Shown: positions 1-64,000 of the stretch, piece by piece
How the letters are laid out: the number at the start of each line of letters is the position of its first letter
Numbering within the stretch: position 1 is the stretch's first letter
Assembly (NCBI GenBank): GCA_026982335.1
Contig: JALSHH010000047.1
Location: forward strand, 1 to 64,000
Reading direction: 5' to 3'
Length of the DNA: 64,000 nucleotides
Source: Phycisphaerales bacterium
GTDB lineage: Bacteria > Planctomycetota > Phycisphaerae > Phycisphaerales > UBA1924
Program-made: the position numbers and the translations under genes
The notes under the pieces: model-generated
Told to the model about the DNA's origin: nothing
The model's database searches: none
Seen by the model: only the letters and a program-made list of their open reading frames with translations

Positions 1-1091
1 AGTTCTTCAACCGCCGCTGCAACCTGCTGGGTCTGTGTTTCCTGCTCCTGAAGCCCAGAGGCCATCTCATCAGCCGAAGCGGCAATCTGTGTCGAGGCCG
101 AAGCAACCGCTTGGGAAGTCGAACGAATTTCGGTCACCATATTGGTCATGTTGTCGAGAAACGAGTTAAACCAGCTTGCCAACGTACCCATTTCATCGGC
201 CCGTTGGAATTCGATGCGCTGGGTTAAATCGCCCTCACCTGCAATCTTCATCACATCCACAACCTTCGCCATCGGTACAGTGAGCATGTTTCGAATAGCA
301 TACAAGAAAAACAGAATCCCCGCGATCACAACTGGCATCGTCCACACCATCCCCTTGCCAAAGAAATCAGCAACATCGGCGTCGAGTATTTCCAAAGGCA
401 TCTGTACCTCATACGCACCGTGCATATACCCAACTGGCCAGTTCTCGTACCGGAATCCCAAGGCATCCTTACCGTCAAAATTTCCGTTCTCGTCTCGCTC
501 ATCATAAATCGCAGGATCACCGTGACAGGTCATGCACGATTCGTCAAGTATGATCGCACGCATGAAATGAAGCATGTTGGTTTCTTCATTGATGCGAGAA
601 AGTGTCGTCTCACCAGTTGATTTATACTCTGCAGTGAGATCATTAATCATCTGATCCCGAAACCCCCCAGGCGTCGGTGCATTATCCGGGTTCCGTGCTT
701 CAAGGGAGACGATAGAAAAATCAATATCCTCTTTTTCTGCAGCCTCGGCGGCAGCACTCCACCCAACAATCACTGGAATCGATTGGAAAAAACGCGTCTC
801 CGAATAATGTCCACCTTCATCAATCTGCCCAAGCGCCTCCCCGAGAAGATCTTCAACATTGACCTCACCTCTCAGAAACTTCTCTGAAGCACCATTTTTG
901 GCTGCATCGGCAACTGCAGTAAACACCGCTGCACGCTCGATGTACTCACTTTTCATGTCCTCACGAAAATCCTTTAAGAAAATAAAGTAGGTAATCGCGA
1001 CAACAAAAAACAAAATCGCACAGGTCGTAGCGATGATCTTCGTTGAAAGTCCAAATGAGAACTTCTTTATACTCGTGTTGGGCAGTTTCAT
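1..1091 (-). CDS. Methyl-accepting chemotaxis protein, partial (C-terminus beyond left edge), with a c-type-heme Tll0287/DUF3365-like sensor domain and HAMP region
   Basis: Manual translation from ATG at 1091 gives MKLPNTSIKKFSFGLSTKIIATTCAILFFVVAITYFIFLKDFREDM..., then ESCMTCHGDPAIYDERDENG (CxxCH), then a TM segment and a HAMP-like IRNMLTVPMAKVVDVMKIAGEGDLTQRIEF. The frame is open to the window edge, so it is absent from the ORF track. Confidence 0.85.
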   Translation of the reverse strand, partial: MKLPNTSIKKFSFGLSTKIIATTCAILFFVVAITYFIFLKDFREDMKSEYIERAAVFTAVADAAKNGASEKFLRGEVNVEDLLGEALGQIDEGGHYSETRFFQSIPVIVGWSAAAEAAEKEDIDFSIVSLEARNPDNAPTPGGFRDQMINDLTAEYKSTGETTLSRINEETNMLHFMRAIILDESCMTCHGDPAIYDERDENGNFDGKDALGFRYENWPVGYMHGAYEVQMPLEILDADVADFFGKGMVWTMPVVIAGILFFLYAIRNMLTVPMAKVVDVMKIAGEGDLTQRIEFQRADEMGTLASWFNSFLDNMTNMVTEIRSTSQAVASASTQIAASADEMASGLQEQETQTQQVAAAVEE

Positions 1092-1346
1092 AGCTGGCTC
1101 CGTGATGGTGTGGGTTCATACGCTCTCGGTGGTAAAATGAGCAACCACCTCGAAAATCGTCACAAAGAACAAACAACTTTGATCATCACACGAAAATAGT
1201 GGGATTGAAACCCACCACTATCCAAAATTCCCGAACTGACTACACAAAAATGTGCCCATCAAACACAAGTAGATACACCATTACTCGTCAAAACCAACAC
1301 ACCACCTGACGAGAACCGGGAAAAACGAAACAGATTGAGGAGTCTT

Positions 1347-3542
1347 TTATCGCAATGAAAGTAATTGGCTGTATACGGGCATCGGCCAAAGCTCGGCTTC
1401 AACCTGTGATTCAAGCTCATCACCAATCGCACGGAGCGCCTCCATTGCAGGTACGATCCGATCTCGGCAATATTCGCTTTGCCCCATCAAACTTGTGTCT
1501 GGAAGCTCACGAACCTGCTCAAGGTCCTCAATCCGATCTTTCAATAAACAAACCATCTCAACAAAAAGCTCAAGTTCATTGCGCATCACTGTGCTATCAA
1601 CCCCTGCCCCCTCGGTCGCTGCGACCGTCTCGGCCAAGTTCCGCTGGTGCCTGATCGCAGCGGGCAAAATCATTGTCCGCCCCATTGCTGCCATTTGCTG
1701 GGCTTCGATCGAAATCTCCGTGATATACTTTTCCGCAAAAATTTCAACTCGGCTTGCCAACTCCGTCTTTGAAAGCACCTTATATTTCCGAAAAACGGAT
1801 TTCACCTTCGCCGTCTGCAATGCGGGTAACGCATCAGCAGTTGATCGCAAGTTTGGCAACCCTCGCCTATGGGCCTCTTCTTCCCATTCGTCCGCATAGT
1901 TATCACCATTGAAAACAATCGCTTTGTGCTCTCGGACAACATCCTTGAGCACCTTGCGCACGACCGCTTCGCGTTTGGCTGGCGTTGGATCTTCGCCCAT
2001 CGCCTCTTCAATGTTCGTTGCGATAAAATCTAGGCTTTCTGCCACAATGGTATTGATCACCGTATTAGGCCAAGACACCGAGGCCGTCGAGCCCACTGCA
2101 CGAAGCTCGAATTTATTTCCGGTAAAAGCAAATGGGCTGGTACGATTGCGATCGCCCGAGTCACGCTTGAGCGCTGGAAGCGTTCTGGCCCCCAAATCGA
2201 GCTCCCCGCCTTTGATGGTTCGGCTCGACTTCCCTTTCTCAAGCTGCTCGATCAGATCGGTGAGCATATCGCCCAAGAAGATCGAAATAATCGCAGGTGG
2301 CGCCTCGTTGGCACCAAGGCGATGGTCATTCGATGCGCTGGCAATCGTTGCCCGAAGCAAATCACCATGGATATGCACCGCGCGAATCACACTACACAAG
2401 AAGGCCATGAACTGCGTGTTGGTATGCGTTTCATCTTGGGGATCAAGCAGATTTACCCCGGTATCGGTCGCAATCGACCAGTTATTGTGCTTGCCCGATC
2501 CATTAACACCAGCAAATGGCTTTTCGTGCAAACACGCCACAAATCCAAACCGCCCGGCAACCTTCTTCAAAGTATCCATCAATATCGCCTGATGGTCACA
2601 TGCGATATTGGTCGATTCAAACAACGGTGCAATCTCATATTGTCCCGGCGCCACTTCATTATGACGGGTCTGCACAGGCACACCAAGTCGAAAAAGTTCT
2701 TCCTCGAACTCGGCCATGAATCCATTGACTCGAGGCGGAATCGAACCAAAATAATGATCATCAAGCTGCTGGTGCTTGGGAGGAACCGCACCAAAGAGCG
2801 TCCGCCCACAGCTCACCAGATCAGGACGCGCAAAGTAGAGGTTGCGATCAATCAGAAAGTATTCCTGCTCCGCCCCCAGTGTCGAACCGACCGACTTGAC
2901 CCCTTCATCGGTGCCGAAGATTTTGAGAATACGCATCGCCTGTTTATCGAGCGCATCAATCGAACGAAGCAAAGGGGTCTTCTTATCGAGCGCCTCACCA
3001 TTCCAACTCACAAACGCCGTCGGAATACACAGCGTCGCGTAGTTATTCCCACGAACAATAAAGGCTGGCGAGGTCGCGTCCCACGCGGTATACCCGCGCG
3101 CTTCAAAGGTTGCTCGCAATCCACCCGAGGGAAAACTCGACGCATCAGGCTCACCTTGGATGAGATTCGAACCCGAAAGCCGATACATCACCCCGCCATT
3201 GCCATCGGGTGTGACAAGCGAATCATGCTTCTCCGCGGTAAGCCCAGTCATCGGTTGAAACCAATGCGTGTAGTGCGTCGCCCCGCGCTCGATCGCCCAG
3301 TCCTTCATCGCGGTCGCAATCACTTCAGCATCATCGGTCGAAAGCTTTGCGTTGCTCTCAATGGTTTTCACCACCGCTCCAAAGGTATTTTTGGGCAGCC
3401 GATCGCGCATCTTGCGCAAATCAAACACATCGCATCCATAAATCTCATCGATCTTACGATGCGAAGCATCAACACCCGCACTCATGGACTGCCATCTCGA
3501 TGATGCTGCGACCGCTTCTCCATGTGGATCACCCGTGACCAT
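1347..3542 (-). CDS. glnN: Glutamine synthetase type III
   Basis: About 730 aa with GSIII motifs ([38 protein letters not shown]). The start at 3542 (MVTGDPHG) is preceded by GGAGA. Confidence 0.93.
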
Positions 3543-3787
3543 GGTGTTTCTCCATTGCGAAAGTTGTTTCGCCAGATTGAAGGCTCTCAATAAACAGAAG
3601 TAAACCGACCTGCCTGATTCTTACCTGCTGATTGAGAATTGCAAATCTGATCTGGAGCGCAGAACCGATAAAGTTGAGATTACCCTCCACACATTCGCTG
3701 GCAGACTCAATTGACCTGTCATTTGTTTGATTCGCGTGCCATCTTGATCCCGAATTAGGATAGAATCGACGCAGATTGTCCGATCAC

Positions 3788-3871
<84 letters not shown>

Positions 3872-4029
3872 TTCTCTCCTTCAATCGCATATCGCTAGAG
3901 AGGACAAAGCAGGCTCCCCGCCTCATTTTCGGCCAATGAGCAGAGATTCCTTGTGCCCAGACCCCATCCCAGATATGCTCAAGCACAGGCCCTTCCACTG
4001 AATCAGAAGCGTCCAATGGAGAAAAAAAC

Positions 4030-5901
4030 ATGCCACATGCCATTGGCGTGGGACTGGGATTGATGCTGGCGATTTCACTCGCAGCCGCTGGGGAACCAAG
4101 CAATCCTGACGATATCAGTCTCGAAAAATATAGGGACAACTGTGCAACAGTTGTCCCCCCTGTCCAAAGCTCCCCATCCACCCAAGGCACACTCCCAGAC
4201 TGCGGCGACCGATCCGTCATTGATATCCTGTGGGTGTATACCCCTGACGCACTGGCCTATATTGGAAAAGAAGAGTGGATCCGCGTGTTGTGCGAACTCA
4301 ACATCGAAGAAGCAAACACCGCATTTGCCAACACCCAACTTCCATTTGCAACACGCATGGTCGGACTGGTCGCAACCGACTACGACGAGAGCGGCAACCA
4401 CCTCGCACTGATCCAAGGACAAGGTGATGGTGTCATGGACGAAATCCACGCTGTACGCGACTCACTCGCAGCCGACATCGTCGTACTCATCACCGTCGAT
4501 GGATATTGTGGGCTGGCCTATGTGGCACCCAATAATGAAGCTTTCGGTTTCCAGAAGGTCTCCGCAGGATGCCTCACCGCCCCGGCATTTCGCCACGAAC
4601 TCGGGCACAACCTCGGATCAAAGCACTGGGCAGCCGACCCCGGCGGTTTCTTTTCGTATTCCGCAGGACATGTCCTCACATTCGACGATGGTTCAACCGC
4701 AGGCACCGCTATGGGGGGCAACGCGCTTCCTCGATTTTCAAATCCCCGTGTCGAATACGAAGGCGTTCCGACAGGCGTGCCCGTTGGCACCGACAACGCT
4801 GCCGACAACTGGCTCGCCTTTATGCAGACCGTACCAATGATCGCAGACTTCCGGTGTAGCGGCGACTGCAACGCCAACGGCATCGACGACCAGACCGAAA
4901 TCCTCTCGGGCATGGCGCAAGACTGCGACAACAACGGCGTCCCCGACGAGTGCCAGCTCGACCTCAACAACAACGGCATCATTGATGCCTGCGATACGCT
5001 CCCAGTCGTCGTGCGTGTCCCCGAAGACCTCCCATCGCTCCAACTGGCGATCGCCATGGCCGAATCAGGAATACACGAAATCGTTGTTGGCCCAGGAACT
5101 TGGATTGGCCCCTTCGACACACAGGGCAAAGCCATCACCGTCCGAAGCTCCGATGGGCCGGCAACGACGATTCTTGATGCGCTTGGCAATGGTCGCGTCA
5201 TCACAATCCGAAGCAACGAAACGCCTCAGACTGTTCTCGATGGTTTCACAATCACCGGCGGCACCGCATACTCAGGAGCAGGCATGTTCATTGAATATGC
5301 ATCCCCCACCATCCGAAACTGCATTTTCACCAACAACGCAGCAGACTATGCCGGGGGGGCGCTACGCGTCACGGATGGCTCGCCGCACTTTATTGATTGC
5401 ACCTTCCAAACAAACATCGCATCCTGGGGCGGCGCGGTGAGCACATGGAGCGGCATGCCCATATTCGAACGCTGCCAGTTCACTGAAAACACTGCCCGAT
5501 CAGATGGACGAGGCGGCACTTTCTCATCATGGACAAGCAACGCATCATTCATCGACTGCGTATTTGAGCAAAACACCTCCGCTGCACCCGGAGGCGCCCT
5601 CTTCATCGTCGATGGCGGCGGGGCCAACGCACCGAGCATCTCGAACACGCGATTCTGCAGCAACACGCCAGACCACATCAACCCCTCGCAATGGCAAGAT
5701 ATGGGTGGAAACGAGTTCTTCGACAACTGCCCATGCCCGGCAGACCTCACCGGCGATGGTGCCCTCAACTTTTTCGATGTCTCCGCATTCCTCAAAGCAT
5801 TCAACGCCAACGACCCCATCGCCGACTTCGACAACAACGGCCGATGGAACTTCTTCGATGTCAGCGCCTTCCTCGAAGCCTTTGCCTCAGGCTGCCCATA
5901 G
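4030..5901 (+). CDS. Secreted metzincin-like zinc metallopeptidase with beta-helix repeats and C-terminal GC-type dockerin-like domain
   Basis: HELGHNLGSKH (HExxHxxGxxH); Ca-binding-like NANGIDDQTEI / NNNGVPDECQ / NNNGIIDACD; right-handed beta-helix-like region; C-terminal CPADLTGDGALNFFDVSAFLKAFNANDPIADFDNNGRWNFFDVSAFLEAFASGCP. Confidence 0.88.
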   Translation: MPHAIGVGLGLMLAISLAAAGEPSNPDDISLEKYRDNCATVVPPVQSSPSTQGTLPDCGDRSVIDILWVYTPDALAYIGKEEWIRVLCELNIEEANTAFANTQLPFATRMVGLVATDYDESGNHLALIQGQGDGVMDEIHAVRDSLAADIVVLITVDGYCGLAYVAPNNEAFGFQKVSAGCLTAPAFRHELGHNLGSKHWAADPGGFFSYSAGHVLTFDDGSTAGTAMGGNALPRFSNPRVEYEGVPTGVPVGTDNAADNWLAFMQTVPMIADFRCSGDCNANGIDDQTEILSGMAQDCDNNGVPDECQLDLNNNGIIDACDTLPVVVRVPEDLPSLQLAIAMAESGIHEIVVGPGTWIGPFDTQGKAITVRSSDGPATTILDALGNGRVITIRSNETPQTVLDGFTITGGTAYSGAGMFIEYASPTIRNCIFTNNAADYAGGALRVTDGSPHFIDCTFQTNIASWGGAVSTWSGMPIFERCQFTENTARSDGRGGTFSSWTSNASFIDCVFEQNTSAAPGGALFIVDGGGANAPSISNTRFCSNTPDHINPSQWQDMGGNEFFDNCPCPADLTGDGALNFFDVSAFLKAFNANDPIADFDNNGRWNFFDVSAFLEAFASGCP

Positions 5902-5909
5902 CCGACAAC

Positions 5910-7130
5910 TCAGATCAGCTTCACCCGCTTGAGGGCCCGCTCAAACTGATCCCATCGGTCTTCGAGCGTCCCCGTATATCCCAAGCTCACCCGAACGAGT
6001 CCCGGCGCGATCCCGGCTTCTCTGAGCTCATCGTCACTCAGCTCCGAGCTCGTCGAACTCGCCGAGCAGGACATCAGCGTATCGAAATACCCCAGACTCA
6101 CCGCAAGCATTCCGAACCCTTCGTGCTGCTGAAGGTCATTCATGAACTCGAACGCCCGGTCCGCCGTTCCCAGATCAATCGCAAAGAGCCCGCCAGCTCC
6201 GAATCCTTCGTTCATCATCGACTCGAGCAATGTGGATTGCGGATGGCTCTTGAGCCCCGGATAGGACACATCGAGTCCGAAAGACTCGAGTCGATCGGCA
6301 AAGAACCGCGCCCGTCTCGAATGCTCTTTCATCCGCAACCCAAGGTGAGGCAATCGCAACGAAAGATCAAACGCAACCCGCGGATCCATCGTCGGCCCCA
6401 GAAGCATCATCGCCCCAGTGTGCAAATCCATCAATTCCATGATGAACTCTTTGGACGCACACACCGCCCCGGCGATGATGTCCGACCCGCCTCCCATAAA
6501 CTTGGTCATCGAATGGATCACAATATCAGCACCATGTTGGGCCGGCGAAAGAATCATCGGGCTGAAGGTGTTGTCAACAACCAGTTTCGCATCCGCCTGG
6601 TGCGCGACGGCTGCGAGCCGAGAGATGTCGGCAATCTTCATCGTCGGGTTGGAAATCGACTCCGTAAAAATCGCCCTTGTGTTCTCGGTCATCGCACCCT
6701 TGACCTCATCGAGATTGGTGATATCCACAAACCGAACCTTGATACCAGTCTTGAGGGGGAAGAACTGCTTGAAGAGCGCGAAGGTGCCGCCATAGATCGC
6801 GTTGGACGCGACAATCTCATCGCCCGGTGAGCACAACTGCATAATCGAACACGCGATCGCACTGATCCCCGAACTCGTCGCATAGGCCGACTCGGTCCCC
6901 TCGATCGCAGCAAGGTATCGACCCAGCACATACACCGTCGGATTGAAGTGCCGACCGTAAAGAAAGCACCCGCCCTGCTCGGGGTTCTTCTCCCCTTTAA
7001 AAATCTCGGGCATGATCTCGGCAGCCATCACCGTAAAAGTCGTCGAGGTCTCGATGGACATATTCACGCCCCCGTGCTCACCAAACTCATGGCGAACCTT
7101 CGAAAGCGATCGAACCGGATCAAATAACAT
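5910..7130 (-). CDS. Cys/Met metabolism PLP-dependent enzyme (cystathionine gamma-synthase / methionine gamma-lyase family)
   Basis: YGRHFNPTVYVLGRYLAAIEGTESAYATSSGISAI..., IHSMTKFMGGGSDIIAG (PLP lysine region). Start at 7130 (MLFDPVRSL) with GGAGGTGTGT directly upstream. Confidence 0.9.
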   Translation of the reverse strand: MLFDPVRSLSKVRHEFGEHGGVNMSIETSTTFTVMAAEIMPEIFKGEKNPEQGGCFLYGRHFNPTVYVLGRYLAAIEGTESAYATSSGISAIACSIMQLCSPGDEIVASNAIYGGTFALFKQFFPLKTGIKVRFVDITNLDEVKGAMTENTRAIFTESISNPTMKIADISRLAAVAHQADAKLVVDNTFSPMILSPAQHGADIVIHSMTKFMGGGSDIIAGAVCASKEFIMELMDLHTGAMMLLGPTMDPRVAFDLSLRLPHLGLRMKEHSRRARFFADRLESFGLDVSYPGLKSHPQSTLLESMMNEGFGAGGLFAIDLGTADRAFEFMNDLQQHEGFGMLAVSLGYFDTLMSCSASSTSSELSDDELREAGIAPGLVRVSLGYTGTLEDRWDQFERALKRVKLI

Positions 7131-7229
7131 ACACACCTCCAAAGCCAAAAAACAAACAGGCGAAAGATACCAAAGCATGATATCCAGTATCAACCTGAAT
7201 CACGACCTTGGCATCAGATACTCATCATT

Positions 7230-8282
7230 TCAGACCGACCGATTACCCAGCATCCCCAATACGGGATCGCCATCGAGCAACGCCCCCGCCCGCTCGATCC
7301 GCTGATCCCAATGCACCTCCTGCTCACACATCGCACAGAGCCCAACCCGAAACGCCCGGCGTTTAATCGGCAGATGCAAATCATAAAGCATCATCGCCTG
7401 CCCCACGGGATCATCCATCCGCACAGACTCAGTACCGAGTCTAACAAACCGATCCAAAGCCCGCCGATGATCCCGCACATCAAGCCTGAGCACCTCGCGG
7501 GTAACCTGCCCGTGCACATGCGGGTCACGCTCAAAGAGCTCGCGATAACACGCCGGGTTCGCTTCATAAAGCACCACCGACATCATCCCAAGGAGTACCT
7601 CGCGCACAAAATACTCCCGCATAGAAACCCGGTGGTCATGCACCGCCCGCGCATCAGCACAAAACACAATCTCCGAATCTCGCCCAAAACACCGGTACAC
7701 AAACTCGATATCCTCGAAATAAATCGGACAAATCGCAGGATCGAACACCTGGGCGAGCCCGTCAATCACTTCACGCCTAATCGAAAGATTGAGCGTCCAC
7801 CCATACCGAAAGTCATACCGCTGACCATCAACCAACCCCCGCTGATCGAAGATCGCAGGCGAATGCGCAATGAACCCGTCGAACGCAGTGGGTGATTCTG
7901 GCTCAACCCAAGCCGAGTCGCCCAACACCGCCCGATGTCCCGCTTCGAGGGCATCGACATGGGCATCAATGAACCCATCGCTGGGAATCACATCATCATT
8001 GAGCAGCAAAATCGCATCGCCTCGGGCGCACTCGATCCCCAGATTCCGCGCTGCCCCTGCCCCGACATGCATTGTTCGGATGATTTCAAATGCAAATGGA
8101 TAATCACCCCCTGGAAGATCACCCTCGCCATCAACCACCACAAACACCTCGAATGGCGTCCTCGTTGTGACACACTGCTGATCGAGCGCACCGAATAGAT
8201 TCATCAGCTTCTTCGATCGCCCACGGGTAGGCACAATCACAGATAAAAGTTGAATCTTCGAGATAGACGATGCGTGCTCCAT
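7230..8282 (-). CDS. Glycosyltransferase family 2 protein
   Basis: LSVIVPTRGRSKKLMNLFGAL..., ARNLGIECARGDAILLLNDDVIPSDGFI. Start MEHASS chosen. The ORF track extends to 8432. Confidence 0.85.
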   Translation of the reverse strand: MEHASSISKIQLLSVIVPTRGRSKKLMNLFGALDQQCVTTRTPFEVFVVVDGEGDLPGGDYPFAFEIIRTMHVGAGAARNLGIECARGDAILLLNDDVIPSDGFIDAHVDALEAGHRAVLGDSAWVEPESPTAFDGFIAHSPAIFDQRGLVDGQRYDFRYGWTLNLSIRREVIDGLAQVFDPAICPIYFEDIEFVYRCFGRDSEIVFCADARAVHDHRVSMREYFVREVLLGMMSVVLYEANPACYRELFERDPHVHGQVTREVLRLDVRDHRRALDRFVRLGTESVRMDDPVGQAMMLYDLHLPIKRRAFRVGLCAMCEQEVHWDQRIERAGALLDGDPVLGMLGNRSV

Positions 8283-8674
8283 GCCTCCGAGATGATACAC
8301 ACCGCACCCGACAATGATATCTTTATCACCATCAACCCCATACCCACCCATGCAGCTACGCCGACAGACCCGTCGCATCATCTCAAAACATTTGCAAAAC
8401 CGCCAAAAGACGCGATCGAGCAAATAGAGCACCTCAATCGACAGATCGCCACCGCTGCCCAGCCCGGGTGCTCAATCCAGGTGCTCAATCCGGCTCGTGC
8501 CCACCCTGCAAAACATGAACACAGACCAAAGTCAGCAAACGCTCATTTGATACACAAAGACTCCTGCTCGACCTGATCCAAAACGCCGATGGCGTGCGGG
8601 ACGAACATTCGCCCCACACAACCATCGGCCCCAAACCCCACTAAAGGGCATACTGATGCAAAAAGCCTCCAATG

Positions 8675-8705
8675 AAAAAAGCCTCAGGTTCATACCCAAG
8701 GCTTT
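8675..8705 (-). terminator. Rho-independent terminator
   Basis: Minus strand AAAGCCTTGGGTATGAACCTGAGGCTTTTTT: AAAGCCT/AGGCTTT stem followed by a U-run, just downstream of the 8734-8826 small ORF. Confidence 0.75.
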
Positions 8706-8733
8706 GATCTTCGACGCTCTTTGGAAACAACTC

Positions 8734-8826
8734 TTACACCTGATTCCTCAAAGTCAACACGATCGCCCGGGCATGAGTGATGCCTTTGCTCCGTTTCGCT
8801 TTGCGTCGTTTAAGAATCAAGTTCAT
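8734..8826 (-). CDS. Candidate 30-aa highly basic small protein MNLILKRRKAKRSKGITHARAIVLTLRNQV
   Basis: ATG at 8826 preceded by TTAGGAGGCATCAC (AGGAGG, 6-nt spacing). TAA stop at 8734-8736, with an intrinsic terminator immediately downstream. Not in the ORF track because it is too short. Confidence 0.6.
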   Translation of the reverse strand: MNLILKRRKAKRSKGITHARAIVLTLRNQV

Positions 8827-8980
8827 GTGATGCCTCCTAAGCTGCAGGCATACCTTGGGCACCCCATCAATTCATGCTGTGTCATCTATCGGATCAATAC
8901 GCACCAAGACTTGAACGCCCAGAAAAATCACACCAGATCAACACAACCAAATCCCAATATGCTCTAGAATATACCTCATT

Positions 8981-9760
8981 ATGCACGCCCACATCATCCA
9001 ACTCGATATCGTCTGGGAAAACAAAGAAGCCAACTTTGCCAAAGTCAAACAACTGATCCAAAGTGCACCCATCAATCCCAATGATCTCATCGTCCTCCCC
9101 GAACTCTTCGATGTCGGGTTCACGCTCAACGCCGAGATCGCAACCGATGCCCCCGGCACCACTCGCGCATTCCTCCAACAACTCACTGACGATACCCGCT
9201 GCACCATCCATGGCTCACGCGCCATCCCCGATCCAGACACTGGCAAACTCCACAATGTTGCCACCATCACAGCCCCCAACCAAGCATCACCCATCTGCGA
9301 GTATGCCAAGCTCCACCCATTCTCCTTCGGCCGGGAAACCGAGTCGTACACCGCTGGCAACGAAATCACCTCCTACCAATGGGTCAGTAACCAAACCCTG
9401 CACATCTGCCCTGTCATCTGCTACGACCTGCGCTTCCCCGAGCTCTTCCGACACGCCATCCACCAAGGCGCCCAAGCATTCGTCCTCGGTGCCAACTGGC
9501 CCGATGCACGCATCGCCCACTGGCGTGCCCTGTGCATCGCACGAGCCATCGAAAACCAAGCCTTCGTCATCGCAGCCAATCGTACCGGCGACGACCCACA
9601 TCTCTCCTATCTCGGCAACTCGATCGTCATCAGCCCAATGGGCGAAGTCCTCGGCGAACTGAGCAACGAAGAAACAATACTCAGCGTCGAGATCAATCCG
9701 CAATCAGTCATCGACTGGCGATCAACCTTCCCCGTCCTCAACGATATCAAACTCATCTAG
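8981..9760 (+). CDS. Carbon-nitrogen hydrolase (nitrilase superfamily, omega-amidase-like)
   Basis: LPELFDVGF (Glu), YAKLHPFSFG (Lys), PVICYDLRFPELFR (Cys) catalytic triad pattern; NRTGDDPHLSYLGNSIVISPMGEVL. Confidence 0.92.
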   Translation: MHAHIIQLDIVWENKEANFAKVKQLIQSAPINPNDLIVLPELFDVGFTLNAEIATDAPGTTRAFLQQLTDDTRCTIHGSRAIPDPDTGKLHNVATITAPNQASPICEYAKLHPFSFGRETESYTAGNEITSYQWVSNQTLHICPVICYDLRFPELFRHAIHQGAQAFVLGANWPDARIAHWRALCIARAIENQAFVIAANRTGDDPHLSYLGNSIVISPMGEVLGELSNEETILSVEINPQSVIDWRSTFPVLNDIKLI

Positions 9761-9863
9761 ATTCTGCTTAGCGACTCGTATTGCCTTGCAAACTCTCCTC
9801 CCCCAAGCTTCCGGGGGAGGCGAAAAAACCTCGCTCTTGCATAAGACAGAACCCAAAACTATG

Positions 9864-9891
9864 CAAAAACAAGCCTCCAAACGGAGGCTTG
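9864..9891 (-). terminator. Rho-independent terminator of rplS
   Basis: Minus strand CAAGCCTCC-GTTT-GGAGGCTTG followed by TTTTTGC. Confidence 0.8.
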
Positions 9892-9944
9892 CATAGAGAT
9901 TATCAACTCGATACCAACTGGCATACCAGCCGAAAAATACTCGC

Positions 9945-10337
9945 TTAGCGATGCACGGTTTCGAGTCCCTCGACATGCTTCATGCCGCGTCGGCGATCAC
10001 GAAGACGACGGGACTTCCCAACGCGATCACGCAAGAAGTACAACTTTGCACGCCGAGCGTCACCACGACGCACAACCTCGAACTTGGCGATCAAAGGCGA
10101 ATGAATCGGCCAAGTCTTCTCGACTCCGATCTCACCAACCATGCGACGCACAGTCACATTCTCATCAATCCCACGCCCCTTACGAACGATCACCGTACCT
10201 TGGTAAACCTGAATGCGTTCCTTCTCGCCTTCGACGATCCGGAGATGCACATTGACCGTATCCCCAACATCAAAACGGGGAATATCCGTCTTGAGTGCGC
10301 CGGCGTTGATTGATTCGATGATGTTCTGGTTGCCCAT
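9945..10337 (-). CDS. rplS: 50S ribosomal protein L19
   Basis: MGNQNIIESINAGALKTDIPRFDVGDTVNVHLRIVEGEKERIQVYQGTVIVRKGRGIDENVTVRRM..., start at 10337 downstream of AAGGAT. Confidence 0.97.
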   Translation of the reverse strand: MGNQNIIESINAGALKTDIPRFDVGDTVNVHLRIVEGEKERIQVYQGTVIVRKGRGIDENVTVRRMVGEIGVEKTWPIHSPLIAKFEVVRRGDARRAKLYFLRDRVGKSRRLRDRRRGMKHVEGLETVHR

Positions 10338-10470
10338 GGTCGTAATCCTTAGATCTCCACACGGATACCCGCGCTGGGACGGCAACGATAGCCCCGCCAA
10401 CCCCAAATGTCGAGGATACATACCCCACCAAATCCTCTTCCACCTCGATCCTACCGCCCTACACTCCCCC

Positions 10471-11517
10471 ATGAAAGCAATCGTCGTCACCAAACAAGCC
10501 AACCCCGTCGCACCAAACATCGCCCTTCAATCCAACTGGATTGACCCCATCTCCACCCGCCCAGGTGAAGCCATCATCCGCACCCATGCCTCGGCATTCA
10601 ACCATATGGACCTCTGGGTCGGAAGAGGCGTCCCCGGGCTCGACCTCGATTACCCTCGCGTCTCAGGCTGTGACGGCTGCGGCGAGGTCATCGCCGTCGG
10701 CAAAGATGTCGATCAAGCATGGATCGGTAAGCGAGTCATCTACAACGCTGCCATCGTCGTCCCCGATCGGATCACCCCCGACGATCCACCAAGTTCGACC
10801 ATGTGCCCCAACTACGAACTCATCGGCGAACACCACTTCGGTGCCCACGCCGAACTCTTCGCCTGCCCGGTCGAAAATCTCGCCATCATCGCCGACGATG
10901 CCGATCCAATTGAAGCCGCCGCCTTCGGACTCTGTGCCCTCACCGCCTACTCCATGATGCTCACCAAAGCCGATCTGCGCCCGGGTCAATCCGTCCTCAT
11001 CACCGGCATCGGTGGCGGCGTTGCCACAAGTGCCCTCGCCATCGCCAAACACATGGGGTGCAAGGTGGCGGTCACCTCGCGCCATCAGTGGAAACTCGAC
11101 AAAGCGATCGAACTGGGCGCCGATCATACGATCCTTGACGAAGGACAAGACTGGTCGCGCGATCTCCGATCATGGACCAACAAACGAGGCGTAGATATGG
11201 CAGTCGATTCCGTCGGCAAAGTCGCCCACCTCAACTGCATCAAATCCCTCGCAAGAGGTGGCACCTATGTGACACCCGGATGCACCACAGGCCCAGATGC
11301 CAAAACCGATCTCGCCCGCATCTTCTGGAACCAGCTCCGAATCCTCGGCTCAACCATGGGCACCAACGACGAATTCAAAGAAGTCATCGCCTTATTCAAC
11401 GCAGGCAAACTCAAACCGGTCATCGACAAAGTATTCAAGCCAGAACAATGCGTCCAGGCCTACGAACGACTCGAAGCAGGCGAACAGTTCGGCAAGATCG
11501 TCATCGACTGGCGATAA
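10471..11517 (+). CDS. Zinc-type alcohol dehydrogenase / quinone oxidoreductase (MDR superfamily)
   Basis: MKAIVVTKQ..., FNHMDLWVGRGVPG, VSGCDGCGEVIAVG, VLITGIGGGVATSALAIAKHMGCKVAVTSR. Confidence 0.92.
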   Translation: MKAIVVTKQANPVAPNIALQSNWIDPISTRPGEAIIRTHASAFNHMDLWVGRGVPGLDLDYPRVSGCDGCGEVIAVGKDVDQAWIGKRVIYNAAIVVPDRITPDDPPSSTMCPNYELIGEHHFGAHAELFACPVENLAIIADDADPIEAAAFGLCALTAYSMMLTKADLRPGQSVLITGIGGGVATSALAIAKHMGCKVAVTSRHQWKLDKAIELGADHTILDEGQDWSRDLRSWTNKRGVDMAVDSVGKVAHLNCIKSLARGGTYVTPGCTTGPDAKTDLARIFWNQLRILGSTMGTNDEFKEVIALFNAGKLKPVIDKVFKPEQCVQAYERLEAGEQFGKIVIDWR

Positions 11518-11528
11518 GCTCACGCAAG

Positions 11529-11555
11529 TAAAAAACGCCCACCAAAGTGGACGCT
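11529..11555 (-). terminator. Rho-independent terminator of rpsP
   Basis: Minus strand GCGTCCACTTTGGTGGGCGTTTTTT downstream of the rpsP stop. Confidence 0.75.
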
Positions 11556-11591
11556 TGAATAGATATTTGAATATCTGATCTCATCAACCGC

Positions 11592-12158
11592 TTACTCAGC
11601 AGCAGCTTCTTCAGCAGCAGGTTCTGGCTCGGGCTTGGCAGATGCGTCGGCCTTGGTGGCCTCTTCGAGCGCCTTGCTTGCCTGAGCAGCAAAATCTTCT
11701 GCCTTGGCAACCTGGGCACTGCCAATAGTCTTCTTCACCATGTTGAGCATCTTCTTAGCCGTGTTCGAAAACGCGGTCAGATCCGCTTCCGATCCCTCTG
11801 CCAACTTGTCAATCGCTTCGATCGCTGCTTCGATGGTCTTCTGAGCAGTCTTGCACTTGCCGACTTCCAAAGCATGTGCACGATCGGCCAGCCATTGAGC
11901 CTTCATCTCACCTTCGAGAATATCCGCACGACCGAGCATGTCCCGGACCGTATCCGAAGGCTGAGCACCCTTGGCAAGCCATGCCTTGATCTCTTCGACT
12001 TTGAGCACAATCTGCTTATCCTCGTCCTTGCACATCGGGTCATAGTGCCCAAGTGCTTCGAGCACACGACCATTGCGGCGGGTGCGCTGATCAATCGCAT
12101 TGATCCGGTAAAACGGGCGGTGAGTGCGGCCAAGACGCTGCATGCGGATACGAACCAT
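11592..12158 (-). CDS. rpsP: 30S ribosomal protein S16 with long Ala/Glu-rich C-terminal extension
   Basis: MVRIRMQRLGRTHRPFYRINAIDQRTRRNGRVLEALGHYDPMCKD... S16 core, then about 100 extra residues ending AKPEPEPAAEEAAAE. AGGAG Shine-Dalgarno. Confidence 0.96.
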   Translation of the reverse strand: MVRIRMQRLGRTHRPFYRINAIDQRTRRNGRVLEALGHYDPMCKDEDKQIVLKVEEIKAWLAKGAQPSDTVRDMLGRADILEGEMKAQWLADRAHALEVGKCKTAQKTIEAAIEAIDKLAEGSEADLTAFSNTAKKMLNMVKKTIGSAQVAKAEDFAAQASKALEEATKADASAKPEPEPAAEEAAAE

Positions 12159-12402
12159 AAGATTCTCCTACTTTTCAATGCCCATCGCACCAAGAGCGCA
12201 AAGGGTTGGGTGAACCCGACGCACCAATGCACCCGCTCGAGACACTGCTCAAGATCATGCATCGGCTTTTCCCACGACTGGTCCAACGATTGGCCCTGTC
12301 TGCTTTCGCCGGGTTTCTATGATTCGCAACATTCCGTCCACAATCCACTTCCACCCGCCTCAAATCCCTTTTTCGTGCGACAAATCCGTCTATCATCCCC
12401 CC

Positions 12403-13191
12403 ATGCGGATCGACATATTGACCACATTTCCCGAGATGTTCGCCCCCAAATCCCCTGCCGCTCTGGGGGTTTCGATTCCCAAGCGTGTCCAAGATGCCGG
12501 ACTCATCTCGATCCATGCCACCGACATCCGCGCCTATACCACCAACAAACACACCAAAACCGACGATCGCCCGTTCGGAGGCGGCCCGGGCATGGTCATG
12601 TCCTGCCAACCCGTCTGGGATGCCGTCCAAGCCGTCGAAGCAATGGACCCGGTTGAGCCGACCCGGATTGTATTGACCCCTCAAGGTGTGCCGCTGACAC
12701 AGGAACTGGTCTGCGAGCTTGCCGCCAAACCGCGATTATTGATGATTGCGGGGCATTACGAGGGCATCGACGAGCGAGTGATCGAACGCCTCGCCCCCCT
12801 CGAAATCTCCATCGGCGACTACATCCTCTCAGGCGGCGAACTTGCTGCAATGGTCCTGATCGATGCCATTGCCCGCATCCAACCCGGCGCACTCGGACAC
12901 GAAGATTCTGCGATCGAAGATTCCTTCTCAATCCCACAGACCACCAACCCGGATGGATCAGCAATCAATCCCGAGGTTCTCAAAGCCCTCAATCTCCCCC
13001 AAAATACCAAACTGCTCGATTGTCCTCACTATACCAGACCAAGAATCTGGGAAGGAATGGAAGTCCCCCAAGTGCTCACCAGCGGGGACCACGACGCGGT
13101 CACCAAGTGGCGACTCGAGCAACGCCTCAAGAGAACCCAAGATCGACGCCCCGATTTACTCTCAAAATCGGTATCCAACTTCCCAGAATAA
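12403..13191 (+). CDS. trmD: tRNA (guanine-N1)-methyltransferase
   Basis: MRIDILTTFPEMFAPKSPAALG..., DDRPFGGGPGMVM, GHYEGIDERVIERLAPLEISIGDYILSGGELAAMVLIDAIAR. Confidence 0.96.
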   Translation: MRIDILTTFPEMFAPKSPAALGVSIPKRVQDAGLISIHATDIRAYTTNKHTKTDDRPFGGGPGMVMSCQPVWDAVQAVEAMDPVEPTRIVLTPQGVPLTQELVCELAAKPRLLMIAGHYEGIDERVIERLAPLEISIGDYILSGGELAAMVLIDAIARIQPGALGHEDSAIEDSFSIPQTTNPDGSAINPEVLKALNLPQNTKLLDCPHYTRPRIWEGMEVPQVLTSGDHDAVTKWRLEQRLKRTQDRRPDLLSKSVSNFPE

Positions 13192-13290
13192 ACTTGCCTT
13201 TTGATCCAAAATCTGAAATAGTACCTGTCCATGCCCAAGCTCTTGGGCATCCGTTTTGAACCCCGAAAAGAATACATGGAGTTGATCCAA

Positions 13291-13629
13291 ATGAACAAGA
13301 TTGCACTTTTGAGCGTCATTGCTGTCTCCGCCCTCATGGTCGGCTGCTCGTCCACCCAAACCCGCGCAGACAAAGACTGCGATCCAAGCAAGCCTTGCGA
13401 CATCAAACAGTGTGATGATAACAAGAACTGCGATCCAAGCACCTGCGAAAAACCAAACTGCCCAAAGAAAGCATCGACCAAAGCATGCCCAACCGAAGGC
13501 AAGAAAAAAGCAGCTGGTTGTCCAACCGAAGGTAAAAAAGCTATGGCCTGTGGTCCAGACTGCACCAAACCATGCTGTGCGGACAAAGCCAAAAAAGCAG
13601 GCGCATGCCACGAAAAGAAATCAGGCTAA
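13291..13629 (+). CDS. Cysteine/lysine-rich small lipoprotein
   Basis: MNKIALLSVIAVSALMVGCSST (signal peptide plus lipobox), then 13 further Cys and a duplicated CPTEGKK motif. Own terminator downstream. Confidence 0.75.
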   Translation: MNKIALLSVIAVSALMVGCSSTQTRADKDCDPSKPCDIKQCDDNKNCDPSTCEKPNCPKKASTKACPTEGKKKAAGCPTEGKKAMACGPDCTKPCCADKAKKAGACHEKKSG

Positions 13630-13667
13630 ACAAGCCAGTGGGCCCCGATCGCCCGACAATCGAAATG

Positions 13668-13692
13668 ACCCGCCCATTGGGCGGGTTTTTTC
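13668..13692 (+). terminator. Rho-independent terminator
   Basis: ACCCGCCCATTGGGCGGGTTTTTT. Confidence 0.88.
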
Positions 13693-13760
13693 ATGCCGAA
13701 ATCGCACCTCGTGTCTACCCTTGATGCGAAGAAGACGACTTGGAGAAACTCTGGAGAGAC

Positions 13761-15245
13761 ATGGAAACGCTGCTCACCACACTCGCCGACTGGAAACCAT
13801 TCAACGCCATCGTCGTCGGCGATTTCATGCTCGACCAGCTCCTCTCGGGAGAAGCCACCCGCCTCTCACCCGATGCACCTGTCCCGGTCCTCAAAGTCAC
13901 CAAACAAGAAAACAATCCGGGCGGCAGCGCCAACCTTGCCCTCGATCTCATCGCGCTGGACGCCAAAGTAACCGCTTTGGGTGTAGTCGGCAATGACCAC
14001 GAAGCAGAGCTCCTCACTGATGCACTCAACGCCCAGCAGGTCGATTGCTCTGGGCTTACCATCGACCCGTCCCGTCCCACCACGGTCAAGCGCAACCTCA
14101 TCGGACTCGCCCAAGGCCGACATGCGCAAAAAATGTTCCGGGCAGACTTTGAGTCCAACGAACCAATCAGCGCTGATATCGAAGACCTCATCCTCGCCGC
14201 CTTCAACAAGGCCCTGCCCAATGCCCAAATCGTCTGCATCGAAGATTACGACAAAGGCGTCTGCACCCATCGCCTCTGCCAAGAAATCATCACCCGAGCC
14301 CAAAAAGCGGGCATCCCCGTGTTTGTCGACCCCGCCCCAATCAAGGACTACTCTAAATACCACAGCGCCACCGCCATCACCCCCAACCGCACCGAAGCCG
14401 AACTCGCCACCGGAATCAAAGCCGACGAAAATTCACCCGAATCCCACCGCGAACACCTCGCCCGCACCCTCCTCGAATCCAACAACTTCCAGACCGTCGT
14501 ACTCACCCTCGACAAGCAAGGCGCGGTCTTTGTCCAAGCAGACAACCCCGAGACGGTCCATGTCCCCACCGTTGCCCGCGAGGTCTACGATGTGACGGGC
14601 GCAGGCGACATGATGCTCGCAGCCCTTGCTGCCGGACGCGCCAATAGACTCGATTGGACCAACGCAGTCCGGTTCGCCAACGCGGCAGCCGGATTAGAAG
14701 TCGAAGTCTTCGGCGTCGCCCCCATCCCCGTCGAAAAAATCCACGACGACCTCCTCACCACCCACACCGCCGAACTCGGCAAAGCCCGCACACTCGACGA
14801 GATCATGGTGCAAGTCAAAGCAGCACGCAAAGCAGGCAAGAAAATCGTCTTCACCAATGGATGCTTCGATGTCCTCCATGCCGGGCATGTCTCACTGCTC
14901 CAGCGATGCGCCCAACTCGGCGATATGCTCATCCTGGGCATCAACGACGATCACTCCGTCCGCGCCCTCAAAGGTGATGGACGCCCCGTCAACAATCAGA
15001 ACCACCGCGCCCATGTGCTCAATGCCTTGGGATGCGTCGATTCAGTGGTCCTCTTCAATGAGAACACCCCGATCAAACTCATCGAAGCCATCAAACCCGA
15101 TGTGCTGGTCAAAGGCGGGGACTACAGCGTGGAAACTGTTGTCGGACACGAACTTGTGATTGCCAATGGCGGCGAAGTCGTCATCCTCGATCTCATCGAC
15201 GGACTCTCGACCACCAAAACCATCGAGCAGATGAAAAACGCATAA
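13761..15245 (+). CDS. hldE: Bifunctional D-glycero-beta-D-manno-heptose-7-phosphate kinase / heptose-1-phosphate adenylyltransferase
   Basis: PfkB-type kinase (NNPGGSANLALDL, DVTGAGDMMLAALAA) fused to a nucleotidyltransferase (VFTNGCFDVLHAGHVSLLQ, VLVKGGDYSVETVVG). GGAGAG upstream of 13761. Confidence 0.95.
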   Translation: METLLTTLADWKPFNAIVVGDFMLDQLLSGEATRLSPDAPVPVLKVTKQENNPGGSANLALDLIALDAKVTALGVVGNDHEAELLTDALNAQQVDCSGLTIDPSRPTTVKRNLIGLAQGRHAQKMFRADFESNEPISADIEDLILAAFNKALPNAQIVCIEDYDKGVCTHRLCQEIITRAQKAGIPVFVDPAPIKDYSKYHSATAITPNRTEAELATGIKADENSPESHREHLARTLLESNNFQTVVLTLDKQGAVFVQADNPETVHVPTVAREVYDVTGAGDMMLAALAAGRANRLDWTNAVRFANAAAGLEVEVFGVAPIPVEKIHDDLLTTHTAELGKARTLDEIMVQVKAARKAGKKIVFTNGCFDVLHAGHVSLLQRCAQLGDMLILGINDDHSVRALKGDGRPVNNQNHRAHVLNALGCVDSVVLFNENTPIKLIEAIKPDVLVKGGDYSVETVVGHELVIANGGEVVILDLIDGLSTTKTIEQMKNA

Positions 15246-15323
15246 GCAAGGTTTCTTGACGGTTTTTGATGCCCAAGTAAGGCTCGGCCAAAGAATCATC
15301 GGCGATCGCCCGATAGATCACCT

Positions 15324-15767
15324 ATGCCCGAACCAATCCCCGAAACCCACCTGATGATCGTCCACCCGCAATATGTCGGCCCGATCCTCACGGGCCAAAA
15401 ACTCATCGAAGCCCGGCTCGGCACCACCCGGCGAGCCCCCTACAACAAAGTTCACCCCGGCGACACCGTCTACATCAAACCCACCTCCCAACCCGTCGCA
15501 GCCAAAGCAATCGTCCACCGCGTCGATCAATACGAAGGGCTCGACCATAAAGACATCGATCGGCTCAAGGAAATCTACAACAATCGAGTCCTCGGCGACG
15601 ACCGTTTCTGGGACGCCAAAGCCGACGCGACCTACGCAACCTTCATCACCTTGAACAAAGTGACCCTCCTCAATGACGAGCGATTCGTGCCCGAGGAGTT
15701 GTTGCAACCAAGCCGAAATGCCTGGCGCATACTCTCAACACTCCGCCAGCAGACCAAGGCGGCGTAG
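15324..15767 (+). CDS. ASCH domain-like protein
   Basis: IVHPQYVGPILTGQKLIEARLGTTRRAPYNKVHPGDTVYIKPTSQPVAAKAIV fits the ASCH fold motif (tgqKtiEaRl...pGDtvyik). Confidence 0.75.
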   Translation: MPEPIPETHLMIVHPQYVGPILTGQKLIEARLGTTRRAPYNKVHPGDTVYIKPTSQPVAAKAIVHRVDQYEGLDHKDIDRLKEIYNNRVLGDDRFWDAKADATYATFITLNKVTLLNDERFVPEELLQPSRNAWRILSTLRQQTKAA

Positions 15768-15811
15768 TTCATCCATGACAACCCATACTCTGCTGGAAGC
15801 CCGTTCGATCT

Positions 15812-16474
15812 TCAGTCCACAAAGAACCTCGCCACACGATCGAGGGTACGACTCAGAGGCAACCCGACGATTGAAGTCTCATCGCCTGTAAAAGTGATCG
15901 ACCAACCGGCTGCCAATCGCTCGGTAATGTTGTACGCCCCCGCTTTGCCTCGCCAGTGCTCGGAATCAAGATACTGCTCGATTTCGTGATCGTGAATCGT
16001 TCCAACCGTGACAATCGAGCGATCGACAAAGAGTTCTCGCCGACCATCGGCCGGGTCCACAATCGCCACCCCAGTGAGCACTTCATGGGTATTGGATCGC
16101 ATCTGTTCGATAATCTCGCGTGCATGGGCACGATCTCGGGGTTGGCCGATGATCTGCCCGTCTTGCACACACACCGTGTCGGCTCCGAGCACCACGACTT
16201 TGCTTTCAAATGCTGAATCGTCGATCGTCCGTGCGCTCGAAATCGCTTTGAGGTACGCCAATGCAGCGACCCATTCCTGCGGGCAGGTTGAATCGCCGGG
16301 GACCAACTCGCCGTCATCGACTGCTGCCGGCTGAACTCGATGCTCGATTCCAGCTTCTTCGAGCATCACCCGCCGACGAGGCGAAGCGCTGGCGAGCACT
16401 ACCATTGGAAAATCAGATCCACCAGCAGAATCAACATCGGCCGAATCAGCAAAATAGGGAGAAGAAGAACCCAT
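15812..16474 (-). CDS. maf: Maf-family nucleotide pyrophosphatase
   Basis: VVLASASPRRRVMLEEAGIEHRV..., VLGADTVCVQDGQIIGQPRDRAHAREIIEQMRSNTHEVLTGVAI. Start uncertain (16474, 16405 or 16546). Confidence 0.9.
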   Translation of the reverse strand: MGSSSPYFADSADVDSAGGSDFPMVVLASASPRRRVMLEEAGIEHRVQPAAVDDGELVPGDSTCPQEWVAALAYLKAISSARTIDDSAFESKVVVLGADTVCVQDGQIIGQPRDRAHAREIIEQMRSNTHEVLTGVAIVDPADGRRELFVDRSIVTVGTIHDHEIEQYLDSEHWRGKAGAYNITERLAAGWSITFTGDETSIVGLPLSRTLDRVARFFVD

Positions 16475-16570
16475 CGGACACAACGGTATACCACCACATC
16501 GCCCAAAGGTTCCCGAGCTTGCGAGTTTCATACGGATATACACCACTTGATCCGGTTTTTTATTTCAATC

Positions 16571-17542
16571 TTATTCATGCCGTTCCTGGTGATATACCTG
16601 CCAATCGAAAGTCTCGATCAGCGCATCAACCGTCTCATGTGTTGGCACGCTGATCCCCAATGCCCGGGCACGATCGACAATCTGTCGATTGAGTTGACCA
16701 ACCTCGGACGGACGCCCCTTTTGGATATCATCAACCATCGAAGGTAAATGATGTGTCGATTTCGACGCCAACTCCAAAGCCCGCTCGCGAAAATCTTCGC
16801 CGAGTTCGATTCCTTCAGCCTTAGCGACCGCCACCCCCTCATCGAGCATACGGATCACCAGCTCATACGAAGGCGATGCAAACACCGATCCAATATCTGC
16901 ATTGACCAAAGCACACACCGGATTGATCGCTGCATTGATAATTGCCTTGCTCCAGACCGCATGCTCAATCGAGTCGGTGTAGTTCGTCCCGAACCCGGCA
17001 TCGGTGAAATGGTGGGCGAGGTACTCGCAATCATCCTTGAGCGAATCGTCGAGACACCCAATAAAATGAGGCGGATCATGCATGATGATCTCGATCGTCC
17101 CCATCGCATCGCGAATCACCGCGCCATAACGCAGCACCATCCGCATCACATGTTTCGTATCAAGGAGCTTCATGATGGATCGCCCGGGATCAATTCCATT
17201 CTGGTAAGAGATAAGCTTGACCTCGCTGCCACCGGGTTGTTTGATGGATTCACGCAACGGCGCAAGCTCTTGGCAAACCTGCCCCAAAGCGGTTGTCTTG
17301 ACTGCGATAAACAGATATTTCACGCCCCCGACCCCGGCCAACTCGGCCGCATTGCGCACAATGATCGGGTCGGCCTTGGCCTCGAGCGCCCCCGTGCACC
17401 GCACCCCGTGTTCAAACATCTGGGCGGCTCGCTCAGGGTTTCGACACACCATCACCGTGGGCGCAAAGCGCGAAGTGATCGCTGCAAGCGATGACCCCAT
17501 CGCCCCAGCACCAATAATCCCGATTCGGGGTTGTTCTGTCAT
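16571..17542 (-). CDS. Ketopantoate reductase family protein (2-dehydropantoate 2-reductase)
   Basis: MTEQPRIGIIGAGAMGSSLAAI..., ISYQNGID, WSKAIINAAINPVCAL, HLPSMVDDIQKGRPSEVGQLNRQIV. Confidence 0.88.
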   Translation of the reverse strand: MTEQPRIGIIGAGAMGSSLAAITSRFAPTVMVCRNPERAAQMFEHGVRCTGALEAKADPIIVRNAAELAGVGGVKYLFIAVKTTALGQVCQELAPLRESIKQPGGSEVKLISYQNGIDPGRSIMKLLDTKHVMRMVLRYGAVIRDAMGTIEIIMHDPPHFIGCLDDSLKDDCEYLAHHFTDAGFGTNYTDSIEHAVWSKAIINAAINPVCALVNADIGSVFASPSYELVIRMLDEGVAVAKAEGIELGEDFRERALELASKSTHHLPSMVDDIQKGRPSEVGQLNRQIVDRARALGISVPTHETVDALIETFDWQVYHQERHE

Positions 17543-17611
17543 ACCCAAATCATATTCGGACACTTCGATGATGAATCATTTTATGCCCTGATTTATGCGC
17601 TGATCTGTATT

Positions 17612-17641
17612 GAAAAAAAACACCCCGCCAAAGCGGGGTGT
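17612..17641 (-). terminator. Rho-independent terminator
   Basis: Minus strand ACACCCCGCTTTGGCGGGGTGTTTTTTTT. Confidence 0.88.
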
Positions 17642-17692
17642 GGGAGGTCGCAAGATCAGATGATGCAAACCCTACGAATGGTCCGAAAAGGC

Positions 17693-19270
17693 TTATTCGT
17701 ACAGGTTCGTCGCTTCGGTTTCGATAACCGGCTCAGTCAAACGAGCCGAGGTCATTTCAACACGGAAGCGTGAATCGGCTTCGGCATCTGCACGCACAGT
17801 GATGCGCCAGCTAATCGAGGCACCCGGTGCCAACGAACCCGATGGAGCAAAGGTGACCGTCTTGCCAGAGATTGACCCGCTGGTCGCACCAGTCGCCGAA
17901 ACGAACGATTGCTCAGCAGGAAGCGTACCCACAATCTGAATATCCGTGTCGGCAGCAGTACCCTGGTTCGTCACAGTAATCACATAAGTTGTTTCTTGGC
18001 CAACCTCGACAGGGTCAACAATATCAACCACTTCAAGGAGGATTGCGGGAATACCCTTAACTTCAGTGGTGCAACGATCGGAAACCGAATCAGCACACGA
18101 AGCGTTGCCCGTCACCGTTGAACTGTAGCGACCGATGGTCGATGCAGCGACGGTCATCGAGAAGTTCTTCGACGCACCAGCGTTCATCGCACCAAAGTCC
18201 CAAACAACATTCGAACCAACAACACGCCCCCCACTGCTTGCCCGAACAAGCGTTGTACCCGCTGGAATGGATGCCGAAGCGGTCGAGGTGTTCGCCACGC
18301 CATCGCCAACATTCTCGATCGAGTAGTTGTAGGTGAAGTTGCGCCCGAGGAACTGCGAATCGGAACATTCAACAGCCACCTCAAGCTCAGGAGCGGTAAT
18401 CACCGTCGTTGTGGCGTCCGCGTCTGCTTCAAGACCACCATCAGCCGATGCGAATGCTGGACTCTCGAATGTACCTGTGTCCGATGTCGTTGCAAAGACC
18501 TTGAAGGCCCGTGTTTCACCCGCTGCGAGTGTTCCAACAGGGATTCGGACTGAACGCGACCCCGCATCGGTCATCATCCCATTAGGAAGGGTGTCTTCGA
18601 TCACCACGCCGGTTGCAGCGCCGCTGCCTGAGTTTTTGACGGTATATACAAGCGTAATCTGGTCACACTTGAGTGCTGCAGCCGTTGCGGTCTTGTTGAG
18701 TGCCAAGGCAGGCTCGACAACCTTGACCGTCGCGCACAAGAAGTTGTTGTACGAAACAGTAATACAATCAGACGCAAATCCAACATCCTCAGCCGATCCG
18801 GTAAGCTCGATAACCTTTGTCTGCCTAGGTCCAAAGTCCCCCATCGCCCAGCTCATCGTTCCGTCACTCATCGCCCCAGATGGCTCAGAATCCGAAACTT
18901 CAAGATTCGTCGCGCTGTTCATCATCACCATAACATTCTGAAGCTCAGCATTGGTCAGGTTCGTGATGTGGTACGAAAAATCAAAATCCTGACCTTTACG
19001 CACCTCGTTGGGCATCACCTGATGCACAAGCAGAGCACTGCTCTTGGGATCCCCCGTTGGAAACGCCATCCGTGATGCCGACTCATTGGCGCCCAGACGA
19101 GGCGAATAGTGCCCCCATAGATTGGCGCTCTTGTTGTCACTTTTGGGTGCCGGCTCAGATTCGCGAACGACTTCGTTGTTGTCTTTCGAAACGGTGCTGG
19201 TGGTGCTGCACCCTACGAGCATTGCCCCGAGCACGAGTCCTGCCCCGATACAAATCGAGTGCTTGTTCAT
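17693..19270 (-). CDS. DUF11-repeat lipoprotein
   Basis: MNKHSICIGAGLVLGAMLVGCSTT lipobox; repeated DUF11-like units (ALALNKTATAAALKCDQITLVYTVKNSGSGAATGVVIEDTLPNGM; PVEVGQETTYVITVTNQGTAADTDIQIVGTLP). Confidence 0.85.
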   Translation of the reverse strand: MNKHSICIGAGLVLGAMLVGCSTTSTVSKDNNEVVRESEPAPKSDNKSANLWGHYSPRLGANESASRMAFPTGDPKSSALLVHQVMPNEVRKGQDFDFSYHITNLTNAELQNVMVMMNSATNLEVSDSEPSGAMSDGTMSWAMGDFGPRQTKVIELTGSAEDVGFASDCITVSYNNFLCATVKVVEPALALNKTATAAALKCDQITLVYTVKNSGSGAATGVVIEDTLPNGMMTDAGSRSVRIPVGTLAAGETRAFKVFATTSDTGTFESPAFASADGGLEADADATTTVITAPELEVAVECSDSQFLGRNFTYNYSIENVGDGVANTSTASASIPAGTTLVRASSGGRVVGSNVVWDFGAMNAGASKNFSMTVAASTIGRYSSTVTGNASCADSVSDRCTTEVKGIPAILLEVVDIVDPVEVGQETTYVITVTNQGTAADTDIQIVGTLPAEQSFVSATGATSGSISGKTVTFAPSGSLAPGASISWRITVRADAEADSRFRVEMTSARLTEPVIETEATNLYE

Positions 19271-19505
19271 TGTGTTCCTCATTGTGATTTCCAATCTCCG
19301 TTGAGCGTATCCTCAAGTTCCGTGCGTGCCCCCCACGACGAGGGGTCTACTCAAGCACAACCCTATTTTGAAAACGGTTACAAACTCAAACTGTCCGGCT
19401 GCGGTCAACCCACCACAGCAATGGGCGCGAGAGCGACTGGATGATACAAGCCCTCACAACCAACGACAAGCATCTTCACTAGGCAACTTGCCCCAGTACC
19501 CAAGA

Positions 19506-20576
19506 TCAGCAAACAATACGACCAATCCACGATCTGAGCCCATCGGCACCCGATTCAAAACCAATCCCTAACTCGGGCACAACAATCCGACACTCAATAC
19601 GCCCCTCAAGCCGATCCTTCGCCTTGACCCAATCTTTGCGCGTCATGCAAATGGTCGAGACCTTGGTTGATTTGAGTTGTTGACACAGAGTCTCAACAAC
19701 ACACCCATCAAAAACATCATGATCCCCCAGCACCACCGCATCGACCAAATCCCACCCCATCCGCTCGATCTGACTCAAAAAACCATCAGGATTCCCAATC
19801 GCGCACACGCCAAGGATCGGCTGATCTTTGATCTCATCAAACCCACATACCCTTCCCACCCACCCATCACCCGATGCCCTATACATCATCACCGAATCCC
19901 ACACATGCGACGCAACCGCAAGAGGGCATCCCGGCACCTGCGATTGGATCCATCTGATCAATTCATTGAGCTCCCCATCGCTGACCATCTCCCGATGCGT
20001 CACCACCACCACATCCGCACGCGATAACGATTTCGCCGGCTCACGCAAAAAACCCCTGGGTAACAATGCATCACCATACGGCGGACTCGACGCGTCAATC
20101 AGCACAATATCCATATCACGCCTGAGCTGGCGATGCTGGAACCCGTCGTCCAAAATCACGCTATCGACCAATGGGTTGGCCTCGAACAATGCTCGCAGTC
20201 CGGCGATTCGGTTGGGCTGGGCAACAATCGGCACCCTCGGCAACGCTAGGCGGTGTTCTCGTTCTTCATCACCCATTTCCCCGGGCATCGCTTTGTACCC
20301 TCGCATCGCAACTGCAGGATGCCGACCCAACGACAAGAGTTCATTAACAACCCAATGCACCATCGGTGTCTTGCCCGTCCCACCCGCTGACAAGTTCCCG
20401 ATCGAAATCACAGGCACATCGAGCTTCGTCACCCCCACCGCTCGATCAAACCGCCAGTTCTGGAATCCAATCCCAAAACCATACCCCCACGACATCACCC
20501 GCGTAATGGCGTTGGGGACTCTCGTCGGAGCTTTGATCGACTTGGGTTCAGGATAGGATTCAGGATGATTGGTCAT
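19506..20576 (-). CDS. lpxK: Tetraacyldisaccharide 4'-kinase
   Basis: VPVISIGNLSAGGTGKTPMVHWVV, RGYK, LDDGFQHRQLRRDMDIVLIDA. Confidence 0.93.
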   Translation of the reverse strand: MTNHPESYPEPKSIKAPTRVPNAITRVMSWGYGFGIGFQNWRFDRAVGVTKLDVPVISIGNLSAGGTGKTPMVHWVVNELLSLGRHPAVAMRGYKAMPGEMGDEEREHRLALPRVPIVAQPNRIAGLRALFEANPLVDSVILDDGFQHRQLRRDMDIVLIDASSPPYGDALLPRGFLREPAKSLSRADVVVVTHREMVSDGELNELIRWIQSQVPGCPLAVASHVWDSVMMYRASGDGWVGRVCGFDEIKDQPILGVCAIGNPDGFLSQIERMGWDLVDAVVLGDHDVFDGCVVETLCQQLKSTKVSTICMTRKDWVKAKDRLEGRIECRIVVPELGIGFESGADGLRSWIGRIVC

Positions 20577-20973
20577 CGTGCCCCTCATGCTCCTGATCCC
20601 TCAGCGGGTCGATCCCCAGTGCATCACGAAAATCCTCGCTCAGTTGACGCTTGGCCTTGCGGTGCAAACGCATCGTGTTGATCGCATCGAGCCCGGCCAG
20701 CATCAAAATCCCAGAGATCAGCCCGATCACCACGATCCAGACAACCGCAAAAAGCCCCGGGTCGTCCATGGTCGCGAACCCAAATCCATAGGCTAAAAGT
20801 GGAATCGCAAACATGCTCATCCAGCTCGATGCCGTTCTGATCCGCTTTCGACTCGGGGGCATGTATCCCTTGGGCAGTTCCTTGAGCGCGATCAAATATC
20901 CCGCCTGCACAATCAGCGCGATCAAGGCCAAGGGCAACACAAACCAGATTGGTGCGATCGGATCATTGGGCAT
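20560..20973 (-). CDS. Hypothetical membrane protein
   Basis: MPNDPIAPIWFVLPLALIALIVQAGYLIALKELPKG..., several TM segments. Its end overlaps the lpxK start by 17 nt. Confidence 0.6.
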   Translation of the reverse strand: MPNDPIAPIWFVLPLALIALIVQAGYLIALKELPKGYMPPSRKRIRTASSWMSMFAIPLLAYGFGFATMDDPGLFAVVWIVVIGLISGILMLAGLDAINTMRLHRKAKRQLSEDFRDALGIDPLRDQEHEGHDDQSS

Positions 20974-21059
20974 CTTCCAATAGTACGACACCCGAGCCGA
21001 TGATGCAGAAATCATCCCCCAACCCCGACGAATCCATCCCTCTTCCCTACACTCTCCCC

Positions 21060-22469
21060 ATGATTGATCTCAAAGCCCTACGCGAAAATCCACAACGCTT
21101 CATCGAAGGCTGCGCCAAAAAAAATGTCGCAGTGGACATCGACACCCTCCTCAAACTCGACGCACAACGCCGAGCCCTCCAGACCCAACAAGAAACACTC
21201 AGAGCAGCCCAAAACAAACTCTCCAAGGAAACGGGACCGAAAATTGGTCAACTGATGGGCAAACTCAAAGGCGCATCAGATGTGGACAAGCCTGCAATCC
21301 AATCCCAAATCACTGAGATCAAATCCGCCCCGGCAAAGATGAAAGACGAGATCAACGCCCTCGAATCCCAGATCGCCCAGATCGAGCCCGAACTCAACGC
21401 GATCCTACTCTCGGTGCCCCTGCCGCCCGATGACGATGTGCCCGTAGGTACCACCGCCGACGACAATGTCGAACTTTCCAGATGGGCGCCCGATGATTGG
21501 GACTGGGACAAATCATTCGAAGCCAACAAAGGATTCAAACCTCGCACGCATCTCGAACTCTGCGAAATGCACAACCTTGTCGATTATCCACGAGGGGTCA
21601 AGATCGCCGGGTCCCGTTCGTACATCCTCATCGGCGACGCCATGCGTTTGCACCAGGCCATCCTCCGATTCGCATTTGACACCATGATCAATGAGCATGG
21701 GTTTACCCCCATGAGTGTGCCTGTCCTTGTCCGCGAAGAAGCGATGGTCGGCACCGGATTCTTCCCCGGCGGACGCGATCAGGCCTACCACATCAACGAG
21801 ACCGAGCGTGGTGGTGGCTACGACATGTTCCTCACCGGCACCGGCGAAGTTGGACTCATGGGCATCCATCAAGACGAAATCCTCGACGAATCCAAGCTCC
21901 CGCTCAAATATGTCACCGTCTCGACCTGCTTCCGCCGAGAAGCCGGGGCGGCGGGCAAAGACACCGCCGGGTTGTACCGCATCCACCAGTTCGATAAAGT
22001 CGAGCAGGTGATTATTGATGTGGCCGACGAATCCAAATCACGCCAGCACCACAAGGACATGATGGGGTTTGTCGAAGGGTTGCTCAAATCCCTGAAACTC
22101 CCCCACCGCTTGCTCCAGTGTTGCACAGGTGATCTGGGCGTGAAGAACGCTGACATGATCGACATCGAATGCTGGATGCCTGGCCGAGGCGACGAAGACC
22201 AATCGGGCACACCGACGGGCGAGTTTGGCGAGACGCATTCAGCAAGCCGACTCTACGACTACCAATGCCGACGCCTGAACATGCGCTATCGCCCAGGCGG
22301 CGAGGGGGGCAAAGGCACAACCACCTTCTGCCACTCCCTCAACAATACCGTTGCCGCCTCGCCAAGGATTCTGATCCCGATCCTCGAAATGTATCAGAAC
22401 GCCGACGGATCGATCACCGTGCCCGAGGCGCTGGTGCCGCATATGAACGGGCAGACGAAGATCGGATAA
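21060..22469 (+). CDS. serS: Seryl-tRNA synthetase
   Basis: MIDLKALRENPQRFIEGCAKK..., TGFFPGGRDQAYHI, CFRREAGAAGKDTAGLYRIHQFDKVEQ, class II motif 3 region. Confidence 0.97.
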   Translation: MIDLKALRENPQRFIEGCAKKNVAVDIDTLLKLDAQRRALQTQQETLRAAQNKLSKETGPKIGQLMGKLKGASDVDKPAIQSQITEIKSAPAKMKDEINALESQIAQIEPELNAILLSVPLPPDDDVPVGTTADDNVELSRWAPDDWDWDKSFEANKGFKPRTHLELCEMHNLVDYPRGVKIAGSRSYILIGDAMRLHQAILRFAFDTMINEHGFTPMSVPVLVREEAMVGTGFFPGGRDQAYHINETERGGGYDMFLTGTGEVGLMGIHQDEILDESKLPLKYVTVSTCFRREAGAAGKDTAGLYRIHQFDKVEQVIIDVADESKSRQHHKDMMGFVEGLLKSLKLPHRLLQCCTGDLGVKNADMIDIECWMPGRGDEDQSGTPTGEFGETHSASRLYDYQCRRLNMRYRPGGEGGKGTTTFCHSLNNTVAASPRILIPILEMYQNADGSITVPEALVPHMNGQTKIG

Positions 22470-22478
22470 ACTCCACGC

Positions 22479-23003
22479 ATGCTCATAACCAAATCATTCG
22501 ACACCCCACTGTGCCCGATGGTTGCTGCGACGACCAACCAAGGCATCTGCCTGCTCGAAATGGGTTCTCCTGAGCGACAAGCCCGCGAGCACGCCGAACT
22601 TGAGTCAGTCTTCGACTGCAAAATGATCCCCGGCAATCACCCACTGCTCGACCAGCTCGAAGCCCAGCTCGATGCCTACTTCACCGGTAACCTGACCAAC
22701 TTTACCGTCCCGCTCGACACGCCCGGCACCGATTGGCAGCATCAAGTCTGGAACGCCTTGACCACCATCCCCTATGGGCAAACTCTGTCATACGGGCTGC
22801 TTGCCGAGCAACTCGACAACCCGGGCGGCTCACGCGCCGTCGGACTTGCCAATGGCAAAAACCGGGTCTCCATCATCATCCCCTGCCACCGCGTCATCGC
22901 TGCCGACGGCTCACTCCACGGGTACGGCGGCGGCATCGCACGCAAACGCTGGTTACTCAATCACGAACAACTCCACAGAGGCCAAGCTCTTTTTACTCAA
23001 TAA
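22479..23003 (+). CDS. ogt: Methylated-DNA--protein-cysteine methyltransferase (Ogt-like)
   Basis: WQHQVWNALTTIPYGQTLSYGLLAEQL..., NRVSIIIPCHRVIAADGSLHGYGGG (PCHRV active site). Confidence 0.94.
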   Translation: MLITKSFDTPLCPMVAATTNQGICLLEMGSPERQAREHAELESVFDCKMIPGNHPLLDQLEAQLDAYFTGNLTNFTVPLDTPGTDWQHQVWNALTTIPYGQTLSYGLLAEQLDNPGGSRAVGLANGKNRVSIIIPCHRVIAADGSLHGYGGGIARKRWLLNHEQLHRGQALFTQ

Positions 23004-23096
23004 TCAATCCCTCCCTGTCGAAAGCAATCCTTGTCAAGAATGGAAAGGCAATGATTCTTTTCTCAGATATTTGCACGAAGAACGCATCCGAAGTTG

Positions 23097-24290
23097 CTAC
23101 TCAAGTCCCAAACGCACCATCGACACCGTCCCGGGAACATGCACCAGTTCAGGATGCCCGTGCGCCCGGAGATATGCGATCAGACCCGCCATTTCATCGT
23201 GCACCGGCGCAACAAAGCTCATCACCTCGCCCGTCATCGGATGATCGAAGGCCAACAACGCGGCGTGCAACGCCTGACGATCAATCAGCACCACCCCATC
23301 CTTGCCAACAAACGGCTTGCCCAGGTACATATCGTCCCCCACAATCGGGTATCCCAAGTGCGAAAGATGTACCCGGATCTGATGCGTCCGGCCGGTCAAT
23401 AACTCAAGCTCGACGAGCGTGAACTTGCGTGTCGATGATGCCTTACGCAATCCGGGCAACTCATAACGCTCACGCACCCGACAGATTGTTTGGCTCGGCT
23501 TGCCCAGATCGTCAAACCGCACCACCCGCTTCTCGCGCGAACCCTTCGCACGCGACAAATGCGGCCCCAAGGGCAAATCAATCACCTGCTCATCCCGTGC
23601 AACCCACCCTTGCACCACCGCCAAATAACGCTTATCGACCTGGCGATCCTCGAACTTCTTGCCCATCTTCCAATGCGCCTCGTCGGTCTTGGCAAAAACA
23701 ATGCACCCCGAAGTATGCCGGTCGAGCCGATGAACAACACCCGGGCGAGCGAACTCTTCACCCACGCTCGACAACTCACCTGATGCACCCTGCTCGAAAT
23801 GATGCACCAGCGCATTGAGCATCGTCCCCCGATTCTCTGCCCGCGCCGGGTGAACGATGATGTCAGGCTGCTTGTCGATGACCAGAATATGCTCGTCCTC
23901 GTAGAGCACATCGAGAGGAATGTCATCGGCTTCGATCTCACCACTCGGGGGAGGTGGAATCACCAACTCGATTTTGTCGCCCAATCGGAGTTTCGTTGAT
24001 GCTTTGGCAACCTTGCCATTGACCGTCGCCCCGCCCGAGTCGATGAGCGTCTGCAACTGGTTTCGGCTCATAAAAGTAATCCGCGAAGTCAAATACCGGT
24101 CGAGCCGATCCTTCACATCGCGCATCATCTCGAAAGGCACCCGAAGCACAAACGCATCATCCCCCTGTTCGCGCGCATTGAGATACGCCTGACGCACCGC
24201 CTCGCCATCGACCTTGCCTCCGGGTTGGATAAACGATTCGGCAGGTGCACCGACAGGAACATCATCCGGGTTCGGGCCCGACGAGCTCAC
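23097..24290 (-). CDS. RluA/RluD-family pseudouridine synthase with S4 domain
   Basis: RPGVVHRLDRHTSGCIVFAKTDEAHWKMGKKFEDRQVDKRYLAVVQG. GTGA start/stop overlap with the upstream gene. Confidence 0.94.
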   Translation of the reverse strand: MSSSGPNPDDVPVGAPAESFIQPGGKVDGEAVRQAYLNAREQGDDAFVLRVPFEMMRDVKDRLDRYLTSRITFMSRNQLQTLIDSGGATVNGKVAKASTKLRLGDKIELVIPPPPSGEIEADDIPLDVLYEDEHILVIDKQPDIIVHPARAENRGTMLNALVHHFEQGASGELSSVGEEFARPGVVHRLDRHTSGCIVFAKTDEAHWKMGKKFEDRQVDKRYLAVVQGWVARDEQVIDLPLGPHLSRAKGSREKRVVRFDDLGKPSQTICRVRERYELPGLRKASSTRKFTLVELELLTGRTHQIRVHLSHLGYPIVGDDMYLGKPFVGKDGVVLIDRQALHAALLAFDHPMTGEVMSFVAPVHDEMAGLIAYLRAHGHPELVHVPGTVSMVRLGLE

Positions 24291-25129
24291 GGCGAGTCTG
24301 ATTCGCTTGCAGAATGAGCATCCGGATCGGCTTCTGGAACCAGTGACGGATCCGGCTCGACCCGTGAGACCGAATCAAGCAAATCCTGGATCTGCTCTTG
24401 CGTCAACGAAGGTGTCTCCTCGCCAGGCAATGGAACAATCTGATCCTTGCTGGGCAAAGGCTTGATCTCCTTAAGCACATCGACATTGGCAATACGGCTC
24501 GATGCAAAGGCTGCGATACTCGGATACTGCGATTCCTTGGCCAAGGCTTCGAGCTTCTGGTACATGCTCACCGCACCATCAAAGTTCCGCCGACCTTCTT
24601 CAACCGTCGCCAATCGACTCATCGCCTGCATCGCAATAAGCTCTTTGCCCTCGACACTCGACACAAGTTCGAGCACCTCTCCGGCAAGCTGACCCGCCTG
24701 CTCAAGATACACCTTGCGCTGCGCCTCGTCGAGTACATCTTCTTCATTCACAGGCAACCCCGTCTGCGGATCAATTGGCGCACCAGGTTCAACCCCGACG
24801 ACAAAGGCATTGAGATACAACTCTGTCGTCGTCAGCAAAGCCAACTCAGGTACTGCGCGAACCCCTGCATACTCGGCTGCGATTGTGCGCAAGGATGCAG
24901 GCGACGGATTCCCGCCTTGGGTCGCCGAGGCAAGCTCACGAAAAGCCTGGTCGATCTTGGCGATCCGCTGACGCTCGCGGTATTGCAACCCCGCCCAGAC
25001 CAACGCGGCAACTGCCAGCGTGATAAGCACCGGCGAACTCCACTTGTTGAGAAAGTCCACAAATTCTTGATTGACCCGTGAATCCTCAAGTCCTGCACCT
25101 TCTTTGATCCCTGATTGCCGATCGTCCAT
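24287..25129 (-). CDS. Membrane-anchored helical-repeat (YfgM/TPR-like) protein
   Basis: VNQEFVDFLNKWSSPVLITLAVAALVWAGLQYRERQRIAKIDQAFREL... N-terminal TM then a helical-repeat-like region. Confidence 0.6.
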   Translation of the reverse strand: MDDRQSGIKEGAGLEDSRVNQEFVDFLNKWSSPVLITLAVAALVWAGLQYRERQRIAKIDQAFRELASATQGGNPSPASLRTIAAEYAGVRAVPELALLTTTELYLNAFVVGVEPGAPIDPQTGLPVNEEDVLDEAQRKVYLEQAGQLAGEVLELVSSVEGKELIAMQAMSRLATVEEGRRNFDGAVSMYQKLEALAKESQYPSIAAFASSRIANVDVLKEIKPLPSKDQIVPLPGEETPSLTQEQIQDLLDSVSRVEPDPSLVPEADPDAHSASESDSP

Positions 25130-25269
25130 GCCGAATCCTCATATACCTGCCCGCCTACCCATCGAGCCAACCCGTTGCATTCAACCGGTTTCCAGAGCCA
25201 CATCATCTTTGGTAAGCGGGTGCAATCCTAGCGTCCCCAACAGGCCAAAGCACCCACAATCGCACCCCT

Positions 25270-26271
25270 TCACGAACTTCCCACATCCTTGATTCCGTCC
25301 CAGAACCGCCAAGGACGCTCATCAGCGAGGAATGCCCGAGGCACCAGCGACTCGCCAAGGCATTGAACCAGCGATTCGATCCCCGCCAACTGCCCATCAC
25401 ACCCAAACCCAACCGCCACATCCACGCTGCACTTCGTCGGCCCCAGATCAGCACGCATCCCCACCCGAACACGCGGAGTCTTTCCCCCGATCGCCGATTC
25501 GAGCCGAGCATCGAGCTCGCCACGCGCATCACCTGCATCAATACAGTGCACAATCACATCCGCCTGCGATACCATCCGCAGGGCAATTTCAATCTCATCG
25601 CCAGCGCCGATCCGCTCATCAATCCCCGGCGTGTCGATCCACCGCACCACCAATCCCCCCAAATCGACCAGGACCCCAACATGATCGCGCGTCGTCCCCG
25701 CGACATCGGCCACCAGCGCGACCGACTCGCCCGCGAGCGCGTTGAGCAGTGTCGATTTGCCCACATTGGCCCGCCCAACAGCTGCCACAACCGGAGGCAC
25801 GATCAACCTGTCGAGTACCTTCGCATCGGCCATTTCCACGGCCCGATCCGCATCACTGAGCCAATCCGCCCCCATCGCTTTCCATCTCCTAGGCTGATCA
25901 AGCAAGAGATCAACCGCCAGCGGACTCGCTGCCTGTGACAACACATACAACATCCACGCTTCAATCTCATTTTCCGCTTCGGGATATGCCCCAACCGGAT
26001 CGACCACTTCTTCAATCGGCACGCCTTGCTTGGCCAATGCACCGGAGATTGCCCGAACAATCGCGATCCCGCCGTGAGGCATGAGCATGATCGAGTCTGC
26101 GTCCCACCGGACAATCACCGCTTGATCAATTCCAAAGACCGAGCCCAACCGAACTTGCCCCGGCGCAGGGTCGATCAAACCCAGTGCCGATGGATCAGGA
26201 TGCACCACACGGATCATTGCGATTGCGCCCATGACTGATCGGGGTGTTTCGATCGTGTGATAGGCGCTCAT
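25270..26271 (-). CDS. Reduced MnmE/TrmE-like GTPase
   Basis: VGRANVGKSTLLNALAG (G1), VAGTTRD (G2), IDTPGID (G3). Shortened MnmE-like N-terminus with LMPHGGIAIVRAISGAL and EAENEIEAWMLYVL. TGATG overlap with coaX. Confidence 0.8.
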   Translation of the reverse strand: MSAYHTIETPRSVMGAIAMIRVVHPDPSALGLIDPAPGQVRLGSVFGIDQAVIVRWDADSIMLMPHGGIAIVRAISGALAKQGVPIEEVVDPVGAYPEAENEIEAWMLYVLSQAASPLAVDLLLDQPRRWKAMGADWLSDADRAVEMADAKVLDRLIVPPVVAAVGRANVGKSTLLNALAGESVALVADVAGTTRDHVGVLVDLGGLVVRWIDTPGIDERIGAGDEIEIALRMVSQADVIVHCIDAGDARGELDARLESAIGGKTPRVRVGMRADLGPTKCSVDVAVGFGCDGQLAGIESLVQCLGESLVPRAFLADERPWRFWDGIKDVGSS

Positions 26272-27131
26272 CAGTCTTGATCCAAACCATCACCCAAATC
26301 GTCATCCGTATCTTCCTTGATGATCTTGGCGCACGCCACGCGGATGCCTTGAAGCTGAAGATCAGGAACGAACGCTTCGATCAGTTCATCGTCCTCAAGC
26401 AGCCCCATATCACCACCGGTCGCAATGATTTGTGGATAACCCTCATAAAACTGGGCATAGCGCTCAGCGAGGTACCGAATCGCCCCACGGGCAGCAGCTG
26501 CCACCCCCAGAATCATCGCATCATCGGTCTGCTTACCCGGCTCGCAAGACTTTGCATCAAGATTGCGCGGACTGAGCTTGGGCAGGCCGGCGGTGCTTTG
26601 ATGCAATGAATCGAGCATGGTCGAAATCCCAGGCAAGATCGCCCCGCCATGAAACACCCCCTCGCCATCGACAAAGTCCACCGTGATCGCCGTGCCCATA
26701 TCCACCACCACGCACGCCTGCCTGACGACATCGAACGCGCCCAAAGCGCACAAGAGCCGATCCTGCCCGACCGTTTTTTCACCTGATTCAGTCAGTGTGT
26801 GCCGAATCGGGATATCAAGATCGCGCCCAAGCCGATGAGCAGACCACCCAAACTTCGATTTGATTGCCTCTTCGATCGCATCGGCTGCCGACTGTGATAC
26901 AGCAGAAATCAAAATCACAGGCTCATCGGAGGGAAACTCGAACTCATCGAACAAAGCCCAAGCCAACGAAGCGATCTCCCCCGGCTCATCAGTCAGAATC
27001 GATTGAGCTTTGACACACTCCTTGCCCACCAACACGCCCACGCGCGTCCTGGTATTACCCACAGCGATGGCAAGAATGGTGCTGAGTGAAGAAGATTCAT
27101 TGGTTGAATTGGTTGGCATGGAATCGAACAT
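26271..27131 (-). CDS. coaX: Type III pantothenate kinase
   Basis: LAIAVGNTRTRVGVL, VVVDMGTAITVDFVDGEGVFHGGAILPGISTMLDSLHQSTAGLPKL. Confidence 0.92.
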   Translation of the reverse strand: MFDSMPTNSTNESSSLSTILAIAVGNTRTRVGVLVGKECVKAQSILTDEPGEIASLAWALFDEFEFPSDEPVILISAVSQSAADAIEEAIKSKFGWSAHRLGRDLDIPIRHTLTESGEKTVGQDRLLCALGAFDVVRQACVVVDMGTAITVDFVDGEGVFHGGAILPGISTMLDSLHQSTAGLPKLSPRNLDAKSCEPGKQTDDAMILGVAAAARGAIRYLAERYAQFYEGYPQIIATGGDMGLLEDDELIEAFVPDLQLQGIRVACAKIIKEDTDDDLGDGLDQD

Positions 27132-27260
27132 ACCCAGATGATATCCCCGAAACCTCGCTATCCCCGAAACCCGCTACCCAATCCTGATTTGTGGTGCACA
27201 TCGTTGCCCGGAGTTTGCTATCCTTGCCTATTCAAATGCGCAAAGCTGCGAGAGAACCTC

Positions 27261-28268
27261 ATGCCCACCTGCCAAATTGACCCATCCATCGAACGCAAAT
27301 CGGTCAAAGGATTCAAGTTCCCCTTGGGGGTATATCCTGTTGAAACCATAACTCCCATCGCAGGATACTCCGCCGAATTTGAGCCCGCAGAAAACACAGA
27401 CGAGATGGGCGACTGGGAAGCTTGGCCCGACCAATATGTCTTCGATATCGTCATGCCCGCCGACCGTGTCGAGCCCTTCTGGCACCAGATCTTTGCAATG
27501 ATGCCAAACCGGATTTTCCCCATCATCGACTACATCGGGCACGATGCCTACCGGGAAATCGACCCGTTCATGGCCTACGAGCCGGTGGGCAAAGAAAAAA
27601 TCATCGATGCCATCCGCCAATTCCGCCCATTCTTCTTTGAAGATGGGATGGTCGGATTTGGAGCCGTCTCCGAAGACCCCTTCTTCTATGTCTTCATCGA
27701 CGAGCACAAAATTGTGACCATCCGTGTCGAGCCCAAATACAAATCCCGTATCGAGAAGCTCCTCGGTGCCTTCGATCTCGAAGCCTGTGAAGAACCCGCC
27801 GGCGCCGATGCTGCTGCCCATGAACATCGAGGCGTACTCATCACCTCCCCAGAACATCCCGATCTCCTCACCGGCGACGAGATCCTCGAACGGATGCGCG
27901 ACGCTTGGGGACTGATACTCAATGTCGATCCTGAATCAAATGTGGATGACGAAGGCAATGAACTTGGAATTACCCATTGGCGCTGCCTGGCGCGATTCGC
28001 TACCGACCAAAACCCTGACGACCAATACGCCGAGCTTTACCTTACCGCCAGCTCGATCCACCAAGCAGAAGAACTCGCCCAACAAGGTATCGCTGCCGCC
28101 CTCAAATACCAAGGCGAATGGCTTGATATCGTAGTGATCTCGGCAGATCGACTCACCCCCAAACAAATCAACGAAGCCCTCGCCAAATCATCACCACCTA
28201 AACTATTCGACACAAAGGCGTTAGACAAGGAAACCGTACTCGCCATCCGTCATATCCACCCTACATAA
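27261..28268 (+). CDS. Conserved-looking hypothetical protein
   Basis: Uninterrupted 335-codon frame from MPTCQIDPSIERK, in an otherwise empty interval. No family recognised. Confidence 0.65.
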   Translation: MPTCQIDPSIERKSVKGFKFPLGVYPVETITPIAGYSAEFEPAENTDEMGDWEAWPDQYVFDIVMPADRVEPFWHQIFAMMPNRIFPIIDYIGHDAYREIDPFMAYEPVGKEKIIDAIRQFRPFFFEDGMVGFGAVSEDPFFYVFIDEHKIVTIRVEPKYKSRIEKLLGAFDLEACEEPAGADAAAHEHRGVLITSPEHPDLLTGDEILERMRDAWGLILNVDPESNVDDEGNELGITHWRCLARFATDQNPDDQYAELYLTASSIHQAEELAQQGIAAALKYQGEWLDIVVISADRLTPKQINEALAKSSPPKLFDTKALDKETVLAIRHIHPT

Positions 28269-28729
28269 TCTCTCTATTGGCACACCCAAACCATCACGCA
28301 AGCCGCACACATCACACACAGAAACGAGAAATCCGCAAGAGTTCAAATGAGAAGCCAGATCAGATGGAACCTCCCGCTCACTGGAATCGAATAAGTCTCC
28401 CGCTGGGACATTTGGCGAGGCCCCGCTTCCCCGCCGTGGACGATCAATGACGATCAACAAGACCAATCAACAAGACCAATTGACAGAGAAATCAATGCGA
28501 AAAGGGTAAACTCATTGCCAATGGGATTGCGATTCTGCCTGAACCCCGATATCGTGCTCCCCTGCAAGAGTTCGCACAGGGGCACCAACAGGGGCACCAA
28601 TGGTCGAATCAACAACCCGCTCCGAGCAATCGCAGCAGACAATTCATTCTCGCGGAGAGGCTGCAATCGGTGCATACTCCCGCATGACAGTTCGCACAAA
28701 GATCGGGCACGAGCCCTTTCTTCTCACAC

Positions 28730-31700
28730 ATGATCCATAATGGAGTGATCCGGATGTCACCCACCACTTATCGTTCAGTTCGTTCGTTGCTTCTCGCTGC
28801 TGTCGCCTTCACAGGCGTGCATGCAACCCCGGCACTCGCACTCCACTCCAGCCCCACCCTCGCAGAGCGAGCTACCAATGCCCAAGCGGTACTCGAACGC
28901 GCCACCGAGCTTATCGAAAACGCCAAGCTCATCCGTGCACGAGCCATGCTCCTGGCCCTCCAAGACTCCCCCGCCGGCGCCACGCTCAGCGATGCCCAAG
29001 GACAGCGTCTGTGGTCGCTGCTTGCCAATATCGAACGCAAAATCCAAAAAACCGATCGGCTTGAGATCAGCCTGCAAAAGGGCCAACTCGCCCTGAGCAA
29101 CGACAACCTCGTCGAAGCCAACAGACAAGCCGATGCAGTAATCAACTCCAATCGCTCCAACAGCGACCAAGTTCAAAGCGCCCAAGCAATCAAAGAGCTT
29201 GTTGCACTGCGCCAACACGAAGCCATGCCCAAGGTAGATAATGCGATCCAAATGGTATCGCAGGCTTTTGAGTCGGGCGACTACACCAACGCCAAGCTCC
29301 TCGTAATTCGCATTGGACAGCTCGGACTGGAGCTCACCGATACGCAAAATCAGACGCTTAACTCCTACCGTGATCGACTTACACAGCTTGAAGAAACACA
29401 AGGCGTTTCCTTCGGGTCATATAACCCTGCAATGGGTATGCTTGCTCCTGAGAGTGCCATGAACACCGATTGGCTCACAGGCGCAACTCAAGACGGCGCT
29501 CGATCAGGCTCATACCTTGGTCAGCCTGAAGAAAATGAACCCGTCACCATCGAGATCGAACTTGTCGAAGAACAACCCGAGATCGACCTGCTCGAAGCAG
29601 CCCGCAAATTTGAAGCCCAATCTTTGCTCGGACAGGCCAATATCGCCTTTGAAGAGCGCCGATTCAACCGAGCACTCGAGCTTTACTCGACCGTCATCAC
29701 CACCTTTAGCGCACAGGTTTCACCCGAAGAGCTCCAACTCGCCAAAGATCGTCAGCGTGAGGCCCAAATCCAACTTGGCACCCAAGGCGGCCCCGACGAC
29801 GACATCCTCGTCGACACCATCCAAGACGAGAGTCTCCAGCGCCAACGCGCCGAAGCCGCATTTCGCAACTATCTTCAACAAGCCCAGCAAGCACTGGCAG
29901 AGGGCGACACCAACACCGCCCGCAACCTTGCTGCCCAGGCCGACCTGACCATCAAACGGGCACGCGACACCATGCCCGAATCTGCCTTCGAGCAATACCT
30001 CGATTCGGTCGCGTCGCTCATCACCGACATCAACACCATCGAAGAACAACAGCGCATCGCTCAAGCAGAAGCAGAACGCCAACGCCTAGCAGAAGAAACC
30101 GCAGCCCTCGCAGCAGAACGCAACCAAGAGCGCAATGCCAAAATCGTCGCCAACCTCAACCGTGTCTTGGCACTCCAGCAAGAACTCAAATATGAAGAGG
30201 CACTCGAAGTCGTTGAGTCCATCCTCTTCCTTGACCCAAACAATCCATCAGGGTTGCTCCTCAAGGAGATCATCGAGGATATCTTGATCTACCGCGAGAA
30301 CCTTCATCTTCAGCGAACCAAGAGCCTGAGCTACGCGACCCAATCAGTCGACAACCAAGAAGCGATGATTGCTCCGCCTTCGATTATTGGATACCCAGAC
30401 GACTGGCCTGCGATTTCATTCCGCCGAGGCGACACCCTCGAATTTGCTGAATCTGAAGCAAACCGCGCCGTCTTCGCGACGATGCGCGACACCCGGATGC
30501 CCGTTGAATTCAACGACAACGCATTCGAAGATGTCATTGCGTTCATCGGCTCGACTGCCAACATTGACATTGATGTCGATTGGGAATCACTGGCCGATAT
30601 TGGCGTTGACCCCGACTCCCCTGTCAATCTCAAACTGCGAAGTGTCCAAGTATCCGTACTCCTCGATCGTGTGCTGAGCAAAGTCTCAGACCCCACGCTC
30701 CCGGCAGGGTGGGCGATCCAGGACGGCATCCTGACCATTGCTTCCGATGAGGTGCTCAGACTCAACACGGTCCTCGAAACCTACGACATCCGTGACCTAA
30801 TCTTTGCCGTCCCCGACTTTGACAATGCCCCCAACTTCAACCTCCAAAGTGCCGTCCAAGCAGCCAGCGGAAGTGGTGGCGGCGGTGGCAGCGGACGAAG
30901 CCCCTTCACTGGTGGTGCCCAGCAAGCCGACGACATCCCTCGCGATGAGCGTGTCCAGGCCATCATCGATCTCATTCAAGCGAATGTTGATCCAGACGGA
31001 TGGGTTTCCATCGGCGGCGACACCAGCTCAATCACCGAACTCAACGGCAACTTCATCATCACCTCCACACCCAAAAACCACCGCGCCATCATCGGGCTAC
31101 TCAACAAGCTCCGCCAACAGCGCGCAGTCCAAATCAATGTCGAAACACGATTCCTCTCGGTTGACCAAAACTTCTTCGAACAAATCGGCTTCGACCTTGA
31201 TGTTTACTTCAACGCCAACAACACCGAGTACCAGATCGCACGCACGATCGACCCTTCGCTGCTCCCATCGGACTACTTCGATTCCGAAGGGCAGTTGCTC
31301 GACAATGTCACCGGCAACGGGCTCCTCTTTGACACCGACGGCGACGGCATCCCTGATGCCATCGGAACCCAGCCTGTCTTTGGTCCCGGATTCAACGGCG
31401 GCACACTCCCCGATGGCACCCAGCTTGGGAGTGATCAGTTCTCAATCATCCGTGCAGCCCAGAACTCCTTCGGGCTCACCAATACACTCGCAGCGGGCAG
31501 CCAATTCGCATCAACCATCCTCGGACTCAATCCCGCCCTTGGAATTTCAGGACGATTCCTCGATGATATCCAGGTGGACTTTCTCGTCGAAGCAACCCAG
31601 GCAGACCAACGCTCAGTGAGCCTCACCGCCCCAAGGCTCACCTTCACCAACGGTCAGCGTGCCTTCATTGCCGTCTCGACCTCCCAAACTTTCGTCTCTG

Positions 31701-32218
31701 ACCTGACCCCCGTGGTCGGCTCGAGTGCTGGTGCCTTTGACCCCGTGATCTCGACCATCTCGACCGGTGTCGTGATTGATGTCACCGGCGTTGCTTCGGC
31801 AGATCGTCGATATGTCACCCTGACCATCCTGACCACCCAATCAAGCCTGACATTTGATCCCGACCCGATTGTGGTCGCGGGTGCTGCCGGTGGCGGCGGT
31901 GTCGCTGGCGGGGATGCTGGAGGCTTTGCTGGAACCATCCAGATCCCGATTGTGACTGCCGCCCAGATCAACACCACCGTGACCATCCCCGATCAAGGAA
32001 CCGTCCTGCTTGGCGGGCAGCGCATCGTCGATGAACTCGAAGTCGAAACCGGCGTCCCGGTGCTCTCGAAGATTCCGATCCTGAGCCGATTCTTCTCCAA
32101 CAGACTCGATACCAAGAGCGAAAAAACGCTTCTTGTTCTCCTCAAGCCAACGATCCTGATCCAGAACGAAGAGGAAGAACTCAACTTCCCCGGGCTCCTC
32201 GATCAACTCGGACGCTGA
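28730..32218 (+). CDS. Secretin (GspD/PilQ superfamily) with long TPR-like N-terminal region
   Basis: C-terminal secretin region (VEATQADQRSVSLTAPRLTFTNGQRAFI..., TVTIPDQGTVLLGGQRIVDELEVETGVPVLSKIPILSRFFSNRLDTKSEKTLLVLLKPTIL). N-terminal half rich in helical repeats. Confidence 0.92.
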   Translation: MIHNGVIRMSPTTYRSVRSLLLAAVAFTGVHATPALALHSSPTLAERATNAQAVLERATELIENAKLIRARAMLLALQDSPAGATLSDAQGQRLWSLLANIERKIQKTDRLEISLQKGQLALSNDNLVEANRQADAVINSNRSNSDQVQSAQAIKELVALRQHEAMPKVDNAIQMVSQAFESGDYTNAKLLVIRIGQLGLELTDTQNQTLNSYRDRLTQLEETQGVSFGSYNPAMGMLAPESAMNTDWLTGATQDGARSGSYLGQPEENEPVTIEIELVEEQPEIDLLEAARKFEAQSLLGQANIAFEERRFNRALELYSTVITTFSAQVSPEELQLAKDRQREAQIQLGTQGGPDDDILVDTIQDESLQRQRAEAAFRNYLQQAQQALAEGDTNTARNLAAQADLTIKRARDTMPESAFEQYLDSVASLITDINTIEEQQRIAQAEAERQRLAEETAALAAERNQERNAKIVANLNRVLALQQELKYEEALEVVESILFLDPNNPSGLLLKEIIEDILIYRENLHLQRTKSLSYATQSVDNQEAMIAPPSIIGYPDDWPAISFRRGDTLEFAESEANRAVFATMRDTRMPVEFNDNAFEDVIAFIGSTANIDIDVDWESLADIGVDPDSPVNLKLRSVQVSVLLDRVLSKVSDPTLPAGWAIQDGILTIASDEVLRLNTVLETYDIRDLIFAVPDFDNAPNFNLQSAVQAASGSGGGGGSGRSPFTGGAQQADDIPRDERVQAIIDLIQANVDPDGWVSIGGDTSSITELNGNFIITSTPKNHRAIIGLLNKLRQQRAVQINVETRFLSVDQNFFEQIGFDLDVYFNANNTEYQIARTIDPSLLPSDYFDSEGQLLDNVTGNGLLFDTDGDGIPDAIGTQPVFGPGFNGGTLPDGTQLGSDQFSIIRAAQNSFGLTNTLAAGSQFASTILGLNPALGISGRFLDDIQVDFLVEATQADQRSVSLTAPRLTFTNGQRAFIAVSTSQTFVSDLTPVVGSSAGAFDPVISTISTGVVIDVTGVASADRRYVTLTILTTQSSLTFDPDPIVVAGAAGGGGVAGGDAGGFAGTIQIPIVTAAQINTTVTIPDQGTVLLGGQRIVDELEVETGVPVLSKIPILSRFFSNRLDTKSEKTLLVLLKPTILIQNEEEELNFPGLLDQLGR

Positions 32219-32239
32219 GCCAATCTCTGAAAAATCATC

Positions 32240-32269
32240 AGGGCACACCCGTATGGTGTGCCCTTTTTT
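32240..32269 (+). terminator. Rho-independent terminator of secretin gene
   Basis: AGGGCACACC-CGTAT-GGTGTGCCCTTTTTT. Confidence 0.92.
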
Positions 32270-32363
32270 ATTTCCCGCCTGCTCATCGTGCCCGCCTCAA
32301 AAAAATGCACTATAGTGTGAGCCAGTATTCAACCAGTAATAACGCTTACGAGGATGTGCACCG

Positions 32364-32720
32364 ATGACCGATTCAAGACTCAGAATCTCGGAGAATGACG
32401 GGATCACCGTGGTCGAGTTTGTTGACCGCAATATCCTCGATGAGGCCAATATCCAAGCGATCAACGAAGAGATCACCGCGGTGATCGAACGAGCCGATAC
32501 CCCCAAACTGCTCATTAGTTTTTCCAATGTCGATCACCTCTCCTCGGCTGCATTAGGTGCACTGATCACCATCAACAACAAAATCCGCGAGAAAACCGGG
32601 CAGCTTCACCTTGCCAACATCGACCCACAAATCTATGAGGTCTTTGTCATCACCAGACTCAACAAACTCTTCAACATTCATGAGACCACCGACGAGGCAC
32701 ACGCCGCATTTACGAGTTGA
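32364..32720 (+). CDS. STAS-domain anti-sigma factor antagonist (SpoIIAA/RsbV-like)
   Basis: SRLRISENDGITVVEFVDRNILDEANIQAINEEITAVIERADTPKLLISFSNVDHLSSAALGALITINNKIREKTGQLHLANI. Confidence 0.9.
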   Translation: MTDSRLRISENDGITVVEFVDRNILDEANIQAINEEITAVIERADTPKLLISFSNVDHLSSAALGALITINNKIREKTGQLHLANIDPQIYEVFVITRLNKLFNIHETTDEAHAAFTS

Positions 32721-32787
32721 TCATACCGATTCTTTTCTTTCGTCCGCCTTTTTCCTTTGCATTTCGTACCATCTTCGTATCCAGAGC

Positions 32788-33225
32788 ATGAGTGATTCAC
32801 AAACCCATATCAAGGATGCGACAGCGATTGAGCTTGTCTATGATCGCAAACAAATCAACATGCTCATCGACCATATACTCGACCAGGCAGAGTCTCAAGG
32901 GTACAGCTCGAGCGCCCTCTTCGCCATCCGCTTGGCTATCGAGGAAGCAATCACCAATGCCTTTGAACATGGGCACGAAAAACTTGATCCTTCCACCCCC
33001 ATCCGTGTTGAGTACGCGGTCACAAAATACGCGGTCGAAGTCGCCATTGAAGATCAAGGTCCGGGATTCTCGCCGAGTACCCTACCCGACCCAACACTCC
33101 AAGAAAATCTCTCCAAACCATCAGGGCGAGGCGTGATGCTCATGCAAGCCTACATGACCGATGTCCACTTCAACAACACCGGCAACCGCGTCAAACTCCG
33201 CTATATCCGTCCGAATGACGCCTAA
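32788..33225 (+). CDS. Anti-sigma factor serine kinase-like ATPase (RsbW/SpoIIAB-like HATPase)
   Basis: RLAIEEAITNAFEHGHEKLDPSTPIRVEYAV..., VAIEDQGPGFSPSTLPDPTLQENLSKPSGRGVMLMQAYMTDVHF. Confidence 0.9.
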   Translation: MSDSQTHIKDATAIELVYDRKQINMLIDHILDQAESQGYSSSALFAIRLAIEEAITNAFEHGHEKLDPSTPIRVEYAVTKYAVEVAIEDQGPGFSPSTLPDPTLQENLSKPSGRGVMLMQAYMTDVHFNNTGNRVKLRYIRPNDA

Positions 33226-33289
33226 CCCTCACAGTGAAGCACAAAGAACTCGCCTTTCCCACAGAATCGACCCCACCAGACGAATAACC

Positions 33290-33334
33290 TTGTTTTCGGA
33301 AAGAATCCAGACTACAATACTCTGGAATGATTCT
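33290..33334 (+). promoter_or_regulatory. Candidate sigma-70-type promoter with overlapping inverted repeat upstream of iscS
   Basis: TTGTTT (33290-33295) - 17 nt - TACAAT (33313-33318). Bulged inverted repeat AGAATCCAGA...TCTGGaatgATTCT (33302-33334) spans the -10 and predicted start. iscS starts at 33392. Confidence 0.5.
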
Positions 33335-33391
33335 AAGCGTCAAGGTTTCACCCTCCGGTTTGATTCCATACCATTGCCCCTGCGAGGACTG

Positions 33392-34642
33392 ATGATGCGT
33401 GCCGAACTCCCCAAGTTGCCAATGTACCTCGATTACGCTGCCACCACCCCCTGCGACCCGCGCGTGGTCGAAGCCATGTTTCCCTATTTTACCGAAAAGT
33501 TCGGCAATCCTGGCTCCCGCAACCATTCCTTTGGTTGGGACGCAGAAGAGGCCGTCACCAAAGCTCGCCAGCAGGTCGCTGAACTCATCGGCGCCGACCC
33601 CAAAGAGATCATCTTCACCTCAGGTTCTACCGAATCCAACAACCTCGCCATCAAGGGCGCTGCCAATATGTACGCCAAGAAACCCACGGGACACACTCAG
33701 CGAGGCCACATCATCTCGGTGATCCACGAACATAAAGCTGTGCTTGATCCATGTAAACGTCTCGAAAAAGAGGGCTTCGAGGTCACCCTCATCGACCCTC
33801 AATCCGATGGCACCGTCACCCGCGAAATGATCGAAGCCGTCATCCGTGACGACACCATCCTCGTCACCGTGATGTGGGCCAACAACGAAATCGGCACCTT
33901 CAACGAAGTTCCCGAGATCGGTGCGCTCTGCCATGAGCGGGGCATCATCTTCCACACCGATGCGACCCAATGGGTCGGCAAAATGCCCACGAATGTCAAA
34001 AAGGACAATGTCGATCTGCTCTCACTCTCTGGGCACAAGATGTACGGGCCCAAGGGGATTGGCGCCCTCTATGTCCGTCGGCGTCGCCCACGCGTCCGCT
34101 TGATGGCACTCCAAGAGGGTGGCGGCCAAGAACGCGGATTTCGGTCAGGCACCTCCAATGTCACGGGCATCGTCGGGCTCGGCAAGGCCTGCGAACTCTG
34201 TGCAGCCGATATGGATGCCCAGCGCCAACGACTTGGAGCTCTACGAGACAAACTCGAAACCAAAATCACCAATGCCCTCGATGTTGTGCAGGTCAATGGA
34301 CACCCCGACAAACGCCTTGCCCACCTGACCAACATTTCTTTCGGATTCGTCGAAGGCGAAAGCTTGATGATGGCACTCAAAGAAATCGCCATGAGCTCAG
34401 GCTCGGCATGCACCAGCGCCTCGCTCGAACCGAGCTATGTCCTCAAAGCCTTGGGCGTCGGCGATGATCTGGCCCACTCTTCGCTTCGTATCAGTATGGG
34501 GCGATGGACCACCGAAGAAGAAATCGACTATGCCGGCGACAAAATCATCGAGGCGGTCAACAAACTCCGCGACCTCTCGCCTTTGTACGACATGCACAAC
34601 GAGGGTATCGATATCACCAAAATCGAATGGGCTGCCCACTAA
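33392..34642 (+). CDS. iscS: Cysteine desulfurase (IscS/NifS family)
   Basis: MYLDYAATTPCDPRVVEAMFPYFTEKFGNPGSRNHSFG..., SLSGHKMYGPKGIGALYVRRR, SSGSACTSASLEPSYVLKALG. Confidence 0.96.
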   Translation: MMRAELPKLPMYLDYAATTPCDPRVVEAMFPYFTEKFGNPGSRNHSFGWDAEEAVTKARQQVAELIGADPKEIIFTSGSTESNNLAIKGAANMYAKKPTGHTQRGHIISVIHEHKAVLDPCKRLEKEGFEVTLIDPQSDGTVTREMIEAVIRDDTILVTVMWANNEIGTFNEVPEIGALCHERGIIFHTDATQWVGKMPTNVKKDNVDLLSLSGHKMYGPKGIGALYVRRRRPRVRLMALQEGGGQERGFRSGTSNVTGIVGLGKACELCAADMDAQRQRLGALRDKLETKITNALDVVQVNGHPDKRLAHLTNISFGFVEGESLMMALKEIAMSSGSACTSASLEPSYVLKALGVGDDLAHSSLRISMGRWTTEEEIDYAGDKIIEAVNKLRDLSPLYDMHNEGIDITKIEWAAH

Positions 34643-34674
34643 AGCACCCCTGAAGCAATACACAGGATTCAGTT

Positions 34675-35079
34675 ATGGCCTACTCAGAAAAAGTCATTGA
34701 ACACTACGAAAAACCCCGCAATGTTGGAACCTTTGGCACCCAAAAAGAAATCAAAGAGCGCACCGATATCGGAGTCGGACTTGTCGGCGCACCAGAGTGT
34801 GGCGATGTCATGCAGCTTCAGATCAAAGTCGACGACAACACTGGACGCATCGAAGACGCCAAGTTCAAATGCTTTGGATGCGGATCGGCCATTGCCAGCT
34901 CATCACTGGCGACTGAATGGCTCAAGGGAAAAACCCTTGATGAGGGCATGAAGATCAAAAATACTGAAATCGTCGAAGAGCTGTCTTTACCCCCGGTCAA
35001 GATTCATTGTTCCGTACTCGCCGAGGATGCGATCAAATCCGCCATTGCCGACTACAAGCAGAAGAACAGCAAGAACTAA
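34675..35079 (+). CDS. iscU: Fe-S cluster assembly scaffold
   Basis: MAYSEKVIEHYEKPRNVGTFG..., GAPECGDVMQLQIKVDD, KFKCFGCGSAIASSSLATEWLKGK, PPVKIHCSVLAEDAIKSAI. Confidence 0.97.
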   Translation: MAYSEKVIEHYEKPRNVGTFGTQKEIKERTDIGVGLVGAPECGDVMQLQIKVDDNTGRIEDAKFKCFGCGSAIASSSLATEWLKGKTLDEGMKIKNTEIVEELSLPPVKIHCSVLAEDAIKSAIADYKQKNSKN

Positions 35080-35154
35080 GCCAAGCCCCCGAGGCAAATG
35101 GGGCATAGAATCCAGACCTGCCGATGTGTGCAGGGTACAAATTTGGAGGCCGCA

Positions 35155-35511
35155 ATGAGTGCAGAGACAACACAAGAACAAGCAGTGACCTTGACTGAAT
35201 TGGCTGCCAAAGAAGTCAAAACAATTATTGCTTCGCAGGAACTCGATACTGAGAAGGTCCGATTGCGTATCGGCGTCAAAGGCGGTGGGTGCTCTGGATT
35301 TAGTTATCTGCTTGATCTCACTGAAACTCAAAAAGACACTGACGAAATTTTCGAGCAGCATGGAATCAAGATCATCATTGATCCTAAAAGCCTACTCTAC
35401 CTCAACGGCGTAACGGTCGATTTTAAGGATGAAATCATGGGACGCGGGTTTGTATTCAACAATCCCAATGCATCAAGCAGCTGTGGGTGCGGATCGAGTT
35501 TCTCTGTCTAA
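35155..35511 (+). CDS. iscA: Iron-sulfur cluster assembly accessory protein (IscA/ErpA/HesB family)
   Basis: LRIGVKGGGCSGFSYLLDL..., NPNASSSCGCGSSFSV. Start at 35155 after TTGGAGGC. Confidence 0.95.
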   Translation: MSAETTQEQAVTLTELAAKEVKTIIASQELDTEKVRLRIGVKGGGCSGFSYLLDLTETQKDTDEIFEQHGIKIIIDPKSLLYLNGVTVDFKDEIMGRGFVFNNPNASSSCGCGSSFSV

Positions 35512-35538
35512 TGCATCATCCAAAGCCAAATGTTCCAT

Positions 35539-35565
35539 ACACCACGATTTTCGGGGTGTTTTTTC
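35539..35565 (+). terminator. Rho-independent terminator of isc cluster
   Basis: ACACCACG-ATTTT-CGGGGTGT followed by TTTTTT. Confidence 0.75.
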
Positions 35566-35673
35566 TTTTCGGGGTTGCATATTTTGTCAAGATACGGTTG
35601 AATAGATTCGCACTCGATTGCACCCCACACCTCAAGACCAATTCGTGGGATCGAGCACGCCACGGAAGGGCAT

Positions 35674-36153
35674 ATGCATATGACAGAATCCCCGGTCCCA
35701 CTCGACACCACACAAGGGTATTGCCCCCCCACCGCCGTCCAATTCAGCGTATTTCTCTCGAATAAGGTTGGCAAAATGCTCGATCTCACGGAGGTTTTTG
35801 ACGAAGCGTCCGTTTCGTTGTGTGCTATTTCAGTCCACGAGGCCTCTGATCATGCGGTCGTTCGACTCATTACCAACGATGCCAAAGAGGCCCGCACGAT
35901 ACTCAAAGCAAACCGCTTTCCCTTTTCCGAACACGAAGTCTTGGTTGTTGAGCTCTCCGAGGGGCACTCACTCTCGCGAATGTGCCTGCACCTCCTCGGC
36001 GCCGAGATCAATATTGCCTTTGCCTACCCAATGATGCACAACTCCGCAGAGGCTTCTGCCATTGCCATCGCGGTCGACGACCCTACCCTCGCGGGGCAAA
36101 TTTTAAGACGAAAAGGATTCAAAATGCTTGGCGAGCAAGATTTATCTCACTGA
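35674..36153 (+). CDS. ACT-like domain protein
   Basis: FSVFLSNKVGKMLDLTEVFDEASVSLCAISVHEASDHAVVRLITNDAKEARTILKANRFPFSEHEVLVVEL: ACT-like beta-alpha pattern, probably repeated. Confidence 0.75.
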   Translation: MHMTESPVPLDTTQGYCPPTAVQFSVFLSNKVGKMLDLTEVFDEASVSLCAISVHEASDHAVVRLITNDAKEARTILKANRFPFSEHEVLVVELSEGHSLSRMCLHLLGAEINIAFAYPMMHNSAEASAIAIAVDDPTLAGQILRRKGFKMLGEQDLSH

Positions 36154-36267
36154 ATACCAACGCCTTACGCTGCAAGCATCAAAATTATTGTCTTTCCTCT
36201 GAACCCCGGTCCCATTAAGCCGGTACCGTACAAACACCCAGAGCATTCACCTACCCAGGAGTATCAC

Positions 36268-37308
36268 ATGAAACGGTTCATTACAGCATCCACCCTCGCC
36301 TTTTCAGTACTCATAGGCCCGGCCGCCTTGACCACCACTGCGGGTTCACACACTCCAGAACCAACAGATGCCCCTCACTCCACCCCCACACTTGAGGATC
36401 TCGTGGGCAAAATTGAAATTCCTGAGCTCTTCATTGGATCCAAAGCCCCTGCCTTGGCCATCAACAAATTCCTCAATGGCGATCCAGTCGAAGACTTTGA
36501 GGACGGCCAAGTCTATCTTGTTGAATTCTGGGCGACATGGTGTAGCCCATGCATCAAAGCTTTCCCCCACCTCTCGGAGCTTCAAGTCAAACACGGCGAA
36601 TCAGTTCGGATCATCGGCGTCAATATCTGGGAGCGCACTCAAAACCAAGCTGAGCGCAATGAACTAATTGAAACCTTCGTCGCCGAGCAAGGCGATCGGA
36701 TGAGCTACACCGTAGCCATCGAAGAGGGCAGCGCCATGGCCGACACTTGGATGAAACCTGCGGGTCAAAACGGCATTCCTGCTGCCTTCATCGTCGATGG
36801 CACTGGTCACATCGCATGGATCGGACACCCTTCCGGAATTGATCAACCCCTCCAAGACATCATCGATGGCAAATTCAACCCAACCGAGGCCGCTGAAAAA
36901 GCACGCAACGGGATCATGGTTTCTGCGGGGATGAATAAGTTCATGCGCATACTCCGCTCTGGGAAAGACCTCGACGATGCCCGCCAGATCGCCAATATCC
37001 TGATCGACGACTACGCCAACAAGCAACCCGCCACACTCAACGCTATCGCTTGGATGCTCTTGACTGCTGAAGCACCCAAGGTCGGGATGGATGATTTCAA
37101 GGTTGCCCACCGAGCCATCGCGGTGGCCTGCGAACAAACCGGGTGGGAAGACTGGTCATTACTCGACACCTACGCCCTAGCTGCGTACAAGATCGGGCAG
37201 ACTGATGAAGCGATCAAGTGGCAACGAAAAGCCATCGAACTCACCCCGGCCACCGAAACCAAAGCCCTCAACGAACTCAAGGGACGCTTGGCCGAATACG
37301 AAGGCTAA
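36268..37308 (+). CDS. Secreted TlpA/redoxin-family thiol-disulfide protein
   Basis: Signal peptide; VEFWATWCSPCIKAFPHLSELQ (CxxC); C-terminal helical region. Confidence 0.88.
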   Translation: MKRFITASTLAFSVLIGPAALTTTAGSHTPEPTDAPHSTPTLEDLVGKIEIPELFIGSKAPALAINKFLNGDPVEDFEDGQVYLVEFWATWCSPCIKAFPHLSELQVKHGESVRIIGVNIWERTQNQAERNELIETFVAEQGDRMSYTVAIEEGSAMADTWMKPAGQNGIPAAFIVDGTGHIAWIGHPSGIDQPLQDIIDGKFNPTEAAEKARNGIMVSAGMNKFMRILRSGKDLDDARQIANILIDDYANKQPATLNAIAWMLLTAEAPKVGMDDFKVAHRAIAVACEQTGWEDWSLLDTYALAAYKIGQTDEAIKWQRKAIELTPATETKALNELKGRLAEYEG

Positions 37309-37335
37309 GCCGCTCAAATCTTCGCCTATGAAAAT

Positions 37336-37363
37336 ACCCTGCCTTGCGCGGGGTGTTCTTTTT
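37336..37363 (+). terminator. Rho-independent terminator
   Basis: ACCCTGCCTTGCGCGGGGTGTTCTTTTT hairpin plus U-rich tract. Confidence 0.65.
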
Positions 37364-37393
37364 GATGAAATGAAAGCGGAAGCAGATGCCCGC

Positions 37394-38395
37394 TTAGTTC
37401 AAGCCCTGCTCGCCGAGCCAATGCTCAGCGTCAATCGCTGCCTGGCATCCCATTCCCGATGCGGTAATCGCTTGGCGATAGACCGCATCGGCAACATCGC
37501 CCCCAGCGAAGACGCCTGCGATGTTGGTCTTGCTCGATCGGGTCTTGAGATCAATATAACCCGCATCATCGAACTCAAGATTTGTATCGCGCAGGAACTT
37601 GGTCGCTGGCGTATGACCAATCGCGACAAACATGCCTTTGACCGCCAACTCGGACTCTTCACCTGTCACTGTGTCCTTGAGTCTGATCGCGTGGAGCTTT
37701 TCGGCCCCATGCTCATCGGGGGTGCTCAGACACTCAATCACCGTCTTGTTCCACAACACCTTGGCGTTGTCGTTGCCCAAGAACCGCTCCTGCATAACCT
37801 TCGAACCTCGCAACTCGTCGCGCCGATGAATCATGTAGACCGTCGAAGCAAACTTGGTAAGATAGGTTGCTTCTTCGAGTGCGGTATCGCCCCCGCCGAC
37901 TACCGCAACGGGCTGATTGCGAAATGCAGGGAGCGCACCATCACAGACAGCACAGGCGGACACCCCGCCTCCAGTGGTGGCAAGCTTCATCTCACTCTCG
38001 AGCCCGAGCCAGTTGGCAGTCGCCCCCGTCGAGATGATGACCGCGTGGGCTTTGACGGCATGGCCCTGGGAAGTATGAAGTGTATGAGGCGATCCATCAG
38101 TTGAAAAATCGCACTTGACGATATCCTCGCCAACCACCTGAGCGCCGAATCGGCATGCCTGCTGCTCGAACTTCATCATCATCTCCGGGCCGGCGATGCC
38201 CTCAGGAAATCCGGGATAGTTCTCGACCTCGGTGGTGAGCATGAGCTGTCCGCCGGGGAGGATCGGCCCGGGGTCTTGCTTGGCAACACCAACATAGACA
38301 ACGGGACGAAGATCGGCGCGGGCAGCATAAATGGCTGCTGTCCACCCTGAAGGTCCGGACCCAATGATGACCACTTTGTGGACAGTCTCTGTCAT
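37394..38395 (-). CDS. trxB: Thioredoxin reductase
   Basis: HKVVIIGSGPSGWTAAIYAARADLRPVVYVG, SACAVCDGALP (CxxC), VAVVGGGDTALEEATYLT, GVFAGGDVADAVYRQAITASGMGCQAAIDAEHWL. Confidence 0.95.
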   Translation of the reverse strand: MTETVHKVVIIGSGPSGWTAAIYAARADLRPVVYVGVAKQDPGPILPGGQLMLTTEVENYPGFPEGIAGPEMMMKFEQQACRFGAQVVGEDIVKCDFSTDGSPHTLHTSQGHAVKAHAVIISTGATANWLGLESEMKLATTGGGVSACAVCDGALPAFRNQPVAVVGGGDTALEEATYLTKFASTVYMIHRRDELRGSKVMQERFLGNDNAKVLWNKTVIECLSTPDEHGAEKLHAIRLKDTVTGEESELAVKGMFVAIGHTPATKFLRDTNLEFDDAGYIDLKTRSSKTNIAGVFAGGDVADAVYRQAITASGMGCQAAIDAEHWLGEQGLN

Positions 38396-38536
38396 ATCTG
38401 TCAATCGAAGTTCCTCCAAATCAGCAACGGCAAAACCAAAATCATTTTGTGCCTCTTGGCCACAATCGCATGGATGTGGATGATATTCCTGAAGCACGCA
38501 AGATGAAATCTTAGCCCCTAGGCGGTACCCAATACG

Positions 38537-38575
38537 AAAAAACTGGCCCCGTCATGATGCCATAACGGGGCCAGT
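38537..38575 (-). terminator. Rho-independent terminator of sigma factor gene
   Basis: Minus strand ACTGGCCCCGT...ACGGGGCCAGTTTTTT. Confidence 0.88.
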
Positions 38576-38630
38576 GGAGAGAGAGCAAGGTGGTCTAGGC
38601 ACGCAAATCGACAAGCAGACGATCTTGGGA

Positions 38631-39617
38631 TCAACCCGCCTTGTATGTTGTCTGCTTTTGATCTGCGTTGCGGATGCTGGGCGCACTTTGGCTTGCTTCC
38701 CGTGAAATTTCCTCGAAGACTGGCGCATTTCGACGAAAGAATCGGCTCGGTTTAGCATCGTTGAGTCGATCATTGAGCCGGTCGAGTGATTCTTCGATGA
38801 TCTGCCGCACACGCTCGCGAGAAATCCCGACCTCGGCCGCGATTTCCTTGAGCGTCAAAGGCTCAGAACCATCGAGTCCGAACCGCAAACGCAAAATTTC
38901 GGCTTCCCGGTCGTCAATGGTTTCCATCAAACGCCTCAGAATTCCAAGCTCCTCAGTACGAAGCGATTGGTCATCGGGTGTCGTTCCGCGATAGTCCGCG
39001 ATGATCCCATCGAGCCCGACCGTCTCGCCATTGAGATCCTTGGGGGACTGGTTGGGTGCATTGAACGCACGAACGGCCCGTTTGATAATTTGGATTTTTT
39101 TGATCGGCAGATCCATCGCCTCGGCAAGTTGCTCCATCGAAGGTGGATGTCCGATTTCGGCTTCGAGCAATCGTGAGTGGCGTTTCCACTTGGCGATGAG
39201 CTCGACCATGTAGGCGGGAATATGAATCGGTTGATTAGCGTTCATCAGGGCTCGTTTGATGCCCTGTTTGATCCACCAGCTGCCATAGGTACTAAACCGT
39301 GCTCCTTGGGCAGGATCAAACCCCTCAACCGCCCGCAGCAACCCGATATTGCCTTCCTCGATCAGATCAGTGATCGGAAGCCCACGGTTGCTGTATTTCT
39401 TGGCAATTGAAACGACCAGCCGAAGGTTGCTCTTGACCATCCGATCGCGTGCAACGGGACACTGCTCGTTGATAATTTTCCACCCCAATTCACGCTCTTC
39501 TTCAGCAGTGAGCAGTGGATAACGATTAATCTCCTTGAGGTAAGTTTGCAACGCAGACTTCACTCCAGAGGACGACCCAGCTGAACTGGACACAGACGAA
39601 CCAAAAGATGTTCTCAC
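38631..39617 (-). CDS. RNA polymerase sigma factor, sigma-70 family (RpoD/SigA-like, regions 1.2-4)
   Basis: [69 protein letters not shown]. Lacks a long region 1.1. Confidence 0.95.
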
Positions 39618-39917
39618 TTTCCTACCCTACCCTTTCCGCAGCGAATGCTGCCGGAAAAAAAAACAGATTGCGGGGGGACAAAGATCCCTCCCTACTCCGT
39701 TCGTCAGTCTACGCGAAATGTTCCATCGGCGAAAGAGAAAAAAGCCTGAACTTCGGAGAATTTCTTGGCAAAGTTGTGTGCATTAACCTGCCCGATTGCA
39801 CCGATTAGACTGATCAGGTGACAATTTGACGAATATGATCGGTCTATCAAAATTTTATTGGCAACTTCCGAAAACCAGTGCATGATTGAGAATTGTGCTT
39901 GAATCTCACGAGAATCC

Positions 39918-40775
39918 ATGAAACGAGACCTAACCGAACTCCTCGACGAATGGCCCTATGAACCAGGTCAAATTGCCGTCCGAGTCATCGAGGGAATCGA
40001 CGGACAACCTCGTATTCAAGTCCGACTTGACTTGGGAATCCTCCAGATGAACACCGATGGCCGCCCCGATGGCAAACGCCCACATGGGTTTGATTCCCTA
40101 CTTGATTATTTTGAATCCAAAATCGATCAAAGCAACCTCGACTCCCTTGATCTGGCCGATGCTTCAGACACTCCAGACCACGATCCAAACGATGAAGTCT
40201 TCCTTGAAAAAACGCCGTTCGATCGGCAGCATGAAGTATCTGGTCCCAACTCTCGGTTCCTCACTCCCGATGATTGCCGATCCCTGCGTGAAGAAGCCCA
40301 GCAGTATTACCACCGGTACATCGCGATGCTCGTACTTGAAGACTACGAAGCCGTCGTCCGCGACACCTCGCGCAATATGCGCGTACTCGACATTTTCCGT
40401 GACCATGCGATAACGGCTGAGGATATGCATGCGATGGAATCACACCGCCCGTACATCATGATGATGCGTGCCCGTTCGTTGGCAAGCCAGGCGCTCAAGT
40501 CTGAAGAAAACAAAGCAGCGGTTCTTGCCATCGACGAGGGGCTCGACGCCCTCAAAAAGTACTACGAGATGGTTGGTCATCCTGAACTCTTTGACGAATC
40601 CGGCGAAGTTGCCATGCTCCGCGACATGCGTGATACACTCATCCCCAAACTCCCCGTCAGCCAAAGGGCCGAGCTTCGCCAGCGCCTCGATGCGGCGATC
40701 GCAGCAGAGAATTTCGAACTCGCCGCGATCCTCCGTGATGAAATTCGTATGCTCGGCGGACGACCACACAAATAA
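39918..40775 (+). CDS. UVR (UvrB/UvrC) motif-containing protein
   Basis: C-terminal LRQRLDAAIAAENFELAAILRDEIRMLGG matches the UVR motif. No UvrB/C catalytic parts. Confidence 0.78.
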   Translation: MKRDLTELLDEWPYEPGQIAVRVIEGIDGQPRIQVRLDLGILQMNTDGRPDGKRPHGFDSLLDYFESKIDQSNLDSLDLADASDTPDHDPNDEVFLEKTPFDRQHEVSGPNSRFLTPDDCRSLREEAQQYYHRYIAMLVLEDYEAVVRDTSRNMRVLDIFRDHAITAEDMHAMESHRPYIMMMRARSLASQALKSEENKAAVLAIDEGLDALKKYYEMVGHPELFDESGEVAMLRDMRDTLIPKLPVSQRAELRQRLDAAIAAENFELAAILRDEIRMLGGRPHK

Positions 40776-40785
40776 ACACTCACTC

Positions 40786-42705
40786 CTACTTTATCGCCCC
40801 GCGTTTGTCAGCCCGAGCACGCTTGATGAGTACGCTCAAAAGTGTGATATCTGCGGGGGTCACACCTTCCAAACGCGATGCTTGCCCAAAAGTCGTAGGC
40901 TTGAACTTCTCAAGCGCAATCCTCGCTTCGCTTCGCATCGAATCAAATATCCCATAGTCGATCCAGTCAGGCAATGGACGATGCTCAAGATCGGCATTGC
41001 GTTTGATCTGACCGAGCTGCCTTTCGATGTAAGGCTCGTATCGCTTGTCCGAATGCAGCGTCCGCCAAATGCCAACCTCCTGCCCCCCGAGCGTTTTGCG
41101 CATCGCCGATCGCAGATCATCCATCGAATAATCAGGCTCAAATACCTTTTGAGACAAAGTCTTCTCGCCATCGCGCATCTCATCCATCAACTGGCGTCCA
41201 CGCTCAAGGATGCCCTTACGCTTTTCAAGGAGCCCCCACCGCTGATGTCCCAGTTTGGTCGTTTCAAGCAACCCAAGCTCTTTGGCGATCGGAGTCAACC
41301 GATCTGGTGCGTTATCCGCCCGCAAGATCAGCCTGTGCTCGGCGCGACTCGTAAACATGCGGTAGGGCTCGCGCGGGGTCTTGGTAACTAAATCGTCCAT
41401 CAGCACTCCGATGTATGCCTGATCCCGTCCAAATGAGAACCCTTCATACGCCGGCCCTTGCGTGGCAAGCATCGCCGCGTTTAATCCTGCAATCAATCCT
41501 TGGGCTGCTGCTTCTTCGTACCCACTGGTGCCGTTGATCTGACCGGCAAAGAACAATCCGCGCACCGTCCGTGTCTGCCCGGTGGTATAAATCTGATGCG
41601 GGCGCACCATGTCATACTCGACCGCGTATCCATATTGCACAATCTTGGCCTGTTCACACCCGGGCATCTGCCGAATGATCTGATCTTGGACATCACTGGG
41701 CAAGCTCGTGGCGATACCATTGCAGTAGACCCAGTTGGATTCGTGTGATTCAGGTTCAAGGAACACACCATGCGATTCGCGCTGAGCAAAGCGCACCACC
41801 TTGTCTTCGATACTCGGACAATACCGAGGCCCTTGCGATTCAATCTGTCCGGTAAACATCGGCGCCCGATCGAGATTCGCCCGGATGATCTCATGGGCTT
41901 GGATATTCGTGCTCGATTGTCGACAGGTGATCTGCTCGATCAGTGGGAATCGATCACAGCGGACCTCTCCGAGCTGCCATCCATCAACTGTGAGCTCAGA
42001 AAAAGGAATCGGATCATCGTCGCCGACTTCAACGGGAAGGATATCCCAGTCGATCGTCTCGATCGCCAATCGCGGCGGCGTGCCGGTCTTGAGTCGCCCA
42101 AGCTCAAATCCCAGTTCATCGAGGGATTTCGAAATCCCCGTCGCAGATTGCTCACCGAAACGCCCGCCCTGGGTCTGCTGGGCCCCCATGTGCATCAACC
42201 CGCGCATAAAAGTCCCCGTCGTCACGACGACCGATGGTGCGCTGAGTTCGATTTCTTGCCCGTGTGTCGACACCCGCACACCCTGAACTTGCTGTCCGTC
42301 AGCATTGGTTGTTGTGAGAATCGCTTCGACGGTGCCTTCAATGACTTTGATTTCTGGACGGTGACCGATAAGTGCTTGTGTAACACGGGGATAAGCGATA
42401 TTGTCTGACTGGCACCGCGGGCCATGGACGGCTGAGCCTTTGGAAGTATTGAGGACTTTGAACTGGATTCCGGTGGCATCGGCGATGAGCCCCATGACCC
42501 CGCCCATCGCGTCGATTTCGCGAACGAGCTGACCCTTGGCGAGCCCACCAATCGCCGGATTGCAACTCATCACCCCGATCTTCGAGGCATCAATCGAGAT
42601 CAACGCCACCGAATCGGGCGTTCCGAGCCGATTGGCCGCTGCCCAGGCCGCTTCGACCCCGGCATGCCCGCCCCCAACCACAATGACCTCAAAGTGCGTA
42701 TCCAC
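40786..42705 (-). CDS. mnmG: tRNA uridine-5-carboxymethylaminomethylation enzyme MnmG (GidA)
   Basis: FEVIVVGGGHAGVEAAWAAANR, SCNPAIGGLAKGQLVREIDAMGG, GPRYCPSIEDKVVRF, INGTSGYEEAAAQGLIAGLNAA. Confidence 0.97.
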   Translation of the reverse strand: MDTHFEVIVVGGGHAGVEAAWAAANRLGTPDSVALISIDASKIGVMSCNPAIGGLAKGQLVREIDAMGGVMGLIADATGIQFKVLNTSKGSAVHGPRCQSDNIAYPRVTQALIGHRPEIKVIEGTVEAILTTTNADGQQVQGVRVSTHGQEIELSAPSVVVTTGTFMRGLMHMGAQQTQGGRFGEQSATGISKSLDELGFELGRLKTGTPPRLAIETIDWDILPVEVGDDDPIPFSELTVDGWQLGEVRCDRFPLIEQITCRQSSTNIQAHEIIRANLDRAPMFTGQIESQGPRYCPSIEDKVVRFAQRESHGVFLEPESHESNWVYCNGIATSLPSDVQDQIIRQMPGCEQAKIVQYGYAVEYDMVRPHQIYTTGQTRTVRGLFFAGQINGTSGYEEAAAQGLIAGLNAAMLATQGPAYEGFSFGRDQAYIGVLMDDLVTKTPREPYRMFTSRAEHRLILRADNAPDRLTPIAKELGLLETTKLGHQRWGLLEKRKGILERGRQLMDEMRDGEKTLSQKVFEPDYSMDDLRSAMRKTLGGQEVGIWRTLHSDKRYEPYIERQLGQIKRNADLEHRPLPDWIDYGIFDSMRSEARIALEKFKPTTFGQASRLEGVTPADITLLSVLIKRARADKRGAIK

Positions 42706-42804
42706 CGAAGATAATAGCCTCGCCCCCCAAAACTGACGAAATTCCGAGGTTGAAACTTGGCAGGCCGTCTGTCATTTGGTAGGCTTCTCGTATATTATCA
42801 ACGA

Positions 42805-44172
42805 ATGAATCTCCTTCTGAGGTATCGATCTATGAATCGTGTCGCCAATCATGCCCCCAAAAAATCTCGCAACCCCTTCTCAGCACTCAAAATTATTGCC
42901 ATTGCCGGGGCGATGTGTACCTTGTCAACCTTTGCACTTGGTGATGAGATTGTCATGCGCGATGGCACCGTCTACACAGGCAATATTGTCTCCAAGACCC
43001 GGCGAGTCGTTGAGATTGATACCAAAATTCATGGAATTTCGACGAGGATCAAGCTCGATCGACGGAAAATCAAGTCGATTGTTGAAGGCGAAGTCTCGGC
43101 CCCGCCGACAACGGTGCCGGCAACCCCGTCAATTGCCCTCCCTGCAGCGACTGAAGTCGCTGAAAACACGAACAAGGCCCTTAAACGCGATGGATACAAC
43201 CTCATCCTCGAAGTCCCCCTTAAAGGCGGGTTCGGGAAAGAGATCTATCCCGGAGGCGTTGCGGACTCGCTTGCTTGGGCCAAAGAGAACGGCGTTACCG
43301 ATGTCGTCTTCCGAATCAACTCGGGAGGGGGCGCGCTCTGGTGTGCCGACGACATTGTCGCCATCATGAAGGAATATAGGGGCGAGTTCAAGATGCACAT
43401 GCTGATCGAATCAGCGATCAGCGCCTCGATTTGGCCTGCATTCAACTGTGACACCATTACCATGGCGCCGGGCTCAGACTTTGGTGGTGCAGTCGGCTAC
43501 ACCAGAAACAACACAGGCTCGGCCGAGGTCGATCTGAAGATGAACTCGATCATGTCGGCCAAGCTTGAAAGCACTGCCGACGCCAACGGACACTCAGGGT
43601 ACCTTGTTCGTGCGATGATCCTCTCGGAGGCTGCCGTCTATGCCTACCAGCAGGCCGATGGCCAGTGGGTCTACTCCGACACCACCGAAGGGCTTCCGGA
43701 CAACTACGAGGTCATCGATGGGCCAGACACCGTCTTGACCCTCACCGCCAAGCAGGCGATCAAGTACGGCATCGTTGATGCGATGACCGAAGGCAAATCG
43801 CTTGAAGAATGGGCAAAAGTTCAAGGCATCGAAAAATGGGACAACGCAGGTGATATTGGGGCTGAGCTCTTTACCAAGGCAGTAAAAAAATCAAAACGAC
43901 TTGAAGATCGAATCAATGCGACCATCCGTGGATTCCAGACCGAACAGGGTTATCTCTACAACGATCAGTACATCATGCAACGCGGTGCGACTCTTCAGAA
44001 AATGCGCAAGCACTTGGGAAACTACAAGCGGCTGCTCAAAGAAGCCAAGGGGCTCAATATGCCTTCGATCGTTGATGGGCGGTACGCCGATGCCATTGAT
44101 GTGACCTACTGGGAAGCCGAGATCGAAAACCTCATGGCTGAGCTCCGACGCATCCGACGACGCGGACCTTAA
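42805..44172 (+). CDS. ClpP/crotonase-fold (NfeD/SppA-like) putative serine protease with signal sequence
   Basis: VTDVVFRINSGGGALWCADDIVAIMKEY..., MLIESAISASIWPAFNCDTITMAPGSDFGGAVGY, KMNSIMSAKLESTADANGHSGYLVRAMI. Confidence 0.7.
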   Translation: MNLLLRYRSMNRVANHAPKKSRNPFSALKIIAIAGAMCTLSTFALGDEIVMRDGTVYTGNIVSKTRRVVEIDTKIHGISTRIKLDRRKIKSIVEGEVSAPPTTVPATPSIALPAATEVAENTNKALKRDGYNLILEVPLKGGFGKEIYPGGVADSLAWAKENGVTDVVFRINSGGGALWCADDIVAIMKEYRGEFKMHMLIESAISASIWPAFNCDTITMAPGSDFGGAVGYTRNNTGSAEVDLKMNSIMSAKLESTADANGHSGYLVRAMILSEAAVYAYQQADGQWVYSDTTEGLPDNYEVIDGPDTVLTLTAKQAIKYGIVDAMTEGKSLEEWAKVQGIEKWDNAGDIGAELFTKAVKKSKRLEDRINATIRGFQTEQGYLYNDQYIMQRGATLQKMRKHLGNYKRLLKEAKGLNMPSIVDGRYADAIDVTYWEAEIENLMAELRRIRRRGP

Positions 44173-44223
44173 TCGTCCCCGCAGTCGTCCACAGCAACCC
44201 TACAACAGCTTCCTTCACACAAA

Positions 44224-44256
44224 ACAACCGGCTCGGCAACGAGTCGGTTGTTTGCT
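44224..44256 (+). terminator. Putative Rho-independent terminator
   Basis: ACAACCGGCTCG-GCAA-CGAGTCGGTTGTTTG. Confidence 0.65.
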
Positions 44257-44365
44257 GTTCGCAACCAGGATCTTTGTACCTTGCACGCAGCAACGAACGC
44301 TTCAGAACAGCCCCTCAAAAAAGGATCGCGGACCATTGATGCAGAAAAGAAGCTGGTCTATGCAC

Positions 44366-44394
44366 AGAAAAAACCCTCATCCAAAGACGAGGGC
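44366..44394 (-). terminator. Rho-independent terminator of pseudopilin gene
   Basis: Minus strand CCCTCGTCTTTGGATGAGGGTTTTTTC. Confidence 0.78.
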
Positions 44395-44426
44395 TTCGAT
44401 GGAGATTCATCATGTGGAATGCAGAT

Positions 44427-45530
44427 TTATGGTTCGAAACAAGTCAGAGGTTCTCGAGGCAACCCCGCCGAGAGACGACCGACATCTGAACCACCAAAGT
44501 CAATGCCCTGAAGCCCGTGCCGTGTCCAGCGGAACCGTTGGCAATACTGGGAGGGATCATTCAATCCACCCTTTGGAATCGGGAAAGTATCAAGCGGAAC
44601 ATAGGTCTGCAACCAATCGACATTTGGGGTATTGGGATTCCACCCTGCATTCGCGTCTGCTGTGAGTTCTGAACGAACCGACCCGTCGAAGAAGGCAAGG
44701 TTCGGTTTGGCTTCCGGATATGCAAAGTAAAGTCCCCGCTTATCTGTAAACCGGTCGAACTCCTCAAACATCATGACTTTACCCGAAGCGTGAGCGACCT
44801 GTGTGACTTTTCTATTCCCTAGTTTGACCCCCATCGGCCCTGTAAAGAGGTGAGGTGTCGTGTCAATTGGAGCATAAGTCGGTGCACCAGCGATGCCGTC
44901 GGTGTTCCATGCAGCGGGAACCATCTGGTAGGTTGAAGCAAACGGCCAACGCTGTGTGATATAAGTTGGAAGCCAGTTTCCATCTTGATCGTATCCTGGC
45001 TCCGCCTGGCCATTGCCGTATGGTAAGGAGTTTCCGTCCTCAAGATACTCAAGCGTGTTCTCTTGCCAATTGATCAGATTCCTATCAAACGGGCTGGCTG
45101 CGCTTGGCTCGGGCTGAACATCGGTCAGGAAGTCAAGAAGCACCAAGTGCGAATACCGCCTGTGAGGTAAGCGCCCAGCAAAATTGCGAATTTTCGTTAT
45201 TCCAGCAACACGGCCAGTCACCCGTTGAAGAATTTCCTGATTCTGACGACCCGCTGCTGCGGTGTCCGTCGTGTGAGTCTTAGTTCGACCATCCGGCATC
45301 AGATAGGCCTCGCCCGCCTTCCAAGTGTAGCTAAAGATGCGATCCTTGTTGTCGGAAGCATAGTTGGCAGCACCAGTGTTGAGCGACCGCATATTTGACT
45401 GCGACAAAACATTCTTCGCCGACCGCTGCGCCTGGCCCAAAGCCGGGAGCAAGATGCCGATGAGCAAGGCGATGATTGCAATGACCACCAAAAGCTCGAT
45501 AAGGGTAAATGCGTTTTTCCGTCTTTCCAC
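44427..45530 (-). CDS. Prepilin-type N-methylation (type II pseudopilin-like) protein
   Basis: ERRKNAFTLIELLVVIAIIALLIGILLPALGQAQ prepilin motif; C-terminal AFFDGSVR. GTG start at 45530 favoured by GGAGG with 5-nt spacing. Confidence 0.9.
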   Translation of the reverse strand: MERRKNAFTLIELLVVIAIIALLIGILLPALGQAQRSAKNVLSQSNMRSLNTGAANYASDNKDRIFSYTWKAGEAYLMPDGRTKTHTTDTAAAGRQNQEILQRVTGRVAGITKIRNFAGRLPHRRYSHLVLLDFLTDVQPEPSAASPFDRNLINWQENTLEYLEDGNSLPYGNGQAEPGYDQDGNWLPTYITQRWPFASTYQMVPAAWNTDGIAGAPTYAPIDTTPHLFTGPMGVKLGNRKVTQVAHASGKVMMFEEFDRFTDKRGLYFAYPEAKPNLAFFDGSVRSELTADANAGWNPNTPNVDWLQTYVPLDTFPIPKGGLNDPSQYCQRFRWTRHGLQGIDFGGSDVGRLSAGLPREPLTCFEP

Positions 45531-45937
45531 GACGACCTCCATTTTGTCAATGTGCCCTTCGCCCGATCTCACTACGGTGAAACAAACGATCAGCACTGAC
45601 TTGTAAACCGGTTATGATGCCCGCCGGAACCTATTTGTTTTGATAGGCTGTGCGTTCCGGCGCCCCATCCTTTGTCTCTGCGTTCTCTATTCGCTCTCCA
45701 GCGGCAAAGGGTTCCCGGTGATTCCCCAATGTATCACCAAACTTCACCAAAACCTTGCCTTTCTGTCTTTCGATACTGTTTTTTCGAACGCTCCGCACAC
45801 CGGGAGACCGATCATCCACACGACGCTCGATCTCACTGTATGCTCACTCCCTTTATACGGCTTTTGCGAGGAATTCGCAACCCCATCTTCCCCAGTAAAG
45901 TGAAAATAATCAAAGATATACTGGTGTTCGGCCTTTG

Positions 45938-47419
45938 CTAGTGTGCGTTCCGGTGGATAAACCCCCTGAAAATGGTCAGCACCAGAATCCGGAGATCAAA
46001 CCAAATCGTCCAGTTCCGGATATAGAACAGGTCATATTGAAGCCGTTTTCGCAAACTCGTATCCCCGCGAAGCCCATTAACCTGCGCCCACCCGGTCATC
46101 CCCGCCTTAACCTGCTGGCGGAGCATGTACCCACGCCAATCCTCTCGGAACTGGTCGATGAGCTCAGGGCGTTCAGGACGAGGCCCCACCAAGGCCATGT
46201 CCCCGATGAGCACATTGAAAAGCTGGGGGAGTTCATCGAGGCTCATCCGCCTCAACCATGCCCCAACCTTGGTCACCCGAGGATCACCTCTGATCGTCCA
46301 AAAGTCTGAAAGATTCCCCTCTCGCCTTCCTTGATCATCGTCTTGCATGACGAACATGGTACGGAATTTCCAAATTTCAAAGGTTCCCCCTCCAAGGCTA
46401 ACGCGTTGTTGTTTGAAAAATACCGGCCCCGGACTGCTCAACCGGACCAAGATGGCAATGACAAGCATCACCGGCGAGAAGATCACCAACCCAACAATCG
46501 CGCCGAAGATATCGAGCCCGCGTTTGAAAACCCCACCAATTCCTGCCATTGGACTCTCGCGATAACTCAGGATTGGCATGCCTTCGAGCTCAGAGACCGC
46601 CATGTTCTGTGGGAGATAACGAGGATGAACATCAGGAACAATCCGCACATCAACCGCAAAACGCTCGAGCCGGCGCAGAATCATCGGAAGCTGGGCAGAC
46701 ATCGCGCTGGGAATCGCCAGGTAAATCGCATCAACATGTCTGTTTTCGAGGACGGATTCGAGTTCGCGCACGCCCCCAGCCACTGGCAAATTCAGACACG
46801 ATGAACGCGAAGTTTGCTCGTGGTGCGAAATGAAGTACTCAACGCGGATTCCTGTCCATGAGTTGCGGGCGAGTGTTCGGGCGGTGATCTGCCCCAATCG
46901 CCCAACGCCGACGATCGCGACATGCCGCATATTCCACCCGCGTTTGCGCATAGATCGGAGCACCAGACGAAGCAAAAGTCGATACGACCCAATCATAACC
47001 GGGAGTGTGGCTGCGAAAATCGCAAGCTGAAACCGAAGCGGGTCAGTGGCCAGTCGCCAACCGGGATAGGTCTGCTCTGGTGGCCCAACCGTGTTGAGTC
47101 GGCTCGATCCCACCGCCCAGAGCGCCACCACGATCATCATCACCGAGACAAACGAGGCTTTGAATACCTGCCCGAGCTCACCGACCAGCGCCTGGTCACG
47201 CCGGGGCTTGTAGAGTTTGAAAAAAATCATCGTGAGCATCGCGATCGGTACGGCAAAGACCACGAGTGAATCTTTAAAATACTCTTCCCATTGATCTGGA
47301 AATGGACGATCAAATCGGTTGAGCATCACCGCCCAAGCGAACATCGCCGCCGATGCGATGGCCAAAGCATCAAACATACCAAAGATCGAAACAAACAGGT
47401 TGTGTTTCTGCCTGAGCAA
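45938..47419 (-). CDS. Undecaprenyl-phosphate sugar phosphotransferase (WcaJ/exopolysaccharide polyprenyl glycosylphosphotransferase family)
   Basis: KRGLDIFGAIVGLVIFSPVMLVIAILVRLSSPGPVFFKQQRVSLGGGTFEIWKFRTMF..., RRMSLDELPQLFNVLIGDMALVGPRPERPELIDQF. Confidence 0.94.
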   Translation of the reverse strand: MLRQKHNLFVSIFGMFDALAIASAAMFAWAVMLNRFDRPFPDQWEEYFKDSLVVFAVPIAMLTMIFFKLYKPRRDQALVGELGQVFKASFVSVMMIVVALWAVGSSRLNTVGPPEQTYPGWRLATDPLRFQLAIFAATLPVMIGSYRLLLRLVLRSMRKRGWNMRHVAIVGVGRLGQITARTLARNSWTGIRVEYFISHHEQTSRSSCLNLPVAGGVRELESVLENRHVDAIYLAIPSAMSAQLPMILRRLERFAVDVRIVPDVHPRYLPQNMAVSELEGMPILSYRESPMAGIGGVFKRGLDIFGAIVGLVIFSPVMLVIAILVRLSSPGPVFFKQQRVSLGGGTFEIWKFRTMFVMQDDDQGRREGNLSDFWTIRGDPRVTKVGAWLRRMSLDELPQLFNVLIGDMALVGPRPERPELIDQFREDWRGYMLRQQVKAGMTGWAQVNGLRGDTSLRKRLQYDLFYIRNWTIWFDLRILVLTIFRGFIHRNAH

Positions 47420-47569
47420 ATCAGCCCCTTACGGATTCGTCAACACATCAGCAGATTCAAGCCACAACCCAAACGATACTGGATTGTGGGCCCTCCCCCA
47501 GAGTGTAGAGCACTCGCCCCCCCTCCGCCTCCCTTGCCCTCCAGATACGCGTCTTGCACATCAAGATAT

Positions 47570-48535
47570 TTATTTTGTTTTGTTGGCACTGGCCACACCT
47601 GATCCCGAACCCAGCTTCTTCATCTCTGTCAGCGCATCGCGCAGCGTATCGGTAAGCTCAGCTCCCGATGGAGGCACAATCCGTACTTTGGCGTAGAGAT
47701 CCCCCCGTTTTCCATCAGCAGAAGCCAATCCGTGTCCACCGATCCGGAATCGTGATTCGCTGGCGGTTCCCGGCGGGATGGTGAGCGTGACGACTTTGCC
47801 ATCGATTGTTGGCACCTCGACTTTGGCGCCAAGGGTTGCTTCTGCAATGCTCAAGGGCAATTCCACCGCGAGATCAAGCCCATCGTCAATGCGGGTAAAC
47901 CGTGGATCTTGCTCGATATGAATGACCACGAACAGGTCGCCGGGCTCACCGCCCTGATCAGCCATTGGACTGGGCATGCCCTGCCCGCGTAATCGGAGTT
48001 TACCTCCTGATTTAACGCCTTTGGGTATTTTGACCTCGATGGACTTGGGTCCGTTGCTGCTGGGTACTGAGATCCGCTTCCGTGCCCCGTGGTGAACATC
48101 CGAGAGGCTTACCCTGAGCCCCACACGGATATCTTGTCCACGCATGGGTCGGCGTGGGCGAGGCCGGGCCCCACCTCCGAAGTCGACTCCAAATCCGCCC
48201 CCCCCGCTGCCTCCAGCACGCGATCGTGCCCCCCCAAACATGGCATCGATAATCGATCCCAGATCGCCGAAATCGATATCCTGAGCGCTGGCATATTCGG
48301 CAGGACGCCCCGAGACGAATCGTTCATGTCCAAGTTGATCGTACTTGGCACGCTTCTCTGGATCCGAGAGCACCTCGTAGGCCTCGTTGAGTTCGGAAAA
48401 TTTCTTGCCCGCATCGGGGTCTTCGCTCACATCGGGATGCAGCTTGCGGGCCCGGTTGCGGAAAGCCTGTTTGATTTCGTCGGCGTCGGCCCCTTTGGGA
48501 ACGCCGAGCACTTGGTAATAATCTGATTGACTCAT
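47570..48535 (-). CDS. DnaJ-class co-chaperone (CbpA-like, without zinc-finger domain)
   Basis: DYYQVLGVPKGADADEIKQAFRNRARKLHPDVSEDPDAGKKFSELNEAYEVLSD (HPD), DnaJ_C region, no CxxCxGxG repeats. Confidence 0.92.
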   Translation of the reverse strand: MSQSDYYQVLGVPKGADADEIKQAFRNRARKLHPDVSEDPDAGKKFSELNEAYEVLSDPEKRAKYDQLGHERFVSGRPAEYASAQDIDFGDLGSIIDAMFGGARSRAGGSGGGGFGVDFGGGARPRPRRPMRGQDIRVGLRVSLSDVHHGARKRISVPSSNGPKSIEVKIPKGVKSGGKLRLRGQGMPSPMADQGGEPGDLFVVIHIEQDPRFTRIDDGLDLAVELPLSIAEATLGAKVEVPTIDGKVVTLTIPPGTASESRFRIGGHGLASADGKRGDLYAKVRIVPPSGAELTDTLRDALTEMKKLGSGSGVASANKTK

Positions 48536-48617
48536 GCTGATCTACCTGTTCTTCTTGCCGAACCACCCCGCGTTCGTGCATACGCCCTGATCGCAACAGT
48601 GGATCATGAGGACATCA

Positions 48618-48648
48618 TAGAAAACAAGCGACGCTTTGGCGTCGCTTG
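48618..48648 (-). terminator. Rho-independent terminator
   Basis: Minus strand CAAGCGACGC-CAAA-GCGTCGCTTGTTTTC. Confidence 0.78.
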
Positions 48649-48695
48649 TGCCATTTGAATACTACACATGCCCACAATCCCGAACACGCACGGGC

Positions 48696-49802
48696 TTAGT
48701 CGTGGTTATGCCCGGCGTGAGGATCAACCTCAGACGGACTTGGCTCTGAAGCTTCCTTGGCCTCCACATGGTCAATATGGGCCATGAAAACATTGAAGTA
48801 GAGCATGGCATTTGACGGAATATTGGCCCGTGGATTGCCCCGCTCGCCATAGGCAAGATAGCCGGGAATCAACAGCTTACGGCGATTCCCCATCGCAAAT
48901 CCTTCCATTCCAATCCCCCACCCAGTAATTGCGCGCGTCTCGGGTGGGAACTCAAAGACGAATGGCTGATTGCGGGCGTAGCTCGAATCGAACCGTGTGC
49001 CGTCATTGAGATATCCATCATAGTGAACATGAAGCTGATCCCCTTTGGTCGGGGTAATGCCGTTATCTCCGCCGTACTCGACGATGACCATGCCGTCATC
49101 GCGGCGGATCACCTGAGCATATGGATCGGTGCGCTCGAAGGTGATGACCGAATCTTCTTCTGAACCCCAAACGATATCACCCGAAGCATCAAATCCACGA
49201 TCAGCAACCGTCAGGGTATCGCCATCGAGTGTCACACTCGATGTCATTTCGACCGCTCCAGCGATCCCGGTCGGGTAGGGATATGGGGTTGCTCCGGTGA
49301 ATCCTGACGAGGTTGGTTCAAGCTCGACATCAAGTGTCGCGATCAGATCATCGTTTGACACCTGTGGAAAGAGCTCGGTCGCTGCCCACATGCCGGTGAA
49401 AACGCCTCTGGAAGATTCATCCATCGCAAACTCATAGGTCCGCAGGCGAATCTCACCTTTGTACCGGTAGAGCTGGAAGAAGGCCTGGCGATAGGGCTCC
49501 CAGGCCGCATTGGATCGTACACTCTCGACATAGAGGGTGTCGCTCATACCCTCGACGGGCGCAGGTGCTACAGTCATGGCGATGAACACATCCCCTTCGA
49601 CGGGCGTGGTGGACTTCCATGTGCCGCTGAGCTGTGACGCAATCTTGGCAATGCCATCATCTGACCAACTCGGGGCATAGGCCTCTGGAGCGGTATACAC
49701 CGGTGCTGGGTCAGAAGCCTGATCTTGCGCCTGAGCAACGCCGACACTCATCGAAGCACACATCATCACGCTGATTACACACGGGAAACATACTTTAAAC
49801 AT
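48696..49802 (-). CDS. Secreted CpeT/CpcT-like domain fused to FKBP-type peptidyl-prolyl isomerase
   Basis: Signal peptide; CpeT-like segments TLYVESVRSNAAWEPYRQAFFQLYRY and VTLDGDTLTVADRGFDASGDIVWGSEEDSVITFER; FKBP part GDQLHVHYDGYLNDGTRFDSSYARNQPFVFEF..GWGIGMEGFAMGNRRKLLIPGYLAYGERG; tail HAGHNHD. Confidence 0.82.
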   Translation of the reverse strand: MFKVCFPCVISVMMCASMSVGVAQAQDQASDPAPVYTAPEAYAPSWSDDGIAKIASQLSGTWKSTTPVEGDVFIAMTVAPAPVEGMSDTLYVESVRSNAAWEPYRQAFFQLYRYKGEIRLRTYEFAMDESSRGVFTGMWAATELFPQVSNDDLIATLDVELEPTSSGFTGATPYPYPTGIAGAVEMTSSVTLDGDTLTVADRGFDASGDIVWGSEEDSVITFERTDPYAQVIRRDDGMVIVEYGGDNGITPTKGDQLHVHYDGYLNDGTRFDSSYARNQPFVFEFPPETRAITGWGIGMEGFAMGNRRKLLIPGYLAYGERGNPRANIPSNAMLYFNVFMAHIDHVEAKEASEPSPSEVDPHAGHNHD

Positions 49803-50218
49803 TCAGAGATCTCCTCTTATCTGCTGTTGAAAAACGACGGTTTGGTCATTGTAGGCGTCCAGAAGCACAGCCTCCGGATTCCTCATAGGGACGACTCCCT
49901 CTCGACTCACCTCATGATCGAAGACTCCATGCCAACTGTCCGACTTGACAAAAAGATCGATCGCCGATCACCAATCCACTCAGTCCCCAACGCCTACACG
50001 GGGCATTTCATGCGAGATTTGGGCTTTTTCGTTCAAAATTTCTTGGAGAACGCCTTCGCATGATCTCATGCCTGTCCGATTCCATCGCCGATGATATGAA
50101 TTGTAATCCAAATCTCACAAAACCCCGGATCAAGTGTGCCGACAACTCCGTATCGCACCGAGTGATAGATATGATGTATCGTTAGGCCCGATGATAGACC
50201 AGCACAGATGGACCACAG

Positions 50219-50929
50219 ATGGACCAGCACACAAACCAACCCCCTGAGCCAACTGCGCATGATTCGCAATCGGACACGCTGCCGATCCCCAAAGACCACC
50301 GCCCGCCTGAACTGCTCTTTGAGCCCTATGAACCTCGTTCGGTCTCGACGATTGTTGCCCAGCAGCAAGCTTTGCGCGAATCCCAGGCAGCCGAGACCGC
50401 TGCAATTATCTTCGCAGGTGTTGATCAGCTCGAGCTTACCTTCCCCAAAGGGCAACAAGAAGATCGACCAGATTGCCAATCTGAGCATCCCGGGCACAAA
50501 CCTTTGTTCAATCGGCCACTCGATGAAACTTTCGAACCTATCCGCACTGAACACCTTTCACTTCGCCGTCGGCTTGTGACTCCTGGTGCCCAGTGCATCT
50601 ATTCGCTCATCACCATCACACTCATAGGCGGGCTCATGGGATTATCCGCCTCGATCAACTCGCCAGCCTTGATGCTCGCAGCGGAAATCATCTCCCCGAC
50701 CCTCTTGCCGATCTGCATCTGGAAATGGATCCGCTGGCTTGATTCGCGCCCCTACTACTACCGCCTGCTCACTTCACTCGACGAAGATGCGCGAAACCTG
50801 CTCAATCACCGCTTGCTTTGGAAACCAGCAACAAAAACTCATCGTTCTAAAAGTACTGCTCGCTTAAAACCAACATCCCGACCTCCTTGCTGGTACATAA
50901 ACAGCAATCAGTCACATTTGGCCGCGTGA
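50219..50929 (+). CDS. Hypothetical two-TM membrane protein, paralogue of 51300-51857
   Basis: Two hydrophobic segments then WKWIRWLDSRPYYYRLLTSLDEDARNLL, and a basic C-terminus. Shares a motif with the next gene. Confidence 0.7.
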   Translation: MDQHTNQPPEPTAHDSQSDTLPIPKDHRPPELLFEPYEPRSVSTIVAQQQALRESQAAETAAIIFAGVDQLELTFPKGQQEDRPDCQSEHPGHKPLFNRPLDETFEPIRTEHLSLRRRLVTPGAQCIYSLITITLIGGLMGLSASINSPALMLAAEIISPTLLPICIWKWIRWLDSRPYYYRLLTSLDEDARNLLNHRLLWKPATKTHRSKSTARLKPTSRPPCWYINSNQSHLAA

Positions 50930-51299
50930 TTGTTTTATTTGATACTATTTCTTATGAATATATGCAACATGCCTATGCGAACAAGCATTGTTCAAACCGA
51001 TGAGTGATCGAATTCGTGCCGCAGGATGCCCATGAGCGAAGAAAAAGGTCCTCCTTGGTGTTTTGGTAGAAACCAAACGCCTTTGAATCCAGTATACCCT
51101 CCAAGAACAAACACTCGAGCCAATGAGTTTGCGCCCCTTTCTGATCTTCAACCCAACAGTAAACACCAAGAACAAATTCCATCGCTGAAAGAATAAATGC
51201 CGAAAGACCAATCATTGTCGTAACATATATAAAGAGCATCCAGAAACACATATATATTGTGGATGAACACATGATTTTCTCGTACGGGGAGGGCAGTGA

Positions 51300-51857
51300 A
51301 TGATGGAAAAAGGCGACCGACCCAAAAGACGAGAACTCTTGCCCGGTGTCGATCCATCGTGGGTCGAATCGGCACTGAGCCGTCCTGAAGATGAAGAACC
51401 CGAGGTTGAGTTTGACCCCGATGATCCGGATTCGGTCTGGATTCTGGGCAATGATCCCGAAGCCAAGATTTCGAGCGTCGCCGACCAACGCAACCTGATC
51501 CACAAGCAGATGCTCTCAGCTGGCGGGCAGTTTGTGCTCGGACTCTTCATGATGTTCATTGCAATCGGGATCACCATCATGGCGATCACGAACCCTATAA
51601 AGATGTACATCATCCCGGCAGCGATGATCACACCGATCAGCTTTTGGTATATGCGAGCCCGTTGGCGTCGTTGGCTTGGATCGGCGCCGTACTTCTATCG
51701 ACTGATGACTTCATTGGGCGAAGACGCAGAAAACATACTCATTGAGCGTGAAGAAAAACGCCGCCAGAAGTTTGTCAAAAAGGTCGGCGATCTATACGAG
51801 ATCAATACCAAGCCGAAGAAGAAGAAGAAGAAGAAGAAGAAGAAGAAGAAGCGATAA
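51300..51857 (+). CDS. Hypothetical two-TM membrane protein with C-terminal polylysine tail
   Basis: FVLGLFMMFIAIGITIMAI / IIPAAMITPISFWYM TM segments; RARWRRWLGSAPYFYRLMTSLGEDAENILIER; ends KP-K(12)-R. Confidence 0.75.
   Translation: MMEKGDRPKRRELLPGVDPSWVESALSRPEDEEPEVEFDPDDPDSVWILGNDPEAKISSVADQRNLIHKQMLSAGGQFVLGLFMMFIAIGITIMAITNPIKMYIIPAAMITPISFWYMRARWRRWLGSAPYFYRLMTSLGEDAENILIEREEKRRQKFVKKVGDLYEINTKPKKKKKKKKKKKKR
51816..51851 (+). repeat. (AAG)12 trinucleotide microsatellite inside a coding region
   Basis: Twelve consecutive AAG codons immediately before CGA TAA. Confidence 0.97.
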
Positions 51858-51883
51858 AGTAACAATACTGTGCGCATCGGCTT

Positions 51884-51961
51884 ACGAGCCATGACCGTGG
51901 AGAGAGCGGTGGTGATGAATGGGCGCACCAAAAACCGCTTCCTCACGGTCGCGGCTCGTTG
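51884..51961. repeat. REP-like inverted repeat element
   Basis: Left arm ACGAGCCATGACCGTGGAGAGAGCGGT (51884-51910) is nearly complementary to right arm ACCGCTTCCTCACGGTCGCGGCTCGT (51934-51959). The right arm recurs at 57817-57843. Confidence 0.8.
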
Positions 51962-51991
51962 AAAAACACATAATTTGTATGCTGAGGTGCA

Positions 51992-52957
51992 TCAAGCGAG
52001 TTCTGGGAATCGATCTTTGACGATCTTGACCAGATCCGCGACATGCGATGCGGATTCGTCGAAGAGTTTTTGCTCTTCTTCGGTGAGTTTGAATTCGACG
52101 ATCTTCTCGACACCGTCTTTGCCCAAGAGTGCGGGAACGCCGACGAACAGCCCCTTATGCCCAAACTGCCCGTCGAGGTATGCAGCCGATGGGATGACCC
52201 GTTTTTTATCCTTGATGATCGCCTCGGCCATTTGGATGGTGCCCAGCGCTGGCGCGTAATAGGCACTGGTTCCCATGAGTTTGACGATCTCGCCGCCACC
52301 GACTTTGGCCCGATCGACGCAGGCGGTGATTTTTTCTTCGGACATCATGTCGGTGACGGGGATGCCGTGGACACTCGTCAGGCGTGGGAAGGGGACCATG
52401 TCATCGCCATGCCCACCTAGGAGCATCGCCTGAACATCTTCGACGCTCACGCCAAGCTCCCAAGCGATAAAGGCACGGTACCGGGCGCAGTCGAGTGCGC
52501 CAGCCTGTCCAACAATGCGATTGCTCGGGAACCCGGTGGCCTTCCATGCGGTGTAGACCATCGCATCGAGTGGATTGGACACGAGGATGACAATCGAGTT
52601 GGGGGCGTGCTTCTTGATGTTCTCGGAGACGGATTTGACAATCTTGACATTGGTTTCGATCAGATCATCGCGGCTCATACCCGGCTTACGCGGGATGCCG
52701 GCAGTGACGATCACCACATCGGAATCGGCGATATCTTCGTAATCAAAGGTGCCCGTGAGTGTGCAATCAAACCCTTCGATCGGGGCGCAACACCCGAGAT
52801 CAATCATCTTGCCCTTGGGCATGTGCTGATCGGGTGCATCTGGGCGAGGGATGTCGAGGAGAACGATGTCGCCGAGTTCTTTTTGGGCAGCCCAGTGGGC
52901 GCAGGTTGCGCCGACATTACCAGCACCGATGATGGAGATCTTTGCACGCTTTGGCAT
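51992..52957 (-). CDS. mdh: Malate dehydrogenase (lactate/malate dehydrogenase family)
   Basis: AKISIIGAGNVGATCAHWAAQKELGDIVLLDI, VTAGIPRKPGMSRDDLIETN, ILVSNPLDAMVY, LLGGHGDDMVPF. AAAGGACC Shine-Dalgarno. Confidence 0.95.
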   Translation of the reverse strand: MPKRAKISIIGAGNVGATCAHWAAQKELGDIVLLDIPRPDAPDQHMPKGKMIDLGCCAPIEGFDCTLTGTFDYEDIADSDVVIVTAGIPRKPGMSRDDLIETNVKIVKSVSENIKKHAPNSIVILVSNPLDAMVYTAWKATGFPSNRIVGQAGALDCARYRAFIAWELGVSVEDVQAMLLGGHGDDMVPFPRLTSVHGIPVTDMMSEEKITACVDRAKVGGGEIVKLMGTSAYYAPALGTIQMAEAIIKDKKRVIPSAAYLDGQFGHKGLFVGVPALLGKDGVEKIVEFKLTEEEQKLFDESASHVADLVKIVKDRFPELA

Positions 52958-53071
52958 TTTGCAGGTCCTTTCAGTCGCCTATTTGTCGTCAAATCTTGTC
53001 GTCAAATCCGTTTGGTCAACCCTTCCATTGCAGAGACGAGAGTTGAGCAACGGGAGGGGTCTGTATCCTAG

Positions 53072-53968
53072 TCATCGACGATCGAAATCACGCACTTCAG
53101 AGTAGGTTTCTCGGTCAGAATCCGGCTCATCGTCATCCTCATCAAGCCACACAACCTCGACCGCATCAAGGGGTTTAGCAAGTTTGGGAGGCAAGGGGAC
53201 GGGGCACATTTCGCCGCCACTAACCACGGAGATGAGCAAAGGTTGACCGGCTTGGAGCTCGCCGATGACGGGAGCAACAAGGTCTTTGGCCGATCCGGGA
53301 TGAAGAAAATCGAACTGGCGGTAGACCTGGCAGATCGGGCGGATGATCTGGGGGTGCTCGACCTGCCCATCGCAAGCATCGAGGAAATCTTGGATCATGC
53401 GAAGAATATCGTCTTCGGGCTGCCCCCCACTGTTGTTGCGGGCGATGGCGATCGGGGCACCTTTGAACATTTCGATCCCCGGCGTGGCGATCATGACCTC
53501 GCCAAGGTACCCAGCGTTGAGCAGGGCCTCGCCAAGTTCCCCGGGATGGAAGGCAACAAACCGATCAGAAGCAGCGATCCACGCAACACCTTCATGCAAA
53601 GCAATCTCCCATGCCGCTTTGGCGTCTTCGATGAGTTCGATGATGGATTCGGGCATGGGTTCACTTCCCCAGATTTGGTTAAGTTCTCCGACATGGGCTT
53701 TGATACCAATCTCTGATTTATCCATCGCCAACGGGCGTTCTTCTGGATCAACCTTGTCGATCTCGCCGAGCGCCATCGCCAAGGCGTGGAGCCCGATGGT
53801 CGGGGCAACGGAATCTCGCCAGCGTTGCCCTTGCTCATCTTTGGGCAAGGCGACGGCCCGCTGGGCGAATTGAATCCAACCTGAAAGGAGAGTGGACCAC
53901 AAAATTGGGTCATTTGAAGCATGTGGGTTGGTATGGGGGGGGGGCATGGGCAGATCGTAGCCAAGCAT
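53072..53968 (-). CDS. Hypothetical protein (possibly SseB-like)
   Basis: Long ORF with coherent globular composition: WEIALHEGVAWIAASDRFVAFHPGELGEALLNAGYLGEVMIATPGIEMFKG. Start uncertain (53968 or 53947). Confidence 0.6.
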   Translation of the reverse strand: MLGYDLPMPPPHTNPHASNDPILWSTLLSGWIQFAQRAVALPKDEQGQRWRDSVAPTIGLHALAMALGEIDKVDPEERPLAMDKSEIGIKAHVGELNQIWGSEPMPESIIELIEDAKAAWEIALHEGVAWIAASDRFVAFHPGELGEALLNAGYLGEVMIATPGIEMFKGAPIAIARNNSGGQPEDDILRMIQDFLDACDGQVEHPQIIRPICQVYRQFDFLHPGSAKDLVAPVIGELQAGQPLLISVVSGGEMCPVPLPPKLAKPLDAVEVVWLDEDDDEPDSDRETYSEVRDFDRR

Positions 53969-53984
53969 TGGAGATAATGGGTAC

Positions 53985-54022
53985 AAAAAATCCCCCGGGC
54001 CGTGGTGGGCATGCCCGGGGGA
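53985..54022 (-). terminator. Rho-independent terminator
   Basis: Minus strand TCCCCCGGGC-ATGCCCACCACG-GCCCGGGGGATTTTTTG: 10-bp perfect stem plus U6. Confidence 0.85.
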
Positions 54023-54269
54023 GGGAGGCGAAGATCGGGCCTCGTGACACAGGGATGGTGTCGCCTCGATCTCCGCAGGGTGGTTTCTGCAATCGGGTGT
54101 CTATTCTTACCTCTCCTGATCCAAAACTCAAATCTTAAATCCCATAAATCCGTCCCACAAACCCGGCAGCGACCGGCTACAACGGACCTGATCATACACA
54201 TCTCGAAGTGTCCGTTTCTTGCACAGCTCCTTGGCAACAAGTGCCCTGCATGCAATCCATCGAACCGGC

Positions 54270-54404
54270 TCACCAGGAGGATCTGTCCATGATCCCAAAA
54301 CCGGCAGCGTTCATTCCGTTTGTTTGCTGACCGTCTCCAAAAAGTGCTTTGTCAGGCACACCAGACCGAGTGCTTTCGGCCGCTGCCTTGAGGTTGGTGG
54401 GCAT
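54270..54404 (-). CDS. Candidate 44-aa small protein downstream of nrdJ
   Basis: ATG at 54404 preceded by AGAAAGGAAA; MPTNLKAAAESTRSGVPDKALFGDGQQTNGMNAAGFGIMDRSSW. Same strand as nrdJ, upstream of the 53985-54022 terminator. Confidence 0.4.
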   Translation of the reverse strand: MPTNLKAAAESTRSGVPDKALFGDGQQTNGMNAAGFGIMDRSSW

Positions 54405-54469
54405 TTTCCTTTCTGCTGATCTCTTGAAAATTCCTTGTATTCTTTGTCCTCTGCTAACTACACCTTATG

Positions 54470-57400
54470 CTAACTACATCCCAACGAGTTGCCGCAGTTG
54501 AGGCACTTGTAGCAAGTACCAGAGCGCACAGTGATGGTGCCACAAACATCGCAAGGCGGCGCATCGCCCGATGATTCAAGCGCCATCGAGAGCGTTGCGC
54601 TGGCTGCTCGCTGTGTGTGGGTCTCGGTCTTCTGAACTGTCGTATTAATTCCTGTCTTGATCGCAGTTTCGGAGATATGAGTCTCGGTCATAACCTCGTC
54701 CTTGATCTCGATCACCCGGCCAGAAGTTTTGCCGTTCGGATTGGTAATTCGTCGGGTGATGACTGTAGGCTCGGTGATTTCTGCTCGATCGGCCAAAGCT
54801 TCGGGTCTCTTGGGCGCATTGGCCTCACGATAGCCTTCAATGAACTCCATCCCAAGCCAGCGGAAAATATAATCGACAAGACTCTTGGCGAATGGGATAT
54901 CCCTGTTGGTGGTCATACCTGAGGGCTCGAAGCGTTGATGGGTGAACTTTTTAACCAAGCTTTCGAGAGGCACGCCGTATTGCAAAGCAACCGAGGTCGA
55001 GGTGCCCAACGAATCCATCAATCCCCCGATCGTTGAACCTTCTTTGGCCATAGTAATAAAGAGTTCGCCAGGCATTCCGTCGTCATAGACACCGCAAGTG
55101 AGGTACCCCTCGTGACCGGCAACATTAAACTTGTGGGTAATCGACCGACGAGTGTCGGCCAAACGACGACGCATCGGACGATGAACGACCTCGACTTCCT
55201 TTTTGATGACGATCCGCACATTCTCGTTGCCCACCGCATCAGCAAGTTCGACGACATCGTCGCCGATCTCATCAAGGGCTTCGGCAAGTTCAAGTTCGTC
55301 CTTTGCTTCTTCAATATCAAGCTCATTGTCCGTATCACTCTTCGCATTCAATGGTTGACTGAGCTTGCACCCATCACGATAGAGCGCATTGGCTTTGAGC
55401 CCGAGTTCCCAACTCTGTCGGTATGCATCTTTGATATCATCAACCGTTGCATCGTGAGGCAGGTTGATCGTCTTAGAAATCGCCCCAGACAAGAATGGTT
55501 GGGCAGCTGCCATCATACGAATATGTCCATCAGCCGAGATTAACCGTGTACCGATATTGCCACAGGTCGAGGCACAATCGAACACCGGAAGATGCTCATC
55601 TTTGAGATGTGGTGCCCCCTCAATTGTCTGCGTACCACAGATGATTTTGTTGAGTTCTGCAATCTGAGCGCTCGTCAGTCCTAAGAACTTAAGTGCGTTG
55701 AAATTGGCGTCTGCCCTGGCAATTTCTGGGCTGATGCCGATCCTCGTAAGGGTTTCATCACTCAATGCCCACGCACCAAAGGCAAATCCAATTTCAAACA
55801 CTCCCGGGAGTTGATTGGTGATTTTTTGAAGGTCTTCATCGCTCATCCCCCGTTCACTGAGCCAGTCCGCCAAAGACAATCCGACGCTGTCAGATATTTC
55901 CTTGGGCATTGGAACATGCAGGTTCAGCGTACCCAAAATGTATTGAATCATCGCTCTTCGTTGATCTTCGTCATACCCCAACGCTTTGAGGGCAGGATCA
56001 ATCGAAGCGTTGGCAATCTTAAAATATCCACCACCAGCGAGCTTCTTGAACTTGACAAGCGCAAAGTCGGGCTCAACACCGGTGGTATCGCAGTCCATAA
56101 GCAATCCAATGGTTCCCGTTGGCGCGATGACCGTAGTCTGGGCGTTGCGATACCCAAACTCCTCCCCCAAATGCAGCGCCTCGTCCCAAGCAACGGTCGC
56201 ATGGTGGAGCAAATCCATCGCATTGCCCAAAGGCACACCGTGATCACGAATGAGTTCATGATTGATCGGGACAGGTGGAATGCGAAGATCTTCGTACTCG
56301 CCGCTGTCTCGCGCAATCCCCATCGCTGCCCGGCGATGGTTGCGAATCACGCGCAACATGTTTTCTCGTTCTGGCTCGTACCCGGGAAATGGGCCCAGCT
56401 CTCCTGCCATCATCGCACTCATGCGATAACTTCGCCCGGTCATGATCGCCGTCAGGCACCCGCAAATCGCGATGCCTTGCTCAGAGTCATACGGAATCCC
56501 CGCCTGCATGAGCATCGCACCAAGATTGGCATAACCCAACCCAATGGTACGATAGTTGTAGCTCAATTCTGCGATTTCACGCGATGGGAAAGCTGCCATG
56601 AGCACACTAATTTCGAGTACAATCGTCCACAGATCGACACCATGCTCGAAAGCCTCAATGTCAAATTCGCGTGTCTCTGAATCATAGAATTTAAGTACAT
56701 TGAGCGATGCAAGATTACACGCGGTATTGTCAAGGAACATGTATTCGCTGCACGGATTCGAGGCGTTGATCCGTCCTGCATTGGGACAAGTGTGCCAAGC
56801 GTTGATGGTGCTGTCGTATTGCACACCCGGATCGGCACATCGCCACGCGGCGTAGGCGACATCGTTCCAAAGTTGATTGGCATCGTAAGTCTTGGCGACC
56901 TCGCCGGTGGTGCGAAAAGTTGTCTCCCATGGCGCCCCGGCATCAACGGCATCGAAGAAGGTATCAGGAATCCGTACTGAATTATTCGAGTTCTGCCCCG
57001 CGACGGTAGAATAGGCTTCGCCGTTGAAATCGTAGTCGAGGGTGAGTCCGAGTCGCCGGGCCGTTTCACCAACGGTTTCGGTATCGAATTCGGAAGTTTT
57101 TTCATCTGCGATGACTTTCATGCCTTCGACGAGTGCAGCAACCTTAATTTCTTCCCGAACTTTCCAATTGATAAACTCCTCGATATCGGGGTGGTCCATA
57201 TCAAGACAGACCATCTTGGCTGCCCGGCGGGTGGTACCGCCGCTCTTGATCGCCCCGGCTGCGCGATCGCCGATCTTGAGCCAAGACATCAATCCCGACG
57301 AATTCCCCCCACCTGAGAGCAGTTCATGCTCGGCCCGCAGATTCGAAAAGTTCGTGCCAGTACCCGAACCATATTTGAATAGCCTCGCTTCGCGCTGCCA

Positions 57401-58099
57401 GAGGTCCATAATCCCGCCTTCGTTAACCAGCGAGTCATCGACCGATTGAATAAAACACGCATGAGGCTGGGGATGCGAGTACGCATCGTCAGCCAGTTCG
57501 GGCTTGCCCAATTCTGGATCGACAATCCAGTGTCCTTGGGCGGGGCCTGAGATTCCATACGCCCAGTTCAAGCCCGTGTTGAACCACTGAGGCGAGTTGG
57601 GCGCGCACATCTGATGCACCAACATATACACCAACTCGTCATAAAACGCCTGCGCATCTTCGGGGGTATCAAAGTACCCATGCGTCTCGCCCCAGTGCTT
57701 CCAGCAACCGGCCAGGCGATGAATCACCTGGCGGGCGGAGCGTTCTGGGCCAACGGGAACCTGATCTGATGAGCCACCCGTGTCGGCAAGCGGTCTTTCT
57801 GAACCGCCCGAAGCCCCCGCTCCCTCACGGTCGCGGCTCGTTGGGTCTTGCTCATTCGACGACCAGTTTGGAGCTGGCATCCCATTTGGCCCGCCATCGG
57901 CAGGCACCCCCGCCTTGCGGAAGTATTTGGACACCATGATATCTGTGGCCAGCTGCGAGAACCCAACCGGAACCTCGGCATCGGGCATCTCAAAGACAAC
58001 CGAACCATCCGGGTTCGTGATTCGACTCGATCGCGTGGTCCACTCAGTGGATGCGAACGGGTCAGTACCTTCCGTGGTGAATCGACGAGTGATTTTCAT
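54470..58099 (-). CDS. nrdJ: Adenosylcobalamin-dependent (class II) ribonucleoside-diphosphate reductase
   Basis: MKITRRFTTEGTDPFASTEW..., NSPQWFNTGLNWAYGI, NPCSEYMFLDNTACNLASLNVLKF, FGYRNAQTTVIAPTGTIGLLMDCDTTGVEPDFALVKFKKLAGGG; C-terminal CDVCGTITVRSGTCYKCLNCGNSLGCS. Confidence 0.96.
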   Translation of the reverse strand: MKITRRFTTEGTDPFASTEWTTRSSRITNPDGSVVFEMPDAEVPVGFSQLATDIMVSKYFRKAGVPADGGPNGMPAPNWSSNEQDPTSRDREGAGASGGSERPLADTGGSSDQVPVGPERSARQVIHRLAGCWKHWGETHGYFDTPEDAQAFYDELVYMLVHQMCAPNSPQWFNTGLNWAYGISGPAQGHWIVDPELGKPELADDAYSHPQPHACFIQSVDDSLVNEGGIMDLWQREARLFKYGSGTGTNFSNLRAEHELLSGGGNSSGLMSWLKIGDRAAGAIKSGGTTRRAAKMVCLDMDHPDIEEFINWKVREEIKVAALVEGMKVIADEKTSEFDTETVGETARRLGLTLDYDFNGEAYSTVAGQNSNNSVRIPDTFFDAVDAGAPWETTFRTTGEVAKTYDANQLWNDVAYAAWRCADPGVQYDSTINAWHTCPNAGRINASNPCSEYMFLDNTACNLASLNVLKFYDSETREFDIEAFEHGVDLWTIVLEISVLMAAFPSREIAELSYNYRTIGLGYANLGAMLMQAGIPYDSEQGIAICGCLTAIMTGRSYRMSAMMAGELGPFPGYEPERENMLRVIRNHRRAAMGIARDSGEYEDLRIPPVPINHELIRDHGVPLGNAMDLLHHATVAWDEALHLGEEFGYRNAQTTVIAPTGTIGLLMDCDTTGVEPDFALVKFKKLAGGGYFKIANASIDPALKALGYDEDQRRAMIQYILGTLNLHVPMPKEISDSVGLSLADWLSERGMSDEDLQKITNQLPGVFEIGFAFGAWALSDETLTRIGISPEIARADANFNALKFLGLTSAQIAELNKIICGTQTIEGAPHLKDEHLPVFDCASTCGNIGTRLISADGHIRMMAAAQPFLSGAISKTINLPHDATVDDIKDAYRQSWELGLKANALYRDGCKLSQPLNAKSDTDNELDIEEAKDELELAEALDEIGDDVVELADAVGNENVRIVIKKEVEVVHRPMRRRLADTRRSITHKFNVAGHEGYLTCGVYDDGMPGELFITMAKEGSTIGGLMDSLGTSTSVALQYGVPLESLVKKFTHQRFEPSGMTTNRDIPFAKSLVDYIFRWLGMEFIEGYREANAPKRPEALADRAEITEPTVITRRITNPNGKTSGRVIEIKDEVMTETHISETAIKTGINTTVQKTETHTQRAASATLSMALESSGDAPPCDVCGTITVRSGTCYKCLNCGNSLGCS
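57814..57846. repeat. REP-like repeat copy inside nrdJ
   Basis: CCGCTCCCTCACGGTCGCGGCTCGTTG (57817-57843) matches 51935-51961 at 26/27 positions, with a 21-nt exact core. Confidence 0.8.
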
Positions 58100-58180
58100 G
58101 CGAAATAAGGCTTTCTCTTGGGAAATCAAATGAAGGGAGAATCACGCTCAACAATCTGCGTGTACAGAAAAATGTGCGGA

Positions 58181-58753
58181 CTAATCAACCCTCGGCAGGG
58201 TCAAGCCACCCTGATCTTGATACTTCCCCGCCTTATCCGCATAGCTCTGTGCACACACCTGATCGCCTTTCAAGAAGACGAACTGGGCCACCCCCTCATT
58301 CGCATACACCTTGGCGGGCAACGGCGTGGTGTTGCTGATTTCGAGGGTCACTTTGCCTCGCCATTCGGGTTCGAGAGGGGTGACATTAACGATCAACCCG
58401 CAGCGGGCATAGGTGGACTTGCCGACGCAGAGGACGAGGATGTCGCGGGGGATGTCGAACCATTCGATGGTTTCGCACAGGGCAAAGGAGTTGGGCGGGA
58501 TGATGACATGATCCATCCCGGTTTTGGTGGTATCGACCGTCACCATCAGGTCATCGGTGAAGTTTTTGGGATCGACGACAGCAATGCCTCCCGTTGGTGG
58601 GGTCGGGGTAAAGATCTTGAAGACGGTTCCAACACGGACATCGTATCCATAGGAGGAGACGCCATAGGAGATGGTTCCATCGCGTTTGATGGCTCGCTCG
58701 AATGGTTTGATGTCAACGAGTTGTTCGATTTGAGTATCACAAAGAACTGGCAC
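58181..58753 (-). CDS. dcd: dCTP deaminase
   Basis: [21 protein letters not shown]..., [76 protein letters not shown]. Confidence 0.96.
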
Positions 58754-59725
58754 GGGTTACTCCATCTATCGATCCGACTTTCAACCGGATGACACTTATC
58801 GTCGAGGCTTCCGTTGCCTCTGTGTTTCTCTTCGGGTTCTAATGCTGCGCCTACGCAGAGACCAGAACCGACCCAACTGCTTTACAAAGCCACACAACAA
58901 CCCCTGTAGATGTGGATAAACCACAACCACCCGAATCAGCGCACTGCTTTGTTGTGCCAACCATACAGACTGGCTGTCCCGTCCCTGCGGTGCTCCTTTG
59001 CAAAAAAAGAAGAACGACAGAGCCCAACCCGGCGATCCCAGAGACTGATCCGTATGAAGGATTACTTCTGGGTTGACCGACCTACCCAAAGAAGCGATGG
59101 TCAATCTTGGAAACAAACCGGAATCGAACGAACACCGAACCGCCCTCGCGACCCGCCGTCGAATGAGCAGAGTGTGAACTCGGTTGAGTATGGATTTTGA
59201 AATGATCGGCAAAGCGGGGTGTGGGTAACTTGTCGGTTGACTCCAAACCCAGTATTGCCAATGACTTCTCCTTTATCTCAATCGGTTTTTCTCTGATCTG
59301 ACCCACCATATCTCGATGATACGCCGGGCCCTGAGCATATCAGGCACAACGGGTTGTGTGTGATGTTTCCTCGATTTTTTCGACAATTTTCCTCTTTGAT
59401 TCATGATCATATGGTCTGAAAATTTGGGATGCAACCAGATAAATTTGGCGATGAATTTACGCCAACTTGGGCTCTACCAAGTGGTTTCCAGCGCCCGTGT
59501 GTGGGGCGGGCGTTTCACGCTGATCAACCAGAATCCTCCTTTTTTCCAAACACTTGTTCTTTGTGTATTTTGAAGTTTTCCACACCTACTCACCCAAATG
59601 CGCGCCCAAGGCATACAAAGTGTGCTCAAGTTTTGAATCGTTGCTCAAGATGGTGCATACGACACCCTTTGGCGTGCGTACTGAACTACGATCCCGCTTG
59701 GAAAAGCGTGCATGCGTGCTGATGC

Positions 59726-61849
59726 TTGGAAACTGGGCCAGGCAACGCCGACACACAATCACTCAACGAGGCCCCACCCGTGAAGACCCCTTCAAAGCCA
59801 GGCTCAACTCTATCCTTCTCGAATCCACGCACCCAACGCCCGATGGTGGCGCTGGCGATTGGTGTGATTCTTCTTTCTTTGATCCCTGTTGGCGGGTGTG
59901 GTGAGAACTGGAGGCGATGGCGCGATCGAAAGAAGCCAATCCCCAAACCCAAGATCAGTGCCCCGCTCGTCACACGCGATATTCCCTCAGCACTTCGTGG
60001 AACCATCGGCGCCGAGGCCCAGATCACCGGCGTCGAGCAAACACTCGTCTCGGGAATCGGATTCGTCGTTGGGCTCAACGGCACAGGTGGACTCACCATC
60101 CCCGAACAATACGCAGCCCACCTCGAACGGATGATGGGACTCAATGGCGTCACCATCGCCAATGATTCAAATTCCGCGATCGCGCGCAAAAGCCCACGCG
60201 AGCTTCTGCGTGATCGCAATACTGCAGCGGTGATTGTCCAAGCCGCGATCCCGGCAGGGGCCCGTCAAGGCGAAACCTTCGATGTCTATGTCCGCGCGAT
60301 CAATGCGACGAGCCTTGAGGGTGGTCAGCTTTGGACCACGGAGATGCGAATTGGACCCCCGAGCTCGTATGGCGATCCGCAAGCACGGATTCTCGCCAAA
60401 GCCAAGGGGCCCATCTTCTTGAATCCATTTGCCGAGCCAGGTGGACAGTTCGATGGAATCACCCGCGATGTCGGACGGATTCTCGATGGCGGAACCATCA
60501 CCTTCCCAACCAAAATCGAAATTATCCTCGACAACCCTTCGCACCAACGGGCAAGACAGATCGTCAGCGCAATCAACAGCGCCTTCCCCGCAGCACCATC
60601 TGATCGCGAACCCACCGCTCGGGGTAAGGATGAATCGTTGATTCTCGTGCAAATTCCTCAACGGTACATTGATCGACGCAGCGAGTTTATCGACTTGCTC
60701 GCTCATGTGACAATCGACCAGTCTTATCCGGAAATTTACGCCCGCCGATATGCCCAAACACTCGAATCCGAGCCTTACCTTGCAGGCGATATGTCGATGT
60801 GTCTCGAAGCACTCGGCGAACGGGCAATCCCATTCCTGAGCGACCTTTATACACATCCCGAATCAGCACCGAGACTCGCAGCCTTGCGCGCCGGAGCAGC
60901 ACTTGGCGATTCGCGCGTGGTCAAGTATCTGCGTGAAATCGCGCTGGATGTCAATTCGAAGTTTCGGACCGACGCGATAAGCCTGATGAGCACAATCGAC
61001 GAGTCACTCCTCGTTGATACAACCCTGCGCGAGCTGCTCATCGCCCCTGAGCTGGCCGTCCGCATCGAAGCCTATGAGAGCCTGATGGATCGTGCCCTGC
61101 GGGTACGCAAAGCACGAATCGCACGGATGTTCCAATCCAATACGCAGGGAATCACCACCTCGGCAACGCAGATTGATATTCTCTCGCGCGTGTGGGTGCC
61201 GATGGATCCGCTTCGCGGGGTTGGACGGACGCTCGTTGAAGGCAAGTTCTTCCTTGACATTGTGCCCTATGGCGACCCTTTGGTTTATGTGACGCAGCAG
61301 AAGGAGCCTCGGATTGTGCTCTTTGGCGAGAATCTGTCATTGACTAAACCTTTGCTGGCCTCGGCATGGTCGGATCGACTGATGCTTGTCGCCGACGATG
61401 TGAACGCACCGGTCCGGATGTATTATCGTGATGACATCACCCGCACGACCTTGACGATCAATGAAATACCTGAGCAACTCCCTGAACTGATCAAACTCTT
61501 CGCTCATACCCCAACACCTGAAGATCCTCGCCCTGGGCTTGGAATGTCGTACTCGCAGGTGGTTGGTGCGTTGTATCAGATTTATGACGATCGAGGGGTC
61601 GCTGCTGCCTTTGCAACTGAGGAGGATCGGCTTTTGGCGGATCTGCTCTCGTCGGTAACCAAGGAAGAAGTCACGATGCGTCCCGAATCAGGCAATGCCG
61701 ATTCGGTGATGGTGCCTGTAGATGACCCGTCGGCTCCAGTGGTTGGTGAGAATGAAGCCCTCCGCCGCGTACGCCGAACGCTTTTGGTTCCGGTGAACCC
61801 GGTGGTGAACGAGCCTCAAGAACCAACCACGGGCCAACGCAGAGAATAA
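59726..61849 (+). CDS. FlgI (P-ring)-like lipoprotein with HEAT-like and long C-terminal extension
   Basis: ITGVEQTLVSGIGFVVGLNGTGGLTIPEQ, AAVIVQAAIPAGARQGETFDVYVRAINATSLEGGQLWTTEMRIG (FlgI-like); lipobox PVGGC; AIPFLSDLYTHPESAPRLAALRAGAALGDSRVVKYLREIA (HEAT-like). Confidence 0.82.
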   Translation: METGPGNADTQSLNEAPPVKTPSKPGSTLSFSNPRTQRPMVALAIGVILLSLIPVGGCGENWRRWRDRKKPIPKPKISAPLVTRDIPSALRGTIGAEAQITGVEQTLVSGIGFVVGLNGTGGLTIPEQYAAHLERMMGLNGVTIANDSNSAIARKSPRELLRDRNTAAVIVQAAIPAGARQGETFDVYVRAINATSLEGGQLWTTEMRIGPPSSYGDPQARILAKAKGPIFLNPFAEPGGQFDGITRDVGRILDGGTITFPTKIEIILDNPSHQRARQIVSAINSAFPAAPSDREPTARGKDESLILVQIPQRYIDRRSEFIDLLAHVTIDQSYPEIYARRYAQTLESEPYLAGDMSMCLEALGERAIPFLSDLYTHPESAPRLAALRAGAALGDSRVVKYLREIALDVNSKFRTDAISLMSTIDESLLVDTTLRELLIAPELAVRIEAYESLMDRALRVRKARIARMFQSNTQGITTSATQIDILSRVWVPMDPLRGVGRTLVEGKFFLDIVPYGDPLVYVTQQKEPRIVLFGENLSLTKPLLASAWSDRLMLVADDVNAPVRMYYRDDITRTTLTINEIPEQLPELIKLFAHTPTPEDPRPGLGMSYSQVVGALYQIYDDRGVAAAFATEEDRLLADLLSSVTKEEVTMRPESGNADSVMVPVDDPSAPVVGENEALRRVRRTLLVPVNPVVNEPQEPTTGQRRE

Positions 61850-61880
61850 GGGCCTCCACTCCCAACAGGGTCGATCCAAT

Positions 61881-62549
61881 CTATTGATACGACTGGGCTT
61901 GGACAACGAGGGTCTGGACTTGCTCAAAGAGAGTGTCGAGGGCTTGGTCCGTACCTGCTTCCATAAGGGCTTTGGCGTTGATGGGCTCGCCATAGCATAC
62001 GACGATGCGTTTGGTGAAAAGCCTAGGGAGTTTCTTTTGGCGTGGCCAAGCATCAAATGCCCCGGCGATCCCCACAGGGACAATCTGACAATCCGTGCGC
62101 TTGAGCAGTACAGCAATTCCTCGTTGAAAAGGGTGCATCTGGCCATCGGGTGTGCGTGAACCTTCTGGGAAAACAACCATCATCTTCCCCGCGTTCATTT
62201 TGGCGATGGTTGCTTTCATGGCTCCTGCATCGCCTGTACCTTGCTTGATGGGCATGGCATGGAGTTGTTTGATGAGCCAGCCGAAGGGTTTGAAGTTGAA
62301 GAGTCCGCCTCGGGCGAGGAAGTCGGTCTGTCGATGCCGAATGCCCACCGCGACCGCAGGGGGATCCAAAAAGGATTGGTGATTGGCGAGCATCAAGACC
62401 GGGCCTGTCGAAGGGACATGATGAACATTGACGCGTTTGAGCCGATAGAAAAGAACCAGCAAAAACAGAACTGTCTCTCGGCAGCAATCAAAGAAGATCA
62501 ACGAAGCAAGCGATGAACCTGGGTGTCTTTGGCGATAGCGAGCAAGCAT
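61881..62549 (-). CDS. plsC: 1-acyl-sn-glycerol-3-phosphate acyltransferase (PlsC family)
   Basis: VLMLANHQSFLDPPAVAVGI (NHxxxxD), MMVVFPEGSRTPDGQMHPFQRGIAVLL. Confidence 0.92.
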   Translation of the reverse strand: MLARYRQRHPGSSLASLIFFDCCRETVLFLLVLFYRLKRVNVHHVPSTGPVLMLANHQSFLDPPAVAVGIRHRQTDFLARGGLFNFKPFGWLIKQLHAMPIKQGTGDAGAMKATIAKMNAGKMMVVFPEGSRTPDGQMHPFQRGIAVLLKRTDCQIVPVGIAGAFDAWPRQKKLPRLFTKRIVVCYGEPINAKALMEAGTDQALDTLFEQVQTLVVQAQSYQ

Positions 62550-62619
62550 GGAAGGAGTGTAGGTCCCTGCCTGTAGACCAATCCTTCAACCCCAACCTCA
62601 AAACCTCAACCTCAGCCCT

Positions 62620-63465
62620 TCACTCAGTGCTGATCAAATCGGCGATGCGTTCGCGGGTGTGTTGTTCGAGCAGGTCGATAACGCCTTGGACATCGTACTT
62701 GGAGGTGTCGACGCGAATGGCATCGTCTGGGCAGACCAACGGGCCATCCGATCGGTTCGAGTCGATCTCGTCGCGTTTAACGATCCGTTCACACATCTGG
62801 GCAAGATCCATCGTGTCGGCGAGCCCAAGCTGGTCGATCCTTCGTTTGGCGCGGACTTCTGGGTCGGCATCGAGGTAGAACTTGATCGCAGCATCAGGAA
62901 ACACGATCGACCCCTGATCGCGTCCTTCGGTCACCAATCGCGGATGTTGGGCACCAATGACGCGTTGCTTACGAACCATATGATGGCGAAGCTCAGGGAT
63001 CGCAGCGACCCACGAAACCAACAGCGTCACATCATCGTCGCGAATGCGATGGTCGATCGGGGCATCCCAGGCAAGGATCATCGGTGGATCATGCTGCCAG
63101 TCGAAATGCAGATCGGCGCCCAAAACCATCGAAACAAGCTCGCCGACTTCTTCCTTGTCGATCTTCCGATCGATCATGATCGCGGTGGCAGCACGATACA
63201 TCGCGCCGGTATCGAGGAAGTCGAGTCCCAATCGCTTGGCGAGCTGACGGGCAACAGTGGACTTGCCCGTCCCGGCGGGCCCGTCAATGGTGATGATGAC
63301 TGGATGATACTTTGGCAACTCAAACCCCGTGCATTCGATATAAGCCCCTGGTTTTGCCTTTGATTTGGCTTCGGCTTCTGGCTTGGATGTAGATGGCGTC
63401 TCCAACACGATCGAACCCCCATCGCTGCGCGTCTGTCTCTGCGAGTCATCAAGACGAATCGGCAA
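62620..63465 (-). CDS. cmk: Cytidylate kinase
   Basis: VIITIDGPAGTGKSTVARQLAKRLGLDFLDTGAMYRAAT..., RLVTEGRDQGSIVFPDAAIKFYLDADPEVRAKRR. Confidence 0.96.
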   Translation of the reverse strand: MPIRLDDSQRQTRSDGGSIVLETPSTSKPEAEAKSKAKPGAYIECTGFELPKYHPVIITIDGPAGTGKSTVARQLAKRLGLDFLDTGAMYRAATAIMIDRKIDKEEVGELVSMVLGADLHFDWQHDPPMILAWDAPIDHRIRDDDVTLLVSWVAAIPELRHHMVRKQRVIGAQHPRLVTEGRDQGSIVFPDAAIKFYLDADPEVRAKRRIDQLGLADTMDLAQMCERIVKRDEIDSNRSDGPLVCPDDAIRVDTSKYDVQGVIDLLEQHTRERIADLISTE

Positions 63466-64000
63466 TCTCGATCAATGCGGACTCGATCGCATCACGAGAT
63501 TGCAACACCCCGAGTGTACCATCACCGCCCCCCCTGTAGTCAAGGGCAATATTGCCATCAAACCCGACCGCCTTGATCGCGCCGACCAAAGGCAAAAGAT
63601 CATACCCCACATGAACTGGAGGCAAGTCTGCATCCATCGCTTCGAGCTCGGCAGCCAATGCATCCAATCCGGTCAATCCACCCGCCTTTTTAGGCGATCC
63701 TGCCTCATCATCTGCCCCATCGCCCACAGGCTCGGGGTCTTCAAACCCCAAGGTTGATGCATTGACCACCGTGGCGTACGGGGTCAGTCGGCGAAGATAA
63801 GCCACTGGATCACCAGACTCCATCGCCTGCGAAAAATCTGGATTTGTCCCGATCCGGAACCCACCGATCCCCTTCACCATGTCCGAAACACGGTCTGGAT
63901 CGCTCGTCAACCCCGCCATCGGGGAGATCAGCACATTGATGTCAATTTTGTCCGCGACATCGAGGATCTGCCTCATCCGGAAGACTGCAAGGTCAAATGC
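63449..64000 (-). CDS. Sugar phosphate isomerase/epimerase-like (TIM barrel) protein, partial (N-terminus beyond right edge)
   Basis: Open frame AFDLAVFRMRQILDVADKIDINVLISPMAGLTSDPDRVSDMVKGIGGFRIGTNPDFSQAME..., PPVHVGYDLLPLVGAIKAVGFDGNIALDYRGGG. Overlaps the cmk start. Confidence 0.8.
   Translation of the reverse strand, partial: AFDLAVFRMRQILDVADKIDINVLISPMAGLTSDPDRVSDMVKGIGGFRIGTNPDFSQAMESGDPVAYLRRLTPYATVVNASTLGFEDPEPVGDGADDEAGSPKKAGGLTGLDALAAELEAMDADLPPVHVGYDLLPLVGAIKAVGFDGNIALDYRGGGDGTLGVLQSRDAIESALIEIADSS

Follow-up and report, generated by a model that had tools for sequence, protein, structure and literature searches.

A CpeT/CpcT-type barrel joined to an FKBP-type prolyl isomerase domain in one family of Phycisphaerales

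Introduction

The T-type bilin lyases CpcT and CpeT (PF06206; 4O4O and 4O4S) have been studied as structures, and 4O4S is CpcT with phycocyanobilin. Y65 and D163 of CpcT are taken to be catalytic. FKBP domains form the C-terminal part of exported isomerases of the FkpA, Mip and BamJ type, which also share a signal peptide and an accessory N-terminal part. In the exported isomerases FkpA, Mip and SurA, client binding or dimerisation is the task of a separate domain, and the N-terminal domains of FkpA and Mip are helical. Plant members of the CpeT family have been described with functions other than those of lyases (PMC2408579). One non-phycobilisome member of the fold, Arabidopsis CRUMPLED LEAF (CRL, 6LIX), is a plastid outer-envelope protein, and the transport of division proteins into chloroplasts is reportedly regulated at the envelope membrane by a TIC236-CRL module (PMC11377289).

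Here, we analyse a 64-kb stretch of DNA from a Phycisphaerales bacterium (the window) that encodes a CpeT-type domain and an FKBP domain in a single gene. Both halves belong to known families, and their union in a family-wide and apparently exported protein is a new combination of known folds. A literature search limited to openly licensed papers found no paper on the fusion; an earlier database record of the architecture is quite possible.

Results

The first-pass annotation of this DNA had proposed a secreted CpeT/CpcT-like domain fused to an FKBP prolyl isomerase. The two segments it quoted are present in the open reading frame, which starts with ATG and ends with TAA, as are the signal peptide and the HAGHNHD tail that it described (Table 1). 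Residues 74-218 match the Pfam CpeT model (PF06206; E=1.1e-16, score 61.7 bits, cut-off 21), residues 250-339 of the same frame match FKBP_C (PF00254; E=1.4e-22, 80.2 bits), and PHROGs independently gave a match to a 'CpeT-like antenna protein' (E=5.6e-8). Read by eye, the N terminus is a hydrophobic Sec-type signal peptide, MFKVCFPCVISVMMCASMSVGVAQA, which ends in AQA and is followed by QDQ, and from this we infer that the protein is located outside the cytoplasm. The possibility that it is a lipoprotein was rejected, as it has no lipobox and a loose lipobox pattern occurs in only 5 of 50 fused homologues.

Table 1. Features of the CpeT-FKBP locus, in window coordinates
Feature	Position	Strand	Basis and remarks
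DnaJ/CbpA-type co-chaperone neighbour	47570..48535	-	PF00226 and PF01556; adjacent in many genera, not all
Terminator-like hairpin 3' of the gene	48624..48649	-	11-pair stem, then T-rich tail; consensus match only
CpeT-FKBP gene	48696..49802	-	368 aa; PF06206 and PF00254; AlphaFold pLDDT 87; homologues
C-terminal tail, residues 346-368, ending HAGHNHD	48699..48767	-	Sequence; variable in homologues; fastest-changing part
FKBP domain, residues about 240-345, active site intact	48768..49085	-	PF00254; residue comparison with FKBP12
CpeT/CpcT-type barrel domain, residues about 49-226	49125..49658	-	PF06206; similarity to stand-alone CpeT by profile and to CRL and CpcT by fold
Predicted signal peptide, residues 1-25, likely cleaved between AQA and QDQ	49728..49802	-	Read from sequence; similar hydrophobic N termini in homologues; low-confidence model segment
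Malate dehydrogenase neighbour, upstream in conserved gene order	51992..52957	-	PF00056 and PF02866; synteny

Given an alignment of 28 full-length homologues, AlphaFold modelled the full protein with a mean pLDDT of 87 and a pTM of 0.81, and only residues 1-29 and the last five fell below 50. The folds matched by this model were FKBP structures, FkpA and Mip among them, and CRL. The CpeT domain predicted alone (mean pLDDT 75) had exactly four PDB fold matches with E<0.001, namely CRL (6lix, two chains) and CpcT (4o4s and 4o4o), with E values of 1e-7 to 2e-6; nitrobindin and fatty-acid-binding proteins followed as much weaker matches. Of the solved structures, CRL 6LIX was also the one that matched best by sequence profile (E=1.7e-6), and a profile-profile comparison of the fused domain with 21 stand-alone CpeT proteins gave a probability of 99.4 and E=1.7e-21 over 171 columns. 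Because of this last value, and because only CRL and CpcT lay below E=0.001, the CpeT match is more than chance. The window domain is thus a member of the CpeT/CpcT superfamily by sequence and by fold, and both the family match and the barrel on which the original proposal depended were found.

The FKBP active site, whose inspection the annotation had recommended, is intact. Y26, F36, D37, I56, W59, Y82 and F99 of human FKBP12 are all identical in the window protein and are kept in 42-49 of 50 homologues, with altered sites in a few distant fused members (L029). By domain and active-site residues, this half is an FKBP-type prolyl isomerase, and isomerase activity is predicted from the same residues. 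The whole protein differs from described exported isomerases in its N-terminal domain, since those of the FkpA, Mip and BamJ type are not CpeT barrels; it scored 64 bits with the full-length NCBIfam model of the FkpA/Mip type (PRK10902; cut-off 215) and 50 bits with the BamJ model (cut-off 100). It also differs from SlyD-type FKBPs, as the tail holds three His and there is no flap insert relative to FKBP12. Compared with the closest relative, dN/dS was 0.059 for the CpeT domain and 0.018 for the FKBP domain, values that are rough because dS is near saturation, and both domains are under purifying selection. The tail had a dN of 0.185, against 0.055 and 0.023 for the other two parts.

The distribution of the fusion was determined in 301 sampled genomes of the order, 118 from the window's family and 183 from outside it. 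Counts used the full-length protein as query because it finds some divergent fused copies that escape the PF06206 profile (G022, G029, G065 and G066). The two-domain architecture, which the annotation had suggested seeking in relatives, proved to be a family trait: a single gene spans both domains in 96/118 genomes of the family and in 0/183 of the rest. Many of these genomes are incomplete drafts, which makes single absences weak but not this contrast. A class sample of 249 genomes contained the fusion in the window's family only, and CpeT matches outside that family in phylum samples look stand-alone. In a tree of 72 CpeT sequences, all fused ones lie on one side of a single branch (SH-aLRT 100, length 1.53), which is most simply explained by one fusion event with vertical descent thereafter. 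The fusion is genuine and old, and its retention as one gene across the family after a single origin argues that the two domains work together.

Stand-alone CpeT proteins are common in the order (L031-L060, L101-L116) and are mostly lipoproteins with a strict Cys pair and a CpcT-like core. Like the fusion, they belong to the CpeT family and are predicted to be exported, but they lack an FKBP domain, fall on the other side of the CpeT tree and have a lipobox in 33/46 cases as compared to 5/50 among fused proteins. One CpeT lipoprotein, at L051:1390-2529 (+), has a different C-terminal extension of ~150 residues; CpeT domains may therefore be fused to other partners too.

Pfam searches of the neighbouring genes identified an NfeD-like protein, a pilin, a sugar transferase, DnaJ and malate dehydrogenase, and three ORFs had no match. 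The order malate dehydrogenase, fusion, DnaJ, sugar transferase recurs in many genera. Several members of the window's genus lack DnaJ at that place, and in G166 (L123) the fusion is missing from a locus that otherwise keeps the usual order of malate dehydrogenase, DnaJ and sugar transferase, which suggests a clean loss of the CpeT-FKBP gene. An operon or functional coupling with DnaJ was rejected as strong evidence, given the terminator-like hairpin between the genes and the independent loss or retention of each. Malate dehydrogenase shared no neighbours in genomes of other families, and the search for an origin of the locus there was negative. Two mutually similar ORFs in the window, 50219-50929 (+) and 51300-51857 (+), have no Pfam match and share a 'PYYYRLLTSLDEDA'-like segment; they are oriented divergently to the fusion gene and are conserved within the window's genus, but were not seen in the family's other genera.

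CpcT residues were mapped by alignment onto 50 fused homologues and 46 stand-alone relatives. The fused clade retains the family core that it shares with CpcT, made up of E (CpcT E54), PYR (64-66), DRG (163-165) and WG (175-176): E54 (window E93), P64 (P103) and D163 (D201) are kept in 50/50, R66 (R105) and W175 (W212) in 46/50, and Y65 (Y104) is Y in 29 and F in 17 of the 50. R68, in contrast, is replaced by A, S, T, V or G, and the C116 and C137 pair and, by alignment, R97 are lost, whereas R68 and both Cys are present in 46/46 stand-alone relatives. CRL likewise lacks the Cys pair; it differs from the fused proteins in keeping the second Arg (the R68 equivalent) and in having no FKBP domain. 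In their place the fused clade has P177-T178, which is invariant, and directly after it EMTS, which is nearly so; its N-terminal part is short and degenerate relative to the CpcT/CpeT lyases, and the window domain contains zero His and zero Cys.

Genomes were also searched for the bilin pathway. Ferredoxin-dependent bilin reductase (PF05996) was found in 0/61 genomes and the phycobilisome domain (PF00502) in 1/61, as one odd protein outside the window genome; a Synechococcus control was positive for both. None of the tested neighbours is a bilin or photosynthesis gene either, in line with the annotation's view that the gene lies outside a phycobilisome context. The window genome does encode a heme oxygenase. 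This enzyme was undetectable in 22/96 fusion-bearing genomes and showed no association with the fusion within the window's family (Fisher p=0.78). An order-wide association of CpeT with heme oxygenase (Fisher p=2.5e-6) was rejected as a sign of linkage to a bilin pathway, as it tracks the split between taxonomic families, and outside the window's family the enzyme is missing from 50/67 CpeT-bearing genomes. In G030, a 371-aa ORF at L081:6643-7758 (-) has a phycobilisome-globin match (PF00502; E=4.9e-7) and an apparent B12-binding C-terminal part. It directly adjoins a heme-oxygenase ORF (L081:6091-6633, -), is not near the CpeT-FKBP gene, and might encode a phycobiliprotein relative of the globin type with a sensory role.

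The His-containing tail is loose and fast-evolving and is not a hallmark of the family. His/Asp/Gly-rich runs of the HEGHDH type and of very variable length occur in the window tail and at L018, L019, L026 and L095, and the HxGHxHD DNA pattern has only one other occurrence in the window genome.

Discussion

We put at roughly even the chances that this protein is an exported prolyl isomerase in which the CpeT-type barrel serves to bind either a segment of a client protein or a hydrophobic group. By analogy with FkpA, Mip and SurA and their separate domains, the protein would be exported by Sec, as its signal peptide predicts, the FKBP domain with its intact active site would catalyse prolyl cis-trans isomerisation, and the barrel, a presumably derived and non-lyase member of the T-type lyase fold, would act as a binding module that holds the client segment or hydrophobic group beside the isomerase. 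The seven intact FKBP12 residues, purifying selection, a single-origin fusion, the loss of lyase features and the lack of bilin reductase in the genomes searched count in favour of this role, as does, by analogy, the work of the CRL barrel at an envelope membrane. The DnaJ co-chaperone gene next door in many genera lends it weak support; DnaJ is cytoplasmic, lies beyond the terminator-like hairpin and is independent of the fusion, and this, together with the altered FKBP sites of a few distant members, speaks against it. So does the retained E, PYR, DRG and WG core, with which the barrel pocket might still accommodate a small molecule.

The barrel might instead bind a small hydrophobic molecule such as a lipid, a quinone or a heme breakdown product, in an exported carrier or sensor whose FKBP domain helps to contact or mature a partner. 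We regard this as possible but rather unlikely. The barrel is of the calyx type, with nitrobindin and fatty-acid-binding proteins among its weaker fold matches, and E93, R105, R119 and D201 are almost invariant, as in a pocket. Both CRL and CpcT share these core residues, however, which may simply hold the fold together, and the window domain offers no His or Cys for heme or a covalent bilin. The same lack, with the missing Cys pair and second Arg and the absence of association with heme oxygenase, goes against the linear tetrapyrrole that the annotation had named as one candidate ligand; a lipid or an unfolded protein, its other candidates, may be what the barrel binds. Its broader idea of a repurposed barrel fares better, given the lost lyase-associated residues and the absent bilin reductase.

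Bilin-lyase activity is itself unlikely because of the residue losses, the lack of a bilin reductase, the non-association with heme oxygenase and the export signal taken together; an outside bilin might still be bound. R68, C116, C137, a phycobiliprotein acceptor and a bilin reductase in the genome are what a functional T-type lyase would be expected to have. An active lyase or bilin-binding protein working on an exported acceptor would draw on the equivalents of Y65 and D163 and on biliverdin that the heme oxygenase of the window genome could supply, and it is very improbable in view of the losses in the fused clade, the near-complete absence of the phycobilisome domain, the fusion-bearing genomes without heme oxygenase and an export route that parts the protein from a cytoplasmic bilin pathway. 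A SlyD-type metal-binding or metal-handling role for the tail is somewhat less remote, though still improbable: HAGHNHD-like tails recur, one homologue (L018) has an H-, D- and G-rich run of ~35 residues, and a His-containing run sometimes sits just after the signal peptide (L026 and L095), but a stretch of 12 residues with at least four His occurs in only 11/50 homologues, several have no more than one, and the tail changes faster than the rest of the protein. That two adjacent genes fused by chance, with no function, is refuted by one reading frame across 96 genomes, a single clade and low dN/dS in both domains; nothing was found in favour of this explanation, and its likelihood is negligible.

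Beyond the role as an isomerase with a binding barrel, we tentatively propose, at somewhat less than even odds, that in one bacterial family, in parallel to plant CRL, a lyase-fold barrel came to serve an envelope chaperone-isomerase as its client-binding half. CpeT-family proteins are named chromophore lyases, yet 165/301 genomes sampled in this order carry a CpeT gene by the PF06206 profile, without a bilin reductase where this was checked, and 'bilin lyase' annotations should not be carried over into bacteria that have no phycobilisomes. That the CpeT fold is fused to a folding enzyme throughout one family gives a concrete clue to what it may do in these bacteria, and it provides an experimental handle, as binding by the barrel can be tested beside an easily measured enzyme. 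If the parallel with CRL is true, the use to which the CpeT fold is repeatedly put outside photosynthesis would be protein handling rather than pigment chemistry.
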